From the NCBI RefSeq assembly GCF_009731355.2, contig NZ_AP022810.1:248001-312000 (forward strand): DNA of 64,000 nt, given 5' to 3'. Shown here one piece after another: positions 1 through 64,000 of the stretch. Position numbers and translations under genes: made by a program. A model generated the notes under the pieces. It ran no database searches. It was not told the DNA's origin and worked only from the letters and a program-made list of their open reading frames with translations. Each line of letters begins with the position of its first letter. Positions within the stretch are counted from its first letter, which is position 1. The DNA comes from Desulfuromonas sp. AOP6 (GTDB lineage Bacteria; Desulfobacterota; Desulfuromonadia; Desulfuromonadales; SZUA-540).

Positions 1-2
1 CC

Positions 3-1337
3 GCCTACGGCCTGGTTGTGCATGAAAGAGACGCCGAGGCCCGACAAGCCGGCAAAGTCTATCTGGTCATGGCGGTGCTGGGGGAGGTGTTGCTCATAGC
101 CGGCCTGATGCTGATCGCCTCGGAAGGCACCACGCGCCTGGCTGACATCGCGCCGCGAATCGCCGTTTCGCCCCATCGTCACCTGATCATCGGCCTGGTG
201 TTGACCGGATTCGGCATCAAGGCCGGTTGCTTCCCCCTGCACCTGTGGCTGCCCCTGGCCCACCCAGCCGCGCCCACACCGGCCAGCGCCGTCCTGTCGG
301 GGGCCATGATCAAGGCGGGCCTGCTGGCCTGGCTGCGTTTTCTCCCGCTGGGGGAGGCGGCTTTTCCCGCCTGGGGCATGGTCTGTCTGGTTGCCGGACT
401 TATCGCGGCTTTTGGCGGGGTGGCCCTGGGCCTGGCTCAGTCCCAGGCCAAAACCGTGCTGGCCTATTCGAGCATCAGCCAGATGGGTTTGATGACGGGG
501 GCCCTGGGTCTGGGACTGTTCTTCCCGGCGGCCTGGCCGTCTGTGCTGGCGGCTCTCTGCCTTTACGCCCTGCACCATGGCCTGGCCAAGACAGCGCTTT
601 TTCTCGGGGTCGGTATGGCCGGCGCCGGAGGTGTGTGGGCCAGAAGGGTTTTTCTGGCGGGATTGCTGTGGCCAGCGTTGTCTTTGGCCGGGGCCCCCCT
701 CACCAGCGGCCTGGTGGCCAAAAAGCTTCTGGGGGGCCTGGCGGTTTTTATCCCCTCGCCCTGGGGGGAAGTCTTTACCTGGACATTGGCCGGGTCGGCC
801 GCGGCCACAGCGCTTCTCATGGCGTACCTGCTGCTGTTGCCCTGGACGCAGAGAAGTCGGGACAGGTGCCCGCCGACACCCCGGCAGTGGCTGGCCTGGG
901 GTTTGGCACAACTGGGCGGGCTCTACCTGGTGTGGAAGGTCGTTCCCGGCTGGCTGGCGCCCTGGGGGGCAAAATCGCCAGGATGGAGCAATGAGGCAGC
1001 ACTTAGCGTGCTGGTGGGAGCGGTTGTGGGCTTTCTGTTCTGGCGCCTGGCTAAAAAAAGCAGGAGCAGCTTACTACCGCCATTACCGGCGGGTGATATG
1101 CTGCTCCTGCTCTATGCTCTGGGAAGAGGCGCCCGTCAGGGGTGGGCGAACTATGGCGACCCGGCGGTGACGCGCCTGGTCAGGGCCTACCTGACCTTTG
1201 TCTGGCAGGGACCAATCGAGTTGTTCGGCCTGCACTCCCTGTTGGCCGCCAGTGAAAAGGGACTGTTACGCTGGCGTGTATCCGGGGGGCTCTTCCTGTT
1301 ATTGGTGCTGGCCTTTGCGGTCATGCTGCTGCGTTGA
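3..1337 (+). CDS. Proton-conducting complex I/Mrp/hydrogenase-4-like membrane subunit (5' partial)
   Basis: This is the C-terminal 444 residues of an antiporter-like subunit of the NuoL/NuoM/NuoN, MrpD and HyfB family. The frame is open to the left edge, so the GTG at 18 is an internal Val codon and the true start lies outside the window. Most of the protein is hydrophobic, with about ten or more membrane helices. It carries the family's charged channel segment, seen as LPLAHPAAPTPASAVLSG followed by IKAGLL, and a later AYSSISQMG stretch. Such subunits move protons or cations across the inner membrane as part of a larger complex. Partners would lie upstream and are not visible, so NADH dehydrogenase, hydrogenase and Mrp antiporter cannot be told apart. 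The gene ends 14 bp before the convergent htpX stop. Confidence 0.85.
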   Translation, partial: AYGLVVHERDAEARQAGKVYLVMAVLGEVLLIAGLMLIASEGTTRLADIAPRIAVSPHRHLIIGLVLTGFGIKAGCFPLHLWLPLAHPAAPTPASAVLSGAMIKAGLLAWLRFLPLGEAAFPAWGMVCLVAGLIAAFGGVALGLAQSQAKTVLAYSSISQMGLMTGALGLGLFFPAAWPSVLAALCLYALHHGLAKTALFLGVGMAGAGGVWARRVFLAGLLWPALSLAGAPLTSGLVAKKLLGGLAVFIPSPWGEVFTWTLAGSAAATALLMAYLLLLPWTQRSRDRCPPTPRQWLAWGLAQLGGLYLVWKVVPGWLAPWGAKSPGWSNEAALSVLVGAVVGFLFWRLAKKSRSSLLPPLPAGDMLLLLYALGRGARQGWANYGDPAVTRLVRAYLTFVWQGPIELFGLHSLLAASEKGLLRWRVSGGLFLLLVLAFAVMLLR

Positions 1338-1351
1338 ACCGACCTTGGCTA

Positions 1352-2206
1352 TCAGCCGCGGCCACTGGCCATATTTTCCAGTTTAGCGATGCGGTCATCC
1401 ATGGGCGGATGGGTGGAAAAGAGGCTGGCGAGAGAGCGACCGGCAAGAGGGTTGACGATAAACATGTGGGACGTCGCCGGCGTGGCTTCCTGCATGGGCA
1501 CTGCCTGGGCGCCCATTTGCAGTTTGCGCAGGGCGCTGGCCAAGGCCCTGGGCTTGCCGCAGATGCGGGCGCCGGAGGCGTCGGCCAGATACTCCCGCGA
1601 GCGGGAGACCGCCATCTGGATCAGCATGGCCGCCATCGGCGCGATAATGGCCATGGCCAGGCTGCCAAGCAGGCCACCGCCTTCCTCGTCATCGCTGCGG
1701 CCGGCACCAAAAATGGCGGCCCACTGCAGCATGTTGCCGAGCATGGCGATGGCGCCGGCGAAAGTGGCGGCCAGGGTGGAAATGAGCGTATCGCGGTTCT
1801 GCACATGGGCCAGTTCGTGGGCCATGACCCCTTCGAGTTCATCTTCCGTGAGCAGGCGCATAATCCCTTCGGTGGCAGCGACCGCGGCATTTTGGGGATT
1901 ACGTCCGGTGGCAAAGGCGTTGGGAGCCTCGGAGGGGATGATGTAGACCTTGGGCATGGGCAGGCCGGCCTGCTGGCTGAGACGACGTACCATGGTGTAA
2001 AAGCCGGGGTGGTCGGCCTCGGTGACTTCTTTGGCCTTGTACATCTTGAGAACGATCTTGTCCGAGTACCAGTAGGAGAAGAAGTTCATGCCCCCGGCAA
2101 TGAGAAAGGCGATGATCATACCCGACTGGCCGCCAATAGCGCTGCCCATAAAAACAAGGAGCAGGGTTAGGCTGGTGAGCAGAAGCGTCGTTTTAATGCG
2201 GTTCAT
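1352..2206 (-). CDS. htpX: HtpX membrane zinc metalloprotease (M48 family)
   Basis: A 284-residue inner-membrane protease that degrades misfolded membrane proteins in the envelope stress response. Two N-terminal membrane helices (about residues 7-24 and 29-46) precede the zinc site HELAH at residues 130-134. The third ligand region is [11 protein letters not shown], and a further hydrophobic pair lies around residues 145-200. Length is normal for HtpX. The start was set at 2206 because GGAGGACAAACC stands directly before that ATG. An upstream in-frame extension to 2371 runs through a terminator and a riboswitch aptamer and is not credible. The gene stands alone behind its own promoter, manganese riboswitch and intrinsic terminator (see those entries), so its expression is probably coupled to Mn2+. 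Confidence 0.95.
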
Positions 2207-2245
2207 GGTTTGTCCTCCGTACGCGCTGTTTGTGCGGCGGGTAAT

Positions 2246-2295
2246 AAAAAAGACCTTTACCCGCGGCATGGTGAAATGCTGTGGATAAAGGTCTT
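2246..2295 (-). terminator. Intrinsic terminator of the htpX riboswitch (expression platform)
   Basis: On the minus strand AAGACCTTTA (2295-2286) pairs with TAAAGGTCTT (2259-2250), 10 bp without mismatch, followed by a run of T (2250-2246). The 5' arm of this hairpin is the same CCTTT stretch that closes P1 of the aptamer upstream. The two structures therefore exclude each other. Ligand-stabilised P1 would prevent termination, which makes this an ON switch for htpX. Confidence 0.9.
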
Positions 2296-2398
2296 GCAGA
2301 TTGCGACGAAGCGTCGTAACCCCGCGTCCGGGAGGTGTGGCCTCCGTAATGACGAAACGCGGGTCGGTCATGTCTCCGACCGATTGCTACTCCCCTTT
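2287..2398 (-). promoter_or_regulatory. yybP-ykoY manganese riboswitch aptamer upstream of htpX
   Basis: The minus strand starts with AAAGGGGAGTAGC and ends with TGCAAGACCTTT, the two hallmark ends of the yybP-ykoY (Mn2+) class. AAAGG and CCTTT pair as P1. Between them lie a P2 hairpin (TCGGTC with GACCGA) and a P3 arm closed by a CCGCG/CGCGG-type stem. P3 carries the conserved loop segment TCGTCATTACGGAGG, answered by CCTCCCGG. This layout matches my recollection of the Lactococcus lactis aptamer segment by segment. The class senses Mn2+ between the two loops and normally controls Mn exporters. Confidence 0.95.
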
Positions 2399-2408
2399 AA
2401 CACAACGA

Positions 2409-2438
2409 ATGTTATCTAAAGGCCCCCAGGTTTGTCAA
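2409..2438 (-). promoter_or_regulatory. Probable sigma-70 promoter of htpX
   Basis: On the minus strand TTGACA (2438-2433) is followed after 18 bp by TAACAT (2414-2409). Transcription would start near 2402, a few bases before the riboswitch, giving a leader of about 196 nt. Confidence 0.75.
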
Positions 2439-2459
2439 CAGGAATCAACCCAGCCTGCC

Positions 2460-3302
2460 TCAGGCGCCGCCGTAGGAATGCAGGCCGGACAGCACCAGGT
2501 TGACCCCCAGATAGCAGAAAATGGTGGCGGCAAAGCCGATGATGGACAGCCAGGCCGCCCTTTTTCCTACCCAGCCCCGAGTAAAGCGGGCGTGCAGAAA
2601 CGCGGCGTAGACAAACCAGACGATCAGGCTCCAGGTCTCCTTCGGGTCCCAACTCCAGTAGGTGCCCCAGGCATAGTTGGCCCAGGCCGCCCCAGTGATG
2701 ATGCCCAGGGTCAGCATGGGGAAGCCGAACATGATCGCCTTGTAGTTGATGTCATCCAGCACCCGAATGTCGGGAAAGAGAGCGAGGATGCCGTTTTTGT
2801 TGTCCTTGCTCTTTTGGGTATCGAGGATCAGATACATGATGGAAGCGCCGCAGGCGATGGCGAAGCCGGCGTAGCCGAGAAAGCAGGTGATGACGTGATA
2901 GGTCAGCCAGTTGCTCTGCAGAGCGGGCACCAGCGGAGCGATGGCATCGTCGAGACCGAGCTGGGCCCAGGTCATGCCGATGAAGGCGAAGGGGATGACA
3001 AAGGCCCCGACGGCCCGCTGTTTATACTTCAGATCCATCAGCAGGTAGACCAGCAGAATCGACCAGGCGAAGAAGACCACCGATTCATACAGGTTGGAGA
3101 GGGGAGCCTGGTTGTAGCCCATCTCCACCGCTTCAAAGTAACGCAGGGCAATGCCGGCGGTATTGGCGGCAAAGCCGGCCCAGGCCACGGCCGTTGCGGC
3201 CAGGGCGATTTTGGGGGAACGGGCGATGAGGTAGACGAGAAAAAGTACCATCGAGGCAAAATAGCCGATGGTGGTCAGGTTAAAGAATTGAGCGCTGTTC
3301 AT
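2460..3302 (-). CDS. ccsA: Cytochrome c biogenesis protein CcsA/ResC family
   Basis: A 280-residue membrane protein with about eight helices. The tryptophan-rich heme-handling motif WGTYWSWDPKETW lies at about residues 216-228. Together with ResB it forms the system II cytochrome c synthase, which carries heme across the inner membrane and attaches it to CXXCH sites on the periplasmic side. It follows resB by 28 bp on the same strand, so the two are cotranscribed. Length and motif order fit the family. A second CcsA-family gene lies in the heme operon at 52595-53431; the pairing with ResB marks this copy as the dedicated cytochrome c maturation component. Confidence 0.93.
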   Translation of the reverse strand: MNSAQFFNLTTIGYFASMVLFLVYLIARSPKIALAATAVAWAGFAANTAGIALRYFEAVEMGYNQAPLSNLYESVVFFAWSILLVYLLMDLKYKQRAVGAFVIPFAFIGMTWAQLGLDDAIAPLVPALQSNWLTYHVITCFLGYAGFAIACGASIMYLILDTQKSKDNKNGILALFPDIRVLDDINYKAIMFGFPMLTLGIITGAAWANYAWGTYWSWDPKETWSLIVWFVYAAFLHARFTRGWVGKRAAWLSIIGFAATIFCYLGVNLVLSGLHSYGGA

Positions 3303-3331
3303 AAAAGGATCTCCTTTAGTGGTAAACGGGA

Positions 3332-4693
3332 TCAGGCCACCAGGTTCTTGGTCAGGTCTTTTTTCAGCTCGTCAAAATAGAGCGCGAAGGCGGCCTGGTT
3401 GCGGTGGGCGGAAGCGCCCATGTGAACGACACTGCCCTCGCCCTTGGGTTCTATGGTGATCCAGATGCGGCGATGGGAGATCATAAAGGCCGCCATGGTG
3501 CCCAGGATCAACAGCAGACAGCCGATCCATACCACCCAGACGCCGGGGTCCTTGTTGACCTGCAGGCCGGTATACTGGGGCTGCTTGTAGTCCAGCAGGG
3601 CAAAGGCGAATTCCCCGCCGCGGCGGCTGTCGAAGTCAGGAAAATTCTGCAGCACGATGAAGGGATTGCCGTGTCGTCCGTCGGGTGTGTTGACATGCAT
3701 CTGCACGGCCGGCCCCATCCCCTGGTACGATTGAGCATAGCCGGTGACCGCAAAGGAATAGCCATTCGGCAGTGGCGTGTGCTCCCCCTCTCGGTTGATG
3801 GCAACGAGGGGTGAGCCCCCTTTGGGCGTCACCCTCATGCGGGTGGTGGCCGGGCCGGCAGGGCCGTAGCTCGACTGGTAGAAAGTGATTCCCTTGTAGT
3901 TCAGCGGCGTGTTGACGATGATCTTTCGATCGGAAATGACCTCCTGACCATCCTCGATGACATCCAGAACGCTGGCGTACTCTTTGGGACGCAAGCTGCC
4001 ATCGTAGTAGGTGACGCTGAAGGAGTCGCAGCGCACGGTGAAGCCCAGGTCGATGGGTTCGCCGCCGCCACGGGGCCAGACCTGGTTCACCTGATCGCCC
4101 TCGACGATGTTGACGAACGCCTTGTATCCCCAGATGTTGCCGATGATGGCACCGATGAAGATGATGAGGATGGAGAGATGGGTCACATAGACGCCGAACC
4201 GGGCCCAGGCGGCTTTCTGGGCAAAGAGGTGCAGGCCGTCTTCGGTCCGGGTCAACACTGGGCGCGCAAACCGGCTGCTCAGGCTTTCGGATAGAGCTTG
4301 GGCGGTTTCTTCGGCATTTTGCCTGCTGTCGAACCGGGTGTGGTTGGCCAGGGTCAGCAGGGTATCGGGTGCCATTGTCAGGGAGGGTTCCCGGACGGTC
4401 TTCCAGACGCCCGGCAGCCTCTTGATGGAGCAGGCAATGAGGTTCAGGCAGAAGAGAATCAGCAGGGCAAGAAACCACCAGGCACGGTACATGTCAAAGA
4501 ATTGCAGACGCTCGAAGAGGGTGTAGAGTCCCTCGCCGTATTGGCGGATATACTCTTCGGGGGAGCGATTCTGCTGGATCACCGTGCCGATGATGGAGGT
4601 GAGCGCCAACAGGATCAGGGTGAAAATAGTCAGCTTCAGCGAACAGAAAAAATTCCACACCGAGTGGAGCAGATTGTGTTTGGGAGTGGTCAA
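3332..4693 (-). CDS. resB: Cytochrome c biogenesis protein ResB (Ccs1)
   Basis: A 453-residue protein of the ResB/Ccs1 family. It has three N-terminal membrane helices (about residues 20-40, 75-95 and 165-190), a long periplasmic domain, and a last helix near residue 390. A family-like IIGTVIQQN follows helix 1 and ITFYQSSYGPAG lies in the soluble domain. ResB binds CcsA/ResC and presents reduced apocytochrome and heme for thioether bond formation. It is the first gene of a two-gene operon with ccsA. The many c-type cytochromes of this kind of organism, one of which is encoded at 34366-35832, depend on it. Confidence 0.93.
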   Translation of the reverse strand: MTTPKHNLLHSVWNFFCSLKLTIFTLILLALTSIIGTVIQQNRSPEEYIRQYGEGLYTLFERLQFFDMYRAWWFLALLILFCLNLIACSIKRLPGVWKTVREPSLTMAPDTLLTLANHTRFDSRQNAEETAQALSESLSSRFARPVLTRTEDGLHLFAQKAAWARFGVYVTHLSILIIFIGAIIGNIWGYKAFVNIVEGDQVNQVWPRGGGEPIDLGFTVRCDSFSVTYYDGSLRPKEYASVLDVIEDGQEVISDRKIIVNTPLNYKGITFYQSSYGPAGPATTRMRVTPKGGSPLVAINREGEHTPLPNGYSFAVTGYAQSYQGMGPAVQMHVNTPDGRHGNPFIVLQNFPDFDSRRGGEFAFALLDYKQPQYTGLQVNKDPGVWVVWIGCLLLILGTMAAFMISHRRIWITIEPKGEGSVVHMGASAHRNQAAFALYFDELKKDLTKNLVA

Positions 4694-4804
4694 GGTTATT
4701 CCCCTTCAAATCAGGTCGATATCGGCACAGGCTTGCGGCTCCGCACCTTCAGTGAAGGGCAGCACGCCAGGCGAGAACAGGCCGCGGATTGAAACGGGGG
4801 AATC

Positions 4805-5257
4805 CTAACGTAGCAGGACGATGGTGCGGAGTTGAGCGAGGATAGTCGAGACTGGCGCCTTGGCCGCAGGAAGAAGGAGCGGATTCTGGCAGCCCGGATG
4901 CATGGAGAGGGGCGACAGATGGGGTGGCAGCGGAGCCAGGGGCTGGGAAGGCAGATTGCGCAGCGGGCGAGTTCGTGACTTCACCGCCCTTTCGGTGCGA
5001 AGGAGCTCCGTGCAGGAATCACAGGACTCCTGCGTCAGGGTACAGAGGGGCGTCTCCTGGCACGGGGTGGCGCAACAGGAGATGCTCTTTGCCCCATCCT
5101 TCAGGCACTCTTCTCCGTCGGCAAGGCACAGCACGGCGCCAACAGCGCTGCCAAATCCTACCAGCAGGTAGAGTAGCAGGCTGAGACAAACCAACGCGCG
5201 ATGTAGTGGCCGATTGATGGGCAAAGGCTCCTCCAGGGTTGATGCACCAAGGATCAT
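4805..5257 (-). CDS. Cys-rich exported hypothetical protein
   Basis: No family recognised. One hydrophobic segment (LVCLSLLLYLLVGFGSAVGA) near the N-terminus is followed by eight Cys residues within about 45 residues, in patterns such as CLADGEEC, SCCATPC and CDSC. The rest is Pro- and Leu-rich. An exported or membrane-anchored, disulfide- or metal-binding protein is plausible. Similar small Cys-rich proteins sit near metal efflux genes in related bacteria, but that is from memory and unproven here. The start is uncertain: an ATG at 5257 gives 150 residues and a TTG at 5323 gives 172, and neither has a good ribosome site. Confidence 0.5.
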   Translation of the reverse strand: MILGASTLEEPLPINRPLHRALVCLSLLLYLLVGFGSAVGAVLCLADGEECLKDGAKSISCCATPCQETPLCTLTQESCDSCTELLRTERAVKSRTRPLRNLPSQPLAPLPPHLSPLSMHPGCQNPLLLPAAKAPVSTILAQLRTIVLLR

Positions 5258-5335
5258 TTTAATGCAGTCCCGGATTTTTTCGCAACAGGAATCGGGTGGG
5301 CAGACGGTAGACGGGGCAAGCAACAGGTAGGAGAT

Positions 5336-5366
5336 GGGCCGGCACGGAGGGAGCCCGCGCCGGCCC
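5336..5366 (-). terminator. GC-rich hairpin after the DUF4382 lipoprotein gene
   Basis: GGGCCGGC (5336-5343) pairs with GCCGGCCC (5359-5366), 8 bp with a 15-nt loop, 11 bp past the stop codon. No T run follows on the minus strand, so it may be a weak terminator or only an mRNA-protecting 3' hairpin. Confidence 0.4.
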
Positions 5367-5377
5367 GGACAGCTTCA

Positions 5378-6538
5378 TTAGAAGGTTATATTCTGTTCAG
5401 TCGCCGCCTCGGTGGTGATGGTGACATCCTCAATAACCTGAGGGTCGCCAACCAGTTGGGATTCCTCATTAAGCATGGAGGCGACCAGTTCGTAGGTACC
5501 GACCGGCAGGTCGATGGAGTAGAGACCCTCTTCAATCTGGACGGTCGCCAGTTCCACCATGCCGCTGCAGGGGGCCGGTGCTGTCTGCTGGATACTAAGT
5601 ACCACATACTCTCCATCCTCTAGGGTCGCGCCCGTCACCTCGCCGGACAGGGTGCCGTGGTCCGCAGGTACCAGTTGGAAGTTGACCCTTGGGATGTCAT
5701 CGGAGGTAAGGCTGATGGGTTCGCAGGCCGGGGCATAGCCTTGACCGCCCATCGGGGCGCGGAAAGAGACCACTTGGTAATCGCCAGGATTCAGAAAGAG
5801 GGCATAATACCCATCTTCATTGCTCAGTGTCGCCGCCAGTGTCTCGGCCGAATCGGTAGCATGGGCGCTGACTCGGGTGCTGGGCAAAGGCTTTTCAGTC
5901 TCTATTTCAACCACCCGGCCCTGCACCGTAGCGGCACTGGCGACGACCTTGATGGTCGGCTTGAGCAGGTACTTGTAATTATCCTTGCTGAGATTGCCGG
6001 CCACGACTACGGAACGGGCCGCATCGAAGTCGAGGATCAGCTCGGTGGTCTCATTGGAGGCGATGGTAAATCCGTTGACCAGTTTGATGCCGCTCTGTAG
6101 ACCGCTAGGGGTTTTCAGTTCGTGGCTTACATCGTCCAGAGTAATGACGTAGTTGCCGTATTCGTGTTCCTTGTCCAACAGGTTAAGCCCGTCATCGGGG
6201 TTTTTCGACAGGATCAGGCGCATCTGGGTGTAGTTGCCGGGGGCCAGTTCCTCTTCTCCCAGCGTTTCCTGCACGCCGTTTACCAGTTCGAGCAGGTTGT
6301 AGGTTTTCTGCGGGGTGGCCACGGTCGTCCAGTCGCCACCCTCCAAATGGACGTCGACCCGGTCAATGGTGACGTAGATGGCCTTGAAGTCCGGGGTGGT
6401 GGCATCGACCATCTGCAACGACAGGGTGCCAGTCGCCGCGCTGCCGCTCGAACTGGAACCGCCGCAGGCGGCCAGCATCAGCAGGCCGATGGACAGGAGC
6501 ATGCCGAGCAACAGCTTCACATTGTTCATTTTTTTCAT
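5378..6538 (-). CDS. DUF4382 domain lipoprotein with a carboxypeptidase-regulatory-like domain
   Basis: A 386-residue secreted lipoprotein. A signal peptide ends in the lipobox LAAC (about residues 22-25) and is followed by a Gly/Ser linker. A DUF4382 domain covers about residues 35-190 (begins TLSLQMVDATTPDFKAIYVT). A beta-sandwich of the carboxypeptidase-regulatory type follows (about residues 205-285, with TRVSAHATDSAETLAATLSN), then a last repeat-like beta domain. The function of DUF4382 is unknown, and the architecture suggests a surface binding or structural protein. The start at 6538 has AAGGAGGAGAAC in front. It is transcribed divergently from the 84-residue gene at 6686. Confidence 0.85.
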   Translation of the reverse strand: MKKMNNVKLLLGMLLSIGLLMLAACGGSSSSGSAATGTLSLQMVDATTPDFKAIYVTIDRVDVHLEGGDWTTVATPQKTYNLLELVNGVQETLGEEELAPGNYTQMRLILSKNPDDGLNLLDKEHEYGNYVITLDDVSHELKTPSGLQSGIKLVNGFTIASNETTELILDFDAARSVVVAGNLSKDNYKYLLKPTIKVVASAATVQGRVVEIETEKPLPSTRVSAHATDSAETLAATLSNEDGYYALFLNPGDYQVVSFRAPMGGQGYAPACEPISLTSDDIPRVNFQLVPADHGTLSGEVTGATLEDGEYVVLSIQQTAPAPCSGMVELATVQIEEGLYSIDLPVGTYELVASMLNEESQLVGDPQVIEDVTITTEAATEQNITF

Positions 6539-6580
6539 GTTCTCCTCCTTTAGGGTTGAAAGTAACGTGCCTGTGCGAAA

Positions 6581-6608
6581 ACTTTAGCGGCCTCTAATTT
6601 AAAGTCAA
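6581..6608 (-). promoter_or_regulatory. Probable promoter of the DUF4382 lipoprotein gene
   Basis: On the minus strand TTGACT (6608-6603) and TAAAGT (6586-6581) are separated by 16 bp. The site lies back to back with the promoter of the 6686 gene. Confidence 0.6.
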
Positions 6609-6625
6609 GTCCGCTTAACGATCAT

Positions 6626-6654
6626 TTGCCTCAAATTGTGGTCTTGTTTAAGAT
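6626..6654 (+). promoter_or_regulatory. Probable promoter of the 84-residue gene
   Basis: TTGCCT (6626-6631), 17 bp, TAAGAT (6649-6654). The -35 box coincides with an in-frame ATG-like extension of the next gene, which supports the downstream start at 6686. Confidence 0.6.
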
Positions 6655-6685
6655 AAAAAAGAACACCCCAGAGAGGAGAAAGCCC

Positions 6686-6940
6686 ATGGATATTTTTCAG
6701 CAATTGACTAGGGCGGTGCGCAGGCAGCATGAAGAAGGTGAGCTGCCGGACTTCATCGTTCCTCTGCTCATGAAGGTGGCCCGGCATCCGGAAGATTTTG
6801 CCGGCCGTGAGGAGTTGGTGGCCAAGCTGGTGGAAAGGGTGGAGCAATACGAGACCTATTCGGAAATGTGTTGTGAAAAGATGGGTTTCGGCCTGGAGGA
6901 CATCCATCGTACCCTCGATGAGCTGCGGGTGCGTTATTGA
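6686..6940 (+). CDS. Small hypothetical protein, 84 residues
   Basis: No family recognised. The start at 6686 is chosen because GAGAGGAG lies 8 bases upstream and the promoter lies just before it. The protein is soluble, strongly charged and predicted largely helical. It opens MDIFQQLTRAVRRQHEEG and contains paired Cys residues in SEMCCEKMGFG. It looks intact and has codon use like the surrounding core genes. It lies between a divergent lipoprotein gene and the kamA leader, with no terminator visible after it. Confidence 0.65.
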   Translation: MDIFQQLTRAVRRQHEEGELPDFIVPLLMKVARHPEDFAGREELVAKLVERVEQYETYSEMCCEKMGFGLEDIHRTLDELRVRY

Positions 6941-7372
6941 TGTCTCGCTAAGGGACAGATTTGACCCTCGCGCCTCATTATGTTACCCTTTTGATTCTGT
7001 GGCGGCGCCGTTCCCCGGCGTTCCGACCCTAGACCCGCTCATGAGGTGGACCGTGCAGGCCCGTTCTGTACGGAACGAACCCTCTCTCTTTGGGGCAGCA
7101 CTGGCTTGAAGCGTTCCGTTTCAAGACCGGGTGCGGGTGGCCCCATCCTTCGTCAGAAATAATCTTCTTTACGCGTGCTGTGCGCGACCTGTCTCTGTGC
7201 TGATCATCCTGTGTCGATGGTCGGTTCCTCCTGTTCCGGAGCCTCCTTTTAAAAGGGGCGATGGTCGGATTCTCCCCTCAATCATGGTTTCAGTCGCGCC
7301 GGTACCGAGTTATTCAGCTGCCGGATGGCCCCTGTTTGCTTAAAAGCCATCCCGACAACAGGAAAGGACGCT
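6941..7372 (+). other. 432-bp non-coding stretch, structured leader of kamA
   Basis: No credible gene, tRNA or known riboswitch was seen on either strand. Structure is present. An imperfect hairpin spans 7092-7144 (GGGGC with GCCCC outside, CTTGAA with TTCAAG inside). A 10-bp direct repeat CGATGGTCGG occurs at 7215-7224 and 7259-7268, with CCTTTTAAAAGG between the copies. Close to the kamA start, GGATGGC (7323-7329) pairs with GCCATCC (7346-7352), and CCTGTT (7331-7336) in its loop can pair with AACAGG (7357-7362), which overlaps the ribosome site. Confidence 0.55.
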
Positions 7373-8482
7373 ATGAAAAACCAGGCCATGAAACACAAAG
7401 AGGACGAGGTGAGTAGCTGGCAGGACCAGATGAAGAATTTCGTCAACACCGTCGACCGGGTAAAAGAGTATGTGAATCTCACCCCGGAAGAAGAAGAGGT
7501 GCTGCGCAACAATAAAACAGTCTGGGGAGCGACGCCGCATTACGCTTCATTGATGGATCGAGACGATCCCGCTTGCCCGATCCGCCGCCAGATTATCCCC
7601 TCCAGGCAGGAGCAGGAAAACCGCTTCGGTATGGATGATTATCTGATGTGGAAGGAAAATCGCGCCACCGAGGAGGTGCGCCCCGACAGCATTGCCCGCC
7701 AGTACAAGAACCGCGTCGCCTTTACCGTCACCCAGACCTGCGGCATCTACTGCCGGCACTGCTTCCGCAAGGAACTGGTGGTGGACGGCAGCCTGACCCT
7801 CGACTTCAACGTGGACGAGGGGTTGCAGTGGATCGCCGAGCACCCTGAAGTGCGTGATGTCCTCATTACTGGTGGCGACCCCTTCCTGCTTTCCGACGAG
7901 CAGCTCGAATACCTCATCCGCAAGCTGCGCGAGCTTCCCCATGTCGAGATGATCCGTATCGGTACGCGGACTCCCATCGTGCTGCCGCAGCGCATCACTC
8001 CCTCGCTCATGAAGGTACTTGGCGGCTTTCATAAGGTGCCCATCTGGATCAACACCCAGTGCAACCACCCCCGGGAACTCACGGAAGAAACGGCACGGGC
8101 CGTGTACAACTTGCTGAGCTGCGGTGTCAACGTAGGCAACCAGGCCGTGCTGCTCAAGGGGATCAACGACGACGTGGAGACTTTCCGCGAGCTGCACGAA
8201 AAGCTGCTGGCCACCCGCATCCGTCCCTACTACGTCTTCTACTGCGAGGCGGCACCGGGTATCGACCACTTCCGCACTCCTGTGGAGAAGGGCTCGCAAC
8301 TGATCCGGGACGCTCTGCGCGGCCACACCACCGGTCTGGCTCAGCCGATGCACGTTGTCGCCACCAATATCGGCAAGATTCCCCTGATGCCCGATTATTA
8401 CATCCAGGGGAAAAACGACAAAGAATACACCCTGAGGAATCACAAGGGGGAGACGACGACGATTCCCAATGTGCCCGAGTAA
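7373..8482 (+). CDS. KamA-family radical SAM/PLP aminomutase, substrate uncertain
   Basis: A 369-residue enzyme of the lysine 2,3-aminomutase family. The [4Fe-4S]/SAM motif is CGIYCRHC (Cys 123, 127, 130), followed by LITGGDPFLLSD, GTRTPIVLPQRITP and the PLP lysine K335 in IGKIPLMPDY. Family members move an amino group from carbon 2 to carbon 3. In clostridial lysine aminomutase two Asp residues hold the substrate epsilon-amino group. In my alignment these positions read Glu292 (YCEAAPG) and Ala330 (VVATN), so the substrate is probably not simply lysine. Glutamate, arginine or another amino acid is possible. The start has GGAAAGGACGCT before it. rpsU follows by 40 bp. Confidence 0.85.
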   Translation: MKNQAMKHKEDEVSSWQDQMKNFVNTVDRVKEYVNLTPEEEEVLRNNKTVWGATPHYASLMDRDDPACPIRRQIIPSRQEQENRFGMDDYLMWKENRATEEVRPDSIARQYKNRVAFTVTQTCGIYCRHCFRKELVVDGSLTLDFNVDEGLQWIAEHPEVRDVLITGGDPFLLSDEQLEYLIRKLRELPHVEMIRIGTRTPIVLPQRITPSLMKVLGGFHKVPIWINTQCNHPRELTEETARAVYNLLSCGVNVGNQAVLLKGINDDVETFRELHEKLLATRIRPYYVFYCEAAPGIDHFRTPVEKGSQLIRDALRGHTTGLAQPMHVVATNIGKIPLMPDYYIQGKNDKEYTLRNHKGETTTIPNVPE

Positions 8483-8522
8483 ACGCGGGCGCTTTTAATC
8501 GTACATGAAAGGAGAGTTGCTT

Positions 8523-8720
8523 TTGGAGATCAAGGTCATTGACGGCAATCTGGTCAAAGCCATGAAAGTCATGAAGCGCAAACTTCAGCAGGAAGGCTTG
8601 TTTCGCGACATGAAAGCCCAACGCTTTTATGAGAAACCCAGCGTCAAGCGCAAGCGCAAGCAGAAAGAAGCTCTGCGGCGCGAGCGCAAGCGCCTGAGTA
8701 AGCTGAAGCGTTTTTATTGA
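8523..8720 (+). CDS. rpsU: 30S ribosomal protein S21
   Basis: A 65-residue protein reading LEIKVIDGNLVKAMKVMK at its N-terminus, with the S21 core LQQEGLFRDMKA and a very basic KRKRKQKEALRRERKR tail. S21 joins the small subunit late and helps in translation initiation. The start is taken as the TTG at 8523. GGAG lies 8 bases upstream, and starting there gives the usual short S21 N-terminus; the in-frame ATG at 8505 overlaps the Shine-Dalgarno sequence itself. The gene's own transcription terminator appears to have been split by the mobile element that begins at 8756. Confidence 0.95.
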   Translation: MEIKVIDGNLVKAMKVMKRKLQQEGLFRDMKAQRFYEKPSVKRKRKQKEALRRERKRLSKLKRFY

Positions 8721-8732
8721 ACCTGCACAACC

Positions 8733-8755
8733 AAAAGGGAGGGCCGTTGCCAGCG
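8733..8755 (+). terminator. Left half of the disrupted rpsU terminator
   Basis: AAAAGGGAGGGCCG (8733-8746) is the 5' arm. Its 3' partner CGGCGCTCCCTTTTTT now lies at 15558-15573, beyond the inserted element. Joined through the shared TTGCCAGCG, the two arms rebuild a hairpin of 5 + 4 bp around one mismatch, with loop TTGCCAG and a T6 tail, just behind rpsU. Confidence 0.75.
8747..8755 (+). repeat. 9-bp target-site duplication, left copy
   Basis: TTGCCAGCG, identical and in the same orientation as 15551-15559. Each copy touches the outer end of a 43-bp inverted repeat, as expected for duplication on transposition. Confidence 0.85.
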
Positions 8756-8798
8756 CTAGCCAGTAGTTTTATGAGTGGATAGATTTTGTACCACTAGA
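8756..8798 (+). repeat. Terminal inverted repeat, left (43 bp)
   Basis: Begins CTAGCCAGTAGTTTTATGAG and ends TGTACCACTAGA. It is the reverse complement of 15508-15550 except at 8786 (T here, A in the other copy). The near identity suggests recent insertion or selection on the ends. Confidence 0.93.
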
Positions 8799-8811
8799 AA
8801 TTTAAAACCCA

Positions 8812-9459
8812 TTGTTGGTACAAGTGTTGGTAGTAATCTGTTCTTCATGTGGAAATATACACAAAAACGATACTTTAAAACGGTTTTCGATTCCCGCCAC
8901 CGAAACCATCAGACCCTGGGGTGAGCCGGAAAGGGAATGGCCCATTTATGGGGTCAACAACAAGGAAGGCGTTTTTCTGAGTTCCATTCAGTTTGGTAAG
9001 GAGTTTAACGCGCCTTACAAGAAAATCGAAAAAGGATGGTTCTTTCATAACCCCACACGCGCCAATGTCGGTTCCCTCGGCATCGTGCCCGAGGTGCCAT
9101 CGGATGCGATCACCAGCCCCGAATATCAGGTGTGGAGGCTAAGAGGTGGTTTTCTGCCTGAGTTTATGGCGCTTATGCTGAGAACGGATTTCTTCCTTGC
9201 ATTGGTGGCTTTCAACCGCGTTGGCGGCGTTAAGAAGCGGATGTACTACGCGAATCTGGCCGAAATCAGGCTTCCAGAAATTCCGACGGAGGTGCAAAAA
9301 AACTTTGCCGACCGGCGAGGAGAGATCCTGGCAAACATCAAAGAGGCCAATGAAAGACTGGACCACCGGAAAAAAAGAAAGATGACGTTCTTGCCATCCA
9401 GGACACCGGTCAAAACGAGATGGGTCATGGGGGAATCGGGAGTGGCACCGTGCCAATGA
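8812..9459 (+). pseudogene. Type I restriction specificity subunit (HsdS) remnant
   Basis: From about residue 28 the frame resembles an HsdS target-recognition domain: WPIYGVNNKEGVFLS, WFFHNPTRANVGSLGIVP, ITSPEYQVWRL and RVGGVKKRMYYANLAEIRLP, ending with a helical segment to about residue 190. HsdS tells a type I restriction-modification complex which DNA site to bind. Only one recognition domain is left, the N-terminus is cut close to the left inverted repeat, and there is no hsdM or hsdR. After an A-rich run near 9370-9381 the frame reads through the antisense of the neighbouring cupin gene, so the last 25 or so residues are unrelated. Almost certainly non-functional. Confidence 0.8.
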
Positions 9460-9824
9460 TCGATGTCAGGTGGACACCAGACAGCATCCCCGGTCTTAAT
9501 GGTCACGACTTTTCCATCCCGTGTCCCGGTTAGTCCAACTCCAGAGGTAACGACCATGTGCTGCCCGGCAGGATGGAGGTGCCAGTTGGTTCTGGCTCCC
9601 GGTTGAAAGGTGACATAGGCCCCGGAATAATGGGCGGTCTCGTTAGAAGGGAACAGCATGTCGACCTGAACTTCTCCTGTGAACAGGTTTTCAGGGCCTG
9701 CAACCGATTTCTGTGTCCCCGCCGCAAAAAGTTCCTGAGTAGGGTTGGCGGCAAGGGCAGGGCTAGACAGCGCTACCGAAGAAAGAAGCAGGCAAGTGGC
9801 CAAAAAACTTGATACGTATTTCAT
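9246..9824 (-). pseudogene. Exported cupin protein, 3' end replaced
   Basis: A secreted single-domain cupin. A signal peptide (about residues 1-25, ending SSPALA) precedes the metal-binding beta barrel with WHLHPAGQH and a C-terminal H in DIDHWHGATP. Homology stops after GVLDGKNV near 9385. The natural C-terminus of about ten residues, judged from the neighbouring paralogue, is lost, and the frame continues about 45 residues through antisense hsdS sequence to 9246. The start at 9824 follows TGGAGATTACA. It is the second gene after the cupin at 9869-10231. A folded barrel may still form, so loss of function is not certain. Confidence 0.7.
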
Positions 9825-9868
9825 TGTAATCTCCATTATTTGTATTGTTCGTCGCTGACATGCTCCAG

Positions 9869-10231
9869 TCACTCAACGGATGAGCCATCGACCTTTTCTT
9901 GGATGGCGATGTGTGTCATGGCTGTCGTGGGAGAAGCGCCGTGCCAATGCTTTTCGCCGGGTGGGAACCAGACAACGTCCCCCGGGCGAATTTCCTCTAC
10001 AGGTCCGCCGTCGCGTTGCGCCCGTCCACAACCTGAGACAACGATAAGGGTTTGCCCGGCAGGATGGGTGTGCCATGCAGTCCTGCCACCCGGTTCGAAA
10101 GTCACGGTAGCGCCCGTTGCACGTGATGGATCTTCCGCCTCCAGAAAAAGGGGGTCGATCCGAACTGTGCCGGTAAACCATTCTGCTGGGCCCTTGATCG
10201 AGGGCTGTGTTCCATTTCGTTTTATTTCCAT
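9869..10231 (-). CDS. Cytoplasmic cupin-domain protein with early stop
   Basis: A 120-residue cupin. The metal site is visible as AWHTHPAGQ (motif 1) and [10 protein letters not shown] (motif 2). Small cupins of this kind accompany aldehyde and oxidoreductase genes; a few are hydroxynitrile lyases, but the substrate here is unknown. Translation stops at a TGA just where the family has Trp. Reading through would add LEHVSDEQYK and end at TAA 9836, directly overlapping the next gene's start region. So either the protein lost its last 10 or so residues by a TGG to TGA change, or it tolerates the loss. The start at 10231 has GAAAGGACAGTGAAG in front. Divergent from the AraC gene. Confidence 0.75.
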
Positions 10232-10356
10232 CTTCACTGTCCTTTCATGGCTCTCTAGGGGTGTTTCTTGAAACGCCGAAGCCTGTGTCATTGTTTACGT
10301 AGATATTACCCGTCACAACAAAAGCCAGATAGACAATTCCTCTCGACTTATTGCCT

Positions 10357-10367
10357 ATTCCTGCAAT
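10357..10367 (-). promoter_or_regulatory. Candidate AraC/YqhC-type operator upstream of the cupin genes
   Basis: On the minus strand this reads ATTGCAGGAAT, close to ATTGTAGGATT before the alcohol dehydrogenase gene (11491-11501). It is shared by the two divergently arranged targets of the probable regulator. Support is the two-site match only. Confidence 0.3.
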
Positions 10368-10381
10368 ATCGATATTTTTTC

Positions 10382-10410
10382 TTCAGCTATTATATTATTG
10401 ATGATATAGT
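10382..10410 (+). promoter_or_regulatory. Probable promoter of the AraC regulator gene
   Basis: TTCAGC (10382-10387), 17 bp of AT-rich spacer, TATAGT (10405-10410). The gene starts at 10439 behind CGGAGGAAACAC. Confidence 0.55.
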
Positions 10411-10438
10411 TCTGGTAATTAGATCTCGGAGGAAACAC

Positions 10439-11383
10439 ATGAAAAAGCAAGCAATTAACAATAGTAGCGCCATTGAAGGCAGGGGTCATGGTCATGGTTC
10501 TCTGCTTGGCGATATTGCACGATGGACCAATGATTGCGATGTGCTGGACACCAAAATACCGGGCTTGTCCTTTTATCGCTACAGTGGGCCAACAGAGCCA
10601 AGCTACGGCCTATATGAGCCGAGCATTTGCCTGGTCGCGCAGGGAGCGAAGAGGGTCCACTTGGAAGGCGAGTCGTTTATCTACGATGCCAACAACTACC
10701 TTCTCGCCTCAGTACATCTTCCAACGACGTACCAGGTCATTTCAGCTAGCCCCGAAGAGCCATTCTTGGGCCTGGTATTGAAATTCGACATGAAGGAGTT
10801 GTCGCAGTTGATGATCGACAGCAATCTTCCCTCAACCGGTAACAAGCAAATCGAAAGAGGGATTGCCACCAGCGAAGTCACACTGCCCCTGCTTAGCGCC
10901 TTCGAGAGACTCGTCAAGTTGCTCGATGAACCCGAGAGCATTCCCATTCTTGCGCCAATGATCCACAGGGAAATACTCTTTCGCCTGCTCACAGGGGAGC
11001 AAGGGGCGCGACTTCGCAAGATTGCATCGGCAGGAAGCAGGAGCCATCAAGTTGCTCGTGCGATTGATTGGCTTAAGGGGAACTTCTCGCAGCAGTTACG
11101 CGTAGAGGATTTGGCGGATATGGCAAACATGAGCCCGTCCAGCTTCCATAGCCACTTCAGGTCAATGACCTCCTTGAGCCCGCTTCAGTATCAGAAGCAT
11201 CTTCGTCTGCAAGAAGCGCGACGTTTAATGCTTGCCGAAAATCTTGATGCGACGAATGCTGCCTTCCGGGTCGGCTACGAGAGTTCATCGCAGTTCAGTC
11301 GCGAGTACGGTAGACTCTTTGGGGCACCGCCGCTGCGCGATGTATCCCAATTGCGTCAAGAGGCTGTGGGGGCTCTTAACTGA
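10439..11383 (+). CDS. AraC-family regulator, YqhC-like
   Basis: A 314-residue transcription factor. The N-terminal AraC_N-type cupin fold spans about residues 35-190 (YEPSICLVAQGAKRVHLEG). Two C-terminal helix-turn-helix units follow (about residues 215-305), with VEDLADMANMSPSSFHSHF and the second-helix signature AAFRVGYESSSQFSREYGRL. E. coli YqhC has the same architecture and activates the aldehyde reductase gene yqhD; here a YqhD-like dehydrogenase is the next gene, so the same job is likely. The start at 10439 follows a strong AGGAGG-type site; a longer frame to 10268 has none. It is divergent from the cupin pair and ends in its own terminator. Confidence 0.85.
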   Translation: MKKQAINNSSAIEGRGHGHGSLLGDIARWTNDCDVLDTKIPGLSFYRYSGPTEPSYGLYEPSICLVAQGAKRVHLEGESFIYDANNYLLASVHLPTTYQVISASPEEPFLGLVLKFDMKELSQLMIDSNLPSTGNKQIERGIATSEVTLPLLSAFERLVKLLDEPESIPILAPMIHREILFRLLTGEQGARLRKIASAGSRSHQVARAIDWLKGNFSQQLRVEDLADMANMSPSSFHSHFRSMTSLSPLQYQKHLRLQEARRLMLAENLDATNAAFRVGYESSSQFSREYGRLFGAPPLRDVSQLRQEAVGALN

Positions 11384-11431
11384 CAGCATTCCTAGACCTC
11401 TGACCGACCACAACTATATGCTCACTCCTGA

Positions 11432-11458
11432 TGGGGTGGCCCTCTTTGGGCCACCCCA
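11432..11458 (+). terminator. Terminator after the AraC gene
   Basis: TGGGGTGGCCC (11432-11442) pairs perfectly with GGGCCACCCCA (11448-11458) around a 5-nt TCTTT loop. Only a short T-rich tail follows (TATTCGTTT). Confidence 0.8.
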
Positions 11459-11490
11459 TATTCGTTTAAAAATTACATAAAACGGATCCG

Positions 11491-11501
11491 ATTGTAGGAT
11501 T
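11491..11501 (+). promoter_or_regulatory. Candidate AraC/YqhC-type operator upstream of the alcohol dehydrogenase
   Basis: ATTGTAGGATT, followed at 20 bp by GATTGAATAGG (11509-11519) in direct orientation, as AraC half-sites often are. It resembles the element before the cupin genes. Low certainty. Confidence 0.3.
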
Positions 11502-11593
11502 GTGCAAAGATTGAATAGGTCTATGTATTTTATATTATCTCCTAAGTGTTTAATATGGCATCAACAAATAAGAAAAACGACAAGGAGACTCAA

Positions 11594-12745
11594 ATGCAAG
11601 ATTTCACTTTTTTCAACCCCACAAGAATCGAATTCGGCAAAGGGAAAGAAGCTAATATCGGACAATACGCCAAAGACTTTGGTGTCGGCAGCGTTCTGGT
11701 TCTCTACGGATCTGAGCGGATCAAAAAGGATGGACTCTATGGACGCGTTACCGCATCACTCGATGAGCAAGGCATCAGCTATAGTGCTCTGGGAGGCGTC
11801 ATCAGCAACCCGGTGATCAGCAAGGTCCGCGAGGCGGTCAAGGTCGTCAAAGAGAACAACCTGCAAGGCATTGTTGCCGTCGGTGGCGGATCGGTAGCCG
11901 ACTCAGCCAAGGCCATTGCCGCTGGAGCCAAGTATGACGGCGACGTCTGGGATTTCTTCATCGGTAAGGCCGTCGTCGAAGACGCCATCCCCGTTTTCAC
12001 CATCATGACTCTGGCCGCTACTGGCAGCGAAATGAATCCCTACGGCGTCGTGACCAACGAAGAAACTCAGCAAAAGTACAACCTCGGCGGACCTTCGCTC
12101 TTCCCGAAGGTGTCAGTCATCAACCCTGAGCTGATGGCCACTGTCACCCCGGACTACCTGGCATACTCGGCGGTCGACATTTTCGCCCACTGCCTCGACC
12201 TGTATTTTACCGCCAAGGTATTCCCGGAATTCACCGCCGCCTTGATCGAAAATATCTTGGAAACCGTCATGCGCACCACCAGCGTGTTGATGAAAAACCC
12301 CGCCGATTATGATGCGCGAGCAGAGTTTGCGTGGGCCTCCACAATGGCTCTAAATGGAAACACCTTTGTCGGTGTTGCAGACAACTCTTTTGATACACAC
12401 ATAATTGAGCATGCGATGGGCGGACTATACAACGTGCCCCATGGGGCCGGTCTCGCCGTCGTCCTTCCTGCATGGATGAAGTCGATCAAAGATCAGATGC
12501 CGGAACGCTTTGAGCGTTTCGCAGAGAAGATGTTTGGTGAATCTGATGCAGATGCCGGTATCGCTAAACTGACCGAATGGTTCAGCGCTATCGGTGCCCC
12601 GGTGACCTTCGCGCAAGCAGGGCTTGCTGCGGATGCCGTTGATCCCATCGCTGAAAATGCTTTCGGCATCGCGAAGCTCTGGGGCATGGACCAGCTTTAT
12701 CCCCAGCAGAGGATTGCTGAAATTCTCAAGTTAGCTGTGAAGTAA
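11594..12745 (+). CDS. Iron-type alcohol dehydrogenase, YqhD/BdhA-like aldehyde reductase
   Basis: A 383-residue group III dehydrogenase. It opens DFTFFNPTRIEFGKG as YqhD/butanol dehydrogenases do. The nucleotide site is VAVGGGSVADSAKAI, and the metal ligands are Asp and His in YSAVDIFAHCLD, then His in IEHAMGG and VPHGAGLA. Family enzymes use NADPH to reduce short and reactive aldehydes to alcohols in the cytoplasm. A normal start lies at 11594 behind CAAGGAGACTCAA. With the YqhC-like regulator upstream it forms the core of an aldehyde-response module in the mobile element. The exported hydrolase gene follows by 21 bp. Confidence 0.9.
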   Translation: MQDFTFFNPTRIEFGKGKEANIGQYAKDFGVGSVLVLYGSERIKKDGLYGRVTASLDEQGISYSALGGVISNPVISKVREAVKVVKENNLQGIVAVGGGSVADSAKAIAAGAKYDGDVWDFFIGKAVVEDAIPVFTIMTLAATGSEMNPYGVVTNEETQQKYNLGGPSLFPKVSVINPELMATVTPDYLAYSAVDIFAHCLDLYFTAKVFPEFTAALIENILETVMRTTSVLMKNPADYDARAEFAWASTMALNGNTFVGVADNSFDTHIIEHAMGGLYNVPHGAGLAVVLPAWMKSIKDQMPERFERFAEKMFGESDADAGIAKLTEWFSAIGAPVTFAQAGLAADAVDPIAENAFGIAKLWGMDQLYPQQRIAEILKLAVK

Positions 12746-12766
12746 CGAACTGAAAGGGGTTCTTAG

Positions 12767-13807
12767 ATGAAAACATATCTTACAAAAAAACTTACGACCC
12801 TATTTTTGTGCATGGCCATGACCCTGCCTGGCCTGGCTCTCGCTGACAACAATGGGTGGGACAAGACGTTTGCCAAAAGCGATAAAGTAGACCACGAAAA
12901 GGTCTCCTACAAAAACCGCTTTGGAATCACCGTTTCTGCCGACAAGTATTTGCCGAAGGGCCTCGACAAATCCAAGAAACATCCCGCTATCGTCATTGGC
13001 ACCCCCTATGGAGGAGTCAAGGAGCAGGGTGCTGGCATCTACGCTCAAACTATTGCAGAGAGAGGCTTTGTAACGATTGCCTTCGACGAATCCTACAATG
13101 GCGAGAGCGGAGGTCAACCGAGACGAGTTTCCTCGCCCGACATCTTTGTAGAAGACTTCAGTGCAGGCGTTGACTACTTAGGCACACTTCCGTTTGTTGA
13201 CCGAAACAAGATCGGCGCGATCGGTCTGTGCGGCAGCGGTGCCTTCGCCGTTACTGCGGCCCAGGTTGACCATCGAATCAAGGCGGTTGCCACTGCAAGC
13301 ATGTACGATATGAGCCGCTTTATGCTCAAGGGCTGGAAAGATTCGATGACTGATGAGCAGAGAAATCAAACTCTCGAACAACTTGCCGAACAGCGCTGGA
13401 AAGACGTTGATAGCGGATCGCCCGAATTGACTCCGGCCTTCCCGAGCGAACCGGCCAAAACTATTCCGGAGGGCCTCGATCCGATTACTAGCGAGTTCTT
13501 TGAGTACTACGCCATGGAACGTGGGCACCACCCGAACTCCATCGCAGCGTTCACCAAGACGAGCGCCATGTCTTTTATGAACTTTCCTCTGATGGACCAG
13601 ATCAAGTCGATCTCCCCGCGTCCCATTCTATTCATCATGGGCGAAAACGCCCACTCTCGGTACTTCACCGAAGATGCATACGAAATGGCCGCAGAGCCGA
13701 AAGAGCTTTATATTGTCCCCGGGGCACGCCACATTGATCTGTACGACGATGTTAAACTGATCCCATTCGACAAGCTCACATCCTTTTTCAGCAAATATCT
13801 GAAATAA
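12767..13807 (+). CDS. Exported alpha/beta hydrolase with Cys nucleophile
   Basis: A 346-residue protein with a signal peptide (about residues 1-26, ending LPGLALA). The fold is an alpha/beta hydrolase with oxyanion region VIGTPYGGVKEQG. The nucleophile elbow reads GLCGSG, placing Cys where most relatives have Ser, as in dienelactone hydrolase. Later acid and base candidates are in IMGENAHSRY and PGARHIDLYDD. Related proteins are called YcjY-like or dienelactone hydrolase-like; the substrate is unknown. GAAAGGGG lies before the ATG. It is probably cotranscribed with the alcohol dehydrogenase, since a strong terminator follows this gene and none lies between. Confidence 0.8.
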   Translation: MKTYLTKKLTTLFLCMAMTLPGLALADNNGWDKTFAKSDKVDHEKVSYKNRFGITVSADKYLPKGLDKSKKHPAIVIGTPYGGVKEQGAGIYAQTIAERGFVTIAFDESYNGESGGQPRRVSSPDIFVEDFSAGVDYLGTLPFVDRNKIGAIGLCGSGAFAVTAAQVDHRIKAVATASMYDMSRFMLKGWKDSMTDEQRNQTLEQLAEQRWKDVDSGSPELTPAFPSEPAKTIPEGLDPITSEFFEYYAMERGHHPNSIAAFTKTSAMSFMNFPLMDQIKSISPRPILFIMGENAHSRYFTEDAYEMAAEPKELYIVPGARHIDLYDDVKLIPFDKLTSFFSKYLK

Positions 13808-13836
13808 AGTAATCAGCACCCCCTGAGATTCACAAT

Positions 13837-13867
13837 GTGTGGCCTGTTTAACGGGCCACACTTTTTT
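13837..13867 (+). terminator. Terminator after the hydrolase gene
   Basis: GTGTGGCC (13837-13844) pairs with GGCCACAC (13854-13861), followed by T6. A textbook intrinsic terminator that closes the dehydrogenase-hydrolase unit. Confidence 0.92.
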
Positions 13868-13904
13868 ACTCACCTTCAGCATGGTATGCCCCCCTTAAAT
13901 TCAC

Positions 13905-13934
13905 TTGACTCAGAAGTATGGTTGCATGTACAAC
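13905..13934 (+). promoter_or_regulatory. marR promoter overlapped by its operator
   Basis: TTGACT (13905-13910), 16 bp, TGTACA (13927-13932). The inverted repeat GTTGCATGTACAAC (13921-13934) covers the -10 box. The same operator stands before the DUF169 gene. The start codon is at 13941 with no ribosome site, so the mRNA may be leaderless. Confidence 0.65.
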
Positions 13935-13940
13935 TAAAAT

Positions 13941-14390
13941 ATGACTTTTTCTTATGACCACAATCAATCACTTGGATACTTGACTGGCATTGCAAGCAGA
14001 ATGCTTAACAACACGCTTGCCGCGAGACTTAAGGCTTCGGGTATCGACATGACATCCGAACAATGGGGAGCCATCATCATACTTCTTAACGAGGGGGCTA
14101 TGTCTCAGGGGCATCTTGGGGAGAGGCTTCACCTTGAGAAGTCAAGCGTGAGTCGGCTAACGAATGGACTTGAAAAGCGTGGCTGGATTGAACGGACCAA
14201 AGACTCAAAAGATAGTAGGCAGCGGCTAGTAGAGCCGACGCCAAAAGCCCTAGAAACGGCAGAGCAGTGCGCGATCATTGCTAGGTCTATCCACGAAGAG
14301 GCGCAACTCGGCATGAACGAGAGTGAGATGATTGCTTCAAGGTCGCTCTTAACGAAGATCATAAAGAACCTGGAGGGGGCGTCAAAGTAA
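13941..14390 (+). CDS. MarR-family transcriptional regulator
   Basis: A 149-residue winged-helix dimer-forming regulator. The DNA-binding part runs from about residue 35 to 100: QGHLGERLHLEKSSVSRLTNGLEKRGWIERT, then the wing DSKDSRQRLVEPT. MarR proteins usually repress their own and a neighbouring gene and release DNA on binding small phenolic or electrophilic compounds, or on Cys oxidation. The same 14-bp operator before this gene and before DUF169 identifies both as targets. No Shine-Dalgarno sequence precedes the ATG. Confidence 0.9.
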   Translation: MTFSYDHNQSLGYLTGIASRMLNNTLAARLKASGIDMTSEQWGAIIILLNEGAMSQGHLGERLHLEKSSVSRLTNGLEKRGWIERTKDSKDSRQRLVEPTPKALETAEQCAIIARSIHEEAQLGMNESEMIASRSLLTKIIKNLEGASK

Positions 14391-14417
14391 GAAGCATCGA
14401 TTAATGTTAACGAATTA

Positions 14418-14431
14418 GTTGCATATACAAC
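14418..14431 (+). promoter_or_regulatory. MarR operator upstream of the DUF169 gene
   Basis: GTTGCATATACAAC, a perfect inverted repeat apart from the centre and 13 of 14 bases identical to 13921-13934. It contains TATACA as a probable -10, with TTAATG 17 bp upstream as a weak -35. Confidence 0.7.
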
Positions 14432-14504
14432 GTGATTGAAGGCATCACCAAATGTGCTGCACCTTCTCTCTTTGCATATGCTATCAACAACAAGGAGAAA
14501 CACT

Positions 14505-15344
14505 ATGATTGAACAATCAATACTTGAAGACACTAAAACTTTACTCGGATATATCGGCTTGGATGAAGAGCCGATCGGGGTTTATTACGCGGACACAAAG
14601 CCAGATCATGCCTTTGGACCCAAGCTTGGACCGCCCATTACGCGCGAACTAGAAGAACAGGGCCAGATTGACATGCAGGCGGTGTTTCAACATTTTTCAT
14701 GCGTTATTGGCAACATCTGGCTAGCAAGGAAGAAGAAGGGAACCGCCTATATCTCGACAGAAGAATACGGATGTCCCGGAGGTTCTTTCTATTGCTCCAT
14801 GATGAAACCAAACCTTCGCTTCATTGAGCACTACGTGACCACGGGCTTCGAAGGAACCCCGATTCATGGTGAACGATACCTGCCTTCCCCGGAAGCCATG
14901 AGAAAATTTCTCGAAAAGGTCGACCCTCGTGAGGCCCCGGCTAAATACTGCCTCTTCAAGCCCCTGTCGCTCTTTACTGACAATGAAGTGCCAGAGTTCG
15001 TGATCTTCTTCGCGCGCCCCGAAGTTCTGAGCGGCCTCTTCACCCACACCACTTTCACCACTGGAGAGGTTGACAGCATCGTGTCTCCATTCGGCGCAGG
15101 GTGCACCAACGTTGTAGGTTGGCCTCTCCACTACCAGGAAAAGGGACAGGAAAAAGCCGTACTCGGAGGCTTTGACCCATCAGCTCGCAAGTACATGAAG
15201 ACCGATGAATTGACCTTCACAGTCCCCTGGTCTCTGTATCAGAAAATGCTGAAAGCTTTGCCCGAATCAGTATTCTGCGTGGACGGAGAGTGGAAGACGG
15301 TGCGGAAAAAGATTAATCGAAGTGCAAAGACCTGGGGTGAATAA
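14505..15344 (+). CDS. DUF169 family protein
   Basis: A 279-residue protein of the DUF169 family, common in anaerobes and archaea and of unknown function. It begins SILEDTKTLLGYIGLDEEPIGVYY. Conserved Cys residues occur in FSCVIGN, YGCPGGSFYC, YCLFKP and GAGCTNVVG, which could hold a cofactor or metal. No signal peptide or membrane helix, so cytoplasmic. The start at 14505 follows CAAGGAGAAACACT. It is the last gene of the mobile element, controlled by the MarR operator 74 bp upstream and closed by a strong terminator. Its use together with MarR suggests a role in the same chemical-stress response, by inference only. Confidence 0.85.
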   Translation: MIEQSILEDTKTLLGYIGLDEEPIGVYYADTKPDHAFGPKLGPPITRELEEQGQIDMQAVFQHFSCVIGNIWLARKKKGTAYISTEEYGCPGGSFYCSMMKPNLRFIEHYVTTGFEGTPIHGERYLPSPEAMRKFLEKVDPREAPAKYCLFKPLSLFTDNEVPEFVIFFARPEVLSGLFTHTTFTTGEVDSIVSPFGAGCTNVVGWPLHYQEKGQEKAVLGGFDPSARKYMKTDELTFTVPWSLYQKMLKALPESVFCVDGEWKTVRKKINRSAKTWGE

Positions 15345-15364
15345 CTCTAGCTAAAACAAAGACA

Positions 15365-15398
15365 AAAGGCCGATCTCAACAACGAGATCGGCCTTTTT
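15365..15398 (+). terminator. Terminator after the DUF169 gene
   Basis: AAAGGCCGATCTC and GAGATCGGCCTTT form a 13-bp perfect stem with a 6-nt loop and a T tail. It works on either strand. Confidence 0.95.
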
Positions 15399-15432
15399 AG
15401 TCTTCAAGAGGCTATCAATAATAGCCAAGACT
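15399..15432 (+). other. Bulged hairpin near the right end of the element
   Basis: AGTCTT/AAGACT and GGCTAT/ATAGCC form two stacked 6-bp stems with a 5-nt one-sided bulge and a 5-nt loop, directly behind the terminator. An 11-bp AGATTATGTAC at 15443-15453 is inverted relative to 15515-15525 inside the right terminal repeat. These may be subterminal binding or folding signals for the element. No coding sequence lies in 15398-15507. Confidence 0.45.
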
Positions 15433-15507
15433 CAAAAACACCAGATTATGTACACCCCTTGAAGGCAAACATGAGGGCGTTTTTCATAAAAGGGAGAAGA
15501 CACAATA

Positions 15508-15550
15508 TCTAGTGGTACATAATCTATCCACTCATAAAACTACTGGCTAG
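15508..15550 (-). repeat. Terminal inverted repeat, right (43 bp)
   Basis: Reverse complement of 8756-8798 with one difference. The outermost bases are CTAG on both ends. Confidence 0.93.
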
Positions 15551-15559
15551 TTGCCAGCG
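15551..15559 (+). repeat. 9-bp target-site duplication, right copy
   Basis: TTGCCAGCG directly after the right inverted repeat, matching 8747-8755. Confidence 0.85.
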
Positions 15560-15573
15560 GCGCTCCCTTTTTT
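15558..15573 (+). terminator. Right half of the disrupted rpsU terminator
   Basis: CGGCGCTCCCTTTTTT is complementary to AAAAGGGAGGGCCG at 8733-8746 with one mismatch. On its own it cannot form the hairpin. Confidence 0.7.
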
Positions 15574-15585
15574 GTACCCTGCTAG

Positions 15586-15614
15586 TTGGCGGCCTGTCTG
15601 CTTTAGGTTAGAAT
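15586..15614 (+). promoter_or_regulatory. Probable promoter of the class IV aminotransferase gene
   Basis: TTGGCG (15586-15591), 17 bp, TAGAAT (15609-15614). The leader contains a small hairpin AGCTGG/CCAGCT (15618-15637) before the ribosome site. It lies just outside the element, so the insertion left it intact. Confidence 0.65.
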
Positions 15615-15668
15615 GGGAGCTGGTTTGCATGCCAGCTGATTCCGATCTTTCCCGGGCAGGAGAATTCC

Positions 15669-16532
15669 ATGAGTTATGTCTATCTCAATGGCCGCTTTAC
15701 CGAGAGCGAACAGGCGACGGTTTCCGTCTTCGATCAGGGTTTTCTCTACGGCGATGGCATTTTTGAGAGCTTCCGTTCCGTCGGTGACCGGCTCTATCAG
15801 TTCTCCCAACACTATCAGCGCCTGCTGCAATCGGCCGAGGCTCTCTGTTATCCGCTGACTTTTACCCAGGCGCAACTGGAAGATATCCTGCTGGAGCTGC
15901 GCCGGAAGAATGGTCTCAAAGACGCTTACTACCGTATTACCATCACCCGCGGCAAGGGGCAGATCGGCTTTCAGCGCGACATGAACAACGACTTGACCTG
16001 CCTGGTGGTGGGGACGGAATTCAAGGGTTTCGACCCCATCCACTACCGGCAGGGCATCCCTCTGCGGGTGGCCCAAACCCGCCGCAACGCCCCCGAGGCC
16101 ATCAGTCCCAAAATCAAGTCCATCAGCAACCTCAACAGCCTGCTTGGCAAGCTCGAGGCTCGGGCAGCCGGGGCCTTTGAGGTCGTTATGCTCAACAACC
16201 GCGGTCATATCTGCGAAGGTGCTTCCTCGAACATCTTCTGGGCCAAGGACGACTGGGTCTTCACGCCTGACGTTTCCACGGGTCTGTTGGAGGGGGTGAC
16301 GCGCGCCACCATCATGCGCCTGTGCGAAGAGGTGCTCAACCTGCGCGTGATCACCGGGGAATTCCGCCTGCAGGATCTGAAGTTCTCCGACGAAGTCTTC
16401 ATCACCTCCACCTCCCTGGAGGTCATGCCGGTGGTGCGGGTTGACGACTTCACCATCAAGCAGGGCCTTGCCGGCCCCATCGCCCACCGCCTGCGGCAGG
16501 AGCTGCACCGGGATATGGGCAAGGAGAGCTGA
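15669..16532 (+). CDS. Class IV PLP aminotransferase (branched-chain/D-amino acid/ADC lyase type)
   Basis: A 287-residue fold-type IV PLP enzyme. It opens MSYVYLNGRFTESEQATVSV and has FLYGDGIFES, the lysine-bearing PKIKSISNLNS (Schiff-base Lys), ICEGASSNIFW and GLLEGVTRATIM. These are shared by branched-chain aminotransferase, D-alanine aminotransferase and 4-amino-4-deoxychorismate lyase, and residues alone do not decide between them. Cytoplasmic, normal length. CAGGAG lies 8 bases before the ATG. It precedes carB but is separated from it by 125 bp, so an operon is uncertain. Confidence 0.85.
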   Translation: MSYVYLNGRFTESEQATVSVFDQGFLYGDGIFESFRSVGDRLYQFSQHYQRLLQSAEALCYPLTFTQAQLEDILLELRRKNGLKDAYYRITITRGKGQIGFQRDMNNDLTCLVVGTEFKGFDPIHYRQGIPLRVAQTRRNAPEAISPKIKSISNLNSLLGKLEARAAGAFEVVMLNNRGHICEGASSNIFWAKDDWVFTPDVSTGLLEGVTRATIMRLCEEVLNLRVITGEFRLQDLKFSDEVFITSTSLEVMPVVRVDDFTIKQGLAGPIAHRLRQELHRDMGKES

Positions 16533-16657
16533 CCTTCTTTTCCCTTTTCAACCAGCGGGCGATTTTTTCTGCGACGGCGATTGCGTCCGAGGGTAAAGTC
16601 TGCCATATTGCGGGATTAATTCCGTCAACGATGATGAAATGATTTCAGGAGACTCCG

Positions 16658-19600
16658 ATGCCACAACGCGACGATGTGAAGAAAGTTCTGATTATCGGTT
16701 CTGGCCCGATCGTGATCGGCCAGGCCTGTGAGTTCGATTATTCCGGCACCCAGGCCTGCAAGGCTCTACGCAAGCTCGGTTACCGGATCGTGCTGGTCAA
16801 CTCCAATCCGGCCACCATCATGACCGACCCGGGCATGGCTGATGCCACCTATATTGAGCCGCTCAACGTGGAGCGTCTGACCGAAATCATCGAAAAAGAG
16901 CGTCCCGACGCCCTGCTCCCCAACCTCGGCGGCCAAACCGCTCTCAATCTTTCCAGCGAACTGGCACGACGCGGCATTCTTGACCGGTACGGAGTACGGG
17001 TCATCGGTGTCAATCTGGATGCCATCAAGCGCGGCGAAGACCGGGAGACCTTCAAGGAAACCATGGCCGGCCTGGGCATCGAAACCCCCCGCAGCGAGAT
17101 TGCCACCACCCTGGAGCAGGCCCAGGAGATCATCGGCCGCATCGGTCTGCCGGTGGTCATCCGCCCCGCCTACACCATGGGCGGCACCGGCGGCGGCTTC
17201 GCCTACAACCTGGAGGAGTTCGAGACCATCGTCAGCCGCGGGCTGGCGGCCAGCCCGGTGAGCCAGGTGCTCATCGAAGAGTCGATTCTCGGCTGGGAGG
17301 AGCTGGAACTTGAGGTGGTGCGCGACGCCAAAAACCAGAAGATCACCGTCTGCTTCATCGAGAACGTCGATGCGGTCGGCGTGCACACCGGCGACTCCTT
17401 CTGCACCGCCCCCATGCTGACCATCGACGCCGACCTGCAGGCGCGTCTGCAGGACTACGCCTACCGCATCGTCGACGCCATCGAGGTCATCGGCGGCACC
17501 AACGTGCAGTTTGCCTACGATCCCAAAAGTGACCGTGTGGTGGTCATCGAGATCAATCCCCGCACCTCGCGCTCGTCGGCTTTGGCCTCCAAGGCGACGG
17601 GCTTTCCTATCGCCCTGGTCTCGGCTCAACTGGCCGCCGGTCTCACTCTCGACGAGATCCCCTACTGGCGCGACGGCACCCTGGAAAAATACACCCCTTC
17701 CGGCGACTACGTGGTGGTCAAGTTTGCCCGCTGGGCTTTTGAGAAATTCAAGGGCGTACATGACAAGCTCGGCACCCAGATGCGCGCCGTCGGCGAGGTC
17801 ATGAGCATCGGCAAGAACTACAAGGAAGCCTTGCATAAGGCGATCCGTTCCCTGGAGAACGGTCGCTATGGCCTCGGCTTCGCCAAAAATTTCCACCAGA
17901 AATCCCTCGACGAGCTGCTCGAACTGCTGGCCGAACCTTCCAGCGAGCGCCAGTTCATCCTCTACGAGGCCCTGCGCAAAGGCGCCGACATCGACATGCT
18001 CTACGGCAAGACCTTCATCAAGCCCTGGTTCCTGCAGCAGATGAAGGAGCTGGTGGAGCTGGAGGAGGAAATCCTGCAGCACAAGGGGAGTCTGCCACCC
18101 GACGAATTGCTGGTACGGGCCAAGAAAGATGGCTTCGCCGACCGCTATCTCGCCCAGATCCTCGGCGTGCCGGAGAAGACCCTGCGCGAGAAGCGTATCG
18201 CTCTGGGGATGGTGGAGGCCTGGGAGGCCGTGCCCGTCAGCGGCGTGGAAAACGCCGCCTACTATTATTCCACCTACAACGCTCCCGACTCCGTGGCCGT
18301 CTCCGACCGCAAGAAGATCATGGTGCTGGGCGGCGGCCCCAACCGCATCGGCCAGGGGATCGAGTTCGACTACTGCTGCGTGCATACGGCCCTGGCCCTG
18401 CGCGAGGCGGGGTATGAGACCATCATGGTCAACTGTAACCCCGAGACGGTCTCGACCGACTACGACACCTCGGACAAGCTCTACTTCGAACCGCTGACCG
18501 TTGAGGACGTGCTCTCCATCTACGAGAAAGAGAAGCCCGAAGGGGTGGTGGTGCAGTTTGGCGGCCAGACGCCGCTGAATATCGCCCGGGAACTGGAAGC
18601 GGCGGGAGTGCCCATCCTCGGCACCAGCCCCGAGACCATCGACCAGGCCGAGGACCGCGACCTCTTCAACCAGACCATGATCAAGCTCGGCATTCCCCAG
18701 CCCGAGTCGGGCATGGCCGCCACCGAAGAGCAGGCGGTGCAGATTGCTACCCGCATCGGCTACCCGCTCATCGTGCGCCCTTCCTTTGTCCTCGGTGGCC
18801 GGGCCATGGAGGTGGTCCATGACGAGGGGATGCTGCGCGAGTATCTGCAGAAAGCCGTGGAGATTTCCCCCGAGCGCCCCATTCTCATCGACCGCTTCCT
18901 GCAGAACGCCATTGAGGCCGAAGCCGACGCCATCGCTGACGGCAAGGATGCCTTCGTGCCGGCGGTCATGGAGCACATCGAGCTGGCCGGTGTCCATTCC
19001 GGCGATTCGGCCTGCGTCATTCCGCCGGTTTCTCTCTCCGCCAAACACATCGCCACCATCGAGGAATACACCCGGCGTATCGCCGTGGAGATGGGGGTGG
19101 TCGGACTGATGAACATCCAGTACGCCATCGCCGACGACAAGGTCTACATTCTGGAAGCCAATCCCCGCGCCAGTCGTACTGTGCCGCTGGTTTCCAAGGT
19201 CTGCAACATTCCCATGCCGCGCATCGCCGTGGCCGCCATGCTGGGCAGAAAACTCGCCGAGCAGGGGCTCGAACGGCGGCAATTTTCCCACTTCGGGGTC
19301 AAGGAAGCGGTCTTCCCCTTCAGCATGTTCCCGGAAGTAGATCCTGTGCTGGGGCCGGAGATGCGTTCCACCGGTGAAGTGCTGGGTCTGGCCGGCAACT
19401 ACGGCCTCGCCTATTTCAAAGCCCAGGAAGGAGCCAATGCGCCGCTGCCCCTGCAGGGGACGGTGCTCATCACCGTGGCTGAGCATGACAAGGCCGAAGC
19501 CCTTGAAGCGGCGCGAGTCTTTGCCGAACTGGGTTTTTCCCTCCGCGCCACCGCCGGTACCCAGGCCTATCTGTCCGCGCAGGGGATTGCGGCGGAGCGG

Positions 19601-19858
19601 ATTAACAAAATGCACGAAGGGCGCCCCAATATTGCTGATGCCATCAAAAACGGCGAGATTCAGCTGGTAATCAATACCCCTGTCGGCAAGCTCAGCGCCC
19701 ATGACGACTCCTATATCCGCAAGGCCGCCATCCGCTACAAGGTACCTTACATTACCACCACGGCCGCGGCCCTGGCCGCCGCCAAGGGGATTGCCGCCTG
19801 TCGGCAGGGTCAGGAGACCGTCCGCAGCCTGCAGGAGTATCATGCCGCTTTTCACTAA
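16658..19858 (+). CDS. carB: Carbamoyl-phosphate synthase large subunit
   Basis: A 1,066-residue synthetase that makes carbamoyl phosphate from bicarbonate, ammonia (from CarA-bound glutamine) and two ATP, for pyrimidines and arginine. It has two ATP-grasp halves, each opening with a dinucleotide-like motif: VLIIGSGPIVIGQACEFDYS near residue 10 and IMVLGGGPNRIGQGIEFDY near residue 555. The C-terminal regulatory domain (from about residue 935, PLQGTVLITV) ends normally. CAGGAGACTCC precedes the ATG. carA is not in the window. The very long open frame on the opposite strand is a codon-bias shadow. Confidence 0.98.
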   Translation: MPQRDDVKKVLIIGSGPIVIGQACEFDYSGTQACKALRKLGYRIVLVNSNPATIMTDPGMADATYIEPLNVERLTEIIEKERPDALLPNLGGQTALNLSSELARRGILDRYGVRVIGVNLDAIKRGEDRETFKETMAGLGIETPRSEIATTLEQAQEIIGRIGLPVVIRPAYTMGGTGGGFAYNLEEFETIVSRGLAASPVSQVLIEESILGWEELELEVVRDAKNQKITVCFIENVDAVGVHTGDSFCTAPMLTIDADLQARLQDYAYRIVDAIEVIGGTNVQFAYDPKSDRVVVIEINPRTSRSSALASKATGFPIALVSAQLAAGLTLDEIPYWRDGTLEKYTPSGDYVVVKFARWAFEKFKGVHDKLGTQMRAVGEVMSIGKNYKEALHKAIRSLENGRYGLGFAKNFHQKSLDELLELLAEPSSERQFILYEALRKGADIDMLYGKTFIKPWFLQQMKELVELEEEILQHKGSLPPDELLVRAKKDGFADRYLAQILGVPEKTLREKRIALGMVEAWEAVPVSGVENAAYYYSTYNAPDSVAVSDRKKIMVLGGGPNRIGQGIEFDYCCVHTALALREAGYETIMVNCNPETVSTDYDTSDKLYFEPLTVEDVLSIYEKEKPEGVVVQFGGQTPLNIARELEAAGVPILGTSPETIDQAEDRDLFNQTMIKLGIPQPESGMAATEEQAVQIATRIGYPLIVRPSFVLGGRAMEVVHDEGMLREYLQKAVEISPERPILIDRFLQNAIEAEADAIADGKDAFVPAVMEHIELAGVHSGDSACVIPPVSLSAKHIATIEEYTRRIAVEMGVVGLMNIQYAIADDKVYILEANPRASRTVPLVSKVCNIPMPRIAVAAMLGRKLAEQGLERRQFSHFGVKEAVFPFSMFPEVDPVLGPEMRSTGEVLGLAGNYGLAYFKAQEGANAPLPLQGTVLITVAEHDKAEALEAARVFAELGFSLRATAGTQAYLSAQGIAAERINKMHEGRPNIADAIKNGEIQLVINTPVGKLSAHDDSYIRKAAIRYKVPYITTTAAALAAAKGIAACRQGQETVRSLQEYHAAFH

Positions 19859-19891
19859 AGAGCGACCAGCCACCCTTTGCTGACTGGAATA

Positions 19892-19927
19892 AACGCGGGC
19901 AGGACTTTCGAAGGTTCTGCCCGCGTT
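19892..19927 (+). terminator. Hairpin after carB
   Basis: AACGCGGGCAG (19892-19902) pairs with CTGCCCGCGTT (19917-19927), 11 bp around GACTTTCGAAGGTT. No T run follows on the plus strand, so termination strength is uncertain. Confidence 0.55.
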
Positions 19928-20050
19928 CGTTGATGCGGAGTCGTTCGACTTTTCGAGAGGACCATGATATAAGATTCGCGTGTTTATAATTAAAAAGATC
20001 CCGTTCCGGCATTCTGCCCGGTGCGGCGAATCCGTCGAGGTTTTCAGCCT

Positions 20051-20641
20051 ATGTTTCTTCTTGTCGTTTTTCTGCTGGCGGCCTATTTGATCGGTGCCAT
20101 TCCCTGCGGCATTGTCTTGACCCGGCTCGTGGGCACCGAGGATATCCGCAAGGCCGGCAGCGGTAATATCGGGGCCACCAACGTCTACCGGGTAGCCGGT
20201 CGCAAGCTGGGGGTGGCCACTCTGCTTCTCGACACCCTCAAAGGGGTGCTGCCCGTTGGCGCGGCCCTGGTCCTTTTCCCCGAATCCACGGGGGCGGTGG
20301 CTCTGGTGGCGGCGGCGACTTTTCTGGGTCACCTCTATCCCGTCTACATAGGCTTTAAAGGGGGCAAGGGCGTCGCCACGGCCCTGGGCATTTTTCTGGT
20401 GCTGTCGCCCAAAAGTGTCCTGGTCGCTCTCGTCCTCTTTGTAGTTCTGGTGTGGAAGTGGCGCTACATCTCTCTTGGCTCCGTCTGCGCCGCCGCGGCC
20501 TGTCCTTTGCTCGTTTACTATTTTGAACGCTCGGCACCGCTCTTTCTGGTTACCCTCTTTATCGGCGGCATGGTTATTCTGCGGCACCGGGCCAATATCG
20601 AGCGCCTGATCGCCGGCACCGAAAATCGCTTTCGGGCCTGA
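20051..20641 (+). CDS. plsY: Acyl-phosphate:glycerol-3-phosphate acyltransferase PlsY
   Basis: A 196-residue inner-membrane enzyme with about five to seven helices that makes lysophosphatidic acid from acyl phosphate. All three cytoplasmic motifs are present: GSGNIGATNVYRVAG, GFKGGKGVATALG and the last around RHRANIERL. The start at 20051 gives the usual MFLLVVFLLAAYLIGAIP N-terminus; a ten-residue longer frame lacks support. The ribosome site is weak (GAGG 11 bases upstream). mltG follows after 17 bp on the same strand, so the two are likely cotranscribed. Confidence 0.95.
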   Translation: MFLLVVFLLAAYLIGAIPCGIVLTRLVGTEDIRKAGSGNIGATNVYRVAGRKLGVATLLLDTLKGVLPVGAALVLFPESTGAVALVAAATFLGHLYPVYIGFKGGKGVATALGIFLVLSPKSVLVALVLFVVLVWKWRYISLGSVCAAAACPLLVYYFERSAPLFLVTLFIGGMVILRHRANIERLIAGTENRFRA

Positions 20642-20658
20642 GTGAGGTATAGTTCACC

Positions 20659-21660
20659 ATGTCGCGAAAGACCTCCATTGCTCTGCTGGTTCTGATCCTG
20701 CTGCTGTCGCCTGCCATCTATGGGGTCGCCGACTTTGCGCGCTTCATGTTACGACCGGTGGCGCCGGCAGAATCGCAGGTGATTTCCGTCCGCCCCGGCA
20801 GTTCTTTTGCCCAGGTCGCCTTGCTGCTGGAGGAAAGGGGCGTGGTGGCCAGCGCCTTGCGCCTGCGCCTGCTGGCCCGCTGGCGTGGAGAGGCCGGGCG
20901 GGTCAAGGCCGGCGAATACCGCTTTACGGAAGCGGCGCTCCCTGGCCAGGTATTGACGCGCCTGGTGGCGGGAGATGTCATCCAGTATCGCTTCACAGTG
21001 CCGGAGGGGCTGACCCTTCAGGATATCGCGCAAAAGCTCGCGACGGAAGGGCGGGGCGATGCCGCTCGCTTCCTCCAATTGTCGCGGGATACAGATTTTA
21101 TCCATTCTCTCGGGCTGGAGGTGGAAACGCTGGAAGGCTACCTCTATCCGGAGACCTATACCCTGGTGGCGACAACGGGGGAGAAGCAGCTTCTACAGGC
21201 GATGGTGCGGCAGATGAAATTACGGCTGACGGAAGAACTGGTCGGGGCGGCCAGGGCCAGAGAACTGTCCGTCCATCAGTTGCTGACCCTGGCGTCCATC
21301 ATCCAGAAGGAAGCAGGGAACGAGGCCGAAATGCCGGTCATTGCCGGGGTCTTCCATAATCGGCTGCAGCGGGGCATGCGGTTGCAGGCCGATCCCACAG
21401 TGATTTACGGCGTGAAGGACTTTGACGGCAACCTCACGCGCCGGCACCTGGAGGAATGGAGTCCCTACAACACCTACCGCATCGTCGGACTGCCGCCTGG
21501 CCCCATCGCTAATCCGGGTGAGTCGGCCCTGCGCGCGGCCGCTTATCCTGCCGAGGTGGATTACCTCTACTTTGTGGGCAAAGGCGACGGCACCCACGTC
21601 TTTTCGCAAACCCTTCGTGAGCATAATGACGCGGTGCGGCGCTATCAGTTGAAGCGTTGA
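20659..21660 (+). CDS. mltG: Endolytic murein transglycosylase MltG (YceG)
   Basis: A 333-residue inner-membrane protein with one N-terminal helix (about residues 6-25), a LysM-like region (PGSSFAQVALLLEERGVV) and the catalytic YceG domain. The catalytic Glu lies in ASIIQKEAGNEAEMPVIAGV, followed by LQADPTVIYG and SPYNTY. MltG cuts nascent glycan strands and so sets peptidoglycan chain length. The distance to plsY (17 bp) implies one transcript. Length and motifs are complete. Confidence 0.96.
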   Translation: MSRKTSIALLVLILLLSPAIYGVADFARFMLRPVAPAESQVISVRPGSSFAQVALLLEERGVVASALRLRLLARWRGEAGRVKAGEYRFTEAALPGQVLTRLVAGDVIQYRFTVPEGLTLQDIAQKLATEGRGDAARFLQLSRDTDFIHSLGLEVETLEGYLYPETYTLVATTGEKQLLQAMVRQMKLRLTEELVGAARARELSVHQLLTLASIIQKEAGNEAEMPVIAGVFHNRLQRGMRLQADPTVIYGVKDFDGNLTRRHLEEWSPYNTYRIVGLPPGPIANPGESALRAAAYPAEVDYLYFVGKGDGTHVFSQTLREHNDAVRRYQLKR

Positions 21661-21698
21661 GGAAAACCTGAAAAATATCGTCTGAATCGGGGGAACCG

Positions 21699-23657
21699 AT
21701 GGCCCAAAGAATCCTGATCGCCGAGGACAATGACCGCGTGGCCGCTTTTGTTGAGGCGCTGTTGCGACATGAGGGCTATACCACCGAGCGGACAGCCGAT
21801 GGCATCGAGACACTGCAACGCATTGGCCGAAGCGTTCCCGATCTTCTTCTGCTCGACCTGCGCTTGCCCCGACTGCACGGGGTCGATCTTCTCAAAAAAC
21901 TGCGGAAAAGCCCTGTCGGCAACGATCTGCCGGTCATCATTGTCACGGGGGTGTATCGCGGGGAGCGTTATGCCAGGGCGGCGCAAAGCCTGGGAGTGCG
22001 CCATTACCTGGAAAAGCCCTTCTCCGCCAACGCACTCCTGGCGGCAGTCAAGGACATGCTTCCTTCCTGTGTCCAGGTGGATGCGGCGCCAGAAGAAGGC
22101 GAACCCTTTGACCGTCATCTCTATCAGGCATTCAGTACGGGGTTTTCCGGAACCTTTCACTTTGAGGGGAAGCGAAAGGCGACGCTCAGCTTCATAGCCG
22201 GCACCCCCGTTTCCCTGCGGCCGGGCTTCAGGCATCGGGATTTCGGCGACTACCTGCTTCAGAATGGCCGCATCTCCGCCAACGAATATGACTACTATCA
22301 GGGGGCAGGCCATTTTCGCAGCGATGTGCTGGTACAGCTCGGCTGCCTGCGCTACCCTGAACTGCTGCAGGAAAAACTGGCCTACCTGACCGGTGAACTG
22401 CTCGAAGCTTTCAGCGGGCCACCATTAAAGGTGGAGCAGCGATCCTTTCCTTTGTCGCCGGGCCTGCAGCTTTTCACCCTCAATATGCCTTCCCTCTTCC
22501 ACCGTGGTTATTGGCGCAGCAGTGCCCCCGACACCGCCAATCCTTTCCCAGAAGAAGTGTACGGACAGTTCGTTGCGCCTGCTGCCGCGTTTTACCGACA
22601 TGTCAACTTTCTCGATCTCAATGAAGAGGAGCGCCGTTTTGTCAGCCAGCTCGACGGCAGCAGAACTATGGCAGCATGCCTGGAGGGTGCATCTGGAATC
22701 ACTCCCTTGTTGCGTCTGCTGAAGACCTTCGGGATGCTGGTCTTTGCCCATGAACCGCTCTCCGTGGAAATGCCCGCTGGCATGCCCCTGCGTCTTCTGT
22801 TCAATGTGCTGGAAGATGAAACCGGGCCTGGCGGTGATGGTCCCCTGGAAAGTTTCTCCGACCTGGTGAATGAGGAGAGTCGGGATGACGAACCGCTGCT
22901 GCCTGCAGAGCCTCCGCCGGTTCTACCCGAGATCGGCGATCTTTCTCTGCGTGTGCGGCAGGTGTTTGAAGGCATGCAGGGCAAGAACTACTACCAGATA
23001 TTCGCTATGGAACAGGGGAAGTTTTCCTTTGATCAGCTTAAAACCCATTATTTCAAACTGACCAGGGAATTTGGTCCGGAGACGATGATGCAGCTTGCCG
23101 GCGAGGAGGCCGGCATGGTGGAGGATATCCTGGCGACGGTGACCACGGCCTACAATACCCTGTCTGATGTCATCAAAAAGGAGCGCTACGACGAGTTGCT
23201 GGGTTCCGAGAAGGTGGGCCTGGGGCAGAAGGGGGATGATATCTTTCAGGCGCAGGTCCAGTTCCAGTCCGGCAAGGTGTTCCTGGATATGGAAGAGTGG
23301 GACAACGCCGAAAAAGCCCTGCAGGACGCCTGCAACATCGCCCCGAAAAATGGCGACTACCTGGCGCACCTGGCCTGGTCCATCTACCGCAATCCGCAGC
23401 ACGGCAGCAGCCCCGCCATGCGGGAGAAGGTGCGCCAGACGCTCAATCGTGCCCTCACCTTGGACCGCGTCCCCTCCGCCTATGCCTTCAAGGGCTGGAT
23501 ACTGCTGGAAGGGGGCCAGGATCTGCTGGCCGAGGCTGAGTTCAGCAAAGCGCTCAAGCTCGACGCCCGCAATAACCTGGCCCGCAAAGGACTGCGCGAG
23601 ATCACCGAAAAACGCGAACAGGAAAAGAAAGGCCTTTTCCGCCGTATGTTCAGCTAG
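21699..23657 (+). CDS. Response regulator with DUF4388, J-like segment and TPR repeats
   Basis: A 652-residue cytoplasmic protein. Residues 4-120 are a receiver domain (ILIAEDNDRVAAFVEALL, phospho-Asp in LLLLDLRLPRLHG, IVTG, and Lys in YLEKPFS). A DUF4388/PATAN-like domain follows (about residues 135-275, TGFSGTFHFEGKRKATLSF). Around residue 430 is a segment shaped like a divergent J domain (NYYQIFAMEQGKFSFDQLK, ending KKERYDELL) without HPD. Tetratricopeptide-like repeats close the protein (about residues 515-640). There is no DNA-binding or enzyme output, so it probably works by protein contacts. Its stop codon overlaps the convergent ldhH stop in the palindrome CTAG. Confidence 0.8.
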   Translation: MAQRILIAEDNDRVAAFVEALLRHEGYTTERTADGIETLQRIGRSVPDLLLLDLRLPRLHGVDLLKKLRKSPVGNDLPVIIVTGVYRGERYARAAQSLGVRHYLEKPFSANALLAAVKDMLPSCVQVDAAPEEGEPFDRHLYQAFSTGFSGTFHFEGKRKATLSFIAGTPVSLRPGFRHRDFGDYLLQNGRISANEYDYYQGAGHFRSDVLVQLGCLRYPELLQEKLAYLTGELLEAFSGPPLKVEQRSFPLSPGLQLFTLNMPSLFHRGYWRSSAPDTANPFPEEVYGQFVAPAAAFYRHVNFLDLNEEERRFVSQLDGSRTMAACLEGASGITPLLRLLKTFGMLVFAHEPLSVEMPAGMPLRLLFNVLEDETGPGGDGPLESFSDLVNEESRDDEPLLPAEPPPVLPEIGDLSLRVRQVFEGMQGKNYYQIFAMEQGKFSFDQLKTHYFKLTREFGPETMMQLAGEEAGMVEDILATVTTAYNTLSDVIKKERYDELLGSEKVGLGQKGDDIFQAQVQFQSGKVFLDMEEWDNAEKALQDACNIAPKNGDYLAHLAWSIYRNPQHGSSPAMREKVRQTLNRALTLDRVPSAYAFKGWILLEGGQDLLAEAEFSKALKLDARNNLARKGLREITEKREQEKKGLFRRMFS

Positions 23658-25819
23658 TCGCCGGAACGAGGAGCGCGGGCGATAGCCTCCGCCAGCAGCT
23701 CAATGGTGTGAACGGCCCGTACGGCATGCCCCTCCTTTTCCAGACCGCCGCGGATCTGCAGCAGGCAGCCCGGACAGTCCATGGCCACACAGGCGGCCCC
23801 GGACTGGAGAATGTCGTTCACCTTGTCGCCAAGAATGTTTCTGGCGATGGCCGGATGGCTGGTGAAGGAATAGGAGCCGCCGAAACCGCAGCAGCGGTCC
23901 GCATGGTCCATCTCCCGCAGCTCGGCCCCGGTGGCCTGCAGCAACGCTCTCGGCTCCTGCCAGACGCCAGCCCCCCGCTTGAGGTGGCAGGAATCGTGGT
24001 AGGTGACCGTCCCCCCGGCCGTTCCGGCCAGTTTTTCCGCTCCTTCCAGCACCTTGACGATAAAACCCGACACATCCATCGTTATAGCCGCCAGTTTCTC
24101 CGCCTTCTGCGCCCAGGCCGGGTTGTCTTTCAGGTGTTCGACGAAGTCGCGACACAGGGCCAGGGTGCAGGTGGGGCAGGTGGTCACGACGTAGTCGGGA
24201 TCTCCTTCCAGCATGGCCTCCACGTTCTGGCGGGCGAGTTCCACCGCCGTCTCCCGGTCCCCCGAATAGAGAGCGGGGATGCCGCAGCAGTTCTGCTTTT
24301 CAGGATAGCTGACCTGCACATCGAAGTGGTTGAGCACCGTTACGAGGTCAGCGCCCAGTTCCGGATAGAGGAAATCGTTGGCGCAGCCACCAAAGAAGGC
24401 CACTTTGGTGCCGGGTTTATCGACCTGTTGCCCAATGTCCCGCCACTGGTCGCGCAGGGGGGTGGAGGCGATGGCGGGTAGGGTACGCCATTCGGTGAGG
24501 CCCGAAAAGAACAGGGGCAGATGTCGGATGCTGCGCTCGCCGCGGGTGACGGGTTTCTGCAGCAGGCTGGCGGCCCGGATGAGGGTGTGGAAGAGCCGGC
24601 GGTTGCGCATGACCCGGCGGAAGACCAGGGCTTTGCCGGCCCCGATCCCCTCTTCCTCGCCGAGGGTCTGGCGCAGATGCAGGATGATGTTTTCCAGGTC
24701 AATGTGGCTGGGGCAGACGGCGACGCAGGAGCGGCAGCCGATGCAGGCCCGCACCAGTTCGGCGGCCTGGTCGAGACCGTGGAAGAAGGCGGTGAGGATG
24801 ATGCCGATGGCGCTGATGTAGATGTGGCCGAAGACGTGCCCGCCGATGGTCTGGTAGACGGGACAGACATTGGCGCAGGCGCCGCACTTGATGCAGCGCA
24901 GAGCGTCGCGGCACTGAGGGGATTCAGCCAGGGCGCTGCGGCCGTTGTCGAGCAGCACGATGTGCAGTTCCTTGTCCTTCTCCCCGCAGGGGACGGCGCC
25001 GCGGATCCAGGTTACGTAGCTGGTGAGCAGTTGCCCCGTGGCGTTCTTGGGCAGGACCCGAATAATTTTGGCGGCGTCCTCCAGGGTACCGACCAGCTTT
25101 TCCACCCCCACCAGGGCCACATGGATGGGAGGCAGGGTGGTGGCCAGACGGGCGTTGCCCTCGTTGGTCACCAGGGCGATGCCCCCCGTTTCCGCCACGG
25201 CAAGGTTGGCGCCGCTGATCCCCATGCCGGCTTCAAAATAGCGCTGCCGCAGCTGCTGACGGGCGACCCCCACCAGATGCTCGATGTTGGCAGGTTCCGC
25301 CTGGCCGGTGACCCGGCTGAACAGTATCGCTACCTCTTCTTTGAACATGTGGATGGCAGGCATCACCATGTGGCTGGGGCGCTGGCCGGCAAGCTGGATG
25401 ATCCACTCGCCTAGATCCGATTCGACGGCCGCGACACCCGCCTTCTCCAGGGCCCGGTTGAGATGAATCTCTTCGCTGGCCATGCTCTTGCTCTTGATGG
25501 CCAGTTTGACCTGGCGCTCCTGGGCAAGGCGGGCGATGTAGTCGTTGGCCTCGGCCGCCGTGCGGGCGTAAAAGACGGTGGCGCCAGCGGCTTCGGCGTT
25601 GCGGGTAAACTGCTGCCGGAGGGCGTCGCGCTGCTGCAGGGCCTGATCTTTAATGGCGGCGATGTCCCGGCGCAGAGCTTCGAAGTCGAGGCCGGCAAAG
25701 GCGTTCTGGCGCGAGATCAGGTAGGCGTCGGCAAACTTGTGCAGGGCCTCCTGCAGTTTGGGCGTGGCCAAGGCCCCATCGATACGTTGACGGTACTGTC
25801 GGTTTCTCTCTCTGTTCAT
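23654..25819 (-). CDS. ldhH: L-lactate dehydrogenase complex large subunit LdhH (LutB-LutA fusion)
   Basis: A 721-residue fusion. Residues 1-290 or so are a LUD domain as in LutB. Two 4Fe-4S motifs follow, CIKCGACANVCPVY (about 305) and CIGCRSCVAVCPSHIDL (about 360). The last 240 residues carry two LutA-type CCG repeats (TTCPTC/NCCGIPA and DSCH/DRCCGFGGSY/DCPGC). Together with the LutC-like protein next to it, this forms a quinone-linked, iron-sulfur lactate-oxidising complex that gives pyruvate. It lies 9 bp behind the LutC gene, which comes first. Other LUD/CCG enzymes exist, so the lactate substrate is inferred from the family. Confidence 0.85.
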   Translation of the reverse strand: MNRERNRQYRQRIDGALATPKLQEALHKFADAYLISRQNAFAGLDFEALRRDIAAIKDQALQQRDALRQQFTRNAEAAGATVFYARTAAEANDYIARLAQERQVKLAIKSKSMASEEIHLNRALEKAGVAAVESDLGEWIIQLAGQRPSHMVMPAIHMFKEEVAILFSRVTGQAEPANIEHLVGVARQQLRQRYFEAGMGISGANLAVAETGGIALVTNEGNARLATTLPPIHVALVGVEKLVGTLEDAAKIIRVLPKNATGQLLTSYVTWIRGAVPCGEKDKELHIVLLDNGRSALAESPQCRDALRCIKCGACANVCPVYQTIGGHVFGHIYISAIGIILTAFFHGLDQAAELVRACIGCRSCVAVCPSHIDLENIILHLRQTLGEEEGIGAGKALVFRRVMRNRRLFHTLIRAASLLQKPVTRGERSIRHLPLFFSGLTEWRTLPAIASTPLRDQWRDIGQQVDKPGTKVAFFGGCANDFLYPELGADLVTVLNHFDVQVSYPEKQNCCGIPALYSGDRETAVELARQNVEAMLEGDPDYVVTTCPTCTLALCRDFVEHLKDNPAWAQKAEKLAAITMDVSGFIVKVLEGAEKLAGTAGGTVTYHDSCHLKRGAGVWQEPRALLQATGAELREMDHADRCCGFGGSYSFTSHPAIARNILGDKVNDILQSGAACVAMDCPGCLLQIRGGLEKEGHAVRAVHTIELLAEAIARAPRSGD

Positions 25820-25828
25820 GGACGCCCC

Positions 25829-26392
25829 CTACATCTCCAGAAAATCGTCGGAAAGGTCATCGAGCAAAAGGATATGCAGCTGCCGCGGTCCGTGCACGCC
25901 GATGGTGAGCACCCGCTCGATATCGGCGGTGCGGCTGGGACCGCTGATGTAGGCCAGATAGTTGCGCGGCTGTTCTCTGTGCAACTGGCGCAGCCAGGGG
26001 ACGGCTGCCAGACCGTCGGCGACGATCTTGCGGCTATCGGCCAGCACCACGTGGATTTCGGGCAGGGTGGAGGCGAGGCGGATGTCCTCGGGGGTACTCT
26101 CTAGCACCAGGGTGCCAGTGTCGGCGATGGCGAAGTTGGCCCCAGTAATACCCAAGACTGAACCGGCGGCCGCATCACGGTCCCGGCCGTCAAAAACCTG
26201 GCAACCGGCTACCTTGAGATGGTCGATGAGGCCGAGGCGTCGGCCACTGGCAAAGTCGGCGACGAAGATGCCGCCTTCAGCCAGACGGTTAACCGTACCC
26301 CCTATGTCAGCGGCCGAGGCCAATCGGATAATCTCGGCACCAACTTTGCGGGCGGCCGCCTCGAATGAGCTGAGCAAAACGTTTTCTGACAT
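25829..26392 (-). CDS. lutC: LutC/YkgG-type LUD-domain subunit of lactate oxidation complex
   Basis: A 187-residue protein consisting of one LUD domain, with GITGANFAIADTGTLVL (the family's conserved core), LPEIHVVLADSRKIV and ISGPSRTADIERVLTIGVHGP. It is the small partner of LutA/LutB-type lactate oxidation and is followed 9 bp later by the LutB-LutA fusion ldhH. The start at 26392 has GGAGAGAAGTC in front; the longer frame to 26458 has no ribosome site. No lactate permease or regulator is adjacent. Confidence 0.87.
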   Translation of the reverse strand: MSENVLLSSFEAAARKVGAEIIRLASAADIGGTVNRLAEGGIFVADFASGRRLGLIDHLKVAGCQVFDGRDRDAAAGSVLGITGANFAIADTGTLVLESTPEDIRLASTLPEIHVVLADSRKIVADGLAAVPWLRQLHREQPRNYLAYISGPSRTADIERVLTIGVHGPRQLHILLLDDLSDDFLEM

Positions 26393-26506
26393 GACTTCTC
26401 TCCAGCGGATTAAGCGATGAGCTGATTCAGCATGGGAGCGTGGCTGAAAGGCTGTCAAGAAACAGATGGCACCAGAAAAAACGCGGAAGACGGTGCCGCC
26501 TGCACG

Positions 26507-27166
26507 TTAACGTGCCAGGGCCTTATCCACATCTTCGGTTTTGCCGATCAGAATAAGCACGTCGCTGTCTTTGATGCGGTGATCCGGCGGCGGTGCGGCG
26601 ATGAACTGGTCGGTGAGAACATCCTTGATGGCGATGACCGTGACATGGTGCTTCTTGCGCAGCTCCAGCTCGACCAGGGTCTTGCCGATGAAGTGCTTAG
26701 GCGGCTCGGTCTCGGAGAGCGCGTACTCCTCGGCCAGGGGAATGAAATCGAGGACGTTGGGACTCCACAGGCTGCGAGCGACCTTGTGGGCCATGTCCTT
26801 TTCGGGAAAGATTACCTCGGTGGCACCGACCCGCTCAAGGATGCGGCCGTGATCTTCGCTGACCGCTTTGACAATGATGCGCGGCACTTTCAGCTCCTTC
26901 AGATAAAGAGTAATCAGGGTCGCCAAATGGGAGCGATCGCCGGTGGAGACCACAGCGGCGTCCATTTCACCAACGCCCTGTGCTTCTAAAAAAGCCTTAT
27001 TGGCCGCATCCCCTAAAATGGCGTAGGAACAGAGATCCTTGACGGCCTGCACCTTGTCCTTGTCATTGTCAATGGCGACGATTTCGTGCTTTTCCTCACT
27101 GAGGGTGGCGACGATGTGATAGCCGAAGTGTCCCAGCCCGATGACGCAAAACCTGCTCTTCTTCAT
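26507..27166 (-). CDS. ktrA: Potassium channel regulatory subunit KtrA/TrkA (RCK)
   Basis: A 219-residue cytoplasmic protein with an N-terminal Rossmann RCK domain (CVIGLGHFGYHIVATL, acidic end of strand 2 in AIDNDKD) and a C-terminal TrkA_C domain (about residues 140-219, FIGKTLVELELRKKH). It forms a nucleotide-gated ring on the KtrB channel and opens it in response to ATP/ADP or c-di-AMP. Length is that of KtrA rather than the double-length TrkA of E. coli. It lies 19 bp behind the channel gene. Confidence 0.93.
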   Translation of the reverse strand: MKKSRFCVIGLGHFGYHIVATLSEEKHEIVAIDNDKDKVQAVKDLCSYAILGDAANKAFLEAQGVGEMDAAVVSTGDRSHLATLITLYLKELKVPRIIVKAVSEDHGRILERVGATEVIFPEKDMAHKVARSLWSPNVLDFIPLAEEYALSETEPPKHFIGKTLVELELRKKHHVTVIAIKDVLTDQFIAAPPPDHRIKDSDVLILIGKTEDVDKALAR

Positions 27167-27185
27167 ACCGCAAAACTCCTTGGTT

Positions 27186-28562
27186 TCAGCCGATCATGAT
27201 GTTTTCTTCCGCGTAGCGTGGGGCGTGGCGCCGGGTTCGACCCGCAATGGCGAAGGCGACAGTCAGCAGACCGACGCGGCCGACAAACATCAGTACAATG
27301 ATAATACCCTTCCCCCACTCTCCCAGGCTGGCCGTCGCGCCGGTGGAGAGCCCCACCGTGCCGAAGGCCGAGACGACCTCGAAGGCAAAGTTGAGAAACT
27401 CCCGCTCTTCCGCCCCCGGAGCGCTCTGCGGATGCACGATGAGCAGGCCGAAGAGGGCCAGGCCCATGAGGATGACGGCCAGGATGACAAGGGTAAGGGC
27501 CTTGGCGATGACGTCATCGGGAATGGTGCGCCGGAAAAGGCTGATGTGGGGCGAGCCCTTGAGCCGGCTGTAGAGCACGGCAAAGAAGAGGGCCAGGCTG
27601 GTGGTTTTGACTCCCCCTCCAGCCGAGCCGGGGGAGGCGCCGATGAACATCAGAAACATCATGAGAAAGAGGGTGGGAACCCTGAAACTGTTCAGCTCAA
27701 TGGTGTTGAAACCCGCCGTGCGGGTCGTCACCGATTGAAAAAGGGCGGTCCAGAAGCTTTCCAGGCGCGACATGCCGGCTAGAGAATGACCATTTTCCAG
27801 GAAAAAGAGGCAGATGGTGCCGTAGGCGATGAGAAAGGCGGTGGTGCTGAGCACAATGCGGCTGTGCAGGGAGAGTCGCGGCTTGTTTTTTTGCCTCTTC
27901 GGGGTGGTCAAAATCTGCCGCAGTTCGCGGATAACGAGAAAACCGATGCCACCCAGAATGATGAGACTCATCACGGTCAGATTGACAAGGGGGTCGTCGC
28001 GGAAACCGACCAGGCTGTCGGGAAAGAGGGAAAAACCGGCGTTGCAGAAGGCGGATATGGAGTGAAATAAGGCGCTGTAAATGCCCTCAGCCAGGCCCAG
28101 TCGGGGTACAAAGGCCAGGGAAAGCAGAGCCGTACCGATGGCCTCGATCACCAGGGTCATCAGGAAGATGCCCTTGATCAGTTCCCGCCAGGAGCTGATG
28201 GGGGTGTGCATCAGAGTTTCATGGATGATCCAGCGTCCGCGGGCACTGATGCCGACGCGCAGGTAGATGAAGAGGTAGACGGAGAAGGTCATGATGCCCA
28301 GACCGCCCACCTGGATGAGGAGCAGAATGACTCCCTGACCGAAGAGACTGAAGCGCGTGCCCGTATCGACGACGATCAGGCCGGTGACGCACTGGGCTGA
28401 GGTCGCGGTGAAGAGAGCGTCGAGAAAGGAGAGAGGCTCCCCTTTTACGGCCAGGGGCGTTCGCAGAAGCAGGGCGCCGATGAGAATGGCCACGGCATAA
28501 TAGGTAACGAGGGCCTGGGCCGGGGAAAGGGTCTGGAGACGGCCCAGCAGGGAGAATTTCAT
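27186..28562 (-). CDS. ktrB: Potassium channel subunit KtrB/TrkH
   Basis: A 458-residue membrane protein with four membrane-pore-membrane repeats. The selectivity-filter segments are recognisable: TSAQCVTGLIV, SAFCNAGFSLF, TRTAGFNTIEL and FGTVGLSTGA, each with the filter Gly. SMR-like ends are absent and length fits KtrB. It imports K+ with or without Na+ and is gated by the RCK subunit encoded next. The start at 28562 (MKFSLLGRLQ) is preferred over an upstream one that adds a charged 20-residue head; the ribosome site is weak. Confidence 0.93.
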   Translation of the reverse strand: MKFSLLGRLQTLSPAQALVTYYAVAILIGALLLRTPLAVKGEPLSFLDALFTATSAQCVTGLIVVDTGTRFSLFGQGVILLLIQVGGLGIMTFSVYLFIYLRVGISARGRWIIHETLMHTPISSWRELIKGIFLMTLVIEAIGTALLSLAFVPRLGLAEGIYSALFHSISAFCNAGFSLFPDSLVGFRDDPLVNLTVMSLIILGGIGFLVIRELRQILTTPKRQKNKPRLSLHSRIVLSTTAFLIAYGTICLFFLENGHSLAGMSRLESFWTALFQSVTTRTAGFNTIELNSFRVPTLFLMMFLMFIGASPGSAGGGVKTTSLALFFAVLYSRLKGSPHISLFRRTIPDDVIAKALTLVILAVILMGLALFGLLIVHPQSAPGAEEREFLNFAFEVVSAFGTVGLSTGATASLGEWGKGIIIVLMFVGRVGLLTVAFAIAGRTRRHAPRYAEENIMIG

Positions 28563-28674
28563 GAAAGATGCCCATCCTTTCCGTCGTCTCTCTGGGGTGA
28601 ACGACGAAGGGAATTCTAGCATCTATTGCTGCCGGGTGGCAGAAAAATATCCGGTTCAAAAAGGGGCTAAGGGC

Positions 28675-29430
28675 CTAAACCCGCTTGCTGCTGCGAAACT
28701 TTTTCAGCCAGCCCTGCAGTTCCTCTTCCTCGTGCTCCAGCTCAAAGGCGTTGATCAGACCCCGGCGCAGAGCGACGGATACGGCCCGGTTGCGCAGGTT
28801 GAAGGCATCGCCAAACTTTTCACTGTGAAATTGTTCCTGATCAAGTCCCAGTTTGGCGTAGAGGGTGTTGAGACGGCTTTGTACGCCCCGGCGCGACAGG
28901 TAGCGGCGCTGGGCAATGAGGTTGTCGGTCAGGCCGAGAGAAATGTCCACCAGGGCCTCGTATTCGATGTCGGAGAGCGCCGTCTGCCGATGGCCGGCCC
29001 GCCCTTGCACCTTGCGCACCTCGGGGTCGATCCAGCACTGTTCGTCGATAAGTACGGTCTGCACTGCCGAGGCGATGCGCTCACGGGTATTGGATTTGAG
29101 GACGTAGCCGTACACCGTCTCCGGCGGTACGATGCTGGTGAGGGCGCGCACGTACATTTCGTCCTTGTATTGGCTCCAGAAGATGATGCGGGCCATGGGC
29201 TTCTGCTCCCAGAGGGCGCGGGCGAATTCAATGCCGTTAAGTTCTGGCATCTGGATGTCGCTGACCACAAGGGGTGTGTCCAGGCGCAAGGCTTTTTCCA
29301 GCGCAACCTTGCCGTTGTGGGCCCGTTCGATCTGGCAGGGGACTTCGAGGCCCTGCACGAGCTGCTCAAGAAACTCGAAGTCCTTGGGATTGTCATCGGC
29401 AATGAGTATGGTCAGGGGATCCATGGACAT
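28675..29430 (-). CDS. NarL/FixJ-type response regulator with divergent LuxR HTH
   Basis: A 251-residue regulator. The receiver domain spans about residues 7-130 (ILIADDNPKDFEFLEQL, phospho-Asp in VVSDIQMPELNG, YGYVLKSN). A C-terminal helix-turn-helix of LuxR type (LSDIEYEALVDISLGLTDNLIAQRR in two pieces) differs from the usual KEIA core. Paired with the histidine kinase just upstream: its ATG overlaps the kinase stop as TGATG. A second ATG two codons later (29424) is better spaced from AGGAGG and may be the real start. Targets and signal are unknown. Confidence 0.85.
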   Translation of the reverse strand: MSMDPLTILIADDNPKDFEFLEQLVQGLEVPCQIERAHNGKVALEKALRLDTPLVVSDIQMPELNGIEFARALWEQKPMARIIFWSQYKDEMYVRALTSIVPPETVYGYVLKSNTRERIASAVQTVLIDEQCWIDPEVRKVQGRAGHRQTALSDIEYEALVDISLGLTDNLIAQRRYLSRRGVQSRLNTLYAKLGLDQEQFHSEKFGDAFNLRNRAVSVALRRGLINAFELEHEEEELQGWLKKFRSSKRV

Positions 29431-30809
29431 CAGTCCTCCTGGGGCTGGGATTTAAGGGGTCGTATCAGTTCGAAACGGGTACCGGTGGAGAAACGGGATG
29501 GTCCCCACTGGACGGTGGAGCCGATCACCTTGGCCCGTTCGCGGATATTGTGCAGGCCTCGGCCGGACCGACCGTTCTGCGGGGGAGCGGTAAAGCCGAT
29601 GCCGTTGTCTTCGATGGAGAGCACCAGTTCGCCGTTACGGACATCGAGGTTGATTTCATAGCGGCTGGCCTGGGCGTGGCGTATTACATTGTGAATGGCC
29701 TCGAGGGCGATGCGGTAGAGGTTGAGACGGTCCAGCCGGGACAGAGGCGCCTGATCAGCCTCGGGGGATATGTAAAGATGGTATTCGGGCAGATTCTGCT
29801 TGGATAAATGCCGTTCGAGATGGGATTCCAAAGCCGCCCCCAGGCCGAGGATATCCAGGGTTTGCGGGTGGAGGTTATCCATGATCTCCCTCAGGTTGGC
29901 CATGGCCCGCTGCAGGTCTTCTTCCAGCCGAAGGCCTTCGGCCGCCTCCGGATTCTTTGACTGCAGGTCCTGAATGCCGCGCAGAATCGAGGAAAGGTCG
30001 GAGAGGGTCTGGTCGTGGATGTCCATGGCGATGCGCCGCCGCTCCTCTTCCGCTCCTTCGAGCAGCTTTTCGGTGCCGATCACGCGGATCAGCTGATCGG
30101 TCATACGGTTGATGGAGAGCGCCAGTTCGTCCAGCTCATCATCGACCCGCGCCGGCGGTGTCAGCGGGGTCAGGTCCCCGCCGGCAATGCGTCCGGCACT
30201 GTCGGAAATGAACTGGATGCGCTTGAGAATCCGGCGCCCGAAAAAACGGGAAAGCAGGATGCCGAGGAAAAGCGCCGCGCCCAACACCACCAGGGAGACC
30301 AGGGCCGTGTGTTCAACCAGTTCGTCGATATCTTTGGTCTGGGTATTGCGCAGCCGCTCGCGCCGATCCTGCGCCATCTCCACCAGAGAAACGATTTGCG
30401 GTCGCAGCAGGGAGAGGGCGTCAAGCATCTTTTTCGAGTTCAAGCCGTCTTCCGGATTGAGGTCGTCCACGGCCTGGGCGAGCAGGGCCCTGGTGCTTTC
30501 CGGCAGAATAAGCAAATCCTTAACCCGAACAATGGCTTCTGCCAGGTGGTGGTGCAGCTGAATCATTTCTTCCAATACCCGGATGTCGACGAAATGATCC
30601 CGGGCCAGCTGCAGAGAGATTCCCTGCATGCGCTGAGAGGCCAGGTCGGCTTCGGCCAGGGCGATGAAGACCATGCCCAGACGGCGTGCCTCCTGGCGTT
30701 TGACGGAGAGATCCCAGTAGGTGTATTGCAGAAAGGCCAGGGCCAGAGACATCAGCAGCAGAACTGTGGCCGGGGCGAGAATAATTTGGTGTTTAAGAGC
30801 GAGTCGCAT
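29430..30809 (-). CDS. NarX-type sensor histidine kinase (HisKA_3)
   Basis: A 459-residue membrane sensor with an N-terminal helix (about residues 9-28), a periplasmic helical region, a second helix near 170-190 and a HAMP domain (about 192-245). The phosphoacceptor H lies in RRRIAMDIHDQTLSDLSSI. The ATPase has LNLYRIALEAIHNVIRHAQA (N box), LSIEDNGIGF and GRGLHNIRERA. The kinase precedes the response regulator and overlaps it by 1 nt. The signal is unknown; the periplasmic region has no recognised ligand fold. Confidence 0.9.
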   Translation of the reverse strand: MRLALKHQIILAPATVLLLMSLALAFLQYTYWDLSVKRQEARRLGMVFIALAEADLASQRMQGISLQLARDHFVDIRVLEEMIQLHHHLAEAIVRVKDLLILPESTRALLAQAVDDLNPEDGLNSKKMLDALSLLRPQIVSLVEMAQDRRERLRNTQTKDIDELVEHTALVSLVVLGAALFLGILLSRFFGRRILKRIQFISDSAGRIAGGDLTPLTPPARVDDELDELALSINRMTDQLIRVIGTEKLLEGAEEERRRIAMDIHDQTLSDLSSILRGIQDLQSKNPEAAEGLRLEEDLQRAMANLREIMDNLHPQTLDILGLGAALESHLERHLSKQNLPEYHLYISPEADQAPLSRLDRLNLYRIALEAIHNVIRHAQASRYEINLDVRNGELVLSIEDNGIGFTAPPQNGRSGRGLHNIRERAKVIGSTVQWGPSRFSTGTRFELIRPLKSQPQED

Positions 30810-30911
30810 GGCAAAACGATAGCACAGCCCCACATGAAATACACTGTGCTTTTACACAGATACGATTTCCTGTGACGACGGCCTTCCGGGGGTATTTGAC
30901 CCTGATTAAAA

Positions 30912-33158
30912 TCAGTTTCTGGTCAGGCTGGCCACAAAGGCATGCACTGCTTCGGCAGACAGCGGGCGAGAACAGAGAAAGCCCTGCATGTCGGTACAGC
31001 CCTTTTGCAGAAGATAGTCAAGCTGCGCAGGCGTTTCCACGCCCTCGGCCAGGACCTGGAGATTGAGGCTGCGGGCCAGGGCAATGACGGAGGCTGTGAT
31101 AGCGGCATCATCATGGTCTTCGGGCACGCCGCTGATGAAGGACTGATCGATCTTGAGACGGTCGATAGGAAAATGTTTGAGGTAGTTGAGGGACGAATAG
31201 CCGGTGCCGAAATCGTCGATGGAGAGGCGAATCCCCAGCGACCTGAGTTTCCTGAGGGTCTCGACAGTATCCCCGGCGTTATCCATCAGCATGCTTTCCG
31301 TCAATTCCAGTTCCAGATGGCTTGGGTTCAGGCCCGTTTCGGCCAGGGTCTGCTTGACCATCTGGACCAGATTGGGTTCCTTGAACTGTTTTGGGGACAG
31401 GTTGACGGCTATGGTGACCGGGCCCAGAATTTTTTCCCAGATCAGGCTCTGTTCACAGGCGGTTTTCAGCACCCAGCGGCCGATGGGGAGTATTAGATTC
31501 GTCTCTTCGGCCAGAGGGATAAAGCTGCCGGGAGAAATCAACCCGTTTTCCGGGTGATTCCAGCGCAGCAGAGCTTCAAAGCCAAGGAGGCGGTTCTGCG
31601 CCATATCCATTTGGGGTTGATATTCCAGGAACAACTCATCTCTTTCCAGTGCCAAACGTAAATCATTGGTCAACAGCAGTCGCTGCAATGCCTTGGCGTT
31701 CATCTCGTCAGAGAAAAACTGGTAGGTGTTGCGCCCCCGGCTTTTGGCCTGATACATGGCGGCGTCCGCATTTTTGAGGAGGGTGTCGGCGTCCCGGCCG
31801 CTTCTTGGAAAGGTCGCCAGCCCCAGGCTGGGTGTTATGGTGACCGCCATACGGCTCAGCTGGAAAGGGTGAGCGAATTGCTCAAGGACCTTGTCGGCGA
31901 CCATGGCGGCGTCGCTTTCAATTTTCAGGTCGGGGAGGAGAAAGGCGAACTCATCGCCGCCGAAACGCGAAACCGTATCGCTTTCGCGAATCGCCACAGC
32001 CAGCCGTTTGGCAACTTCCTTGAGCAGCAGATCGCCCTGGGCGTGCCCGAGGGAGTCGTTGATGGATTTGAAGTGATCGAGGTCAAGAAAAGCCACCCCC
32101 ACCATGTGTTTGTGCCGCCGGGCCCTGGCCAGCTCCTGTTCAAGGCGGTCGTGGAAGAGGTCGCGGTTGGGCAGATTGGTGAGGGTATCGTAATAGGCCA
32201 GCCGCTCGATGCGCGCCTCCGCTTTCTTGCGCTCGGTAATATCCCGAAAAATGCCGCGGGTGGCGACAGGCCTGCCGTTTTCAAAGCGGCAGTTAACGCT
32301 TCCTTCGATAAGAATTTTTTCGCCCTTTTTGGTGACAAACTCAGCTTCGAGGCGTCCCACCTTTTTACCGGCGAGCAGTTCTTGGAACGTCATGAGGCAG
32401 TGATCAGTGCTGTCGGCATGAATAAACTGGGACATGTGGAGGTTCTGCGACTCTTCCAGGGTATAACCCAGCGCCTCGCGCCAGGCCCGATTGACATAGA
32501 GAATTTTGCCCGAGGACGAGGTGCTCTGGATGAGATCGTTGGCATTTTCCAGAAGATCCAGATAGCGGGCCTCACTCTCCCGGAGTTCCTGCTCAATGCG
32601 GCGGCGCTCGGTCGTGTTACGGATGCTGCCACGGATGGCTATGCCTCCCTTGGTGTATTTGATGGGTCGGCAGGTGTGTTCAATCCATTGCAGCTGGCCT
32701 TCTCGCGTGAGCAGGCGCATTTCTCGGGAAGATTCCGCCAGTGCGTCGCGGGCGTCCTCCAGTTGGCTCTGCCACAGGGGCAGGTCGTCGGGGTGAATGA
32801 TTTTTTCTACGAGCCCGGGTTGGTCGAGAAACTCCTGCGGCGAAAACCCGGAAATGGAAAGACAGGCCGGAGACAGATAGGAGAAGCTGCCATCCGGTCT
32901 CTGCAGATAGACGCAGTCGGAGGAAAAGTCAGAGATGAGGCGATAACGGGTGGTGGCGCGATGCAGACGGACATGCCAGAGTCCGAAAAGAAGACCGAAA
33001 AGTGCGCCAATCAAAGAAGACGCGATGTAGGCCCGGGGGTTGAGGGCAAGAGCCCACCCGCCCAGAAACCATTTCTGTATGGCCGACGTGAAGACCAGAA
33101 GGGCCATGCCGGAGAAGGTGGATCGGATAAGGAAAAAAAAGATTGTTTTTTCAGTCAT
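30912..33158 (-). CDS. PAS-PAS-GGDEF-EAL cyclic di-GMP protein
   Basis: A 748-residue membrane protein with two N-terminal helices (about residues 10-30 and 42-62) and two PAS/PAC sensor units (about 75-195 and 200-315). The diguanylate cyclase domain has an intact SRFGGDEFAFLL (about residue 398) preceded at five residues by the inhibitory-site motif RESD. The EAL phosphodiesterase domain has EALLRW (about 527), NLSPKQF, ELTESML, DDFGTGYSS and KIDQSFI, all apparently intact. Both activities look possible. The gene starts within the last 4 nt of the MBL-fold gene (ATGA overlap), so translation is coupled. Confidence 0.93.
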   Translation of the reverse strand: MTEKTIFFFLIRSTFSGMALLVFTSAIQKWFLGGWALALNPRAYIASSLIGALFGLLFGLWHVRLHRATTRYRLISDFSSDCVYLQRPDGSFSYLSPACLSISGFSPQEFLDQPGLVEKIIHPDDLPLWQSQLEDARDALAESSREMRLLTREGQLQWIEHTCRPIKYTKGGIAIRGSIRNTTERRRIEQELRESEARYLDLLENANDLIQSTSSSGKILYVNRAWREALGYTLEESQNLHMSQFIHADSTDHCLMTFQELLAGKKVGRLEAEFVTKKGEKILIEGSVNCRFENGRPVATRGIFRDITERKKAEARIERLAYYDTLTNLPNRDLFHDRLEQELARARRHKHMVGVAFLDLDHFKSINDSLGHAQGDLLLKEVAKRLAVAIRESDTVSRFGGDEFAFLLPDLKIESDAAMVADKVLEQFAHPFQLSRMAVTITPSLGLATFPRSGRDADTLLKNADAAMYQAKSRGRNTYQFFSDEMNAKALQRLLLTNDLRLALERDELFLEYQPQMDMAQNRLLGFEALLRWNHPENGLISPGSFIPLAEETNLILPIGRWVLKTACEQSLIWEKILGPVTIAVNLSPKQFKEPNLVQMVKQTLAETGLNPSHLELELTESMLMDNAGDTVETLRKLRSLGIRLSIDDFGTGYSSLNYLKHFPIDRLKIDQSFISGVPEDHDDAAITASVIALARSLNLQVLAEGVETPAQLDYLLQKGCTDMQGFLCSRPLSAEAVHAFVASLTRN

Positions 33159-34186
33159 GGTGTTTCGGGATCCTGTCGGCCTTCTGTTGTATTCAAGCCC
33201 GAAAAGGCGGCCATTGCTTCGTTTAGAAGCAGCTCTTCACCATGCAGGTAGCGGGGAGAGTGGTGAAAAACGAGAAGTTTTCTTGCTTCGGCGGCTCGGG
33301 CGATCTCCCCGGAAAGTCGGGCCGTCAAATGATTCCTTTGTCTGGCCCGGTCAAGGTCGGTGTGGGCAAAGACCGCTTCGATGACCAGCAGGTGAGCCTG
33401 TCTCGCCAGCGTGATGATGGTCTGCATGTTCTCTTCGGAAGGAGAGGCATCCGTGGCATAGGCGATCTTCATGCCCTGCTCGCTGTGGGCGATGGCACGA
33501 TGAAGCTGTCCTAAGGATACGTGTAAAGTCCCTCCGCTGGCAAGAGGAACCTCCAGCAGAGCCTCCTTGTCGGTTCCCTGGCGCCATAGGTCCTTGAAGC
33601 GGGTCAGCCAGGGGCCTGGCAGCAGGCCTTCCCTTTCGAGGGCGTTCTTGTGGATGGCGATGTGCAGGGATTCCTCCAGGCTGAAAGCGAGCGAGGTGAT
33701 GTCGCCATGGGCCAGTGGAACGGCGCGCACCTGGTAGTGAGGGGTCTGGTGCAAAAGGCCGCCGGTGCAGTCGAATGCTGTGGGCTCGCCAGCGGCAAAA
33801 GCCCTGGCGGCCTCGAAACGGACCTCTTTACCAGCGCCTTCGCCCCATTCGCGCACGACCAGTGTGAAAGCCAGGTCGTCAAAGAGGTTCCAGGTATAGC
33901 CGGCCAGCCGGTGGCCGATGCGATCAATGATGCCGGGTGGACCGTAGAGGAAGAGGGTATGGTCGCTGTAGAGAAAGCCGCGCAGCAGGCTGTCGAAGCC
34001 GATAAGGTGGTCGATATGGGCATGGGAGATGAAAACCGCGCCGATGCGGTTTCGGCATCCTGGCGGCAGCAGATGCAGGTCGCCGCAGTCAAAGAGCAGG
34101 GCCTCCCTGTGGTGCGCGTGGCGAACGTAGAGAGCCGGGTCGCCGAAGGGACCATTGATCAGTTGTGGGTAGAAGACGGAGCGCAT
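33155..34186 (-). CDS. RNase Z-like MBL-fold hydrolase
   Basis: A 343-residue metallo-beta-lactamase-fold protein. It has LLFDCGD, the two-metal motif ISHAHIDHLIGFD, a second His in PLAHGDITSL, Asp in AYATDAS and the RNase Z-like end motif FHHSPRY. These suggest a phosphodiesterase close to tRNA 3'-processing RNase Z, but the long insert (about residues 95-160) differs from standard Rnz. The start at 34186 is chosen because the upstream extension is not protein-like. It heads a two-gene unit with the GGDEF-EAL gene, so a link to nucleotide signalling is possible. Confidence 0.78.
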   Translation of the reverse strand: MRSVFYPQLINGPFGDPALYVRHAHHREALLFDCGDLHLLPPGCRNRIGAVFISHAHIDHLIGFDSLLRGFLYSDHTLFLYGPPGIIDRIGHRLAGYTWNLFDDLAFTLVVREWGEGAGKEVRFEAARAFAAGEPTAFDCTGGLLHQTPHYQVRAVPLAHGDITSLAFSLEESLHIAIHKNALEREGLLPGPWLTRFKDLWRQGTDKEALLEVPLASGGTLHVSLGQLHRAIAHSEQGMKIAYATDASPSEENMQTIITLARQAHLLVIEAVFAHTDLDRARQRNHLTARLSGEIARAAEARKLLVFHHSPRYLHGEELLLNEAMAAFSGLNTTEGRQDPETP

Positions 34187-34271
34187 GATACAGATCCTGT
34201 TCCCGAAGGGAAAAAAGATGGGGTCCTCGCTTTTTATTTGTGAGAAAGTCAAATTTCGCCAAGCCACTCTA

Positions 34272-34299
34272 TTGACAGTTTTCGGCTTCCGGTTACTTT
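34272..34299 (+). promoter_or_regulatory. Probable promoter of the multiheme cytochrome gene
   Basis: TTGACA (34272-34277), 16 bp, TACTTT (34294-34299). The gene follows after a 65-bp leader that contains GGCCGGCGCC and ends in AGGAGG. Confidence 0.65.
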
Positions 34300-34365
34300 T
34301 ACTTTAACATGAATTGCCCGTAATCCGCCGGTGAATGGGCCGGCGCCATAAAAGGAGGAACTGTG

Positions 34366-35832
34366 ATGAAGAAGGGTCAAACAAGATGGCTTCTGGCGAC
34401 TCTAGGGATATTTTTTCTCCTGAGTGCCGGTGGGGCCGCTGCGCAGAACGAGGTTTTTAACGTAGACAGGGAACTCTATCCTTATTATCCCTCTCTGATA
34501 AAGTGGAACAAGTCGGGAGCCGAATTCACGGAACCCGAAACCTGTGCAGGCTGTCATCCCCAGCAATATGAAGAGTGGACGGGGTCGGTGCACGCCTTGG
34601 CGTTTCAGGATCCTGTCTACCAGGGTGAACTGGTTCTGGCGGTGAAGGCGGTAGGGCACAACATTTCCAGGCAGTGTGAAGGCTGCCACTCCCCAGCCGG
34701 CGTCGTCACCGGCGAAATCAAGGGGCCGGGTCTGAAGGGCCTCAGTCCCATGGCTCTTGCCGGGGTCTCCTGCGACATCTGTCATTCCGTCAGCGGCGTG
34801 ACCCACTGGCAGACACCCTCCCACGAACCGGAAAACGGCTCGATGATTCTGACTCCCGGCGTCGAAACCCTCAACGGCACTACCTTGATCAAGAGAGGGC
34901 CTTCGGCTCCTGAGGATGGTTGCGGCGGCGGTTTCCATGAATGTGAACAGTCGACTCTGCATCAGCGGGCCGATCTGTGCGCATCCTGTCACCAGGTCTA
35001 TCACTACTCGGCCCATTATCCCCTGGAAGCGACCTACCTGGAGTGGAAACATGGCCCCTACGCCCAGAGAGACATTCTCTGCCAGGATTGTCACATGGTG
35101 GACACTCCGACCTTCATGCGCACCGCGGATACCTTTGAAAAGCCCCAGCGCGGTGAATATCACCACTATTTCAACGGCGCCAACTATCTGCTTTATCATC
35201 TGGCCCGGTCCGCGGCCGAGAAGAGCGGGAATGCAGACCTGGTGAAGAATCTCGATCACAAATTCCAGATGTCCGTCGATCGGCTCAAGGCCGCGGCCGA
35301 ATTGGAAATCTCTCCCATCTATGGCGAAAATGCGCTGCAGGAAGTGAAAGTGAGGGTGAAAAACATGCGGGCCGGTCATAACCTGCCGACTTCTCTAACT
35401 AATATCCGTGAGATGTGGCTGGAAGTGACGGTGAAGGATGAAAAAGGAAAAACGCTCTACACCAGCGGCGGCCTGGACGATAAGGGTAGTCTGCGGGAAA
35501 ATACCCGCGTCTTCAATTCGGAGGGGGCTGACGAAAGTTTCCATTTTGTCGTTAACCCCTGGGAGGTTACCTCTTTCTCCAAACATGACACCATTCCCCC
35601 CCGTGGATACAAGGATGTGCATTACGGGGTTGGTGGTTTGGTGAAAGAAGGCCGCCTCGATTTTGAGGTACGTCTGCGCTACCGTCAGGCAGACCAGAAG
35701 ATAGCTGAAAAACTATTGAGCTCGGTCCCTGAAGACATCAACCTCGAAGAGATATATGGCCTTAAGGCGGTACCGCCGCTTCCCGTGGTTGACATGGCTT
35801 CAGCCAAAGCCAGCATCGGGGTGCGGCCATAG
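34366..35832 (+). CDS. Secreted multiheme c-type cytochrome (five CXXCH)
   Basis: A 488-residue exported protein with a signal peptide (about residues 1-27). Five heme sites are visible: CAGCH (60), CEGCH (104), CDICH (136), CASCH (205) and CQDCH (239), all in the N-terminal half. The first lies in a motif ETCAGCHPQQYEEW typical of cytochrome c554-like respiratory multihemes. The C-terminal half (about 290-470) is a heme-free beta domain. It may serve periplasmic or outer-surface electron transfer, and no porin or oxidoreductase partner is adjacent. The ATG at 34366 behind AGGAGGAACTGTG is preferred over GTG at 34363. Maturation depends on ResB/CcsA. Confidence 0.88.
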   Translation: MKKGQTRWLLATLGIFFLLSAGGAAAQNEVFNVDRELYPYYPSLIKWNKSGAEFTEPETCAGCHPQQYEEWTGSVHALAFQDPVYQGELVLAVKAVGHNISRQCEGCHSPAGVVTGEIKGPGLKGLSPMALAGVSCDICHSVSGVTHWQTPSHEPENGSMILTPGVETLNGTTLIKRGPSAPEDGCGGGFHECEQSTLHQRADLCASCHQVYHYSAHYPLEATYLEWKHGPYAQRDILCQDCHMVDTPTFMRTADTFEKPQRGEYHHYFNGANYLLYHLARSAAEKSGNADLVKNLDHKFQMSVDRLKAAAELEISPIYGENALQEVKVRVKNMRAGHNLPTSLTNIREMWLEVTVKDEKGKTLYTSGGLDDKGSLRENTRVFNSEGADESFHFVVNPWEVTSFSKHDTIPPRGYKDVHYGVGGLVKEGRLDFEVRLRYRQADQKIAEKLLSSVPEDINLEEIYGLKAVPPLPVVDMASAKASIGVRP

Positions 35833-35867
35833 GGTGATGACCCTGATGCACAGGTACAGGTACAGAT

Positions 35868-35913
35868 AGGAAGAAGGGGTCCTCGCGGAAAGCGGGGACC
35901 CCTTCTTCCTTTT
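35868..35913. terminator. Bidirectional terminator between the cytochrome and degP genes
   Basis: AGGAAGAAGGGGTCC (35868-35882) pairs with GGACCCCTTCTTCCT (35896-35910), 15 bp, with a short CGC/GCG inside the loop. The T-rich side serves the plus-strand cytochrome gene. The convergent degP stop is 14 bp away. Confidence 0.9.
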
Positions 35914-35926
35914 GGGCGGTAAAAGC

Positions 35927-37315
35927 TTAACGAACTTTGAGTGGCGCGTAGAAAAAGCCTTCGCCACGCTGGACCAGAAGACGGATGACTTCATCCTTCT
36001 TGGTCTTGGCCACAATCTGCTTGAAGACGCCTACCCTCGGGGTGCTGGTACCGTTGGCTTCGAGGATGAGATCCCCGGCCCGCAGGTTGGCTTCGGCTGC
36101 CGGCCCTTCGGGGGCCACGGCGGTGATGAGGACACCCTCGGTCTGCTCCAGCCCATAACGCCGCGCATTGTCGGCGGTAAGATCGGCGACGGAAAGGCCG
36201 AGCTGGGCGGATTCGCCGCCTTGCGCCACCTGCTCGGCGCCTTCCTCCTCAAGCAGTCCAACGACGACCGCGAGTTTTTTGGCTTTGCCATCGCGGAAGA
36301 TTTTCACGGGGACGCTCTTGTTTACAGGGGTCGAAGCGACGAGTCGGGGCAGATCGCTGATGTTGTCAACCCGCTGGCCATCGAAAGAAAGAATGATATC
36401 GCCACGGGCCATGCCCGCCTTGTCGGCCGGCGAATTCTTCGTGACGCTGGTCACCAGGGCCCCCTGGGCTTTTTCCAGGCCAAAGGATGCCGCCAGTTCT
36501 TCGGAGACAGCCTGTACAGAGACGCCGAGCCAGCCCCGGGTGACGTGGCCTTTTTCCTTGAGCTGGGGGATGATTCCTTTGGCGAGGTCAATGGGAATGG
36601 CGAAACCGATGCCTTGCCCGCCCGCGACGATGGCGGTGTTGATGCCGACAACCTCCCCCGAGGCGTTAAAGAGAGGACCGCCGGAGTTGCCGGGGTTGAT
36701 GGAAGCGTCGGTCTGGATGAAATCGTCATAGGGTCCCGCTCCGATCACCCGCCCTTTGGCGGAGACAATGCCGGCGGTGACGGTCTGTTCGAGACCAAAG
36801 GGATTGCCGATGGCCATGACCCATTCTCCTACCCGCAGGCTGTCACTGCTGCCCAGGGTGACGACCGGCAGGTCGGCCCCGGTGTCGATCTTCAACAGGG
36901 CCAGATCGATTTTGGGATCGAGTCCCTTGATGGTAGCCGAGAAGGTGCGGCCGTCACTGAGCTGCACCTTGATTTCGTCGGCGCCGCTGACGACATGGTC
37001 GTTAGTCAGAATGTAGCCGTCCTCCGAGATGATGAAGCCCGAACCGAGGGAGCGCTGCTTCTGGGGCCTGTTGGGATGCCCCTGAAAAAAGCGGTTGAAG
37101 AAGTCATTGAAAAAATCGTCCCTGGGGCCGCCGGGTCCGGGCATGACCGGCAATCGCGGCTGGGTGGTCTTTGAGGTGTTGATGTTGACGACAGCTGGCT
37201 TCAGAGCTTGGGAGAGGCTGACGAAGTCGGGAGGTGTGGCCGCTGCAGGCAGGGCGAAGAGCAGAATGGCGATGAGGGCCAGCCACCAAGAGAGACGAAA
37301 GGGTGTTCTTTTCAT
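35927..37315 (-). CDS. degP: DegP/HtrA-type periplasmic serine protease (Do family)
   Basis: A 462-residue exported protease and chaperone. It has a signal peptide (about residues 1-28, ending PAAA) and a trypsin-like domain with His in LTNDHVVSGADE, Asp in KIDLALLKID and Ser in INPGNSGGPLFN. Two PDZ domains follow (GWLGVSVQAVSEE and the last from about residue 375). It degrades or refolds damaged envelope proteins. The start at 37315 lies behind GAGGAGGAATGC; a much longer frame to 37588 overlaps the kinase gene and is rejected. The sensor kinase and response regulator genes directly upstream on the same strand probably control it. Confidence 0.95.
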   Translation of the reverse strand: MKRTPFRLSWWLALIAILLFALPAAATPPDFVSLSQALKPAVVNINTSKTTQPRLPVMPGPGGPRDDFFNDFFNRFFQGHPNRPQKQRSLGSGFIISEDGYILTNDHVVSGADEIKVQLSDGRTFSATIKGLDPKIDLALLKIDTGADLPVVTLGSSDSLRVGEWVMAIGNPFGLEQTVTAGIVSAKGRVIGAGPYDDFIQTDASINPGNSGGPLFNASGEVVGINTAIVAGGQGIGFAIPIDLAKGIIPQLKEKGHVTRGWLGVSVQAVSEELAASFGLEKAQGALVTSVTKNSPADKAGMARGDIILSFDGQRVDNISDLPRLVASTPVNKSVPVKIFRDGKAKKLAVVVGLLEEEGAEQVAQGGESAQLGLSVADLTADNARRYGLEQTEGVLITAVAPEGPAAEANLRAGDLILEANGTSTPRVGVFKQIVAKTKKDEVIRLLVQRGEGFFYAPLKVR

Positions 37316-37479
37316 GCATTCCTCCTCGGAGTGGAAAAAAAGGATGCCGAACAGGCGGACGCAGGAAGGTGCCTGCTCGGGAGATGGTCGACAGGAAGTT
37401 ATGTAGTCACTGCGCCAGCGCTTGTCAATGGCCGGCATTGAAATCGGCCTCGCGGAAGGTGTGTGCAGGAAGGAATCAC

Positions 37480-38907
37480 TCAGTCGGCGGCATCCGGGCC
37501 GGCCAGGGGAAGAATGACGGTGAAAGTGCTGCCTTTGCCAGGGGCTGAACGAACCTCGACACGTCCGCGATGAACATCGACAATCCACTTGACGATGGAT
37601 AGACCCAGACCGGTGCCGCCATCTTCGCGGTTGCGGGCCTCGTCGATGCGGTAGAATCGGTCGAAGATGTGAGGGAGGTGTTCAGCGGGAATGCCCACCC
37701 CGGTGTCAGTAATGGACAAAATGGCAAAACCGCTGTCCATGGTGACAGCGATATCGATCCTGCCTCCCGCTGACGTGTACTTGATGGCATTGCCGAGCAG
37801 ATTGAGGAACATCTGTCTCAGTCGGAGTTCATCCCCCCGCAGCACGATTTCCTCGGCGACCTGCAACTGGAGGCTTATGCTGATCTGCTTTGGCTCCGCC
37901 AGGGCTCTGCCCTGAAGATAGAGTTCCTGGATGAGATCACTGAAGCTGAACTCGGTGAGAATCAGTGGGAGGTCGCCTGATTCGCTCTTGGCCAGGGTGA
38001 GCAGATCTTCGATGATGCGTCCCATGCGACTGATCTCCTCCATGTTGGAGGCCAGAGCCTTGCGGAACTCCTCCGGTTCCTTGGCCCAGCGCAGGGCGAC
38101 CTCGGTTTCACCGCGCAGAATGGTCAGAGGGGTGCGCAGTTCGTGGGAAGCGTCGCCGGAAAACTGCTTGATGCGACGGAAGGCATTTTCCAGGTCATCG
38201 AGCATCTGGTTGAAGGTGGCGGTCAACTCAGAAATTTCGTCCTGGTTGTTCGTAACGGGCAGGCGTTCGCTCAGATTCTCCGCATTGATCCGTCGGACAG
38301 CCCGAGTGATGCGGGCGACGGGCTTCAGAGCCTTGCCGGCCAACAGCCAGGCCCCCAGCGAAGTGATGAGTAAAACAGCCGGCCCCAGCAGGAAAAAGGT
38401 GAGGCGCAGGTCGGCGATATCGTGGTCGATGGTGGCCAGACTGTAGCCGAGCTGGACCATGGTGGAATTCCGGTTCCCCGGCTCGATGGGGTAGGTCAGC
38501 AGGCGAATGGGATGGTGGTCCAGCTTTTCGAGGGTCTCGAAATAGGGGATTCCCCGCTCGGCGTGCTGCAGGGCCGTCTTGCTCAGAGGCAGGCTGAAGT
38601 TCTGCAGGTTGCTGGAAGAACAGGCTATACTTCCCCGTTCGTTGAGTATCTGTACGTATTCGCCCCAGTTGCGTTGACGCAGATAGGCCTCCAGTCGTTC
38701 ACAGGGCGTACTGCCGGTCTGATTTTCATGCAGAATGCTGCTGAAGGTGCTGACATCGGCGGCAATGAGCAGCAGCCGTTCATCTACATGCCCGAGCTGG
38801 TTTCTCGACAGGTAGCCGCTCAGACCATAACCGCTGGCCGTCAGGATGACGGCCAGGGCCAGGGCATAAAGGCAGGTCAGACGAAATCGGATGGAGCGGA
38901 GGAGCAA
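37480..38907 (-). CDS. Sensor histidine kinase (EnvZ/CusS class)
   Basis: A 475-residue membrane kinase. Two helices (about 10-32 and 170-192) enclose a 135-residue periplasmic sensor, followed by HAMP (about 193-245), the H box FSGDASHELRTPLTIL, N box MFLNLLGNAIKYTS, G1 ITDTGVGIP and G2 DGGTGLGLSIV. The start is TTG at 38907 behind AAGGAGGAATAG, immediately following the stop of the response regulator gene with no gap. It probably senses envelope conditions, given degP 165 bp downstream. The sensor domain matches no fold I can name. Confidence 0.9.
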   Translation of the reverse strand: MLLRSIRFRLTCLYALALAVILTASGYGLSGYLSRNQLGHVDERLLLIAADVSTFSSILHENQTGSTPCERLEAYLRQRNWGEYVQILNERGSIACSSSNLQNFSLPLSKTALQHAERGIPYFETLEKLDHHPIRLLTYPIEPGNRNSTMVQLGYSLATIDHDIADLRLTFFLLGPAVLLITSLGAWLLAGKALKPVARITRAVRRINAENLSERLPVTNNQDEISELTATFNQMLDDLENAFRRIKQFSGDASHELRTPLTILRGETEVALRWAKEPEEFRKALASNMEEISRMGRIIEDLLTLAKSESGDLPLILTEFSFSDLIQELYLQGRALAEPKQISISLQLQVAEEIVLRGDELRLRQMFLNLLGNAIKYTSAGGRIDIAVTMDSGFAILSITDTGVGIPAEHLPHIFDRFYRIDEARNREDGGTGLGLSIVKWIVDVHRGRVEVRSAPGKGSTFTVILPLAGPDAAD

Positions 38908-39579
38908 CTATTCCTCCTTCAGGACGTATCCCACGCCGCGAACGGTATGGATCAGTTTGTTATCGTAATCGCGATCCACCTTTTTCCGCAGATAATTGAC
39001 ATAGACATCGATGATGTTGGTGAAGGAATCAAAGGTATAATCCCAGACATGTTCGGCGATCATGGTCCGTGTCAGGATCTGATTGGGGTTGCGCATGAAG
39101 TATTCGAGCAGCGCATATTCCTTGGCCGTCAGGTCGATCTCCTTGTTGCTGCGCCAGACCTTGTGGGCAACGGGATCAAGGCGCAGATCGGCAAAGAGGA
39201 GTTCGGCCCCACGATCCTTTTTGCCGCGCCGCAGCAGGGCTTTAACGCGCGCGAGGAGTTCGGCGAAAGCGAAAGGTTTGGTAAGATAGTCGTCACTGCC
39301 GGAATCGAGGCCCGACACGATGTCCTGCACGGTGTCCTTGGCGGTCAGACAGAGAACGGGATGGCTTATCTGCCTCTTGCGAAGCTCCTTGATGACGGTG
39401 AGGCCGTCCATCTTCGGCAGCATGATATCCATGATGACGAGGTCGTAGGGGTTGCTCTCCCCCATATAGAGGCCCTCTTCTCCATCATAGGCGATGTCCA
39501 CCTCGTAGTTTTCCTCTTCCAGACCTCGCTTGATAAAGCTGGCGACTTTTTTTTCGTCTTCTACGACAAGAATGCGCAT
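38908..39579 (-). CDS. OmpR-family response regulator
   Basis: A 223-residue regulator. The receiver domain (residues 1-120) has RILVVEDEKKVASFIKRGL, phospho-Asp in LVIMDIMLPKMDG and Lys in YLTKPFAFAELLAR. The winged helix-turn-helix (about 125-223) has DLTAKEYALLEYFMRNP and TNIIDVYVNYLRKKVD. It is the first gene of the regulator-kinase-degP run. Complete and of normal length. Confidence 0.93.
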   Translation of the reverse strand: MRILVVEDEKKVASFIKRGLEEENYEVDIAYDGEEGLYMGESNPYDLVIMDIMLPKMDGLTVIKELRKRQISHPVLCLTAKDTVQDIVSGLDSGSDDYLTKPFAFAELLARVKALLRRGKKDRGAELLFADLRLDPVAHKVWRSNKEIDLTAKEYALLEYFMRNPNQILTRTMIAEHVWDYTFDSFTNIIDVYVNYLRKKVDRDYDNKLIHTVRGVGYVLKEE

Positions 39580-39673
39580 CCTGTTCTCCTTTGGTTCCGC
39601 AGGGGAACGTTGACAGTGATGATTAAACGATCCCGGCCTGTTTCTGGGTGCCGGACAGGGGATATAACTGCAA

Positions 39674-40480
39674 TTAGGTCAGTTTTAATTTGACGAGCAC
39701 TTCGTTGGCCGTCTCTTCCACGGCTTTTCCCGACACGTCGATCACGACCCACCCCTGTCGTCGGAAAAAGGCCTTGGCGTAGGCCAATTCCTCTTCGATT
39801 TTTTCATAGTCGGCGTAGGCCGTGCGGGAGGCCTGACCGAGATTGCGCAGTCGGGCGGCCCGCAATTCCATCAGGCGCTCGGGATCAATGACCAGTCCGG
39901 CGACCTTCTGGGGGTCGACATGGAATATTTCCTCGGGGAGGTCTATCCCCTGTACCATGGGCACATTGGCCACCTTCCAGCCGCGATGAGCCAGGTAGAT
40001 GGACAAAGGGGTCTTACTGGAGCGTGAGATGCCGACCAGAACGATATCCGCCTTGGTGAGGTGGCGGGTTTCCTGACCATCATCGTGGCGCACGGTGAAC
40101 TCTACCGCATCAATGCGTCGAAAATAATCCTCGTCGATCCGGTGCAGCAGTCCGGGAGTTTCTCCGGGGGAGCGCCCGAAGAATTCCGCCAGTTTCATCA
40201 GCAGGGGCGTAATAAGGTCCAGGCAGGAAAGGCCGAGGGCATCGCATTCGTCATGAACAAGTTGGGCCAGGTCGCGATTGACGATGGTGTAGACAACGAT
40301 GGCATTCTGCTTCAGAGCCTGATCCAGGGCCTCGTAAACCTGGCTCTTGGTCCTGACGTTGCTGATCCGGTTAACTTTGACCTCTTTATCCCGGAACTGG
40401 GTCAGGCCCGCCATGACGATCTTCTCAGCCGTTTCTCCAGTGGCGTCAGAGAGCAGATATACGAGTTGGGGAGACCCCAT
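39674..40480 (-). CDS. ppsR: PEP synthase regulatory protein (bifunctional kinase/phosphorylase, DUF299)
   Basis: A 268-residue cytoplasmic protein of the PSRP family. It has [12 protein letters not shown] at the N-terminus, the P-loop-like [16 protein letters not shown] (about residues 149-164), and [13 protein letters not shown]. It uses ADP to phosphorylate a Thr of phosphoenolpyruvate synthase or pyruvate phosphate dikinase and can reverse this with phosphate, so setting gluconeogenic flux. ppsA itself is not in the window. The gene stands alone, with a 228-bp divergent gap to prmA that holds promoters but no gene. Confidence 0.93.
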
Positions 40481-40708
40481 GGAATATCCTCATGAATGTT
40501 TCATTAGCAGTTTAGCATGGATGCTGTTGCGGGCAATGACAGAGGTTGATCTTGTTTTTTTCTCAGAAGGCCTCTTTTGCCCATGGATCTGAACGCCTAT
40601 CACTTAGAGTAGGAGCCTCATTAAAAGACCTCCTAATTAAATTTCATGCACGGCCAATTTGTCAAGGTTTTTATTGCTTTTACAAGGGGTCTTTGCTAAA
40701 CAGTGCCG

Positions 40709-41632
40709 ATGAAAAAGACGTGGCTTGAAATACAAATTTTGGTTCCAGCCACCGGCATCGACCTGGTGTGCGGTGAACTGACGGAGCTCGGCTGTGAGGG
40801 CATCACTGTGGAAGAGCGGCCCCTTGACACCTTTGTGCCGCCCGACCCTGATGAAATCCTCGCCGATGAACAAGTCATCAAGGCCTATTTTCCCGATGAA
40901 GGTGACGCCCTGTCCCTTTGCCGGGGCATCCAGGAACGACTGGAATACCTGCAGCCCTTTGTCCCCGGCCTTGTCGCTGCCTTGCCCGATGCGTTGCCGG
41001 TCCGAACGGAAGACTGGGCGCAAAACTGGAAACAGCACTTCCAGGCTGTTCGTATCGGCAGCCGTCTGGTCATCAAGCCGACCTGGGAAGAGTTCATCCC
41101 TGAGTCTGACGATGTCATCGTGCAACTCGATCCGGGCATGGCTTTCGGAACAGGTACCCACGGCACCACACGTCTGTGCCTGGAAGCGCTGGCGGCGCTT
41201 TTCGAGGGCGAGCATCCTCCTCGACGGGTGCTCGATGTCGGTACCGGGTCGGGCATTCTTGCCATCGCCGCCGCCGCTCTCGGTGCCGGGCGCGTACTTG
41301 CCTGCGATATCGAAGAGGAAGCCTGCCGCACGGCTCGCGCCAATGCTGAGCTCAATGGTGTAGAGGCGCGGATCGAGGTGACTGGTGCGCCTCTCGAAAG
41401 TCTTGAAGGGGGATTCGACCTGGTGCTGGCCAATATCCTCGCCGAAGAAAATATCCGCCTGGCGCCAGAACTGATCTCCCGGCTTAACCCCGGTGGTGCC
41501 CTGATTCTCTCCGGTATTCTGATGGAGAAGGAGCCCGCCGTCGTTGAGGCCTTCGCCACTTATCCCCTGTCGTCTCCCCACATCACCCACCTGGAAGAAT
41601 GGTCCTGCCTGCTGTACCGCGCCGGTGCCTGA
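40709..41632 (+). CDS. prmA: Ribosomal protein L11 methyltransferase PrmA
   Basis: A 307-residue SAM-dependent methyltransferase that trimethylates ribosomal protein L11. It has an N-terminal substrate-recognition domain (WLEIQILVPATGIDLV), a hinge with DWAQNWKQHF and PTWEEF, then LDPGMAFGTGTHGTT, motif I LDVGTGSGILAIAAAALG and the catalytic-site region LANILAEENI. The ATG at 40709 gives the usual start; GTG at 40703 is the alternative and neither has a close ribosome site. rsmE begins directly after its stop codon. Confidence 0.95.
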   Translation: MKKTWLEIQILVPATGIDLVCGELTELGCEGITVEERPLDTFVPPDPDEILADEQVIKAYFPDEGDALSLCRGIQERLEYLQPFVPGLVAALPDALPVRTEDWAQNWKQHFQAVRIGSRLVIKPTWEEFIPESDDVIVQLDPGMAFGTGTHGTTRLCLEALAALFEGEHPPRRVLDVGTGSGILAIAAAALGAGRVLACDIEEEACRTARANAELNGVEARIEVTGAPLESLEGGFDLVLANILAEENIRLAPELISRLNPGGALILSGILMEKEPAVVEAFATYPLSSPHITHLEEWSCLLYRAGA

Positions 41633-42376
41633 ATGCTGCGCTTCTTTGTCTCCCCGGATAGGCTTCAGAGCGACGAGATTAACCTGCCAGAGGAGGTTTT
41701 TCACCATCTGCGCGTAGTGCTGAGACGTTCGCAAGGGGAGGAGATCCTGCTGCTCGACGGTCTTGGCGGTGTGTGCCGGTGCCGGGTCGATGTCCTCGGC
41801 AAAAAAGGGGGGACAGCCAAGATTCTGGAGCGCTGGCAGGAGGTGGAGACAGCCTTTCCCGTCTATCTGTTGCAGGGGCTGCCCAAGGGAGACAAGCTCG
41901 ATCTGGTCCTGCAGAAGGGGACGGAACTCGGGATCGGGGCGTTCACACCAGTAATTTCCGCACGCAGCGTTCCCGTTCGCGACGCCGAGCGTGAAGACAG
42001 GCGGGTGCAGCGCTGGCAGAAGATTATTCAGGAGGCGGCCAGGCAGTGCCGGCGCTCTCACTTACCCCGGCTGCATGCCGCGCAGTCGCTGGAAGACACC
42101 CTGGCTTCCTGTCGGGCTGATCTCAAGCTGATGCTGTGGGAAGAGGAAAGCCGACCCCTGAACGAGGTTCTTTCCGGACAAAGTCCCCGTGACGTCGCTG
42201 TTCTGGTGGGGCCGGAAGGTGGTTTTACTGCTGACGAGGCTGCCTCAGCCCGCCGCTTCGGCTTTGTTCCGGTGCGTTGCGGACCCCGCATTCTGCGGAG
42301 CGAAACCGCAGGATTTGCTGTCGCTGCCGTGTTGCAATATCTCTATGGCGATCTGGGCAGAGGGGGCGATCTCTAG
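41633..42376 (+). CDS. rsmE: 16S rRNA (uracil-1498-N3)-methyltransferase RsmE
   Basis: A 247-residue SPOUT-class methyltransferase that modifies U1498 in the decoding centre of 16S rRNA. It has the N-terminal PUA-like part (FHHLRVVLRRSQGEEILLLDG), QGLPKGDKLDLVLQKGTELG, ARQCRRSHLP, LVGPEGGFTADE and the knot end RILRSETAGFAVAAVLQ. It starts at the base after the prmA stop, so translation is coupled. The prmA-rsmE pairing is common in bacteria. Confidence 0.96.
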   Translation: MLRFFVSPDRLQSDEINLPEEVFHHLRVVLRRSQGEEILLLDGLGGVCRCRVDVLGKKGGTAKILERWQEVETAFPVYLLQGLPKGDKLDLVLQKGTELGIGAFTPVISARSVPVRDAEREDRRVQRWQKIIQEAARQCRRSHLPRLHAAQSLEDTLASCRADLKLMLWEEESRPLNEVLSGQSPRDVAVLVGPEGGFTADEAASARRFGFVPVRCGPRILRSETAGFAVAAVLQYLYGDLGRGGDL

Positions 42377-42400
42377 ATCGTCGTCGATCCCACGATCCCA

Positions 42401-43669
42401 TCACATCATCAGGATCTTCTCCCGCAAAATCAGTATTTCAAAAGCCATGGCCGCCTTGGCAAGCAACCGCTGTATTTTGCCGATATGGCTGGACAGGTTG
42501 CGGTCCCCTTCCTCCACGTAGAGGATGCACACCACGCGCCCGCCGATCATCAGCGGCATCAGCAGCACCCTGTCCGAAGCCTGTCCGCCCACGCCTTGAA
42601 TCCAACGGTCATCCAGGGGCGTGCGGGGGATGGTGCCAAGGAAGAAGCTGCGGCCTTCGGCGACGGTCTTCAGGGCCGAGGGGCGGGTTAGAGGGATGCT
42701 GACGGTGTTGAAGTGTTCCCTGGCGACGCCCTGGGTGACCGCCTTCCATCCGGAAACGGAATTCCCCCGCACGACAAACAGAGCAGTCTTTCTGAATTCC
42801 TTTCCTAAAAAAGACATCAGGGCATTGGCGATATCCTCGCGATCACCGGCATTGGCCAGCCCCGTGAGGACCGTGGGGGGGGCAGGAGCAGCTTTCGGGG
42901 CTGGACCCGGGGGGACTTTGGATGGAGAGGGCGTCAGCGGTTGCTGCGGCGGTACAATCGCCTTTTTCTGTTGCAGCGCTGCGAGCTTTTCTCCCAGGGT
43001 CGCCGGCTGCCGGGCAGGACCTCGTCGTTCGGAGGCTCGGGGCTGTGGTGTTTGGGTGGGTTTGTCGGCAGGGCCGGAAGGAGAGGCGGTGGCCGCTGAA
43101 GGCTTGCCGTTGATGGCCCGCAATTCACCCGAAGGCGAAGATGCCGGTTTCTCCTTGGTTAAGTTTTCGGCCTGGGTGTTCCGGGGCTGGCGTTGGGACA
43201 TCTTGTCGATGATCTGTTGATAGCGGGAATCGATCGGCTTGTTGTAATACTGGTTCAGGGCCTGCATCAGGCGTATCTCAGGGCTGACCATCGGGGTGAT
43301 GATGTAGCCGGTGATAAAGGCGATTTCGTCGATAGCCTTGAGGTCATTGGGGTCGGCCATGACCAGGTTCAGTCTTTTTTTATCCAGAGACAGTGGAACG
43401 GCGGCATATTTAAGGGCCAATTCCTGTGGCAGCATCCGGATGGTTTCCGCGGGGATGTTCATGAGCTGCTGGGAAGCCACATAAGGCACGGACAGCTGTC
43501 GGCTCAGAAAGCGGGCCAGCTCATTTTCATCGATTAAACCCATTTCCAGCAGGCTGGTGCCAATTTTACCCCCATAGAGAACCCTGTTTTTGAGGGCTTC
43601 ATCAAATTGCTCCCGGGTGATTTGACCGGCTTCCTCCAAGAGGTCGAGCAGAGTCTGAGCCATTTTCAT
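42401..43669 (-). CDS. MshEN (GspE N-terminal) domain protein with GAF-like C-terminus
   Basis: A 422-residue cytoplasmic protein. Residues 1-165 or so resemble the N-terminal MshEN domain of type II secretion/type IV pilus ATPases (QITREQFDEALKNRVLYGGK, LSRQLSVPYVA, ITGYIITPMVSPEIRLMQAL), which in some ATPases binds cyclic di-GMP. A Pro/Ala/Lys-rich linker covers about 165-275. The end (about 280-415) is a GAF-like domain (ALFVVRGNSVSGWKAV, LMPLMIGGRVVCILYVEE). There is no ATPase domain. It could be a c-di-GMP-sensing adaptor, which is inference. A second ATG two codons in (43663) is also possible. Confidence 0.75.
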   Translation of the reverse strand: MKMAQTLLDLLEEAGQITREQFDEALKNRVLYGGKIGTSLLEMGLIDENELARFLSRQLSVPYVASQQLMNIPAETIRMLPQELALKYAAVPLSLDKKRLNLVMADPNDLKAIDEIAFITGYIITPMVSPEIRLMQALNQYYNKPIDSRYQQIIDKMSQRQPRNTQAENLTKEKPASSPSGELRAINGKPSAATASPSGPADKPTQTPQPRASERRGPARQPATLGEKLAALQQKKAIVPPQQPLTPSPSKVPPGPAPKAAPAPPTVLTGLANAGDREDIANALMSFLGKEFRKTALFVVRGNSVSGWKAVTQGVAREHFNTVSIPLTRPSALKTVAEGRSFFLGTIPRTPLDDRWIQGVGGQASDRVLLMPLMIGGRVVCILYVEEGDRNLSSHIGKIQRLLAKAAMAFEILILREKILMM

Positions 43670-43735
43670 TTCACTCCCTGGTTGTTTTTATGAAGTCTTC
43701 CCGCCTGTTCGATGGACAGCTGCAGAACGCGCTGC

Positions 43736-44368
43736 CTAGGAAACGTCCAGGCGAAGGCGGATGAAGCTGGCGAGGTCTGGACAACGCAGATATGGGTTGT
43801 GCTCCTGTTCATAGGCCAGGGTAGACGCAGGGACGGGACCATAATCGTGGCCGGGGAAAACCCGGGTGCCGGGGGGGTAGCCGGCCAAGCGCCGCAGACT
43901 GTGATAGAGGGCCTCCACATCGCTGCCAGCCAGGTCGGCGCGGCCGACCCGCGTCACGAAAAGCGTATCTCCAGTAAGGAGAGCGTCGCCGGTATACAGA
44001 CAGATTGAACCCGGTGAATGACCGGGCGTATGCAGGACGGTCAGGGCGCCTTCGCCCAGCTTAAAGGTCTGGTTATCGGATACGGGGATGTCCGCCGCCT
44101 CCACGTCAAGGGGATGGGCGGCCAGTCGGGCCCCCGTTTCGGCCAGGATGGCCGCGTTGCCCGCCACGTGGTCCCGATGACCGTGCGTGTTGAACAGGAT
44201 TTCGATGGTGACGCCTCTCTTTTTTGCCTCAGCCAGCAGGCGCTCCGGCCAAAAGGAGGGATCCACCGCTGCGCCGACCTTGCTCGTCGGGCAGTAGAGC
44301 AGGTAGGAGAAGTTGTCCATGTCGCTGGCGCTCACCTGGACGATGTCGAGACCGGCGGTCGTCACCAT
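43736..44368 (-). CDS. MBL-fold hydrolase, glyoxalase II-like
   Basis: A 210-residue metallo-beta-lactamase-fold enzyme. Metal ligands are visible in FNTHGHRDHVAGN, LHTPGHSPGS, LLTGDTLF and VFPGHDYGP. The size and motifs fit the short hydroxyacylglutathione hydrolase/persulfide dioxygenase-like group; the thioester or persulfide substrate cannot be decided. Its start overlaps the stop of the 72-residue gene upstream by 7 nt, so the two are coupled. Confidence 0.85.
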   Translation of the reverse strand: MVTTAGLDIVQVSASDMDNFSYLLYCPTSKVGAAVDPSFWPERLLAEAKKRGVTIEILFNTHGHRDHVAGNAAILAETGARLAAHPLDVEAADIPVSDNQTFKLGEGALTVLHTPGHSPGSICLYTGDALLTGDTLFVTRVGRADLAGSDVEALYHSLRRLAGYPPGTRVFPGHDYGPVPASTLAYEQEHNPYLRCPDLASFIRLRLDVS

Positions 44369-44580
44369 AGCTGCTTTGCAGGTTCTACACGGCCCATATG
44401 GCAGATTTCGCCGTCAATGATCTTGAACTGGTCTCCGGTCGATTTTACCGTCCAGGCATCCCCCTCGTCGGGGGGAAGGGGAAACTCCCGGCTGCCGAGA
44501 TAGACGTCCTCTCCGCCGATCATGCCCCACCAGTCCAGCGAGCCGGTCTGCCATATTTTTGTTTTCAGATTGTAAGCCAT
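44362..44580 (-). CDS. Small hypothetical protein, 72 residues
   Basis: No family recognised. It opens MAYNLKTKIWQTGSLDWWG and has a DEGDAWTVKSTGDQFKI stretch and one Cys (GEICHMG). It looks like a small soluble beta-rich protein. The start at 44580 has AGGAGG 11 bases upstream. A longer frame to 44670 is poorly protein-like. It is translationally coupled to the glyoxalase II-like gene and may act with it. Confidence 0.6.
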   Translation of the reverse strand: MAYNLKTKIWQTGSLDWWGMIGGEDVYLGSREFPLPPDEGDAWTVKSTGDQFKIIDGEICHMGRVEPAKQLW

Positions 44581-44685
44581 CGTGGCGCGTCCTCCTTGAG
44601 TGTGTTGAGATGCGCCATGATACTGTGACGGCGCCTTAGGGTCAACATGCCAGGGCCGTTCGCCCGACAATAAAGGAGGTCACCG

Positions 44686-46743
<2,058 letters not shown>

Positions 46744-46965
46744 GAATGGTGTCTCCTGAAGGGGGGAAGAAATAAAGCAGCAATTCCCATTGAAACGAAA
46801 TGGCTGTAAACGCGCCCTGCGAGGGCAGGGACAACAGAAAAAGGATAATGTAAAACGAGGACTTTTCAAGAAACCCGATAATTTAGAAGCCGATTTCACG
46901 TTTTGTATCCAGCGTTCCCCTGACTTGGGACTGCATTCGAGGCAGACAGGGGGGCAGATTCCTCC

Positions 46966-46994
46966 TTGTGAGGGCGGCCGGCATGGCCTATAAT
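46966..46994 (+). promoter_or_regulatory. Promoter of the dapF operon
   Basis: TTGTGA (46966-46971), 17 bp, TATAAT (46989-46994). The rest of the 290-bp gap between the BCCT gene and dapF shows no gene or known RNA. Confidence 0.75.
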
Positions 46995-47033
46995 CGCTTC
47001 GTGTATCAAGTTCTGCCTGGAAAGGACGCGCCC

Positions 47034-47873
47034 ATGAAATTCGCCAAAATGCACGGTGCCGGCAACGACTACGTCTATATCGACTGCTTCAGCCAGGTGG
47101 TGCCGGATCCTGAAAAACTGGCCGTGGAGGTGAGCGACCGGCATTTCGGCATCGGATCCGATGGCCTCATTCTTATTCAGCCTTCCACTGTCGCCGACGT
47201 GCGTATGCGCATGTTCAATGCTGACGGCAGCGAGGCGGAGATGTGCGGCAACGGCGTGCGCTGCGTGGCCAAGTATGCCTACGATCACGGCCTGGTCGAT
47301 TCTCTCCAGATCAGTATCGAAACGGGGGCCGGAGTGCTGCCTCTGCAGCTTTTTACCAACAGCCACAACAAGGTGGACAGGGTGCGGGTGAATATGGGCA
47401 AGCCCCGACTCAGTCGGGGGGAGATTCCCATGACCGGCTCTCCCGACGAACAGGCCGTCAATATTGAGGTGGCGGTGCTGGATCGCACCTTCCATGTCAC
47501 CTGTGTTTCCATGGGCAATCCCCACGCCGTCATTTTTGTCGACAACGTCCACGAGTTTCCGGTGGCCAAGTATGGCCCAGCACTGGAGACGCACTCCCTC
47601 TTTCCCAACCGCATCAACGTCGAATTCGTGGAGGTTGTTTCCCGCAATGAGCTCCGGCAACGCACCTGGGAGCGGGGCGCCGGCGAGACCTTGGCCTGCG
47701 GCACCGGTTCCAGCGCGGTCACCGTGGCGGCCGTGCTCAACGGACACTGCGACCGGGTGCTGGTCAACCACCTGCTCGGTGGCGACCTGGAGATGGAGTG
47801 GACTGAAGACGGCCATATCTATATGACCGGTCCGGCCGTACAGGTTTTTGAAGGAGTCTACCAGCCCCAATGA
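47034..47873 (+). CDS. dapF: Diaminopimelate epimerase
   Basis: A 279-residue cofactor-independent epimerase that interconverts LL- and meso-diaminopimelate for lysine and peptidoglycan. It has FAKMHGAGNDYVY at the N-terminus. The two catalytic Cys residues lie in EAEMCGNGVRC and LACGTGSSA, with MGNPHAV between. The start at 47034 follows AAAGGACGCGCCC. Its stop overlaps the HIT gene's ATG by 4 nt, which opens a tightly packed six-gene run (dapF-HIT-HAD-nfo-dtd-darP). Confidence 0.97.
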   Translation: MKFAKMHGAGNDYVYIDCFSQVVPDPEKLAVEVSDRHFGIGSDGLILIQPSTVADVRMRMFNADGSEAEMCGNGVRCVAKYAYDHGLVDSLQISIETGAGVLPLQLFTNSHNKVDRVRVNMGKPRLSRGEIPMTGSPDEQAVNIEVAVLDRTFHVTCVSMGNPHAVIFVDNVHEFPVAKYGPALETHSLFPNRINVEFVEVVSRNELRQRTWERGAGETLACGTGSSAVTVAAVLNGHCDRVLVNHLLGGDLEMEWTEDGHIYMTGPAVQVFEGVYQPQ

Positions 47874-48277
47874 ACTGCCCCATGTGTACGCGCTGGCAGG
47901 ACGAGCCGCAGCTGCGCATCGCCGCCTTGGACCACTGCCTGGTCATGCTCAACCGGGATCAGTTTTTCCCCGGCTATACTCTGGTCTTTACCCGTGAGCA
48001 TGTAACCGAACTTTTCCACCTCGACAAATCAGTGCGCCAGGAGGTCATGGAAGAGGTCACCACCGTAGCGGCGGCCTTACACCAGGTTTTTCAGCCGACC
48101 AAGATGAACTACGAGCTGCTGGGCAACATGGTGCCTCACATGCACTGGCACCTGGTACCCCGCTTCAGCAGCGATCCGCTGTGGCCGCGCCCCATCTGGA
48201 GCGAGCCGCATCAGGACGAGACTCTGAGCCCACAGGCCTATGCCGAACGTATTCTGCTGATTCGCAACGCCCTGTAA
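47870..48277 (+). CDS. HIT-family nucleotide hydrolase/transferase
   Basis: A 135-residue histidine-triad protein with the active motif HMHWHLVPR (about residues 94-102) and an N-terminal CPMC pair that may bind zinc. HIT proteins hydrolyse or transfer nucleoside phosphate groups, for instance AMP-lysine or dinucleoside polyphosphates; the substrate is not evident. It overlaps dapF by 4 nt (ATGA). Confidence 0.9.
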   Translation: MNCPMCTRWQDEPQLRIAALDHCLVMLNRDQFFPGYTLVFTREHVTELFHLDKSVRQEVMEEVTTVAAALHQVFQPTKMNYELLGNMVPHMHWHLVPRFSSDPLWPRPIWSEPHQDETLSPQAYAERILLIRNAL

Positions 48278-48295
48278 GGAGGGGCGCACTGCTCT

Positions 48296-48934
48296 ATGGA
48301 TGCCATTCTCTTTGACTTGGACAACACGCTCTACTCACCTCAGCGGCAGCTCTTTTCCCTCATCGACTGCCGCATCAATCGCTACATGCGCGAGGTGGTG
48401 GGGATTCCCGAAGCCGAGGTGGACGGTCTGCGTCGCCGCTACTGGGCCGATTACGGCGTCACTCTGCAGGGGCTGATCCGCCATCACGATGTCGATCCCG
48501 AAGACTATCTCGAATATGTACACGACGTGGACGTCAATTCGCGGTTGCTTCCCGACGGGCCGCTGCGCACTGCCCTGCAGAGCATTTCCCTGCGGCGCCT
48601 GGTCTTCACCAACGGATCGCGGGGGCATGCCGAGCGCGTGCTGTCATCCCTGGGGCTGGAGAATATCTTCGAAGAGATCTTCGATATCCGGGTGGCCTCC
48701 TATCTGCCCAAACCTTTTCCCGAGCCCTATCATCAAGTGCTGGGTAGCATCGGCATCGAGGCGCGGCGCTGCCTCATGGTGGAAGATTCCGTCGAGAATC
48801 TGCGTACGGCCAAAGAGCTGGGCATGGGAACCATCCTCGTCGGCGATGGCGCGAAGCCGTCCTATGTCGACGTGCAGGTGGCGGCGGCGGTGCAGGTGCC
48901 CGAGGCCCTTGCCCACTGGTTCGCGGCGGTCTGA
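48296..48934 (+). CDS. HAD-superfamily pyrimidine 5'-nucleotidase-like phosphatase
   Basis: A 212-residue HAD hydrolase. Motif I is FDLDNTLY, motif II VFTNGS, motif III Lys in LPKPFPEPY and motif IV MVEDSVENL. The IDCRINRYM cap region is like the SDT1/pyrimidine 5'-nucleotidase group. It removes phosphate from small metabolites, perhaps UMP/CMP or a modified nucleotide. It lies 18 bp after the HIT gene in the dapF operon. Confidence 0.87.
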   Translation: MDAILFDLDNTLYSPQRQLFSLIDCRINRYMREVVGIPEAEVDGLRRRYWADYGVTLQGLIRHHDVDPEDYLEYVHDVDVNSRLLPDGPLRTALQSISLRRLVFTNGSRGHAERVLSSLGLENIFEEIFDIRVASYLPKPFPEPYHQVLGSIGIEARRCLMVEDSVENLRTAKELGMGTILVGDGAKPSYVDVQVAAAVQVPEALAHWFAAV

Positions 48935-48945
48935 GGGAGACAGCG

Positions 48946-49794
48946 ATGTTATGGCTCGGTGCGCACATGTCCATAGCCGGCGGGGTGGAAAAAGCCTTCG
49001 CTCGAGGCGAAGAGGCCGGTTGCACGGCCATGCAGATTTTCACCAAGAACGCCAGTCAGTGGCGGGCCAGGCCACTGTCGCCAACAGACCTTGAGGCCTT
49101 TGCCGAGGCCTGGCAGCAGAGCCCCATCGGGCCGGTGGTGGCCCATGACAGTTATCTGATCAACCTGGCGGCGCCCGCGGAGGAAGCCTGGGAAAAGTCC
49201 ATCGCCGCTTTCCTGGACGAGATGGCGCGTTGCGCCGCCCTCGGTATTCCCGAGCTGGTCGTGCATCCGGGAGCTCACACGGGTTCGGGAGAAGAGGCGG
49301 GCCTGCGGCGCATAAGTGAGGCCTTTGTCCGGATATTCAGCGAAGGGCCTGCCAGCGTGCGGGTGCTGCTGGAAAATACCGCCGGGCAGGGAACCTATCT
49401 GGGCGGGCGTTTCGAGCATCTGGCCCGCATTATGGAGGCGGTGCCGCAGGGGCGTTTCGGCCTCTGCTTCGACACCTGCCATGCCTTCGCTGCCGGCTAT
49501 GATCTGTCCAATGCCGAGGGCTATGGGCAGGTCATGGATGAGGTGGAACGGCTGTTCGGTCTGGACCCTGTTCACCTCTTTCATCTCAACGACTGCAAGA
49601 AAGGGCTGGGTAGCCGGGTAGATCGCCACGAACACATCGGGCAGGGGCATATTGGTGAAGAGGGCTTCCGTCTGTTGATGCAGGATGACCGTTTTGCCGC
49701 CGTGCCCAAGATCCTGGAGACCCCCAAGGGGGATGACGACAGCGGGGACCGGCAGAATCTCACCCTGCTGCGCCGGCTGGCGGGGGAGGCCTAG
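48946..49794 (+). CDS. nfo: Endonuclease IV (deoxyribonuclease IV)
   Basis: A 282-residue AP endonuclease that cuts DNA 5' of abasic sites using three zinc ions. Family motifs are present: LGAHMSIAGGVEKA, VVHPGAHTGSG, LENTAGQG, FDTCHAFAAGYD and HLNDCKKGLGSRVDRHEHIG. Length is standard. It is 11 bp after the HAD gene and 3 bp before dtd. Confidence 0.97.
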   Translation: MLWLGAHMSIAGGVEKAFARGEEAGCTAMQIFTKNASQWRARPLSPTDLEAFAEAWQQSPIGPVVAHDSYLINLAAPAEEAWEKSIAAFLDEMARCAALGIPELVVHPGAHTGSGEEAGLRRISEAFVRIFSEGPASVRVLLENTAGQGTYLGGRFEHLARIMEAVPQGRFGLCFDTCHAFAAGYDLSNAEGYGQVMDEVERLFGLDPVHLFHLNDCKKGLGSRVDRHEHIGQGHIGEEGFRLLMQDDRFAAVPKILETPKGDDDSGDRQNLTLLRRLAGEA

Positions 49795-49797
49795 CAG

Positions 49798-50247
49798 ATG
49801 CGGGCCGTTTTGCAGCGGGTTACCTCGGCCCACGTCGAAGTGGCCGGTCGCAGCGTCGGTGCCATCGGCCGAGGCTTACTCGTATTGCTTGGCGTGGCGG
49901 CCGGGGATTCGGAGGTCGATGCGGCCAGTCTGGCGGACAAGATCATCGGCCTGCGCATTTTCGAGGATGATGGTGGCAAGATGAATCTCTCTGTCGCCGA
50001 TATCGATGGCGAGATCCTGGCCGTCTCCCAGTTCACCCTGCTGGCCGACTGCCGTAAGGGCCGCCGCCCCGGCTTTTCCGGTGCGGCTCCACCGGAGCGG
50101 GCCCTGGAACTCTACGACTATTTCGTCCGTCTGCTGCGCCAGCGGGGCTTTAAGGTGCCCACCGGCGTCTTTCAGGCGGACATGGCGGTGCACCTGGTCA
50201 ACGACGGCCCGGTCACCCTTTTGCTCGACAGCCGCAAGGAATTCTGA
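49798..50247 (+). CDS. dtd: D-aminoacyl-tRNA deacylase
   Basis: A 149-residue enzyme that frees tRNA from wrongly attached D-amino acids or glycine. It begins [15 protein letters not shown] and has the conserved [18 protein letters not shown] and the cross-subunit motif [11 protein letters not shown]. Complete. It overlaps the darP start by 1 nt (TGATG) and is thus translationally coupled to it. Confidence 0.97.
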
Positions 50248-50753
50248 TGCACGACGACGAACAGGACTATGCCGGGCCCAGCCGCTCGGCCAAGAAGAGG
50301 GCCGCCAAGGCCGTGGAAGAACTGGCTTGGGAGATTCTGGAACTTTCACCGGCGCAATTGGAAAAGCTGCCGGTTCCCGACGAGATTCTCGGCGAGTTGC
50401 GCAAGGCCCGGCAGATCAAAGCCCATGGAGCCCGCAAGCGTCAGGCCAAGTTCCTGGCCGGCCTGCTGCGCCGCGATGAGGATGTTCTGGAAGCCCTGCG
50501 CCAGCACATGGACGCGCTCAACCAGGTCCATTACCAGGATCAGCAGATCTTTCACGAACTGGAAGCCCTGCGGGACCGTCTCTGTGATGCCGATCAGTAT
50601 CAGGCCGCTTTGCAGGAAGTGAACAGCCGCTTTCCTGCTCTGGATCAGGATCTGATCGCCCACCTTGCCGTTCAGGCCCAGGCGGGCAAGGACAAGAGGG
50701 CCTATCGGGAGATATTCAAGCGCCTGCGCCAGGCCCAGGAACAGGGGGAGTAG
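50247..50753 (+). CDS. darP: Ribosome biogenesis factor DarP/YjgA (DUF615)
   Basis: A 168-residue, highly charged helical protein of the DUF615 family, which helps late 50S assembly in E. coli. It has SRSAKKRAAKAVEELAWEIL at the N-terminus, LRKARQIKAHGARKRQAKFL and a basic end DKRAYREIFKRLRQ. It is the last gene of the dapF operon and ends at a bidirectional terminator. The family is best known from beta- and gammaproteobacteria. Confidence 0.9.
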   Translation: MHDDEQDYAGPSRSAKKRAAKAVEELAWEILELSPAQLEKLPVPDEILGELRKARQIKAHGARKRQAKFLAGLLRRDEDVLEALRQHMDALNQVHYQDQQIFHELEALRDRLCDADQYQAALQEVNSRFPALDQDLIAHLAVQAQAGKDKRAYREIFKRLRQAQEQGE

Positions 50754-50757
50754 AAAC

Positions 50758-50789
50758 GCAGAAGACCCGCCATTTGGCGGGTCTTCTGC
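50758..50789. terminator. Bidirectional terminator between darP and trxA
   Basis: GCAGAAGACCCGCC (50758-50771) pairs perfectly with GGCGGGTCTTCTGC (50776-50789) around ATTT. It serves both convergent genes. Confidence 0.9.
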
Positions 50790-50818
50790 TAAAAAGTGCT
50801 GGAACTTGGTGTCCCGGT

Positions 50819-51148
50819 TTAAAGGGCTTTTTTGATCAGGCTTTCGAGCTGGTTCTTGGGAACGGCGCCGACGACCTGGTCGAGAACCTTGCCGTCCTTG
50901 AACAGAATGATGGTGGGAATGCCGCGGACCCCATACTGGCCGGGGGTAGCCGGATTCTCATCCACGTTGACCTTGGCGACCTTGACCTTGCCTTCATACT
51001 CGGCCGCCAGTCCGTCCACAACCGGGGCGATGGCTTTGCAGGGGGCGCACCAGGAGGCCCAGAAGTCCACCAGTACGGGGACGGAGGATTTCAGGACTTC
51101 GCTTTCGAAGTTGTCATCGGTCAGTTGCAAAACCTTATCGCTTGCCAT
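50819..51148 (-). CDS. trxA: Thioredoxin
   Basis: A 109-residue cytoplasmic thioredoxin with [18 protein letters not shown] and the cis-Pro loop [11 protein letters not shown]. The active site is WCAPC rather than the more usual WCGPC, which can shift the redox potential. The start at 51148 lies behind AAGGAGAATTTATC; a 17-residue upstream extension has no ribosome site. A single-gene transcription unit. Confidence 0.95.
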
Positions 51149-51254
51149 GATAAATTCTCCTTTTGATATATTTAAGAAAAGCTCAGATACACCACACAAT
51201 ATAAAACACTGAGACTAAAAATCAAGGCCGAAAGTTTTCCCCACCGGGTCATCC

Positions 51255-51283
51255 TTGACAGGCCGGGTGGCGAAGCCTATGAT
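51255..51283 (+). promoter_or_regulatory. Strong promoter of the tetrapyrrole operon
   Basis: TTGACA (51255-51260), 17 bp, TATGAT (51278-51283), one base off full consensus. It drives the SIS gene and, since no terminator interrupts, probably sirC through hemB. Confidence 0.85.
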
Positions 51284-51312
51284 TCGGATTAATTTTTTTC
51301 GAGGGGTAGGGC

Positions 51313-51891
51313 ATGCAGAGGCAGGAAAAAATTGCTCAGGCTGTGCAGGATCATGTGCGTGTCCTGGAGAACATCTTTGAACGGCAGAGCGATGAGATGA
51401 CCGGTTTTGCCGAAAGAGTGGTGGAAACCTTTCATCAGGGCGGTCGTCTTTACGTGGTCGGCAGCGGACCCATGGCGGCTCTGGCCAATCTAATGTCCAG
51501 CCTTTTTCTGAACCGTTTGAACCTGGAGCGACCGTCGCTGCCGGTGCTGTCGCTCTGCAACGACACCACTCTGGCTCTTTCGCTGGCCCGGGACGGGCAG
51601 TCTGCCCAATTTTTATCCCGACAACTGCGGGCCCAGGCCGTTGAAGGCAATATTCTTCTGGTGCTGGCAGGCTTTGACAGGGATCCTCTTTTAGACGAGG
51701 TCCTCAAGGCGGCCCGTCAGCTGGAATGCGTCGTTGTGCTGGCTGCCCCTGAAGGTTCGGCCCTGCTCAAGGATTCCGTTGATTTTTATTTCCGCTTCGA
51801 TTGTTCCTCCATCACCCGCCTGATGGAAGCCTATCTGTTTTTTGGCGATCTGCTCTGTGAATTGGTCGAGGGTGAGCTTTTCGGCTTCTAA
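51313..51891 (+). CDS. SIS-domain protein, phosphoheptose isomerase-like
   Basis: A 192-residue sugar-isomerase-fold protein. It has a helical N-terminus (QAVQDHVRVLENIFERQ), the phosphosugar-binding GRLYVVGSGPMAALANLM and VLAGFDRDPLLDEVLKAA. The layout matches GmhA, which makes heptose 7-phosphate for lipopolysaccharide, but it lacks several GmhA catalytic surroundings as I remember them, so only the fold is secure. It heads the tetrapyrrole operon, 35 bp before sirC, without an obvious metabolic link. Confidence 0.75.
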   Translation: MQRQEKIAQAVQDHVRVLENIFERQSDEMTGFAERVVETFHQGGRLYVVGSGPMAALANLMSSLFLNRLNLERPSLPVLSLCNDTTLALSLARDGQSAQFLSRQLRAQAVEGNILLVLAGFDRDPLLDEVLKAARQLECVVVLAAPEGSALLKDSVDFYFRFDCSSITRLMEAYLFFGDLLCELVEGELFGF

Positions 51892-51926
51892 GAGGCCGAG
51901 TTCGACTTTGTCCGTGCCGAGGAGGC

Positions 51927-52598
51927 TTGTTGCCTGACTTCCCCGTTCTCCTTCAGCTTGTCGGTCGTTATTGCGTTGTCTTCGGTGGTGGGCCTGTGGC
52001 CCTGCGCAAAGGAGAGGCCCTGGTCCAGGCAGGCGCCCGCGTGCGCCTGATCGCGCCTGAAGTCCCGACGGGGGAGCAGCTGCCGGGAGCCATCGAGTGG
52101 ACCCGACGGCCTTACCTCAAGGGCGATCTGGAAGGCGCGTATCTTGCAGTAGCAGCTACGAATGTTCGGCATGTTAATGCTGAAATTGTAGAAGAAGCAA
52201 GAAGTTGTGGGGTTTTAATCAATGTGGCCGACGTCCCGGAAGATGGGGATTTCACGATGCCTGCCGTGGTGCGGCGTGGCGATTTGACCCTCTGTGCCGC
52301 CACGAACGGCAGGAGTCCGGCGCTGGCGGCAGTCGTTCGACAGCGCCTGGAGGAAACCTTTGGGCCTGAGTGGAGCCTGCTGCTTGATGTTGCCGCGGCC
52401 TTGCGGGGAAAGCAATTGACAGTCGAGGGAAGAGACAAGTACCATCAAGAAGTTTTGCACCGGCTGGTTGAGGGAGGGCTGCCTGCTCTCATTGCCACAG
52501 GTGCGCCGGAAGCGGTTGACAGGCTGCTGGAATCGGTCCTCGGTAGAGGATTTTCCTTAGCCGAACTGGGCATCACGTTGCCGAAAGGAAAGTCATGA
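51927..52598 (+). CDS. sirC: Precorrin-2 dehydrogenase/sirohydrochlorin ferrochelatase
   Basis: A 223-residue enzyme of the Met8/CysG-N type that oxidises precorrin-2 with NAD+ and may insert iron to give siroheme. It has the Rossmann motif CVVFGGGPVALRKGEALV, then NVADVPEDGDFTMPAVVRRGDLTL, which holds the catalytic Asp. The start is non-ATG: TTG at 51927 or 51930 behind GAGGAGG, with unusually short spacing. Its stop overlaps the ccsA-like ATG by 4 nt. With cobA-hemD downstream it completes the siroheme branch. Confidence 0.88.
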   Translation: MLPDFPVLLQLVGRYCVVFGGGPVALRKGEALVQAGARVRLIAPEVPTGEQLPGAIEWTRRPYLKGDLEGAYLAVAATNVRHVNAEIVEEARSCGVLINVADVPEDGDFTMPAVVRRGDLTLCAATNGRSPALAAVVRQRLEETFGPEWSLLLDVAAALRGKQLTVEGRDKYHQEVLHRLVEGGLPALIATGAPEAVDRLLESVLGRGFSLAELGITLPKGKS

Positions 52599-53431
52599 GC
52601 GCCAATGTTCTGCTCTATAAAATAGCCCTGCTGTTTTACCTGGTGGCCACCATCCTGTTTTTTATCGATGTCATCGGGCGCAAGGAAAGCATCGGCAGGG
52701 TGGCCCGCTGGGTTCTTTTCGGGGGTTTCGCCATTCACTGCGCGGCCCTGGTGGCCCGCTACGTGGAGGCTGGCTACACGCCCGTGGCCAATCTCCATGA
52801 GTCCCTTTCCTTCTTTGCCTTGTCCATCGTCGGTATCTTTCTCCTTTTCGATCTGCGCTATCGTCTGACGGTGCTGGCGGCTTTCGTCTGCCCGCTCGCC
52901 TTGGTGCTGATGATCGTCGGCGGCGTGGTTCCCAAAGCCGTCAAGGAATTGAACCCCATGCTCGACAGCTGGTGGTTTCCGGTGCACGTCACCCTGGCTT
53001 TTCTGGGGAACGCCGTCTTTGCCGTTGCCTTCATGGCCGGTATCATGTATCTGCTGCAGGAGCGCATGCTCAAGAGCAAAAAGTTTTCCAGCCTTTACTT
53101 CAGGCTTCCTTCCCTGGGTACGCTCGACACCATCAACTACAAGTGTCTGACCTTTGGATTCCCCCTGATGACCATGGGAATCATTTCCGGGGCCATGTGG
53201 GCCGAGTCGGCCTGGGGCACCTACTGGAGCTGGGATCCCAAGGAAACCTGGGCTCTGATCACCTGGTTCCTGTACGCCGCCCTTCTGCATGGTCGATTGA
53301 CTGTGGGCTGGCGGGGGCGCCGGGCGGCCATCTTCGCCATTATCGGCTTTTTGTGCCTGCTGTTCATGTTCCTCGGCGTCAACCTTTTCCTGTCGGACCT
53401 GCACAGTTTCAAAGCTATGGAGGGCCGGTAG
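52595..53431 (+). CDS. CcsA-family heme-handling membrane protein (HemX/CcsB-like)
   Basis: A 278-residue membrane protein with about eight helices and the tryptophan motif WGTYWSWDPKETW near residue 211. It is a clear paralogue of the CcsA at 2460-3302 but has no ResB partner nearby. Placed between sirC and hemA it corresponds to the HemX-type gene often found before hemA, which affects glutamyl-tRNA reductase level or heme transport. Which role applies cannot be told from sequence. It is coupled to sirC by a 4-nt overlap. Confidence 0.87.
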   Translation: MSANVLLYKIALLFYLVATILFFIDVIGRKESIGRVARWVLFGGFAIHCAALVARYVEAGYTPVANLHESLSFFALSIVGIFLLFDLRYRLTVLAAFVCPLALVLMIVGGVVPKAVKELNPMLDSWWFPVHVTLAFLGNAVFAVAFMAGIMYLLQERMLKSKKFSSLYFRLPSLGTLDTINYKCLTFGFPLMTMGIISGAMWAESAWGTYWSWDPKETWALITWFLYAALLHGRLTVGWRGRRAAIFAIIGFLCLLFMFLGVNLFLSDLHSFKAMEGR

Positions 53432-53455
53432 CCTCAGGGCGAACCGGAATACGAC

Positions 53456-54769
53456 ATGAATATCCTCGTTGTCGGACTCAGTCATAAAACAGCCCCGGTT
53501 GAAATCCGTGAGAAGGTCGCTTTCGCGCCCACGGCCATGGAGGTGCCTTTGCGTGCCATGCTGGCCCTGCCGGGAATCAATGAAGGGGTCATCGTCTCTA
53601 CCTGCAACCGGGTCGAGCTTTACGCCACCAGTCGGGATGTCGATGCCGGTATTGCCCAGCTCAAGCGCTTTCTGGCCGAATTCCACCGCCTGTCGCTGGA
53701 GGAACTGGAAGCTCATCTCTACGACTATCAAGGAGAAGAGGCCATCCGTCACGTCTTTCGGGTCGCCGCCAGTCTCGATTCCATGGTTATCGGCGAACCC
53801 CAGATCCTTGGCCAGATCAAGACGGCCTATGGTTATGCCTCCGAATTCAAGACCGCCGGTCTTATTCTCAACCGCTTTTTGCACAAGGCTTTCTCCGTGG
53901 CCAAGCGGGTGCGCACCGAGACCAATATCGCCAGCAATGCTGTCTCCGTCTCCTTTGCCGCCGTGGAACTGGCCCGCAAGATTTTCAGCTCTCTCAACGA
54001 CAAGGCCGTGCTGATTATCGGTGCCGGCGAGATGTGCGAATTGGCCGCCCGCCATTTTGTCAATAATGGGGTGACCTCTGTCATGGTGACCAACCGCACC
54101 CTGGAGCGTGCCGAAAAACTGGCACAGGAATTCAACGGCCGCGCCATAGCCTTCAGCGAATTTCCCCATCACTTGCACCAGGTCGATATTATTCTCACCT
54201 CCACGGGGGCACCCGACTTCATTCTGAGCCACAAACAGGTGGAAGAGGTCATCCGTCTGCGCAAAAACAAGCCGATGTTCCTCATCGACATCGCCGTGCC
54301 AAGGGACATCGATCCACGCGTCAACGATATCGACAACATCTATCTTTATGATGTGGATGACCTGCAGGGGGTCGTACAGGCCAACCTGAAGGAACGGCAC
54401 AAGGAGGCCAAAAAAGCCGAAGCGATCATCCATGAGGAAATCGGGCAGTTCTTCCAATGGCTCTCCTGCCTCGATGTGGTGCCGACCATCGTCTCCCTGC
54501 GGCGAAAGATGGAAGAGATCCGTCAGAAAGAGATGGAGAAGACGTTTGCCAGCCTGAAGCATCTGGGCACTGAGGAACGCAAGGCCATCGAAGCCCTTAC
54601 GGGAGCCATCATCAACAAGGTGCTGCACCAGCCGACCGCCGTGCTGAAAAATACCCAGAATAGTGAAGGCGACAGCTATGTGGATGCCGTAAGAACCCTT
54701 TTCGGCCTGGAGTGTCCCAACCCCGAAGGGGAGATGCTGCAGCTCGACAGCCAGTCCAAAGACGATTAA
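53456..54769 (+). CDS. hemA: Glutamyl-tRNA reductase
   Basis: A 437-residue NADPH enzyme that makes glutamate-1-semialdehyde, the first step of C5 heme synthesis. It has [16 protein letters not shown], the nucleophilic Cys in [26 protein letters not shown] and the nucleotide site [16 protein letters not shown]. The C-terminal dimerisation helices are present. Length is normal. It lies 24 bp behind the ccsA-like gene and ahead of hemC. hemL is not in the window. Confidence 0.97.
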
Positions 54770-54847
54770 GACTTAACCTTTTATCCGGCAGCGGTCTTCC
54801 GGCTGCCCCGGGTGGACGCAATCCCCCGGCCAAGGAGACTGAAGCGT

Positions 54848-55810
54848 ATGGCCAAAAAAGTACTTCGTATCGGAACCCGCGCCAGCCAGCTGGCCCTGTG
54901 GCAGGCAAACTGGGTCAAGGCGGAGCTGGAAAAACGCCACCCCGGCCTCGAAGTTACCCTGACCAAGATCAAAACTCAGGGCGACAAGATTCTCGACGTT
55001 CCCCTGGCCATGGTTGGGGGCAAGGGCCTGTTCGTCAAGGAGATCGAGGAAGCCATGCTGCGCGGCGAAATCGATATCGCCGTTCACTCCATGAAAGATG
55101 TGCCAACGATCTTTCCCGAGGGCCTTGCCCTGCGCTGCATCACCAAGCGGGAAGATCCTCGGGACATCTGCGTTATTCAGGCGGGCTGCTGCTCCTTCCG
55201 CGACCTGCCCCAGGGCGCCCGCATAGGCACCTCGTCGCTGCGGCGCAAGGCGCAGCTGCTTCACCTGCGCCCCGACTTTCAGATGGTCGATATTCGCGGC
55301 AACGTGGAGACGCGCATCCGCAAGCTGACGGACGATGACCTGCACGCGGTTATCCTGGCCGCTGCCGGCATGCACCGCCTCGGTTTCTCGGCCCAGATCA
55401 GCGAATACCTGCCCACGTCCGTTTCCGTGCCGGCCATCGGTCAGGGAGCGCTGGGACTGGAAAGCCGCCTCGACGATGCGGAGACCAATGAGATGATTGA
55501 TTTCTTCAATCATCCGGAGACAGCCGCCGCGGTCATTGCCGAACGTGCCCTGCTGCGCCGCCTTGAAGGAGGTTGCCAGGTCCCCATCGCCGCCTATGGC
55601 GAGGTGAATGGCGACACCCTGACCTTCACCGGCCTGGTCTCCAGCGTCGACGGTTGCAAGTTTCTCAAAAAGACCGTCACCTGCGCCGTGGACGATGCCG
55701 AGAAGATTGGCATTTCCGTTGCCGACGACCTCCTGCTGCAGGGGGCCGACAAAATTCTCAACGAGGTCTATAACCACGAGACGTTCAATGTCAATCGGGA
55801 AGATGTCTGA
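54848..55810 (+). CDS. hemC: Porphobilinogen deaminase (hydroxymethylbilane synthase)
   Basis: A 320-residue enzyme that joins four porphobilinogens into hydroxymethylbilane. It has RIGTRASQLALWQANWV, AVHSMKDVPT, GTSSLRRKAQ, the catalytic-region RGNVETRIRKL and the dipyrromethane-binding Cys in LEGGCQVPIAAYG. The start at 54848 follows AAGGAGACTGAAGCGT; the 12-residue longer frame is unsupported. Complete, in the heme operon. Confidence 0.97.
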   Translation: MAKKVLRIGTRASQLALWQANWVKAELEKRHPGLEVTLTKIKTQGDKILDVPLAMVGGKGLFVKEIEEAMLRGEIDIAVHSMKDVPTIFPEGLALRCITKREDPRDICVIQAGCCSFRDLPQGARIGTSSLRRKAQLLHLRPDFQMVDIRGNVETRIRKLTDDDLHAVILAAAGMHRLGFSAQISEYLPTSVSVPAIGQGALGLESRLDDAETNEMIDFFNHPETAAAVIAERALLRRLEGGCQVPIAAYGEVNGDTLTFTGLVSSVDGCKFLKKTVTCAVDDAEKIGISVADDLLLQGADKILNEVYNHETFNVNREDV

Positions 55811-55834
55811 ACTCTTTTTTCCGAGAAGTCTTCC

Positions 55835-55858
55835 AGGGGCGCAGCATGCTGCGCCCCT
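55835..55858 (+). other. 24-bp perfect palindrome between hemC and cobA-hemD
   Basis: AGGGGCGCAGC and GCTGCGCCCCT around AT form a very stable hairpin 25 bp after the hemC stop and 25 bp before the next start. T6 stands before, not after it on the plus strand. It may tune expression or RNA stability, or terminate weakly. Confidence 0.5.
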
Positions 55859-55882
55859 GCCTGTTTGCGAGGGGATGTCCCG

Positions 55883-57403
55883 GTGAAGCCCGGTATCGTC
55901 TATCTCATCGGCGCTGGTCCCGGCGACCGCGGACTGATTACCGTGCGGGGCCTGGAATGTCTGCGGCGGGCTGACGTGGTGGTCTACGACTACCTGGCCA
56001 ATCCCGAGTTTCTCAGCGAGGCACCGGACCAGGCGGAGCGCCATTTTGTTGGCAAAAGTCGTGGCCGGCACCAGGCACCGCAGGAGGAGATCAACGCCCT
56101 GCTGGAGGCCAAGGCCCGCGAAGGCAAGACGGTGGCCCGTCTCAAGGGGGGAGACCCCTATGTGTTCGGCCGTGGGGGTGAAGAGGCGTTGCACCTGCAC
56201 GGGTGCGGGATTCCCTTTGAGATTGTCCCCGGCGTGACGGCTGGTTTTGCCGCCGCCGCCTATGCCGGCATCCCCTTGACCCACCGGGATTTTACCACCA
56301 GCCTGGCCCTGGTCACCGGTCATGAGGATCCGGACAAGAAGATGTCCAGCCTCGACTGGTCAAAGCTGGCCACCGGGGTCGGTACCCTGGTCTTTTACAT
56401 GGGGATGGCCAATCTTCCCCTCATCGTGCGGGAACTCATGGCCCATGGCCGTCCCGCCTCGACGCCCGTCGCCATTGTCCGCTGGGCCACCACGCCGCGC
56501 CAGCAGACGCTCACGGGAACCCTGCAGGACATCGTGGCGCAGGTGCAGGCGACGGGGCTCAAGCCCCCGGCGGTGATCATTGTCGGCGAGGTGGTCCGTA
56601 TGCGTGAACAGCTGCAGTGGTTTGAAAACCGTCCCCTTTTCGGACGGCGGATCGTTGTTACCCGCACGGCTGAGCAGGCCGGCTCCTTCAACCAACTGCT
56701 CGAAGAGCAGGGGGCATTGCCCATCGGCTGTCCCGTCATCGAGATCGTCCCCCCGGAGAGTTGGCAGGAGGTGGATGCGGCCATTGCGGCGCTGCCTGCT
56801 ACCGATTATCTGGTGCTGACTTCGGCCAACGGCGTCGATATCTTTTTCGGTCGTCTGCGTCAGCAGGGTCTCGACCTGCGCGCCCTGGCCGGCGTCAAGG
56901 TGGTTGCTGTCGGTCCCAAGACGGCGGCCGCCATCGAAGCCGCCGGCATTCGGCCCGACCTGGTGCCAAGCGAGTACCGGGCCGAAGCGGTAGTTGACCT
57001 GCTGAGGTGCGAAGACATGGCGGGAAAGCGCGTTCTCTACCCCCGCGCCGAAAAGGCCCGGGATGTGCTCCCCCGCGAGCTGGCCGCGATCGGCGCCGAG
57101 GTGGTGTCCCCCGTGGCCTACCGCACCCTGGCCCCGGCTGGGGCCGCCGAGACCATGCGCCATCTGCTGCAGGCGAAAGAGGTCGATGCCGTCACCTTCA
57201 CCTCGTCGTCGACAGTGGAGAACTACCTGGCTTTGCTTGGATCCGATGCTGCCGAGCTCATGAAGGACGTCACCATCGTCTCCATCGGTCCGCTGACCTC
57301 GGCCACCGTCCGTCGCCACGGCCTGAACGTACAGGTCGAGCCACAGGATTACACCCTGGAGGGGATGGTGGCAGCTATGATCGCTTATTACCACCCATCG
57401 TGA
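55883..57403 (+). CDS. cobA-hemD: Uroporphyrinogen-III C-methyltransferase/uroporphyrinogen-III synthase fusion
   Basis: A 506-residue bifunctional protein. The N-terminal half (to about residue 245) is a SAM methyltransferase making precorrin-2: VYLIGAGPGDRGLITVRG, VARLKGGDPYVFGRGGEE, VPGVTAGFAAAAYAGIPLTH and YMGMANL. The C-terminal half (from about 255, RRIVVTRTAEQAGSFNQLL) is HemD, which closes the tetrapyrrole ring with D-ring inversion. So one gene feeds both heme and siroheme/cobalamin branches. The start is taken as GTG 55883 behind GAGGGG; TTG at 55865 would add six residues. Confidence 0.92.
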   Translation: MKPGIVYLIGAGPGDRGLITVRGLECLRRADVVVYDYLANPEFLSEAPDQAERHFVGKSRGRHQAPQEEINALLEAKAREGKTVARLKGGDPYVFGRGGEEALHLHGCGIPFEIVPGVTAGFAAAAYAGIPLTHRDFTTSLALVTGHEDPDKKMSSLDWSKLATGVGTLVFYMGMANLPLIVRELMAHGRPASTPVAIVRWATTPRQQTLTGTLQDIVAQVQATGLKPPAVIIVGEVVRMREQLQWFENRPLFGRRIVVTRTAEQAGSFNQLLEEQGALPIGCPVIEIVPPESWQEVDAAIAALPATDYLVLTSANGVDIFFGRLRQQGLDLRALAGVKVVAVGPKTAAAIEAAGIRPDLVPSEYRAEAVVDLLRCEDMAGKRVLYPRAEKARDVLPRELAAIGAEVVSPVAYRTLAPAGAAETMRHLLQAKEVDAVTFTSSSTVENYLALLGSDAAELMKDVTIVSIGPLTSATVRRHGLNVQVEPQDYTLEGMVAAMIAYYHPS

Positions 57404-57462
57404 ACCCCGCCTGACGGGATTTGGTGTCTTTTTCAATCGGAACCACAGCAAGGGAGGTTTCC

Positions 57463-58431
57463 ATGTTTTTCCCCGAATATCGTGCCCGCCGCCTGCGCCG
57501 CAACGCCAATCTGCGCCGGATGGTGCGAGAGACGCATCTGCGCGTCGACGACCTGATCTATCCCATGTTCAGCGCTTTCGGTAAAGGGATCAAAAAAGAG
57601 ATTCCCTCCATGCCGGGCATCTATCAGCAGTCCATCGAACACATCGTCGCCGAGGCGCGCGAAGTCCATGAGCTCGGTATTCCGGCTGTTATCCTCTTCG
57701 GCATCCCTGAACACAAGGATGCCCTGGGGCAGGACGCCTATGCCGAGAAGGGCATCATCCAGGAAACCATCCGCGCCATCAAGAGCGCTGTGCCGGAGCT
57801 CACCGTCATCACCGACGTGTGCCTGTGCGAATACACCGATCACGGCCACTGCGGCGTCATCAAGGACGGCGATGTGGACAACGACGAGACCCTGGAGCTG
57901 CTGGCCGCCGAGGCTCTCTCCCATGCCCGGGCCGGCGCCGACATCGTCGCCCCTTCGGATATGATGGACGGCCGCATCGCCGCGATCCGCGCCATCCTGG
58001 ACGCCAACGGTTTTGCCCACCTCCCCGTAATGAGTTACGCCGTCAAGTATGCCAGTGCTTACTACGGCCCTTTCCGGGACGCGGCCGAGTCGACCCCCCA
58101 GTTCGGCGATCGTCGCAGTTATCAGATGGATCCGGCCAACCGGCTGGAAGCCTTCCGCGAGGCGACCCTTGACGTCCAGGAATGCGCCGATTTTCTCATG
58201 GTCAAGCCGGCGCTGGCCTATCTCGATATACTGCGCGATCTCAAAGAGCGCTTCGACCTGCCCCTGGTGGCCTACAACGTCTCCGGGGAGTACTCCATGA
58301 TCAAAGCCGCCGCCAAAATGGGCTGGGTCGACGAGGAGCGTATCATTCTCGAAACCCTGCTCGGCATGAAGCGGGCCGGTGCCGATCTCATCATCACCTA
58401 CCATGCCAAGGAGGCCGCTCGTCTCTTGTAG
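57463..58431 (+). CDS. hemB: Porphobilinogen synthase (delta-aminolevulinic acid dehydratase)
   Basis: A 322-residue enzyme that condenses two 5-aminolevulinates. The zinc-type Cys cluster is present in [14 protein letters not shown]. The two Schiff-base lysines lie in [14 protein letters not shown] and [11 protein letters not shown]. The N-terminus [19 protein letters not shown] is typical. The start at 57463 lies behind AGGGAGGTTTCC. It is the last gene of the tetrapyrrole operon, followed by an intrinsic terminator. Confidence 0.97.
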
Positions 58432-58463
58432 GGGCTGGCTTAAGGACGTGACCGACGGTTAGC

Positions 58464-58493
58464 GGGCAGCTCCGGACGGGGCTGCCCTTTTTT
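58464..58493 (+). terminator. Terminator after hemB
   Basis: GGGCAGC (58464-58470) pairs with GCTGCCC (58481-58487), followed by T6. It ends the tetrapyrrole operon. Confidence 0.92.
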
Positions 58494-58558
58494 CCTGACT
58501 CATCGGTCTGGAAAGATGAAACGACTTGCTTCGTCAAGGAAGGATTGCAGAGTAACTC

Positions 58559-59878
58559 ATGGTCAATGTAAAGAACCAGGCCGCCAGCTCCGAATACCAT
58601 GTGAGCACCCTGGCCAACGGCCTGCGGGTCGTGACGGTGGAGATGCCCCATCTGCACAGCGCCGAAATGATGTGCTACGTCGGCGTCGGCAGCCGCAATG
58701 AAGAGGAGCATCTGGCCGGCATCTCCCACTTTCTGGAGCACATGATCTTCCGGGGGACGGCGGAGTATCCTACCAGCCTCCAGCTGGAGCAGGCCTTTGA
58801 AGCCATTGGTGGCGCTGTCAATGCCTCCACCGACACGGAGGGGACCTGCTACCATTCCCGACTGCATCCCGATTGTATTGCCGCAGGGGCCAGCCTCTTC
58901 GCCTCCATGCTGCTGCGGCCCCGCCTCACCGACGTGGAGGTGGAGCGGCGCATCATTCTGGAAGAGGCCCTGGAGGATCTCAACGAGCGCGGGGAGATGA
59001 TCGCTCCGGACAACCTGACAGCGCAGCTGCTTTGGCCCGGCCATCCCCTCAGCCGCCCGACAATCGGCTGTCGCGACACCATCAGTGCCATCACGCCGGC
59101 GGATCTGCGCGCCTACCACCGTCGTTATTACCATCCCGGCAACACGGTTATTGCCGTCGCCGGCAGGGTGCGGCATGCCAGCGTGTTGGCGGCGGTGGAC
59201 GAAGCGTTTGCCGGCTGGAAGGCCGCCGACCTTCTGCCCTGCCTGCCGGTCTCAACAGCAGCCGAGGAGAACCAGCCCGTATCGATCTGGATCAAGGATT
59301 CCGACTCGCAGATCAACCTGCAGCTGGCTTTTCGTCTGCCCGGCCGCCATGCCCGTGAAGTCGCTTCGCTACGGGTGTTGCGGGCCGTCCTCTCCTGGGG
59401 GGGTGCTTCCCGCCTGATGCTGCGCCTGCGGGAGATGAAGGGACTGACCTACAACGTCGAGGCCAACCTGACCCTGCTCGACGACTGCGGCTGCCTCACC
59501 GTCGACCTGGCCGTGGCCCCCGACAACCTGACGGCTGCCGTAGAGGAGCTTTTGCTGATTTTCGAGGAGTTGTGCCAGGTGCCTGTCGGTGAGGAGGAGC
59601 TGCGGCGGGTGGTGCAGAGCTATCTCTTTGCCCTCGACTTCAGCCGCGACCACACCGACGATCTGGCCACGCGCTATGGCTGGGGGGAGCTGGTCGGCTG
59701 TGTGCGCACCCTGGCTGAAGATCGCCGCGAGATGCAGTCGGTGCAGGCCGCCGAGCTCATGGAATCGGCCGCCGCCTTTTTCACCCCCGGCGCTCTCAAG
59801 CTGGCCGTGGTCGGCCCTTATCGCGCCCGCGACCGCAAGGCGGTGGAGAAAATGCTCAGCCGTTACCGCCGCGGCTGA
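58559..59878 (+). CDS. M16-family zinc peptidase (insulinase type)
   Basis: A 439-residue peptidase. The inverted zinc motif is HFLEH (about residues 60-64), and the downstream Glu lies in IILEEALEDLNERGE. The second, inactive-type M16 half is included (WGGASRLMLRLREMKGLTYNVEA with the family's R/Y pair). Similar to PqqL/YmxG-type processing proteases. No signal peptide is visible, so it is probably cytoplasmic. The target is unknown. It lies alone between the hemB terminator and the convergent regulator gene. Confidence 0.93.
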   Translation: MVNVKNQAASSEYHVSTLANGLRVVTVEMPHLHSAEMMCYVGVGSRNEEEHLAGISHFLEHMIFRGTAEYPTSLQLEQAFEAIGGAVNASTDTEGTCYHSRLHPDCIAAGASLFASMLLRPRLTDVEVERRIILEEALEDLNERGEMIAPDNLTAQLLWPGHPLSRPTIGCRDTISAITPADLRAYHRRYYHPGNTVIAVAGRVRHASVLAAVDEAFAGWKAADLLPCLPVSTAAEENQPVSIWIKDSDSQINLQLAFRLPGRHAREVASLRVLRAVLSWGGASRLMLRLREMKGLTYNVEANLTLLDDCGCLTVDLAVAPDNLTAAVEELLLIFEELCQVPVGEEELRRVVQSYLFALDFSRDHTDDLATRYGWGELVGCVRTLAEDRREMQSVQAAELMESAAAFFTPGALKLAVVGPYRARDRKAVEKMLSRYRRG

Positions 59879-59885
59879 AGCCGCC

Positions 59886-62714
59886 TCAGGCGATACGAAT
59901 GGTTTTGTAGAGGAAGTTCTTGAACTTGTAAAAAACTTTCTGATCCTCGTCTGTGCCGTTCTTGACGTCACAGGCTTTGAGCATGGCGGCCAGCTTCGGC
60001 ATGGTGGTGCCGCCCTGGGCGCGGGCGAGGTCGACCACTGCGGCCACCACATCCCGGGAGATACGGTTCTCCGAGAAGGGGATGTGCACCGCGCTCCAGA
60101 AATCCCGCTCCCCGCGGGTGATTCCTTCCAGAATCTCCTGCGCCATCTGCTCCGTCAGTTTCTCCGCCACATCCTCTCTCTCCTGGGCCTCCATCGAACT
60201 CAGCACCCTACGGATATCCTCGTCGTTGATGACATGCCCCTTGCGAAAGAAGAGAGCCCGCAGCAGGATGCTGCGCAGCTCACGGATGTTGCCGGTGTAG
60301 TGATGCTGCACCAGCAGGCCCTGGGCGCTGCGGGTCAGGGTAGGGGCATCGTCCTCTGTCTCCTCGGGCTTTTTGTAGACGCGGAAAAGCTTGCCGAGGA
60401 AGTGGGTGGCCAGGTCGGGGATGTCCTCGTGGCGCTGGTTGAGGGAAGGCACCTCGATGGTCAATTCGGTGAGGCGGTGGTAGAGATCCTCGCGGAAATG
60501 GCCTTCGCGGATAAGCTGACGCAGGTTTTTGTTGGTGGCGGCGATAAGCAGGACACGGGCGTAGCGGGTAGTGTTTTCGCCCAGGCGCACGAAGCCGCCG
60601 TTGTCGAGAAAACGCAGCAGCTGTACCTGGGTCTTGGGGTCGGCATCGCCGATCTCGTCCAGAAAGACCACGCCGCCGTGGGCTTCCTCCAGAATCCCCT
60701 TGCGGTCAGCGTGGGCACCGGTGAAGGCACCCCGTTTATGGCCGAAAAGTTCCGAGTAGGTCAGCTCGCCGCTGTAGGCGGCAATGTTGGTCTTCTTCAC
60801 CGGCAGCTCTCCCTGCGGCGCCAGCTTCTCCCGGTACATCTCGTTGAGGCGGGAGAAGATGTTGTTAAAGAGGAACTCCTTGCCGCTGCCGGTGGAGCCG
60901 GTGATGAGGATGGAAGGGAGTCCCAGGGTGGCCTCCTGGATGTCGCGCTGGTGCCAGTAGGCGATGCGGTTGAAGATGGGCGGCGTGATGCGCTGGATGA
61001 AGTCGACCACCTCGTTGGCCTTGGTCGAGTTGCCGATGATGTTCCCCAGCTTGTAGGAAGAGATTTTGGGGTCCTTGTAGCCGACGTCGGTGCGCAGACG
61101 GTTGACCTCGGTGGTCAGTTTTTCGATGCGCTGCAGGTCGGACAGGTAGCGGCTGATCATGCGCTCGATGATAAGCAGCAGGCGCTTGTGTTCCTCGGTA
61201 AAGAAGTAGGGGCGCAGGCTGTCGAGACAGATAACGGCGATGACCTCGCCGTCGCTGATGACGGGGACGGCCAGCTCGCTCTTGATGGCCTCGGTGATCT
61301 CCCGGTAGAAGCCGCCGGCCAGTTTTTCCTCGGCCGTGTCCGAAACCAGGTAGGGGCGGCCCGTGTAGGCCACATGGCCGGTCAGGCTGCGCTCCCCCGG
61401 CGGCAGGTTGGTGCTGCCGACGCGAATGGGGGGTATGTTCTTCTTGAGCCACTCCTTGCTCTTGGCGCCGATGAGGCGGCCGTCGGGTTCTTCCACCACC
61501 AGCCAGCGTTCGCCGCCCTCCTCCCGCACCAGGGCGATGCTGCCGGTGGAGGCCCCGATGAGCTCCGTGGCCATGGAGAGGATGCGGTTGAGGAAAGGCT
61601 GTAGCCCTTCGAACTTTTCCTTGAGCAGGTCGTTGATCTCCGAGAGGACCTTGACCTCCATGTGCTCGTCGCCGATCTCCTGAATGACCCGTTCCGCCAT
61701 CTCGGCATGGGCTTCGAGCAGGCCCGTCTCGAATTCGCTAAAACGGTAGTCCTCCTTGGTGTAGTAGTTGACCAGGCAGATGACGCGGCGGGTGTAGGGG
61801 TCGTAGCGGGGGACGACGTAGAGGGATTTCAGCCCCAGTTCCTCGGTGAGGTAACGCTTCTGCAGGGACTCGGTGGGCAGGCTGGGCAGGAAGAGGGGCT
61901 TGAGCAGGGTGTCGTCGATGATAATGCCGGCGCTGTTGATATACTGAGAGAGCAGGGACTTGCCCGGCGCCAGGCTGATGAGCTTGTCGTCTTCGTAAAT
62001 GCGTTTGACATCCTTCTCCTTGGAAAAGGTCGCCAGCACCTGCAGGCCCTCTTCACCGGCGTCGGGGGCCAGCTGGGAGGGGACGAGGACCGAGGCGAGG
62101 GCGAGGCGGTCGAGCAGTTCGACGGCCGATTTCACCATGGCGAAGGCCGCCTCCTTCTTTTTCGCCTCGTCCACCCGCCGGGCCAGTACGATCTGCTGAT
62201 GATATTTGCGGGCCTGGTCGATCACGGGGACGACCTGCAGCAGAAAGGTCTTCAGTCCCTCCTGTTGTTCGTCCGATGGCAGTTGCCCCTTGCGGCTGCT
62301 GTCGATACAGAGGACGCCCACGGCCCGTCCCTGGTGAACGAGGGGGAGATGATAGGAGGACTGCACACCAAAACGTTCCGCCAGTTCGAGGGCGAAAGAG
62401 TTTTCCAGGGTCGCCACGTCGCTGACCCAGGCGGCTTCCTGGGTAGAATAGACCCGGCTGACCAGCAATTCCTCGGAGTTGATGGGGAAGCCCTGCCGGC
62501 GAATGCTGCGGGCGTGGATGCCGTTGGCGGCGGCACATTTGAGGCTGCCGCTGGTCAGGTCCTCCAGATAGATGCGATAGCGGTGGTGTGGCGCGATGAG
62601 ACCGATGGCCTCCATCATGACGTGCAGGATGTCTTCGAGGTTTTCCTTGCCGTAGCCGCAGATCTTTGCAGTCAGGTCGCGGACCTGGGGCGAGAGGTTG
62701 GGTGCCGTATTCAT
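59886..62714 (-). CDS. Sigma-54 activator with three GAF-like domains
   Basis: A 942-residue regulator. GAF-like regions lie at about residues 25-170, 210-365 and 395-545. The AAA+ domain (about 590-840) has RGAFTGAHAD, the sigma-54 contact loop, GGVVFLDEIGD (Walker B) and FREDLYHRL. Walker A reads ITGSTGSGKE, where most activators have GE[ST]GTGKE. The C-terminal 100 residues (ending VFYKFKNFLYKTIRI) do not look like the usual Fis helix-turn-helix, so DNA recognition is unclear. It probably senses small molecules through GAF domains and activates sigma-54 promoters. Convergent with the M16 gene, 7 bp apart. Confidence 0.85.
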   Translation of the reverse strand: MNTAPNLSPQVRDLTAKICGYGKENLEDILHVMMEAIGLIAPHHRYRIYLEDLTSGSLKCAAANGIHARSIRRQGFPINSEELLVSRVYSTQEAAWVSDVATLENSFALELAERFGVQSSYHLPLVHQGRAVGVLCIDSSRKGQLPSDEQQEGLKTFLLQVVPVIDQARKYHQQIVLARRVDEAKKKEAAFAMVKSAVELLDRLALASVLVPSQLAPDAGEEGLQVLATFSKEKDVKRIYEDDKLISLAPGKSLLSQYINSAGIIIDDTLLKPLFLPSLPTESLQKRYLTEELGLKSLYVVPRYDPYTRRVICLVNYYTKEDYRFSEFETGLLEAHAEMAERVIQEIGDEHMEVKVLSEINDLLKEKFEGLQPFLNRILSMATELIGASTGSIALVREEGGERWLVVEEPDGRLIGAKSKEWLKKNIPPIRVGSTNLPPGERSLTGHVAYTGRPYLVSDTAEEKLAGGFYREITEAIKSELAVPVISDGEVIAVICLDSLRPYFFTEEHKRLLLIIERMISRYLSDLQRIEKLTTEVNRLRTDVGYKDPKISSYKLGNIIGNSTKANEVVDFIQRITPPIFNRIAYWHQRDIQEATLGLPSILITGSTGSGKEFLFNNIFSRLNEMYREKLAPQGELPVKKTNIAAYSGELTYSELFGHKRGAFTGAHADRKGILEEAHGGVVFLDEIGDADPKTQVQLLRFLDNGGFVRLGENTTRYARVLLIAATNKNLRQLIREGHFREDLYHRLTELTIEVPSLNQRHEDIPDLATHFLGKLFRVYKKPEETEDDAPTLTRSAQGLLVQHHYTGNIRELRSILLRALFFRKGHVINDEDIRRVLSSMEAQEREDVAEKLTEQMAQEILEGITRGERDFWSAVHIPFSENRISRDVVAAVVDLARAQGGTTMPKLAAMLKACDVKNGTDEDQKVFYKFKNFLYKTIRIA

Positions 62715-62940
62715 GGGTGTTGTGTCCTTCGTATGTAGGTAATGTACTCAGGCACTATACGCGCAGGCCGGGGCCTTTGTCAAAAGGTGGATTTCCTTCG
62801 ATTTTTGTCAGATGAGCCTGTCAGATGAGTCTTGCCTTGTTAAAGGATAGACATTAAACTGACAGTCCTTTTTCATGAATCCCGCCGAGCTCATGCCCGG
62901 ACGGGGATGACGATTTCCCGCATCCACGAGGATAGGCGAT

Positions 62941-64000
62941 ATGGCGTCCGGCAGAACTATCATCATCGGTCTGGGCAGCGTGGGCTTTCAGCTTCTGCGC
63001 CTGCTTTCGAAGGACTTTCAACTGACGTGCATCGATACCCGCCCCGACATTCTGGAGGCGGCTCGGCAACTCAAGGGCGACAGTCTGGTCACTCTGGTCG
63101 GCGATGCCACCAGCCGCCTGGTGCTGGCCGATGCCGGCGCCGCTGAAGCGGATATGGTGGTGGTCACCACCACCTCAGAAGCGATCAATATCGAGGTGGC
63201 CCGCGTCCTCTACGAGCACTTCGACGTTCCCCGGGTGGTGGCCATCGGCATCACCCAGAAGGGGATCGAGCAGCTGGAAGCCTATGACGTGGAGGTCGAA
63301 GGGCTCTTCGCTGTCAGCGCCATTGGTCTGCGCAACCGCCTCGAGGCCAAGACCAAGACGGTAACGGGCATCGGCCTCGGCAAGAACGAAATCCTCGAAG
63401 TCGAGGTACATCCCTACTCCCGTCTGGCCAACAAACCCCTTTCGTCGCTCAATCCCAAAAGCTGGCGCATCGGCATTATCTATCGCGAGGGGAATATCGT
63501 TATTCCCCGCGGCGAGACCATTTTGCGCCCCAAGGACCGCATCATTCTGCTCGGCGATCCCAAGGTGCTCAAGACCGTGGCCGACATGCTCACCTTTCGT
63601 TTCACTCTCTTTCCTCTCGAATACGGGGATACCCTGGTCGCCTACATCGGCCCCGGTGATTCGACGGACTACCTGGAGGAAATCGCCTATCTCGCCAGCG
63701 TCTACCCTTTGGAACGGGCCCTGTTTCTCTGCGGCGGTCGCAGCGAGCAGCTGGACAAGAGCCTCCAGACCATCGCCGAAAAACACCGGCTGACCGAGAT
63801 GGTTATCGAAGAGGTGCCCGGCCCCGTGCAGGAGAAGACCGTCAAGGAGCTTCTGCAGAAACACGGGCGCCGCGCCGGTATCGTGGTGCTGTCGCGCCAG
63901 GCGGCGATTGGCTCCTTCTTCCGGCGCTTCGGACACGGCCGCAAGCAGTTTCTGCGCGAGCTCTCCACCCTGGTCGGCTGTCCCGTGCTCATCGCCGGCG
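62941..64000 (+). CDS. TrkA-type RCK protein with C-terminal extension (3' partial)
   Basis: The first 353 residues of a frame that runs off the right edge. An N-terminal Rossmann RCK domain (IIIGLGSVGFQLLRLLS, CIDTRPD, VGDATSR) spans about residues 5-130. A TrkA_C domain (about 145-220, LEVEVHPYSRLANKPLSSL) follows. The remaining part (from about 225) resembles a nucleotide-binding universal-stress-like fold (AGIVVLSRQAA, GCPVLIAG). It is a likely regulatory subunit of a K+ channel or Na+/H+ antiporter. GAGGATAGG precedes the ATG. The target transporter would be expected beyond the window. Confidence 0.85.
   Translation, partial: MASGRTIIIGLGSVGFQLLRLLSKDFQLTCIDTRPDILEAARQLKGDSLVTLVGDATSRLVLADAGAAEADMVVVTTTSEAINIEVARVLYEHFDVPRVVAIGITQKGIEQLEAYDVEVEGLFAVSAIGLRNRLEAKTKTVTGIGLGKNEILEVEVHPYSRLANKPLSSLNPKSWRIGIIYREGNIVIPRGETILRPKDRIILLGDPKVLKTVADMLTFRFTLFPLEYGDTLVAYIGPGDSTDYLEEIAYLASVYPLERALFLCGGRSEQLDKSLQTIAEKHRLTEMVIEEVPGPVQEKTVKELLQKHGRRAGIVVLSRQAAIGSFFRRFGHGRKQFLRELSTLVGCPVLIAG

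Follow-up and report, generated by a model that had tools for sequence, protein, structure and literature searches.

A probable mobile-insertion-cassette-like element carrying a gene cluster in the rpsU terminator of Desulfuromonas sp. AOP6

Ends and genes of the island

The window analyzed here, i.e., the whole 64,000-nt stretch of Desulfuromonas sp. AOP6 DNA (NZ_AP022810.1, positions 248,001 to 312,000), contains an rpsU gene whose terminator is split by an island of stress and metabolism genes, comprising regulators and enzymes, lying between inverted repeats. The features are as follows (window coordinates, strand).

8505-8720 (+): rpsU (30S ribosomal protein S21), host gene of the split terminator; Pfam Ribosomal_S21, 5.4e-19
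8733-8746 (+): left arm of the rpsU terminator, AAAAGGGAGGGCCG; the hairpin is empty in G002
8747-8755 (no strand): 9-bp target-site duplication, left copy, TTGCCAGCG
8756-8802 (+): left terminal inverted repeat of the outer element, 45/47 against the right arm
8816-8823 (+): subterminal TGGTACAA, whose inverted partner TTGTACCA lies at 8786-8793 within the left inverted repeat; read by eye
8872-9378 (+): fragment of a type I specificity subunit (hsdS), ~150 aligned residues; tblastn and PADLOC
9246-9836 (−): cupin 1, (R)-mandelonitrile-lyase-like, scoring 139 bits where the cut-off is 140; start codon picked by eye
9869-10291 (−): cupin 2 of the (R)-mandelonitrile lyase family; NF049940 score 177.8 bits, cut-off 140
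10439-11383 (+): AraC-family regulator, AraC_N and HTH_18; Pfam
11594-12745 (+): iron-containing alcohol dehydrogenase; Pfam
12767-13807 (+): alpha/beta hydrolase, dienelactone-hydrolase/S15-like; Pfam
13941-14390 (+): MarR-family regulator; Pfam, with an OhrR-like NCBIfam match far under its cut-off
14505-15344 (+): DUF169 protein; PF02596, 7.3e-41
15364-15398 (+): terminator of the DUF169 gene, kept in G001 and G002
15504-15550 (−): right terminal inverted repeat of the outer element; repeat search
15551-15559 (no strand): 9-bp target-site duplication, right copy, TTGCCAGCG
15560-15574 (+): right arm of the rpsU terminator and T-run, GCGCTCCCTTTTTTG

A repeat search of the window revealed that the outer inverted repeats (8756-8802 and 15504-15550) extend over 47 nt with 45/47 identity (96%), both tips reading CTAGCC. 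Since the arms are mismatched only at positions 31 and 44, the initial annotation, which had described 43-bp repeats identical at 42 of 43 positions, was correct over that length. It had also placed a 9-bp direct repeat at both ends, and TTGCCAGCG indeed touches both tips (at 8747-8755 and 15551-15559); the chance of a 9-bp match at fixed places is ~4^-9. The outer element spans 6,795 bp (8756-15550), and the G+C content of the island is 50.4%, compared with 59.5% in the window flanks; its cargo is thus foreign in composition. The subterminal TGGTACAA is a possible extra binding site.

Excising the insert together with one repeat copy rebuilds AAAAGGGAGGGCCGTTGCCAGCGGCGCTCCCTTTTTTGT, a sequence that forms a terminator hairpin (−24.0 kcal/mol). 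G002, a genome of the same genus, has an empty site with rpsU, an intact hairpin (−25.8 kcal/mol) and then the same downstream ORF, in a region collinear with the joined window flanks. The rebuilt hairpin and this comparison downstream of rpsU, which had been proposed as a check, both agree with the earlier claim that the element sits in the rpsU terminator hairpin. The rpsU gene of G001 (on C367) was considered as another comparison site and set aside, as it is a different locus with its own terminator intact, which makes G001 uninformative on the window site.

The earlier report of a broken hsdS was confirmed by tblastn, which matched HsdS and an N-6 methylase, and by the PADLOC profile Specificity_I (7.9e-21); Pfam, NCBIfam and PDB yielded no specificity family. 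In the best profile match, the fragment aligns with the first half of the subunit, and its plasmid matches fall in the last part of their genes. At about 9378-9380 it is fused to the 3′ part of the cupin 1 gene, which has lost its last codons, its 3′ end being replaced at the junction; the 3′ end of the G002 counterpart is unbroken. Pfam and NCBIfam searches found no transposase, integrase or resolvase in the eight main ORFs of the island, as had been noted before, and neither the window stretch nor stretches L060, L062 and L171 contained an Rfam family. Island DNA matched 382 plasmid records, none covering 80% of it, the best coverage among the matches listed being 12%. Read by eye, the N-terminus of the alpha/beta hydrolase (12767-13807) resembles a signal peptide.

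The 43-bp ends and known transposase-less elements

The initial annotation had suggested that the 43-bp ends could define an undescribed family and that other copies, with different cargo or with a transposase, should be sought. No such copy emerged from the window's own genome up to the phylum, nor from plasmids, phages or viral contigs, which leaves the ends orphan in everything searched and the family without a second member; accordingly, no transposase can be named. In the window's own genome, only the two known ends were recovered (BLAST, and a 20-mer with 3 mismatches). Three family genomes held no second copy (a single 17-bp match in G002, E 0.05), 136 order genomes held nothing outside the own genome, and 395 phylum genomes held no second copy either; weak matches in G292 and G469 were inspected and dismissed as chance. 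Plasmids gave none at E 1, and a separate search of them turned up five matches, 23-34 bp long (E 0.8 to 9). The single phage match (21 bp, E 0.1) lies under a PhoH-like gene and was ascribed to chance, and viral contigs gave no copy. An exact 22-mer of the end was absent from a collection of 84,980 species, while an exact 17-mer occurred at 10 loci in genome contigs and a 16-mer at 11 loci in viral contigs; when extended against the end, all 21 loci showed no full end and no partner, and the 10 loci of the 17-mer were classed as chance. Several of the collections searched may omit records very near the window's genome.

In the paper on mic-qnrD of Proteeae, a mobile insertion cassette is defined as one or more passenger genes between inverted repeats without a transposase; by that paper's account, no transposase-encoding gene was found for mic-qnrD, and movement in trans was presumed (PMC3913671). 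MIC231 of Bacillus cereus is described as another such cassette (PMC3913671, PMC2266710). The window element is similar in having cargo between two inverted repeats, no transposase in eight ORFs, and a target duplication with an empty site, and the likeness to mobile insertion cassettes drawn in the initial annotation is therefore supported by the 45/47 repeats, the 9-bp duplication and the ORF content. Compared with mic-qnrD, which is described with 24-bp ends bearing six mismatches and a 2-bp duplication (PMC3913671), the window element differs in its near-identical ends of 43-47 bp, its 9-bp duplication, its seven cargo genes plus hsdS fragment and its terminator-loop site; in addition, it contains a second mobile end (see below), and no cognate insertion sequence was found for it.

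Tn3 inverted repeats are ~38 bp long, begin with GGGG and are accompanied by 5-bp duplications, whereas the window element has ends beginning CTAGCCAG and a 9-bp duplication. Tn3-family MICs/TIMEs, described in Xanthomonas (PMC6304161) and Pseudomonas (PMC4133298), are similar to the window element in being mosaic and non-autonomous, with long inverted repeats around passenger genes and no transposition enzymes. The IS10 subgroup of the IS4 family is listed with a 5′-CT tip and 9-bp direct repeats (Table 1 of PMC2266710) and with a length of 1,200-1,350 bp (PMC2266710). The window element shares the 9-bp direct repeats and the 5′-CT ends, a weak likeness of two bases, but it differs in having no DDE/YREK-motif transposase in the eight ORFs searched; given these two tip bases, the size of IS10-subgroup elements and the ORF result, IS10 is a lead rather than a membership. 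In the paper on MITEAba12 and ISAba12-type elements, MITEAba12 is described as a 113-bp element with 16-bp imperfect ends, no coding sequence and 9-bp duplications, and related elements as beginning GGCTTTGTTGC (PMC6382973); the window element resembles MITEAba12 in being non-autonomous and in its 9-bp duplication.

The gene cluster in other genomes and its inner tip

We found that G002 carries a longer version (10.8 kb) of the cargo of cupins, AraC, Fe-ADH, hydrolase, MarR and DUF169, without the outer ends of the window element. There it occupies the loop of another terminator, and G000 provides the empty counterpart in the form of a clean hairpin. This G002 element is edged by an 8-bp direct repeat, GACAATAA (6283-6290 and 17100-17107 in L060), and homology between it and the window cargo stops at 15459/17099, which is exactly the G002 element boundary. 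In G001, the cluster adjoins glgP; we considered whether that copy splits the glgP terminator, and no split could be demonstrated. The position of the cluster thus differs in each of three genus members, with empty sites for two.

Sequence identities of the cluster and of the core conflict. Specifically, G001 and G002 share 91% identity over 3.1 kb and 86% over 0.9 kb of the cluster, compared with 75-78% at uvrC and glgP, whereas G000 and G002 share 71-80% in the main pieces of the cluster and about 85-87% around it. This conflict supports lateral movement of the cargo, and its occurrence in G002 without the 43-bp outer ends shows that it moves independently of them. Cluster DNA, whole or in part, was matched in 27 of 136 order genomes (own genome counted), as might be expected of a locus native to the genus whose edge repeats are unrelated palindromes; the three positions, the two empty sites and the identity conflict render that explanation highly improbable.

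The boundary shared with G002 coincides with a second kind of end inside the window element.

15437-15459 (+): right tip of the inner element, AACACCAGATTATGTACACCCCT; G002 homology ends exactly here
15473-15484 (+): GAGGGCGTTTTT, possible right arm of a former terminator, with no left arm found

The right tip of the G002 element reads AGGGATTTACTTATCCTGTTGTT inward, and a diverged copy of it persists inside the window element. The inner tip is present at the right ends of the G001 and window clusters and recurs around cassette-like units in another family (G019); a related tip, inverted, at the left edge of the G002 element is likewise supported. The weight matrix used for scanning was built from the sites it lists, so only the leave-one-out figures, available for three of eight sites, count as a test: in ~862 kb of control sequence on both strands, they gave 2 positions for the G002 left tip and 0 for the right tip. 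Compared directly, the left and right ends of the G002 element score no better than shuffled sequences (86 of 300 shuffles scored as high), so it is the matrix scan alone that argues for inverted tips, and 9-10 bp separate the left direct repeat of G002 from the tip-like sequence.

At E 0.05, the right tip was matched in 7 of 136 order genomes (G002, G000 and G019, and weakly G032, G074, G080 and G134); the stretches around the G074 and G080 matches showed no tip in the matrix scan. The G002 left end was also matched in 7 of 136 (itself and six weak matches); G092, the only weak match spanning the tip, was inspected and attributed to chance. Plasmids and viral contigs gave no inner tip or one weak match at E 8, and twenty G019 contigs numbered next to C94, chosen blind, held no tip of at least 16 bits. 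Further scan matches of 16 to 19.3 bits lie in L070 (two), L064 and L094.

Alignment of the inner with the outer ends was equaled by 26 to 285 of 300 shuffles; kinship between the outer and the G002 ends is therefore unsupported, and the unrelated ends require two mechanisms. The island appears to be layered and rearranged, with the end of another element inside the outer inverted repeats, a point overlooked in the initial annotation. The inner element may conceivably once have been inserted in a terminator with GAGGGCGTTTTT as its right arm; palindromic inner sites weaken 15473-15484 as a certain half-terminator.

Such sites in G019, where palindromes with a similar loop lie beside cassette-like units on C94, could be taken as attC-like and ascribed to a site-specific recombinase (an integron-like cassette or a tyrosine integrase) instead of a DDE transposase. 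We regard this as unlikely, because the 9-bp duplication and the nearly perfect abutting inverted repeats are a transposition signature, the palindromes misfit the attC core-site consensus when compared by eye, the recurring spacer GGCAGGATCT is interpretable as a target duplication, and the eight main ORFs searched contain no integrase. The window element itself likewise differs from an integron cassette, with no integrase in those ORFs and with inner palindromes that, by eye, depart from the attC core consensus.

We consider it probable that the window holds a mobile-insertion-cassette-like element, inserted by a transposase with a 9-bp stagger that acted in trans or has since been lost, and bearing a module that other ends had already made mobile. 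A DDE-type transposase making a 9-bp staggered cut would have recognized these ends of 43-47 bp and integrated the element within the rpsU terminator loop; it would have acted in trans or been encoded between the ends and later deleted, the hsdS fragment fused to the truncated cupin at about 9378 being the putative scar of such a deletion. The outer element may have taken up the inner cassette or been entered by it, since the inner right tip within it implies a layered structure.

A decayed autonomous transposon would dispense with movement in trans altogether: the element would have brought along a transposase of its own, perhaps together with restriction-modification cargo, the redox cluster would then have entered near the right end, and the hsdS-cupin deletion would have removed the transposase in place. 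The mere fragment of hsdS fused to a cupin gene lacking its last codons, the single copy with an intact target duplication and the inner right tip within the outer repeats all fit this history. However, no transposase-bearing relative of the outer element appeared in anything searched, one copy cannot give the order of events, and the missing hsdS end is ambiguous; we treat it as a serious contender while leaning slightly against it.

Terminator loops as landing sites

The terminator targeting proposed initially is supported and extended because G002 holds the same cargo in another terminator loop. These two cases suggest that terminator loops can be landing sites for traveling gene cargo; under the cassette-like reading, such loops, being palindromic and located between genes, are probably preferred or permissive targets. 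If loops are true targets, a gene block enters between genes and breaks neither, which would be a gentle route for multigene cargo. Terminator halves lying kilobases apart and flanked by a short direct repeat offer a genome-wide handle for such elements, and the two filled/empty site pairs for the same cargo make the targeting idea directly testable.

A broader reading, which we hold to be doubtful, is that transposase-less elements of at least two kinds (43-bp CTAGCCAG ends with a 9-bp duplication, and AGGGG-TTTAC tips with an 8-bp duplication) carry multigene stress/toxin-type cassettes in the order and insert preferentially into terminator loops, possibly recognizing the palindrome or a cruciform, with a few unseen transposases moving unrelated end types in trans.

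Insertions may instead be tolerated only between genes, and since terminators fill many of these gaps, no targeting would be needed and the landings would reflect coincidence or survivor bias. Both insertions lie within loops and not just near terminators, and strict terminator-like hairpin loops make up about 0.13% of 464 kb (316 nt on one strand and 303 nt on the other), as estimated post hoc with a simple hairpin rule; both points count against coincidence. On the other hand, the clear cases number only two, with different ends, and G001 has no demonstrable split terminator; coincidence is accordingly plausible, with the balance tipping mildly the other way. In its favor, none of five other insertion/deletion junctions inspected between 464 kb of G000 and 400 kb of G002, which fall short of a full census, split a T-tailed hairpin, and one of the five was a 0.7-kb insertion located just behind such a hairpin.

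Outer element at the rpsU terminator

Within the window (G000:C1:248001-312000), analysis of the region downstream of rpsU revealed an element (window 8756-15550) lying between the two arms of a terminator and bounded by long inverted repeats:

8505-8720: rpsU
from 8733 (12 bases past the rpsU stop codon) up to the left TTGCCAGCG: left arm of the rpsU terminator
8747-8755: direct repeat TTGCCAGCG, left copy
8756-8802: left inverted repeat, adjoining the left TTGCCAGCG
15504-15550: right inverted repeat
15551-15559: direct repeat TTGCCAGCG, right copy, followed by the right terminator arm and a T-run

The inverted repeats are identical at 45 of 47 positions (mismatches at 31 and 44), and the site rebuilt without the insert folds as a terminator at −24.0 kcal/mol. 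The outer repeats, 9-bp repeat and split rpsU terminator described in the initial annotation are confirmed. G+C content is 50.4% in the island vs 59.5% in the window flanks. Just inside each inverted repeat lies a short exact inverted partner of that repeat's inner part, namely AGATTATGTAC on the right (window 15443-15453 and 15515-15525) and TTGTACCA on the left (window 8786-8793 and 8816-8823); these are possibly extra binding sites, or products of chance.

Among the three genus genomes examined, G002 has an rpsU neighborhood without the insert: rpsU is followed by the hairpin AAGGGAGCGCCGCTAGCCGCGGCGTTCCCTTTTTTT (−25.8 kcal/mol) and then by the same downstream ORF as in the window. The flanks of the site in G002 and in the window's own genome (G000) are collinear at ~87% identity, extending 21 kb in one direction and 50 kb in the opposite one. 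The initial annotation had proposed that a relative with the same genes at this place, but lacking the repeats, would refute it; since the G002 site is empty with an intact hairpin, the outcome in this one relative favors the annotation. The rpsU found by search in a further same-genus genome, G001, belongs to another locus, so that G001 is uninformative for this site.

The island encodes two cupins near (R)-mandelonitrile lyase, two regulators (AraC and MarR), an iron alcohol dehydrogenase, an alpha/beta hydrolase and a DUF169 protein. Its left part holds a piece of a type I specificity subunit (hsdS), fused at ~9378 to a cupin gene in place of the last codons that this cupin has in G002. None of the eight main island ORFs searched is a transposition or integration gene.

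The same cargo at other sites

Within the order, 27 of 136 genomes, counting the own genome, matched the cargo DNA, with many of these being single-gene matches. In G002, a longer version occupies a different place (L060, a stretch of G002):

L060 6283-6290: direct repeat GACAATAA, left copy
L060 6291-17099: longer cargo version, 10.8 kb
L060 17100-17107: direct repeat GACAATAA, right copy

This version adds carboxymuconolactone decarboxylase, cyclophilin-like and molybdopterin oxidoreductase genes, as well as another cupin and an aldo-keto reductase (both read by eye), and is flanked by uvrC (identity by eye) and a lipoprotein-type gene. In G000, these two flanks adjoin, their matches 3 bp apart, at an intact terminator, AAAAAAACGCCCCGGGCCAATGACGGCCGGGGCGTTTTTTT (−34.6 kcal/mol), the arms of which are parted in G002 by the 10.8-kb element with GACAATAA on each side. 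Given the empty and filled pairs at the rpsU and uvrC-side terminators, G000 and G002 thus carry the same cargo, each in the loop of a different terminator, with each genome providing the other's empty site.

G001 carries the cluster at a third location, adjoining glgP (named by eye), where no split terminator could be demonstrated. G001 and G002 are 91% identical over 3.1 kb and 86% over 0.9 kb of the cluster vs 75-78% at uvrC and glgP, while G000 and G002 are 71-80% identical in its main pieces vs ~85-87% around it. Cluster identity is thus at odds with core identity; the cargo has undergone lateral movement.

End types and probable mode of movement

Homology between the window cargo and the G002 element runs out at window 15459 (L060 17099), the exact boundary of that element. 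The last 23 bp before this point form an inner tip of a second end type:

15437-15459: inner right tip

The same tip is present in G001 and also in G019, which belongs to another family; the G019 match covers 24 of 26 bp (single-genome E = 3.3e-4), and the search, spanning 136 genomes, gave four additional weak matches. At the left end of the G002 element, a related sequence lies inverted, starting 9-10 bp inward of the direct repeat. In a leave-one-out scan of ~862 kb of control sequence (both strands), only two positions scored at least as high as this left tip, and the right tip was equalled by none; a plain scan is circular for these sites. As counter-evidence, the two G002 ends aligned to each other were no better than shuffles (86/300). 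Alignment gave no support for kinship of the inner tips to the 43-bp outer ends, with 26 to 285 of 300 shuffles scoring as high.

A 3,094-bp G019 contig (L171, G019:C94) contains the inner tip several times. Its Fic-family gene is bracketed by inverted tips and by a pair of GGCAGGATCT copies (119-128 and 2059-2068), and is followed by a broken nucleotidyltransferase-type gene, with AGGATCTT at 2062-2069 and 2710-2717. The region 85-2720 consists of tandem cassette-like units between palindromic sites with repeated GGCAGGATCT and AGGATCTT spacers, and can be read as transposase-less cassettes entering one target successively. A weak inner-tip-like site (19.3 bits) also lies downstream of the cluster version in G116, a further comparison genome (L070 on C47, ~7264 of L070, minus strand).

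No second copy of the outer 43-bp ends was found in the own genome, the family (3 genomes), the order (136) or the phylum (395), nor in plasmids, phages or viral contigs, nor, by exact 22-mer, in an 84,980-species collection; weak short matches did occur. Claims about their family, transposase and movement in trans are therefore limited.

Inverted ends with target duplication are the mark of transposase insertion in transposons generally. Because the outer element has inverted ends and a 9-bp duplication, a transposase with a 9-bp stagger would have inserted it by cut-and-paste or copy-and-paste. This enzyme may have been supplied in trans, as proposed for mobile insertion cassettes (defined in PMC3913671; Tn3-type cases in PMC6304161 and PMC4133298), or may have been lost by a deletion that left the hsdS-cupin fusion as its scar. 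The element's 5′-CT tip and 9-bp repeat are also listed for the IS10 subgroup in PMC2266710; two shared tip bases do not establish membership. The element is a variant of the mobile-insertion-cassette kind, distinguished by orphan long ends, by its layering and by a cargo with two matched insertions in terminator loops. The initial annotation's interpretation is partly supported, and is extended by the second terminator loop and second end type; for the possible undescribed family that it suggested, no second copy of the 43-bp ends was found.

Terminator loops as possible targets

In 464 kb, the loops of strict terminator-like hairpins add up to 316 nt on one strand and 303 nt on the other, so two landings in loops are unlikely by chance, but the count is post hoc and draws on two cases with different ends. 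Five other G000/G002 junctions were inspected in the 464 kb; none interrupts a T-tailed hairpin, although one falls directly behind such a hairpin. Among the listed titles and abstract openings of open-licence papers on terminator insertion and transposase-less cassettes, we found no description of cargo elements targeting terminators; REP palindromes are already reported as insertion-sequence targets (PMC1525189).

Several differences between the two genomes were observed. The junction behind a terminator hairpin belongs to a 0.7-kb insertion relative to G002 (G000:C1:384349-385031), which lies outside the loop. G002 has a clean insertion of 3.2 kb that G000 lacks (G002:C1:1104123-1107296); it lies at a small palindrome, which reads CCAGCCTGCTGG in G000, and the site shows neither a T-run nor a clear direct repeat. 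A 20-kb insertion relative to G002 (G000:C1:50601-70975) falls within a comM/yifB-like gene (by eye), part of which is repeated in and after the insert. Finally, a 31-kb block (G000:C1:171384-202587) is 96% identical to G002, with large neighboring blocks at 80-88%.
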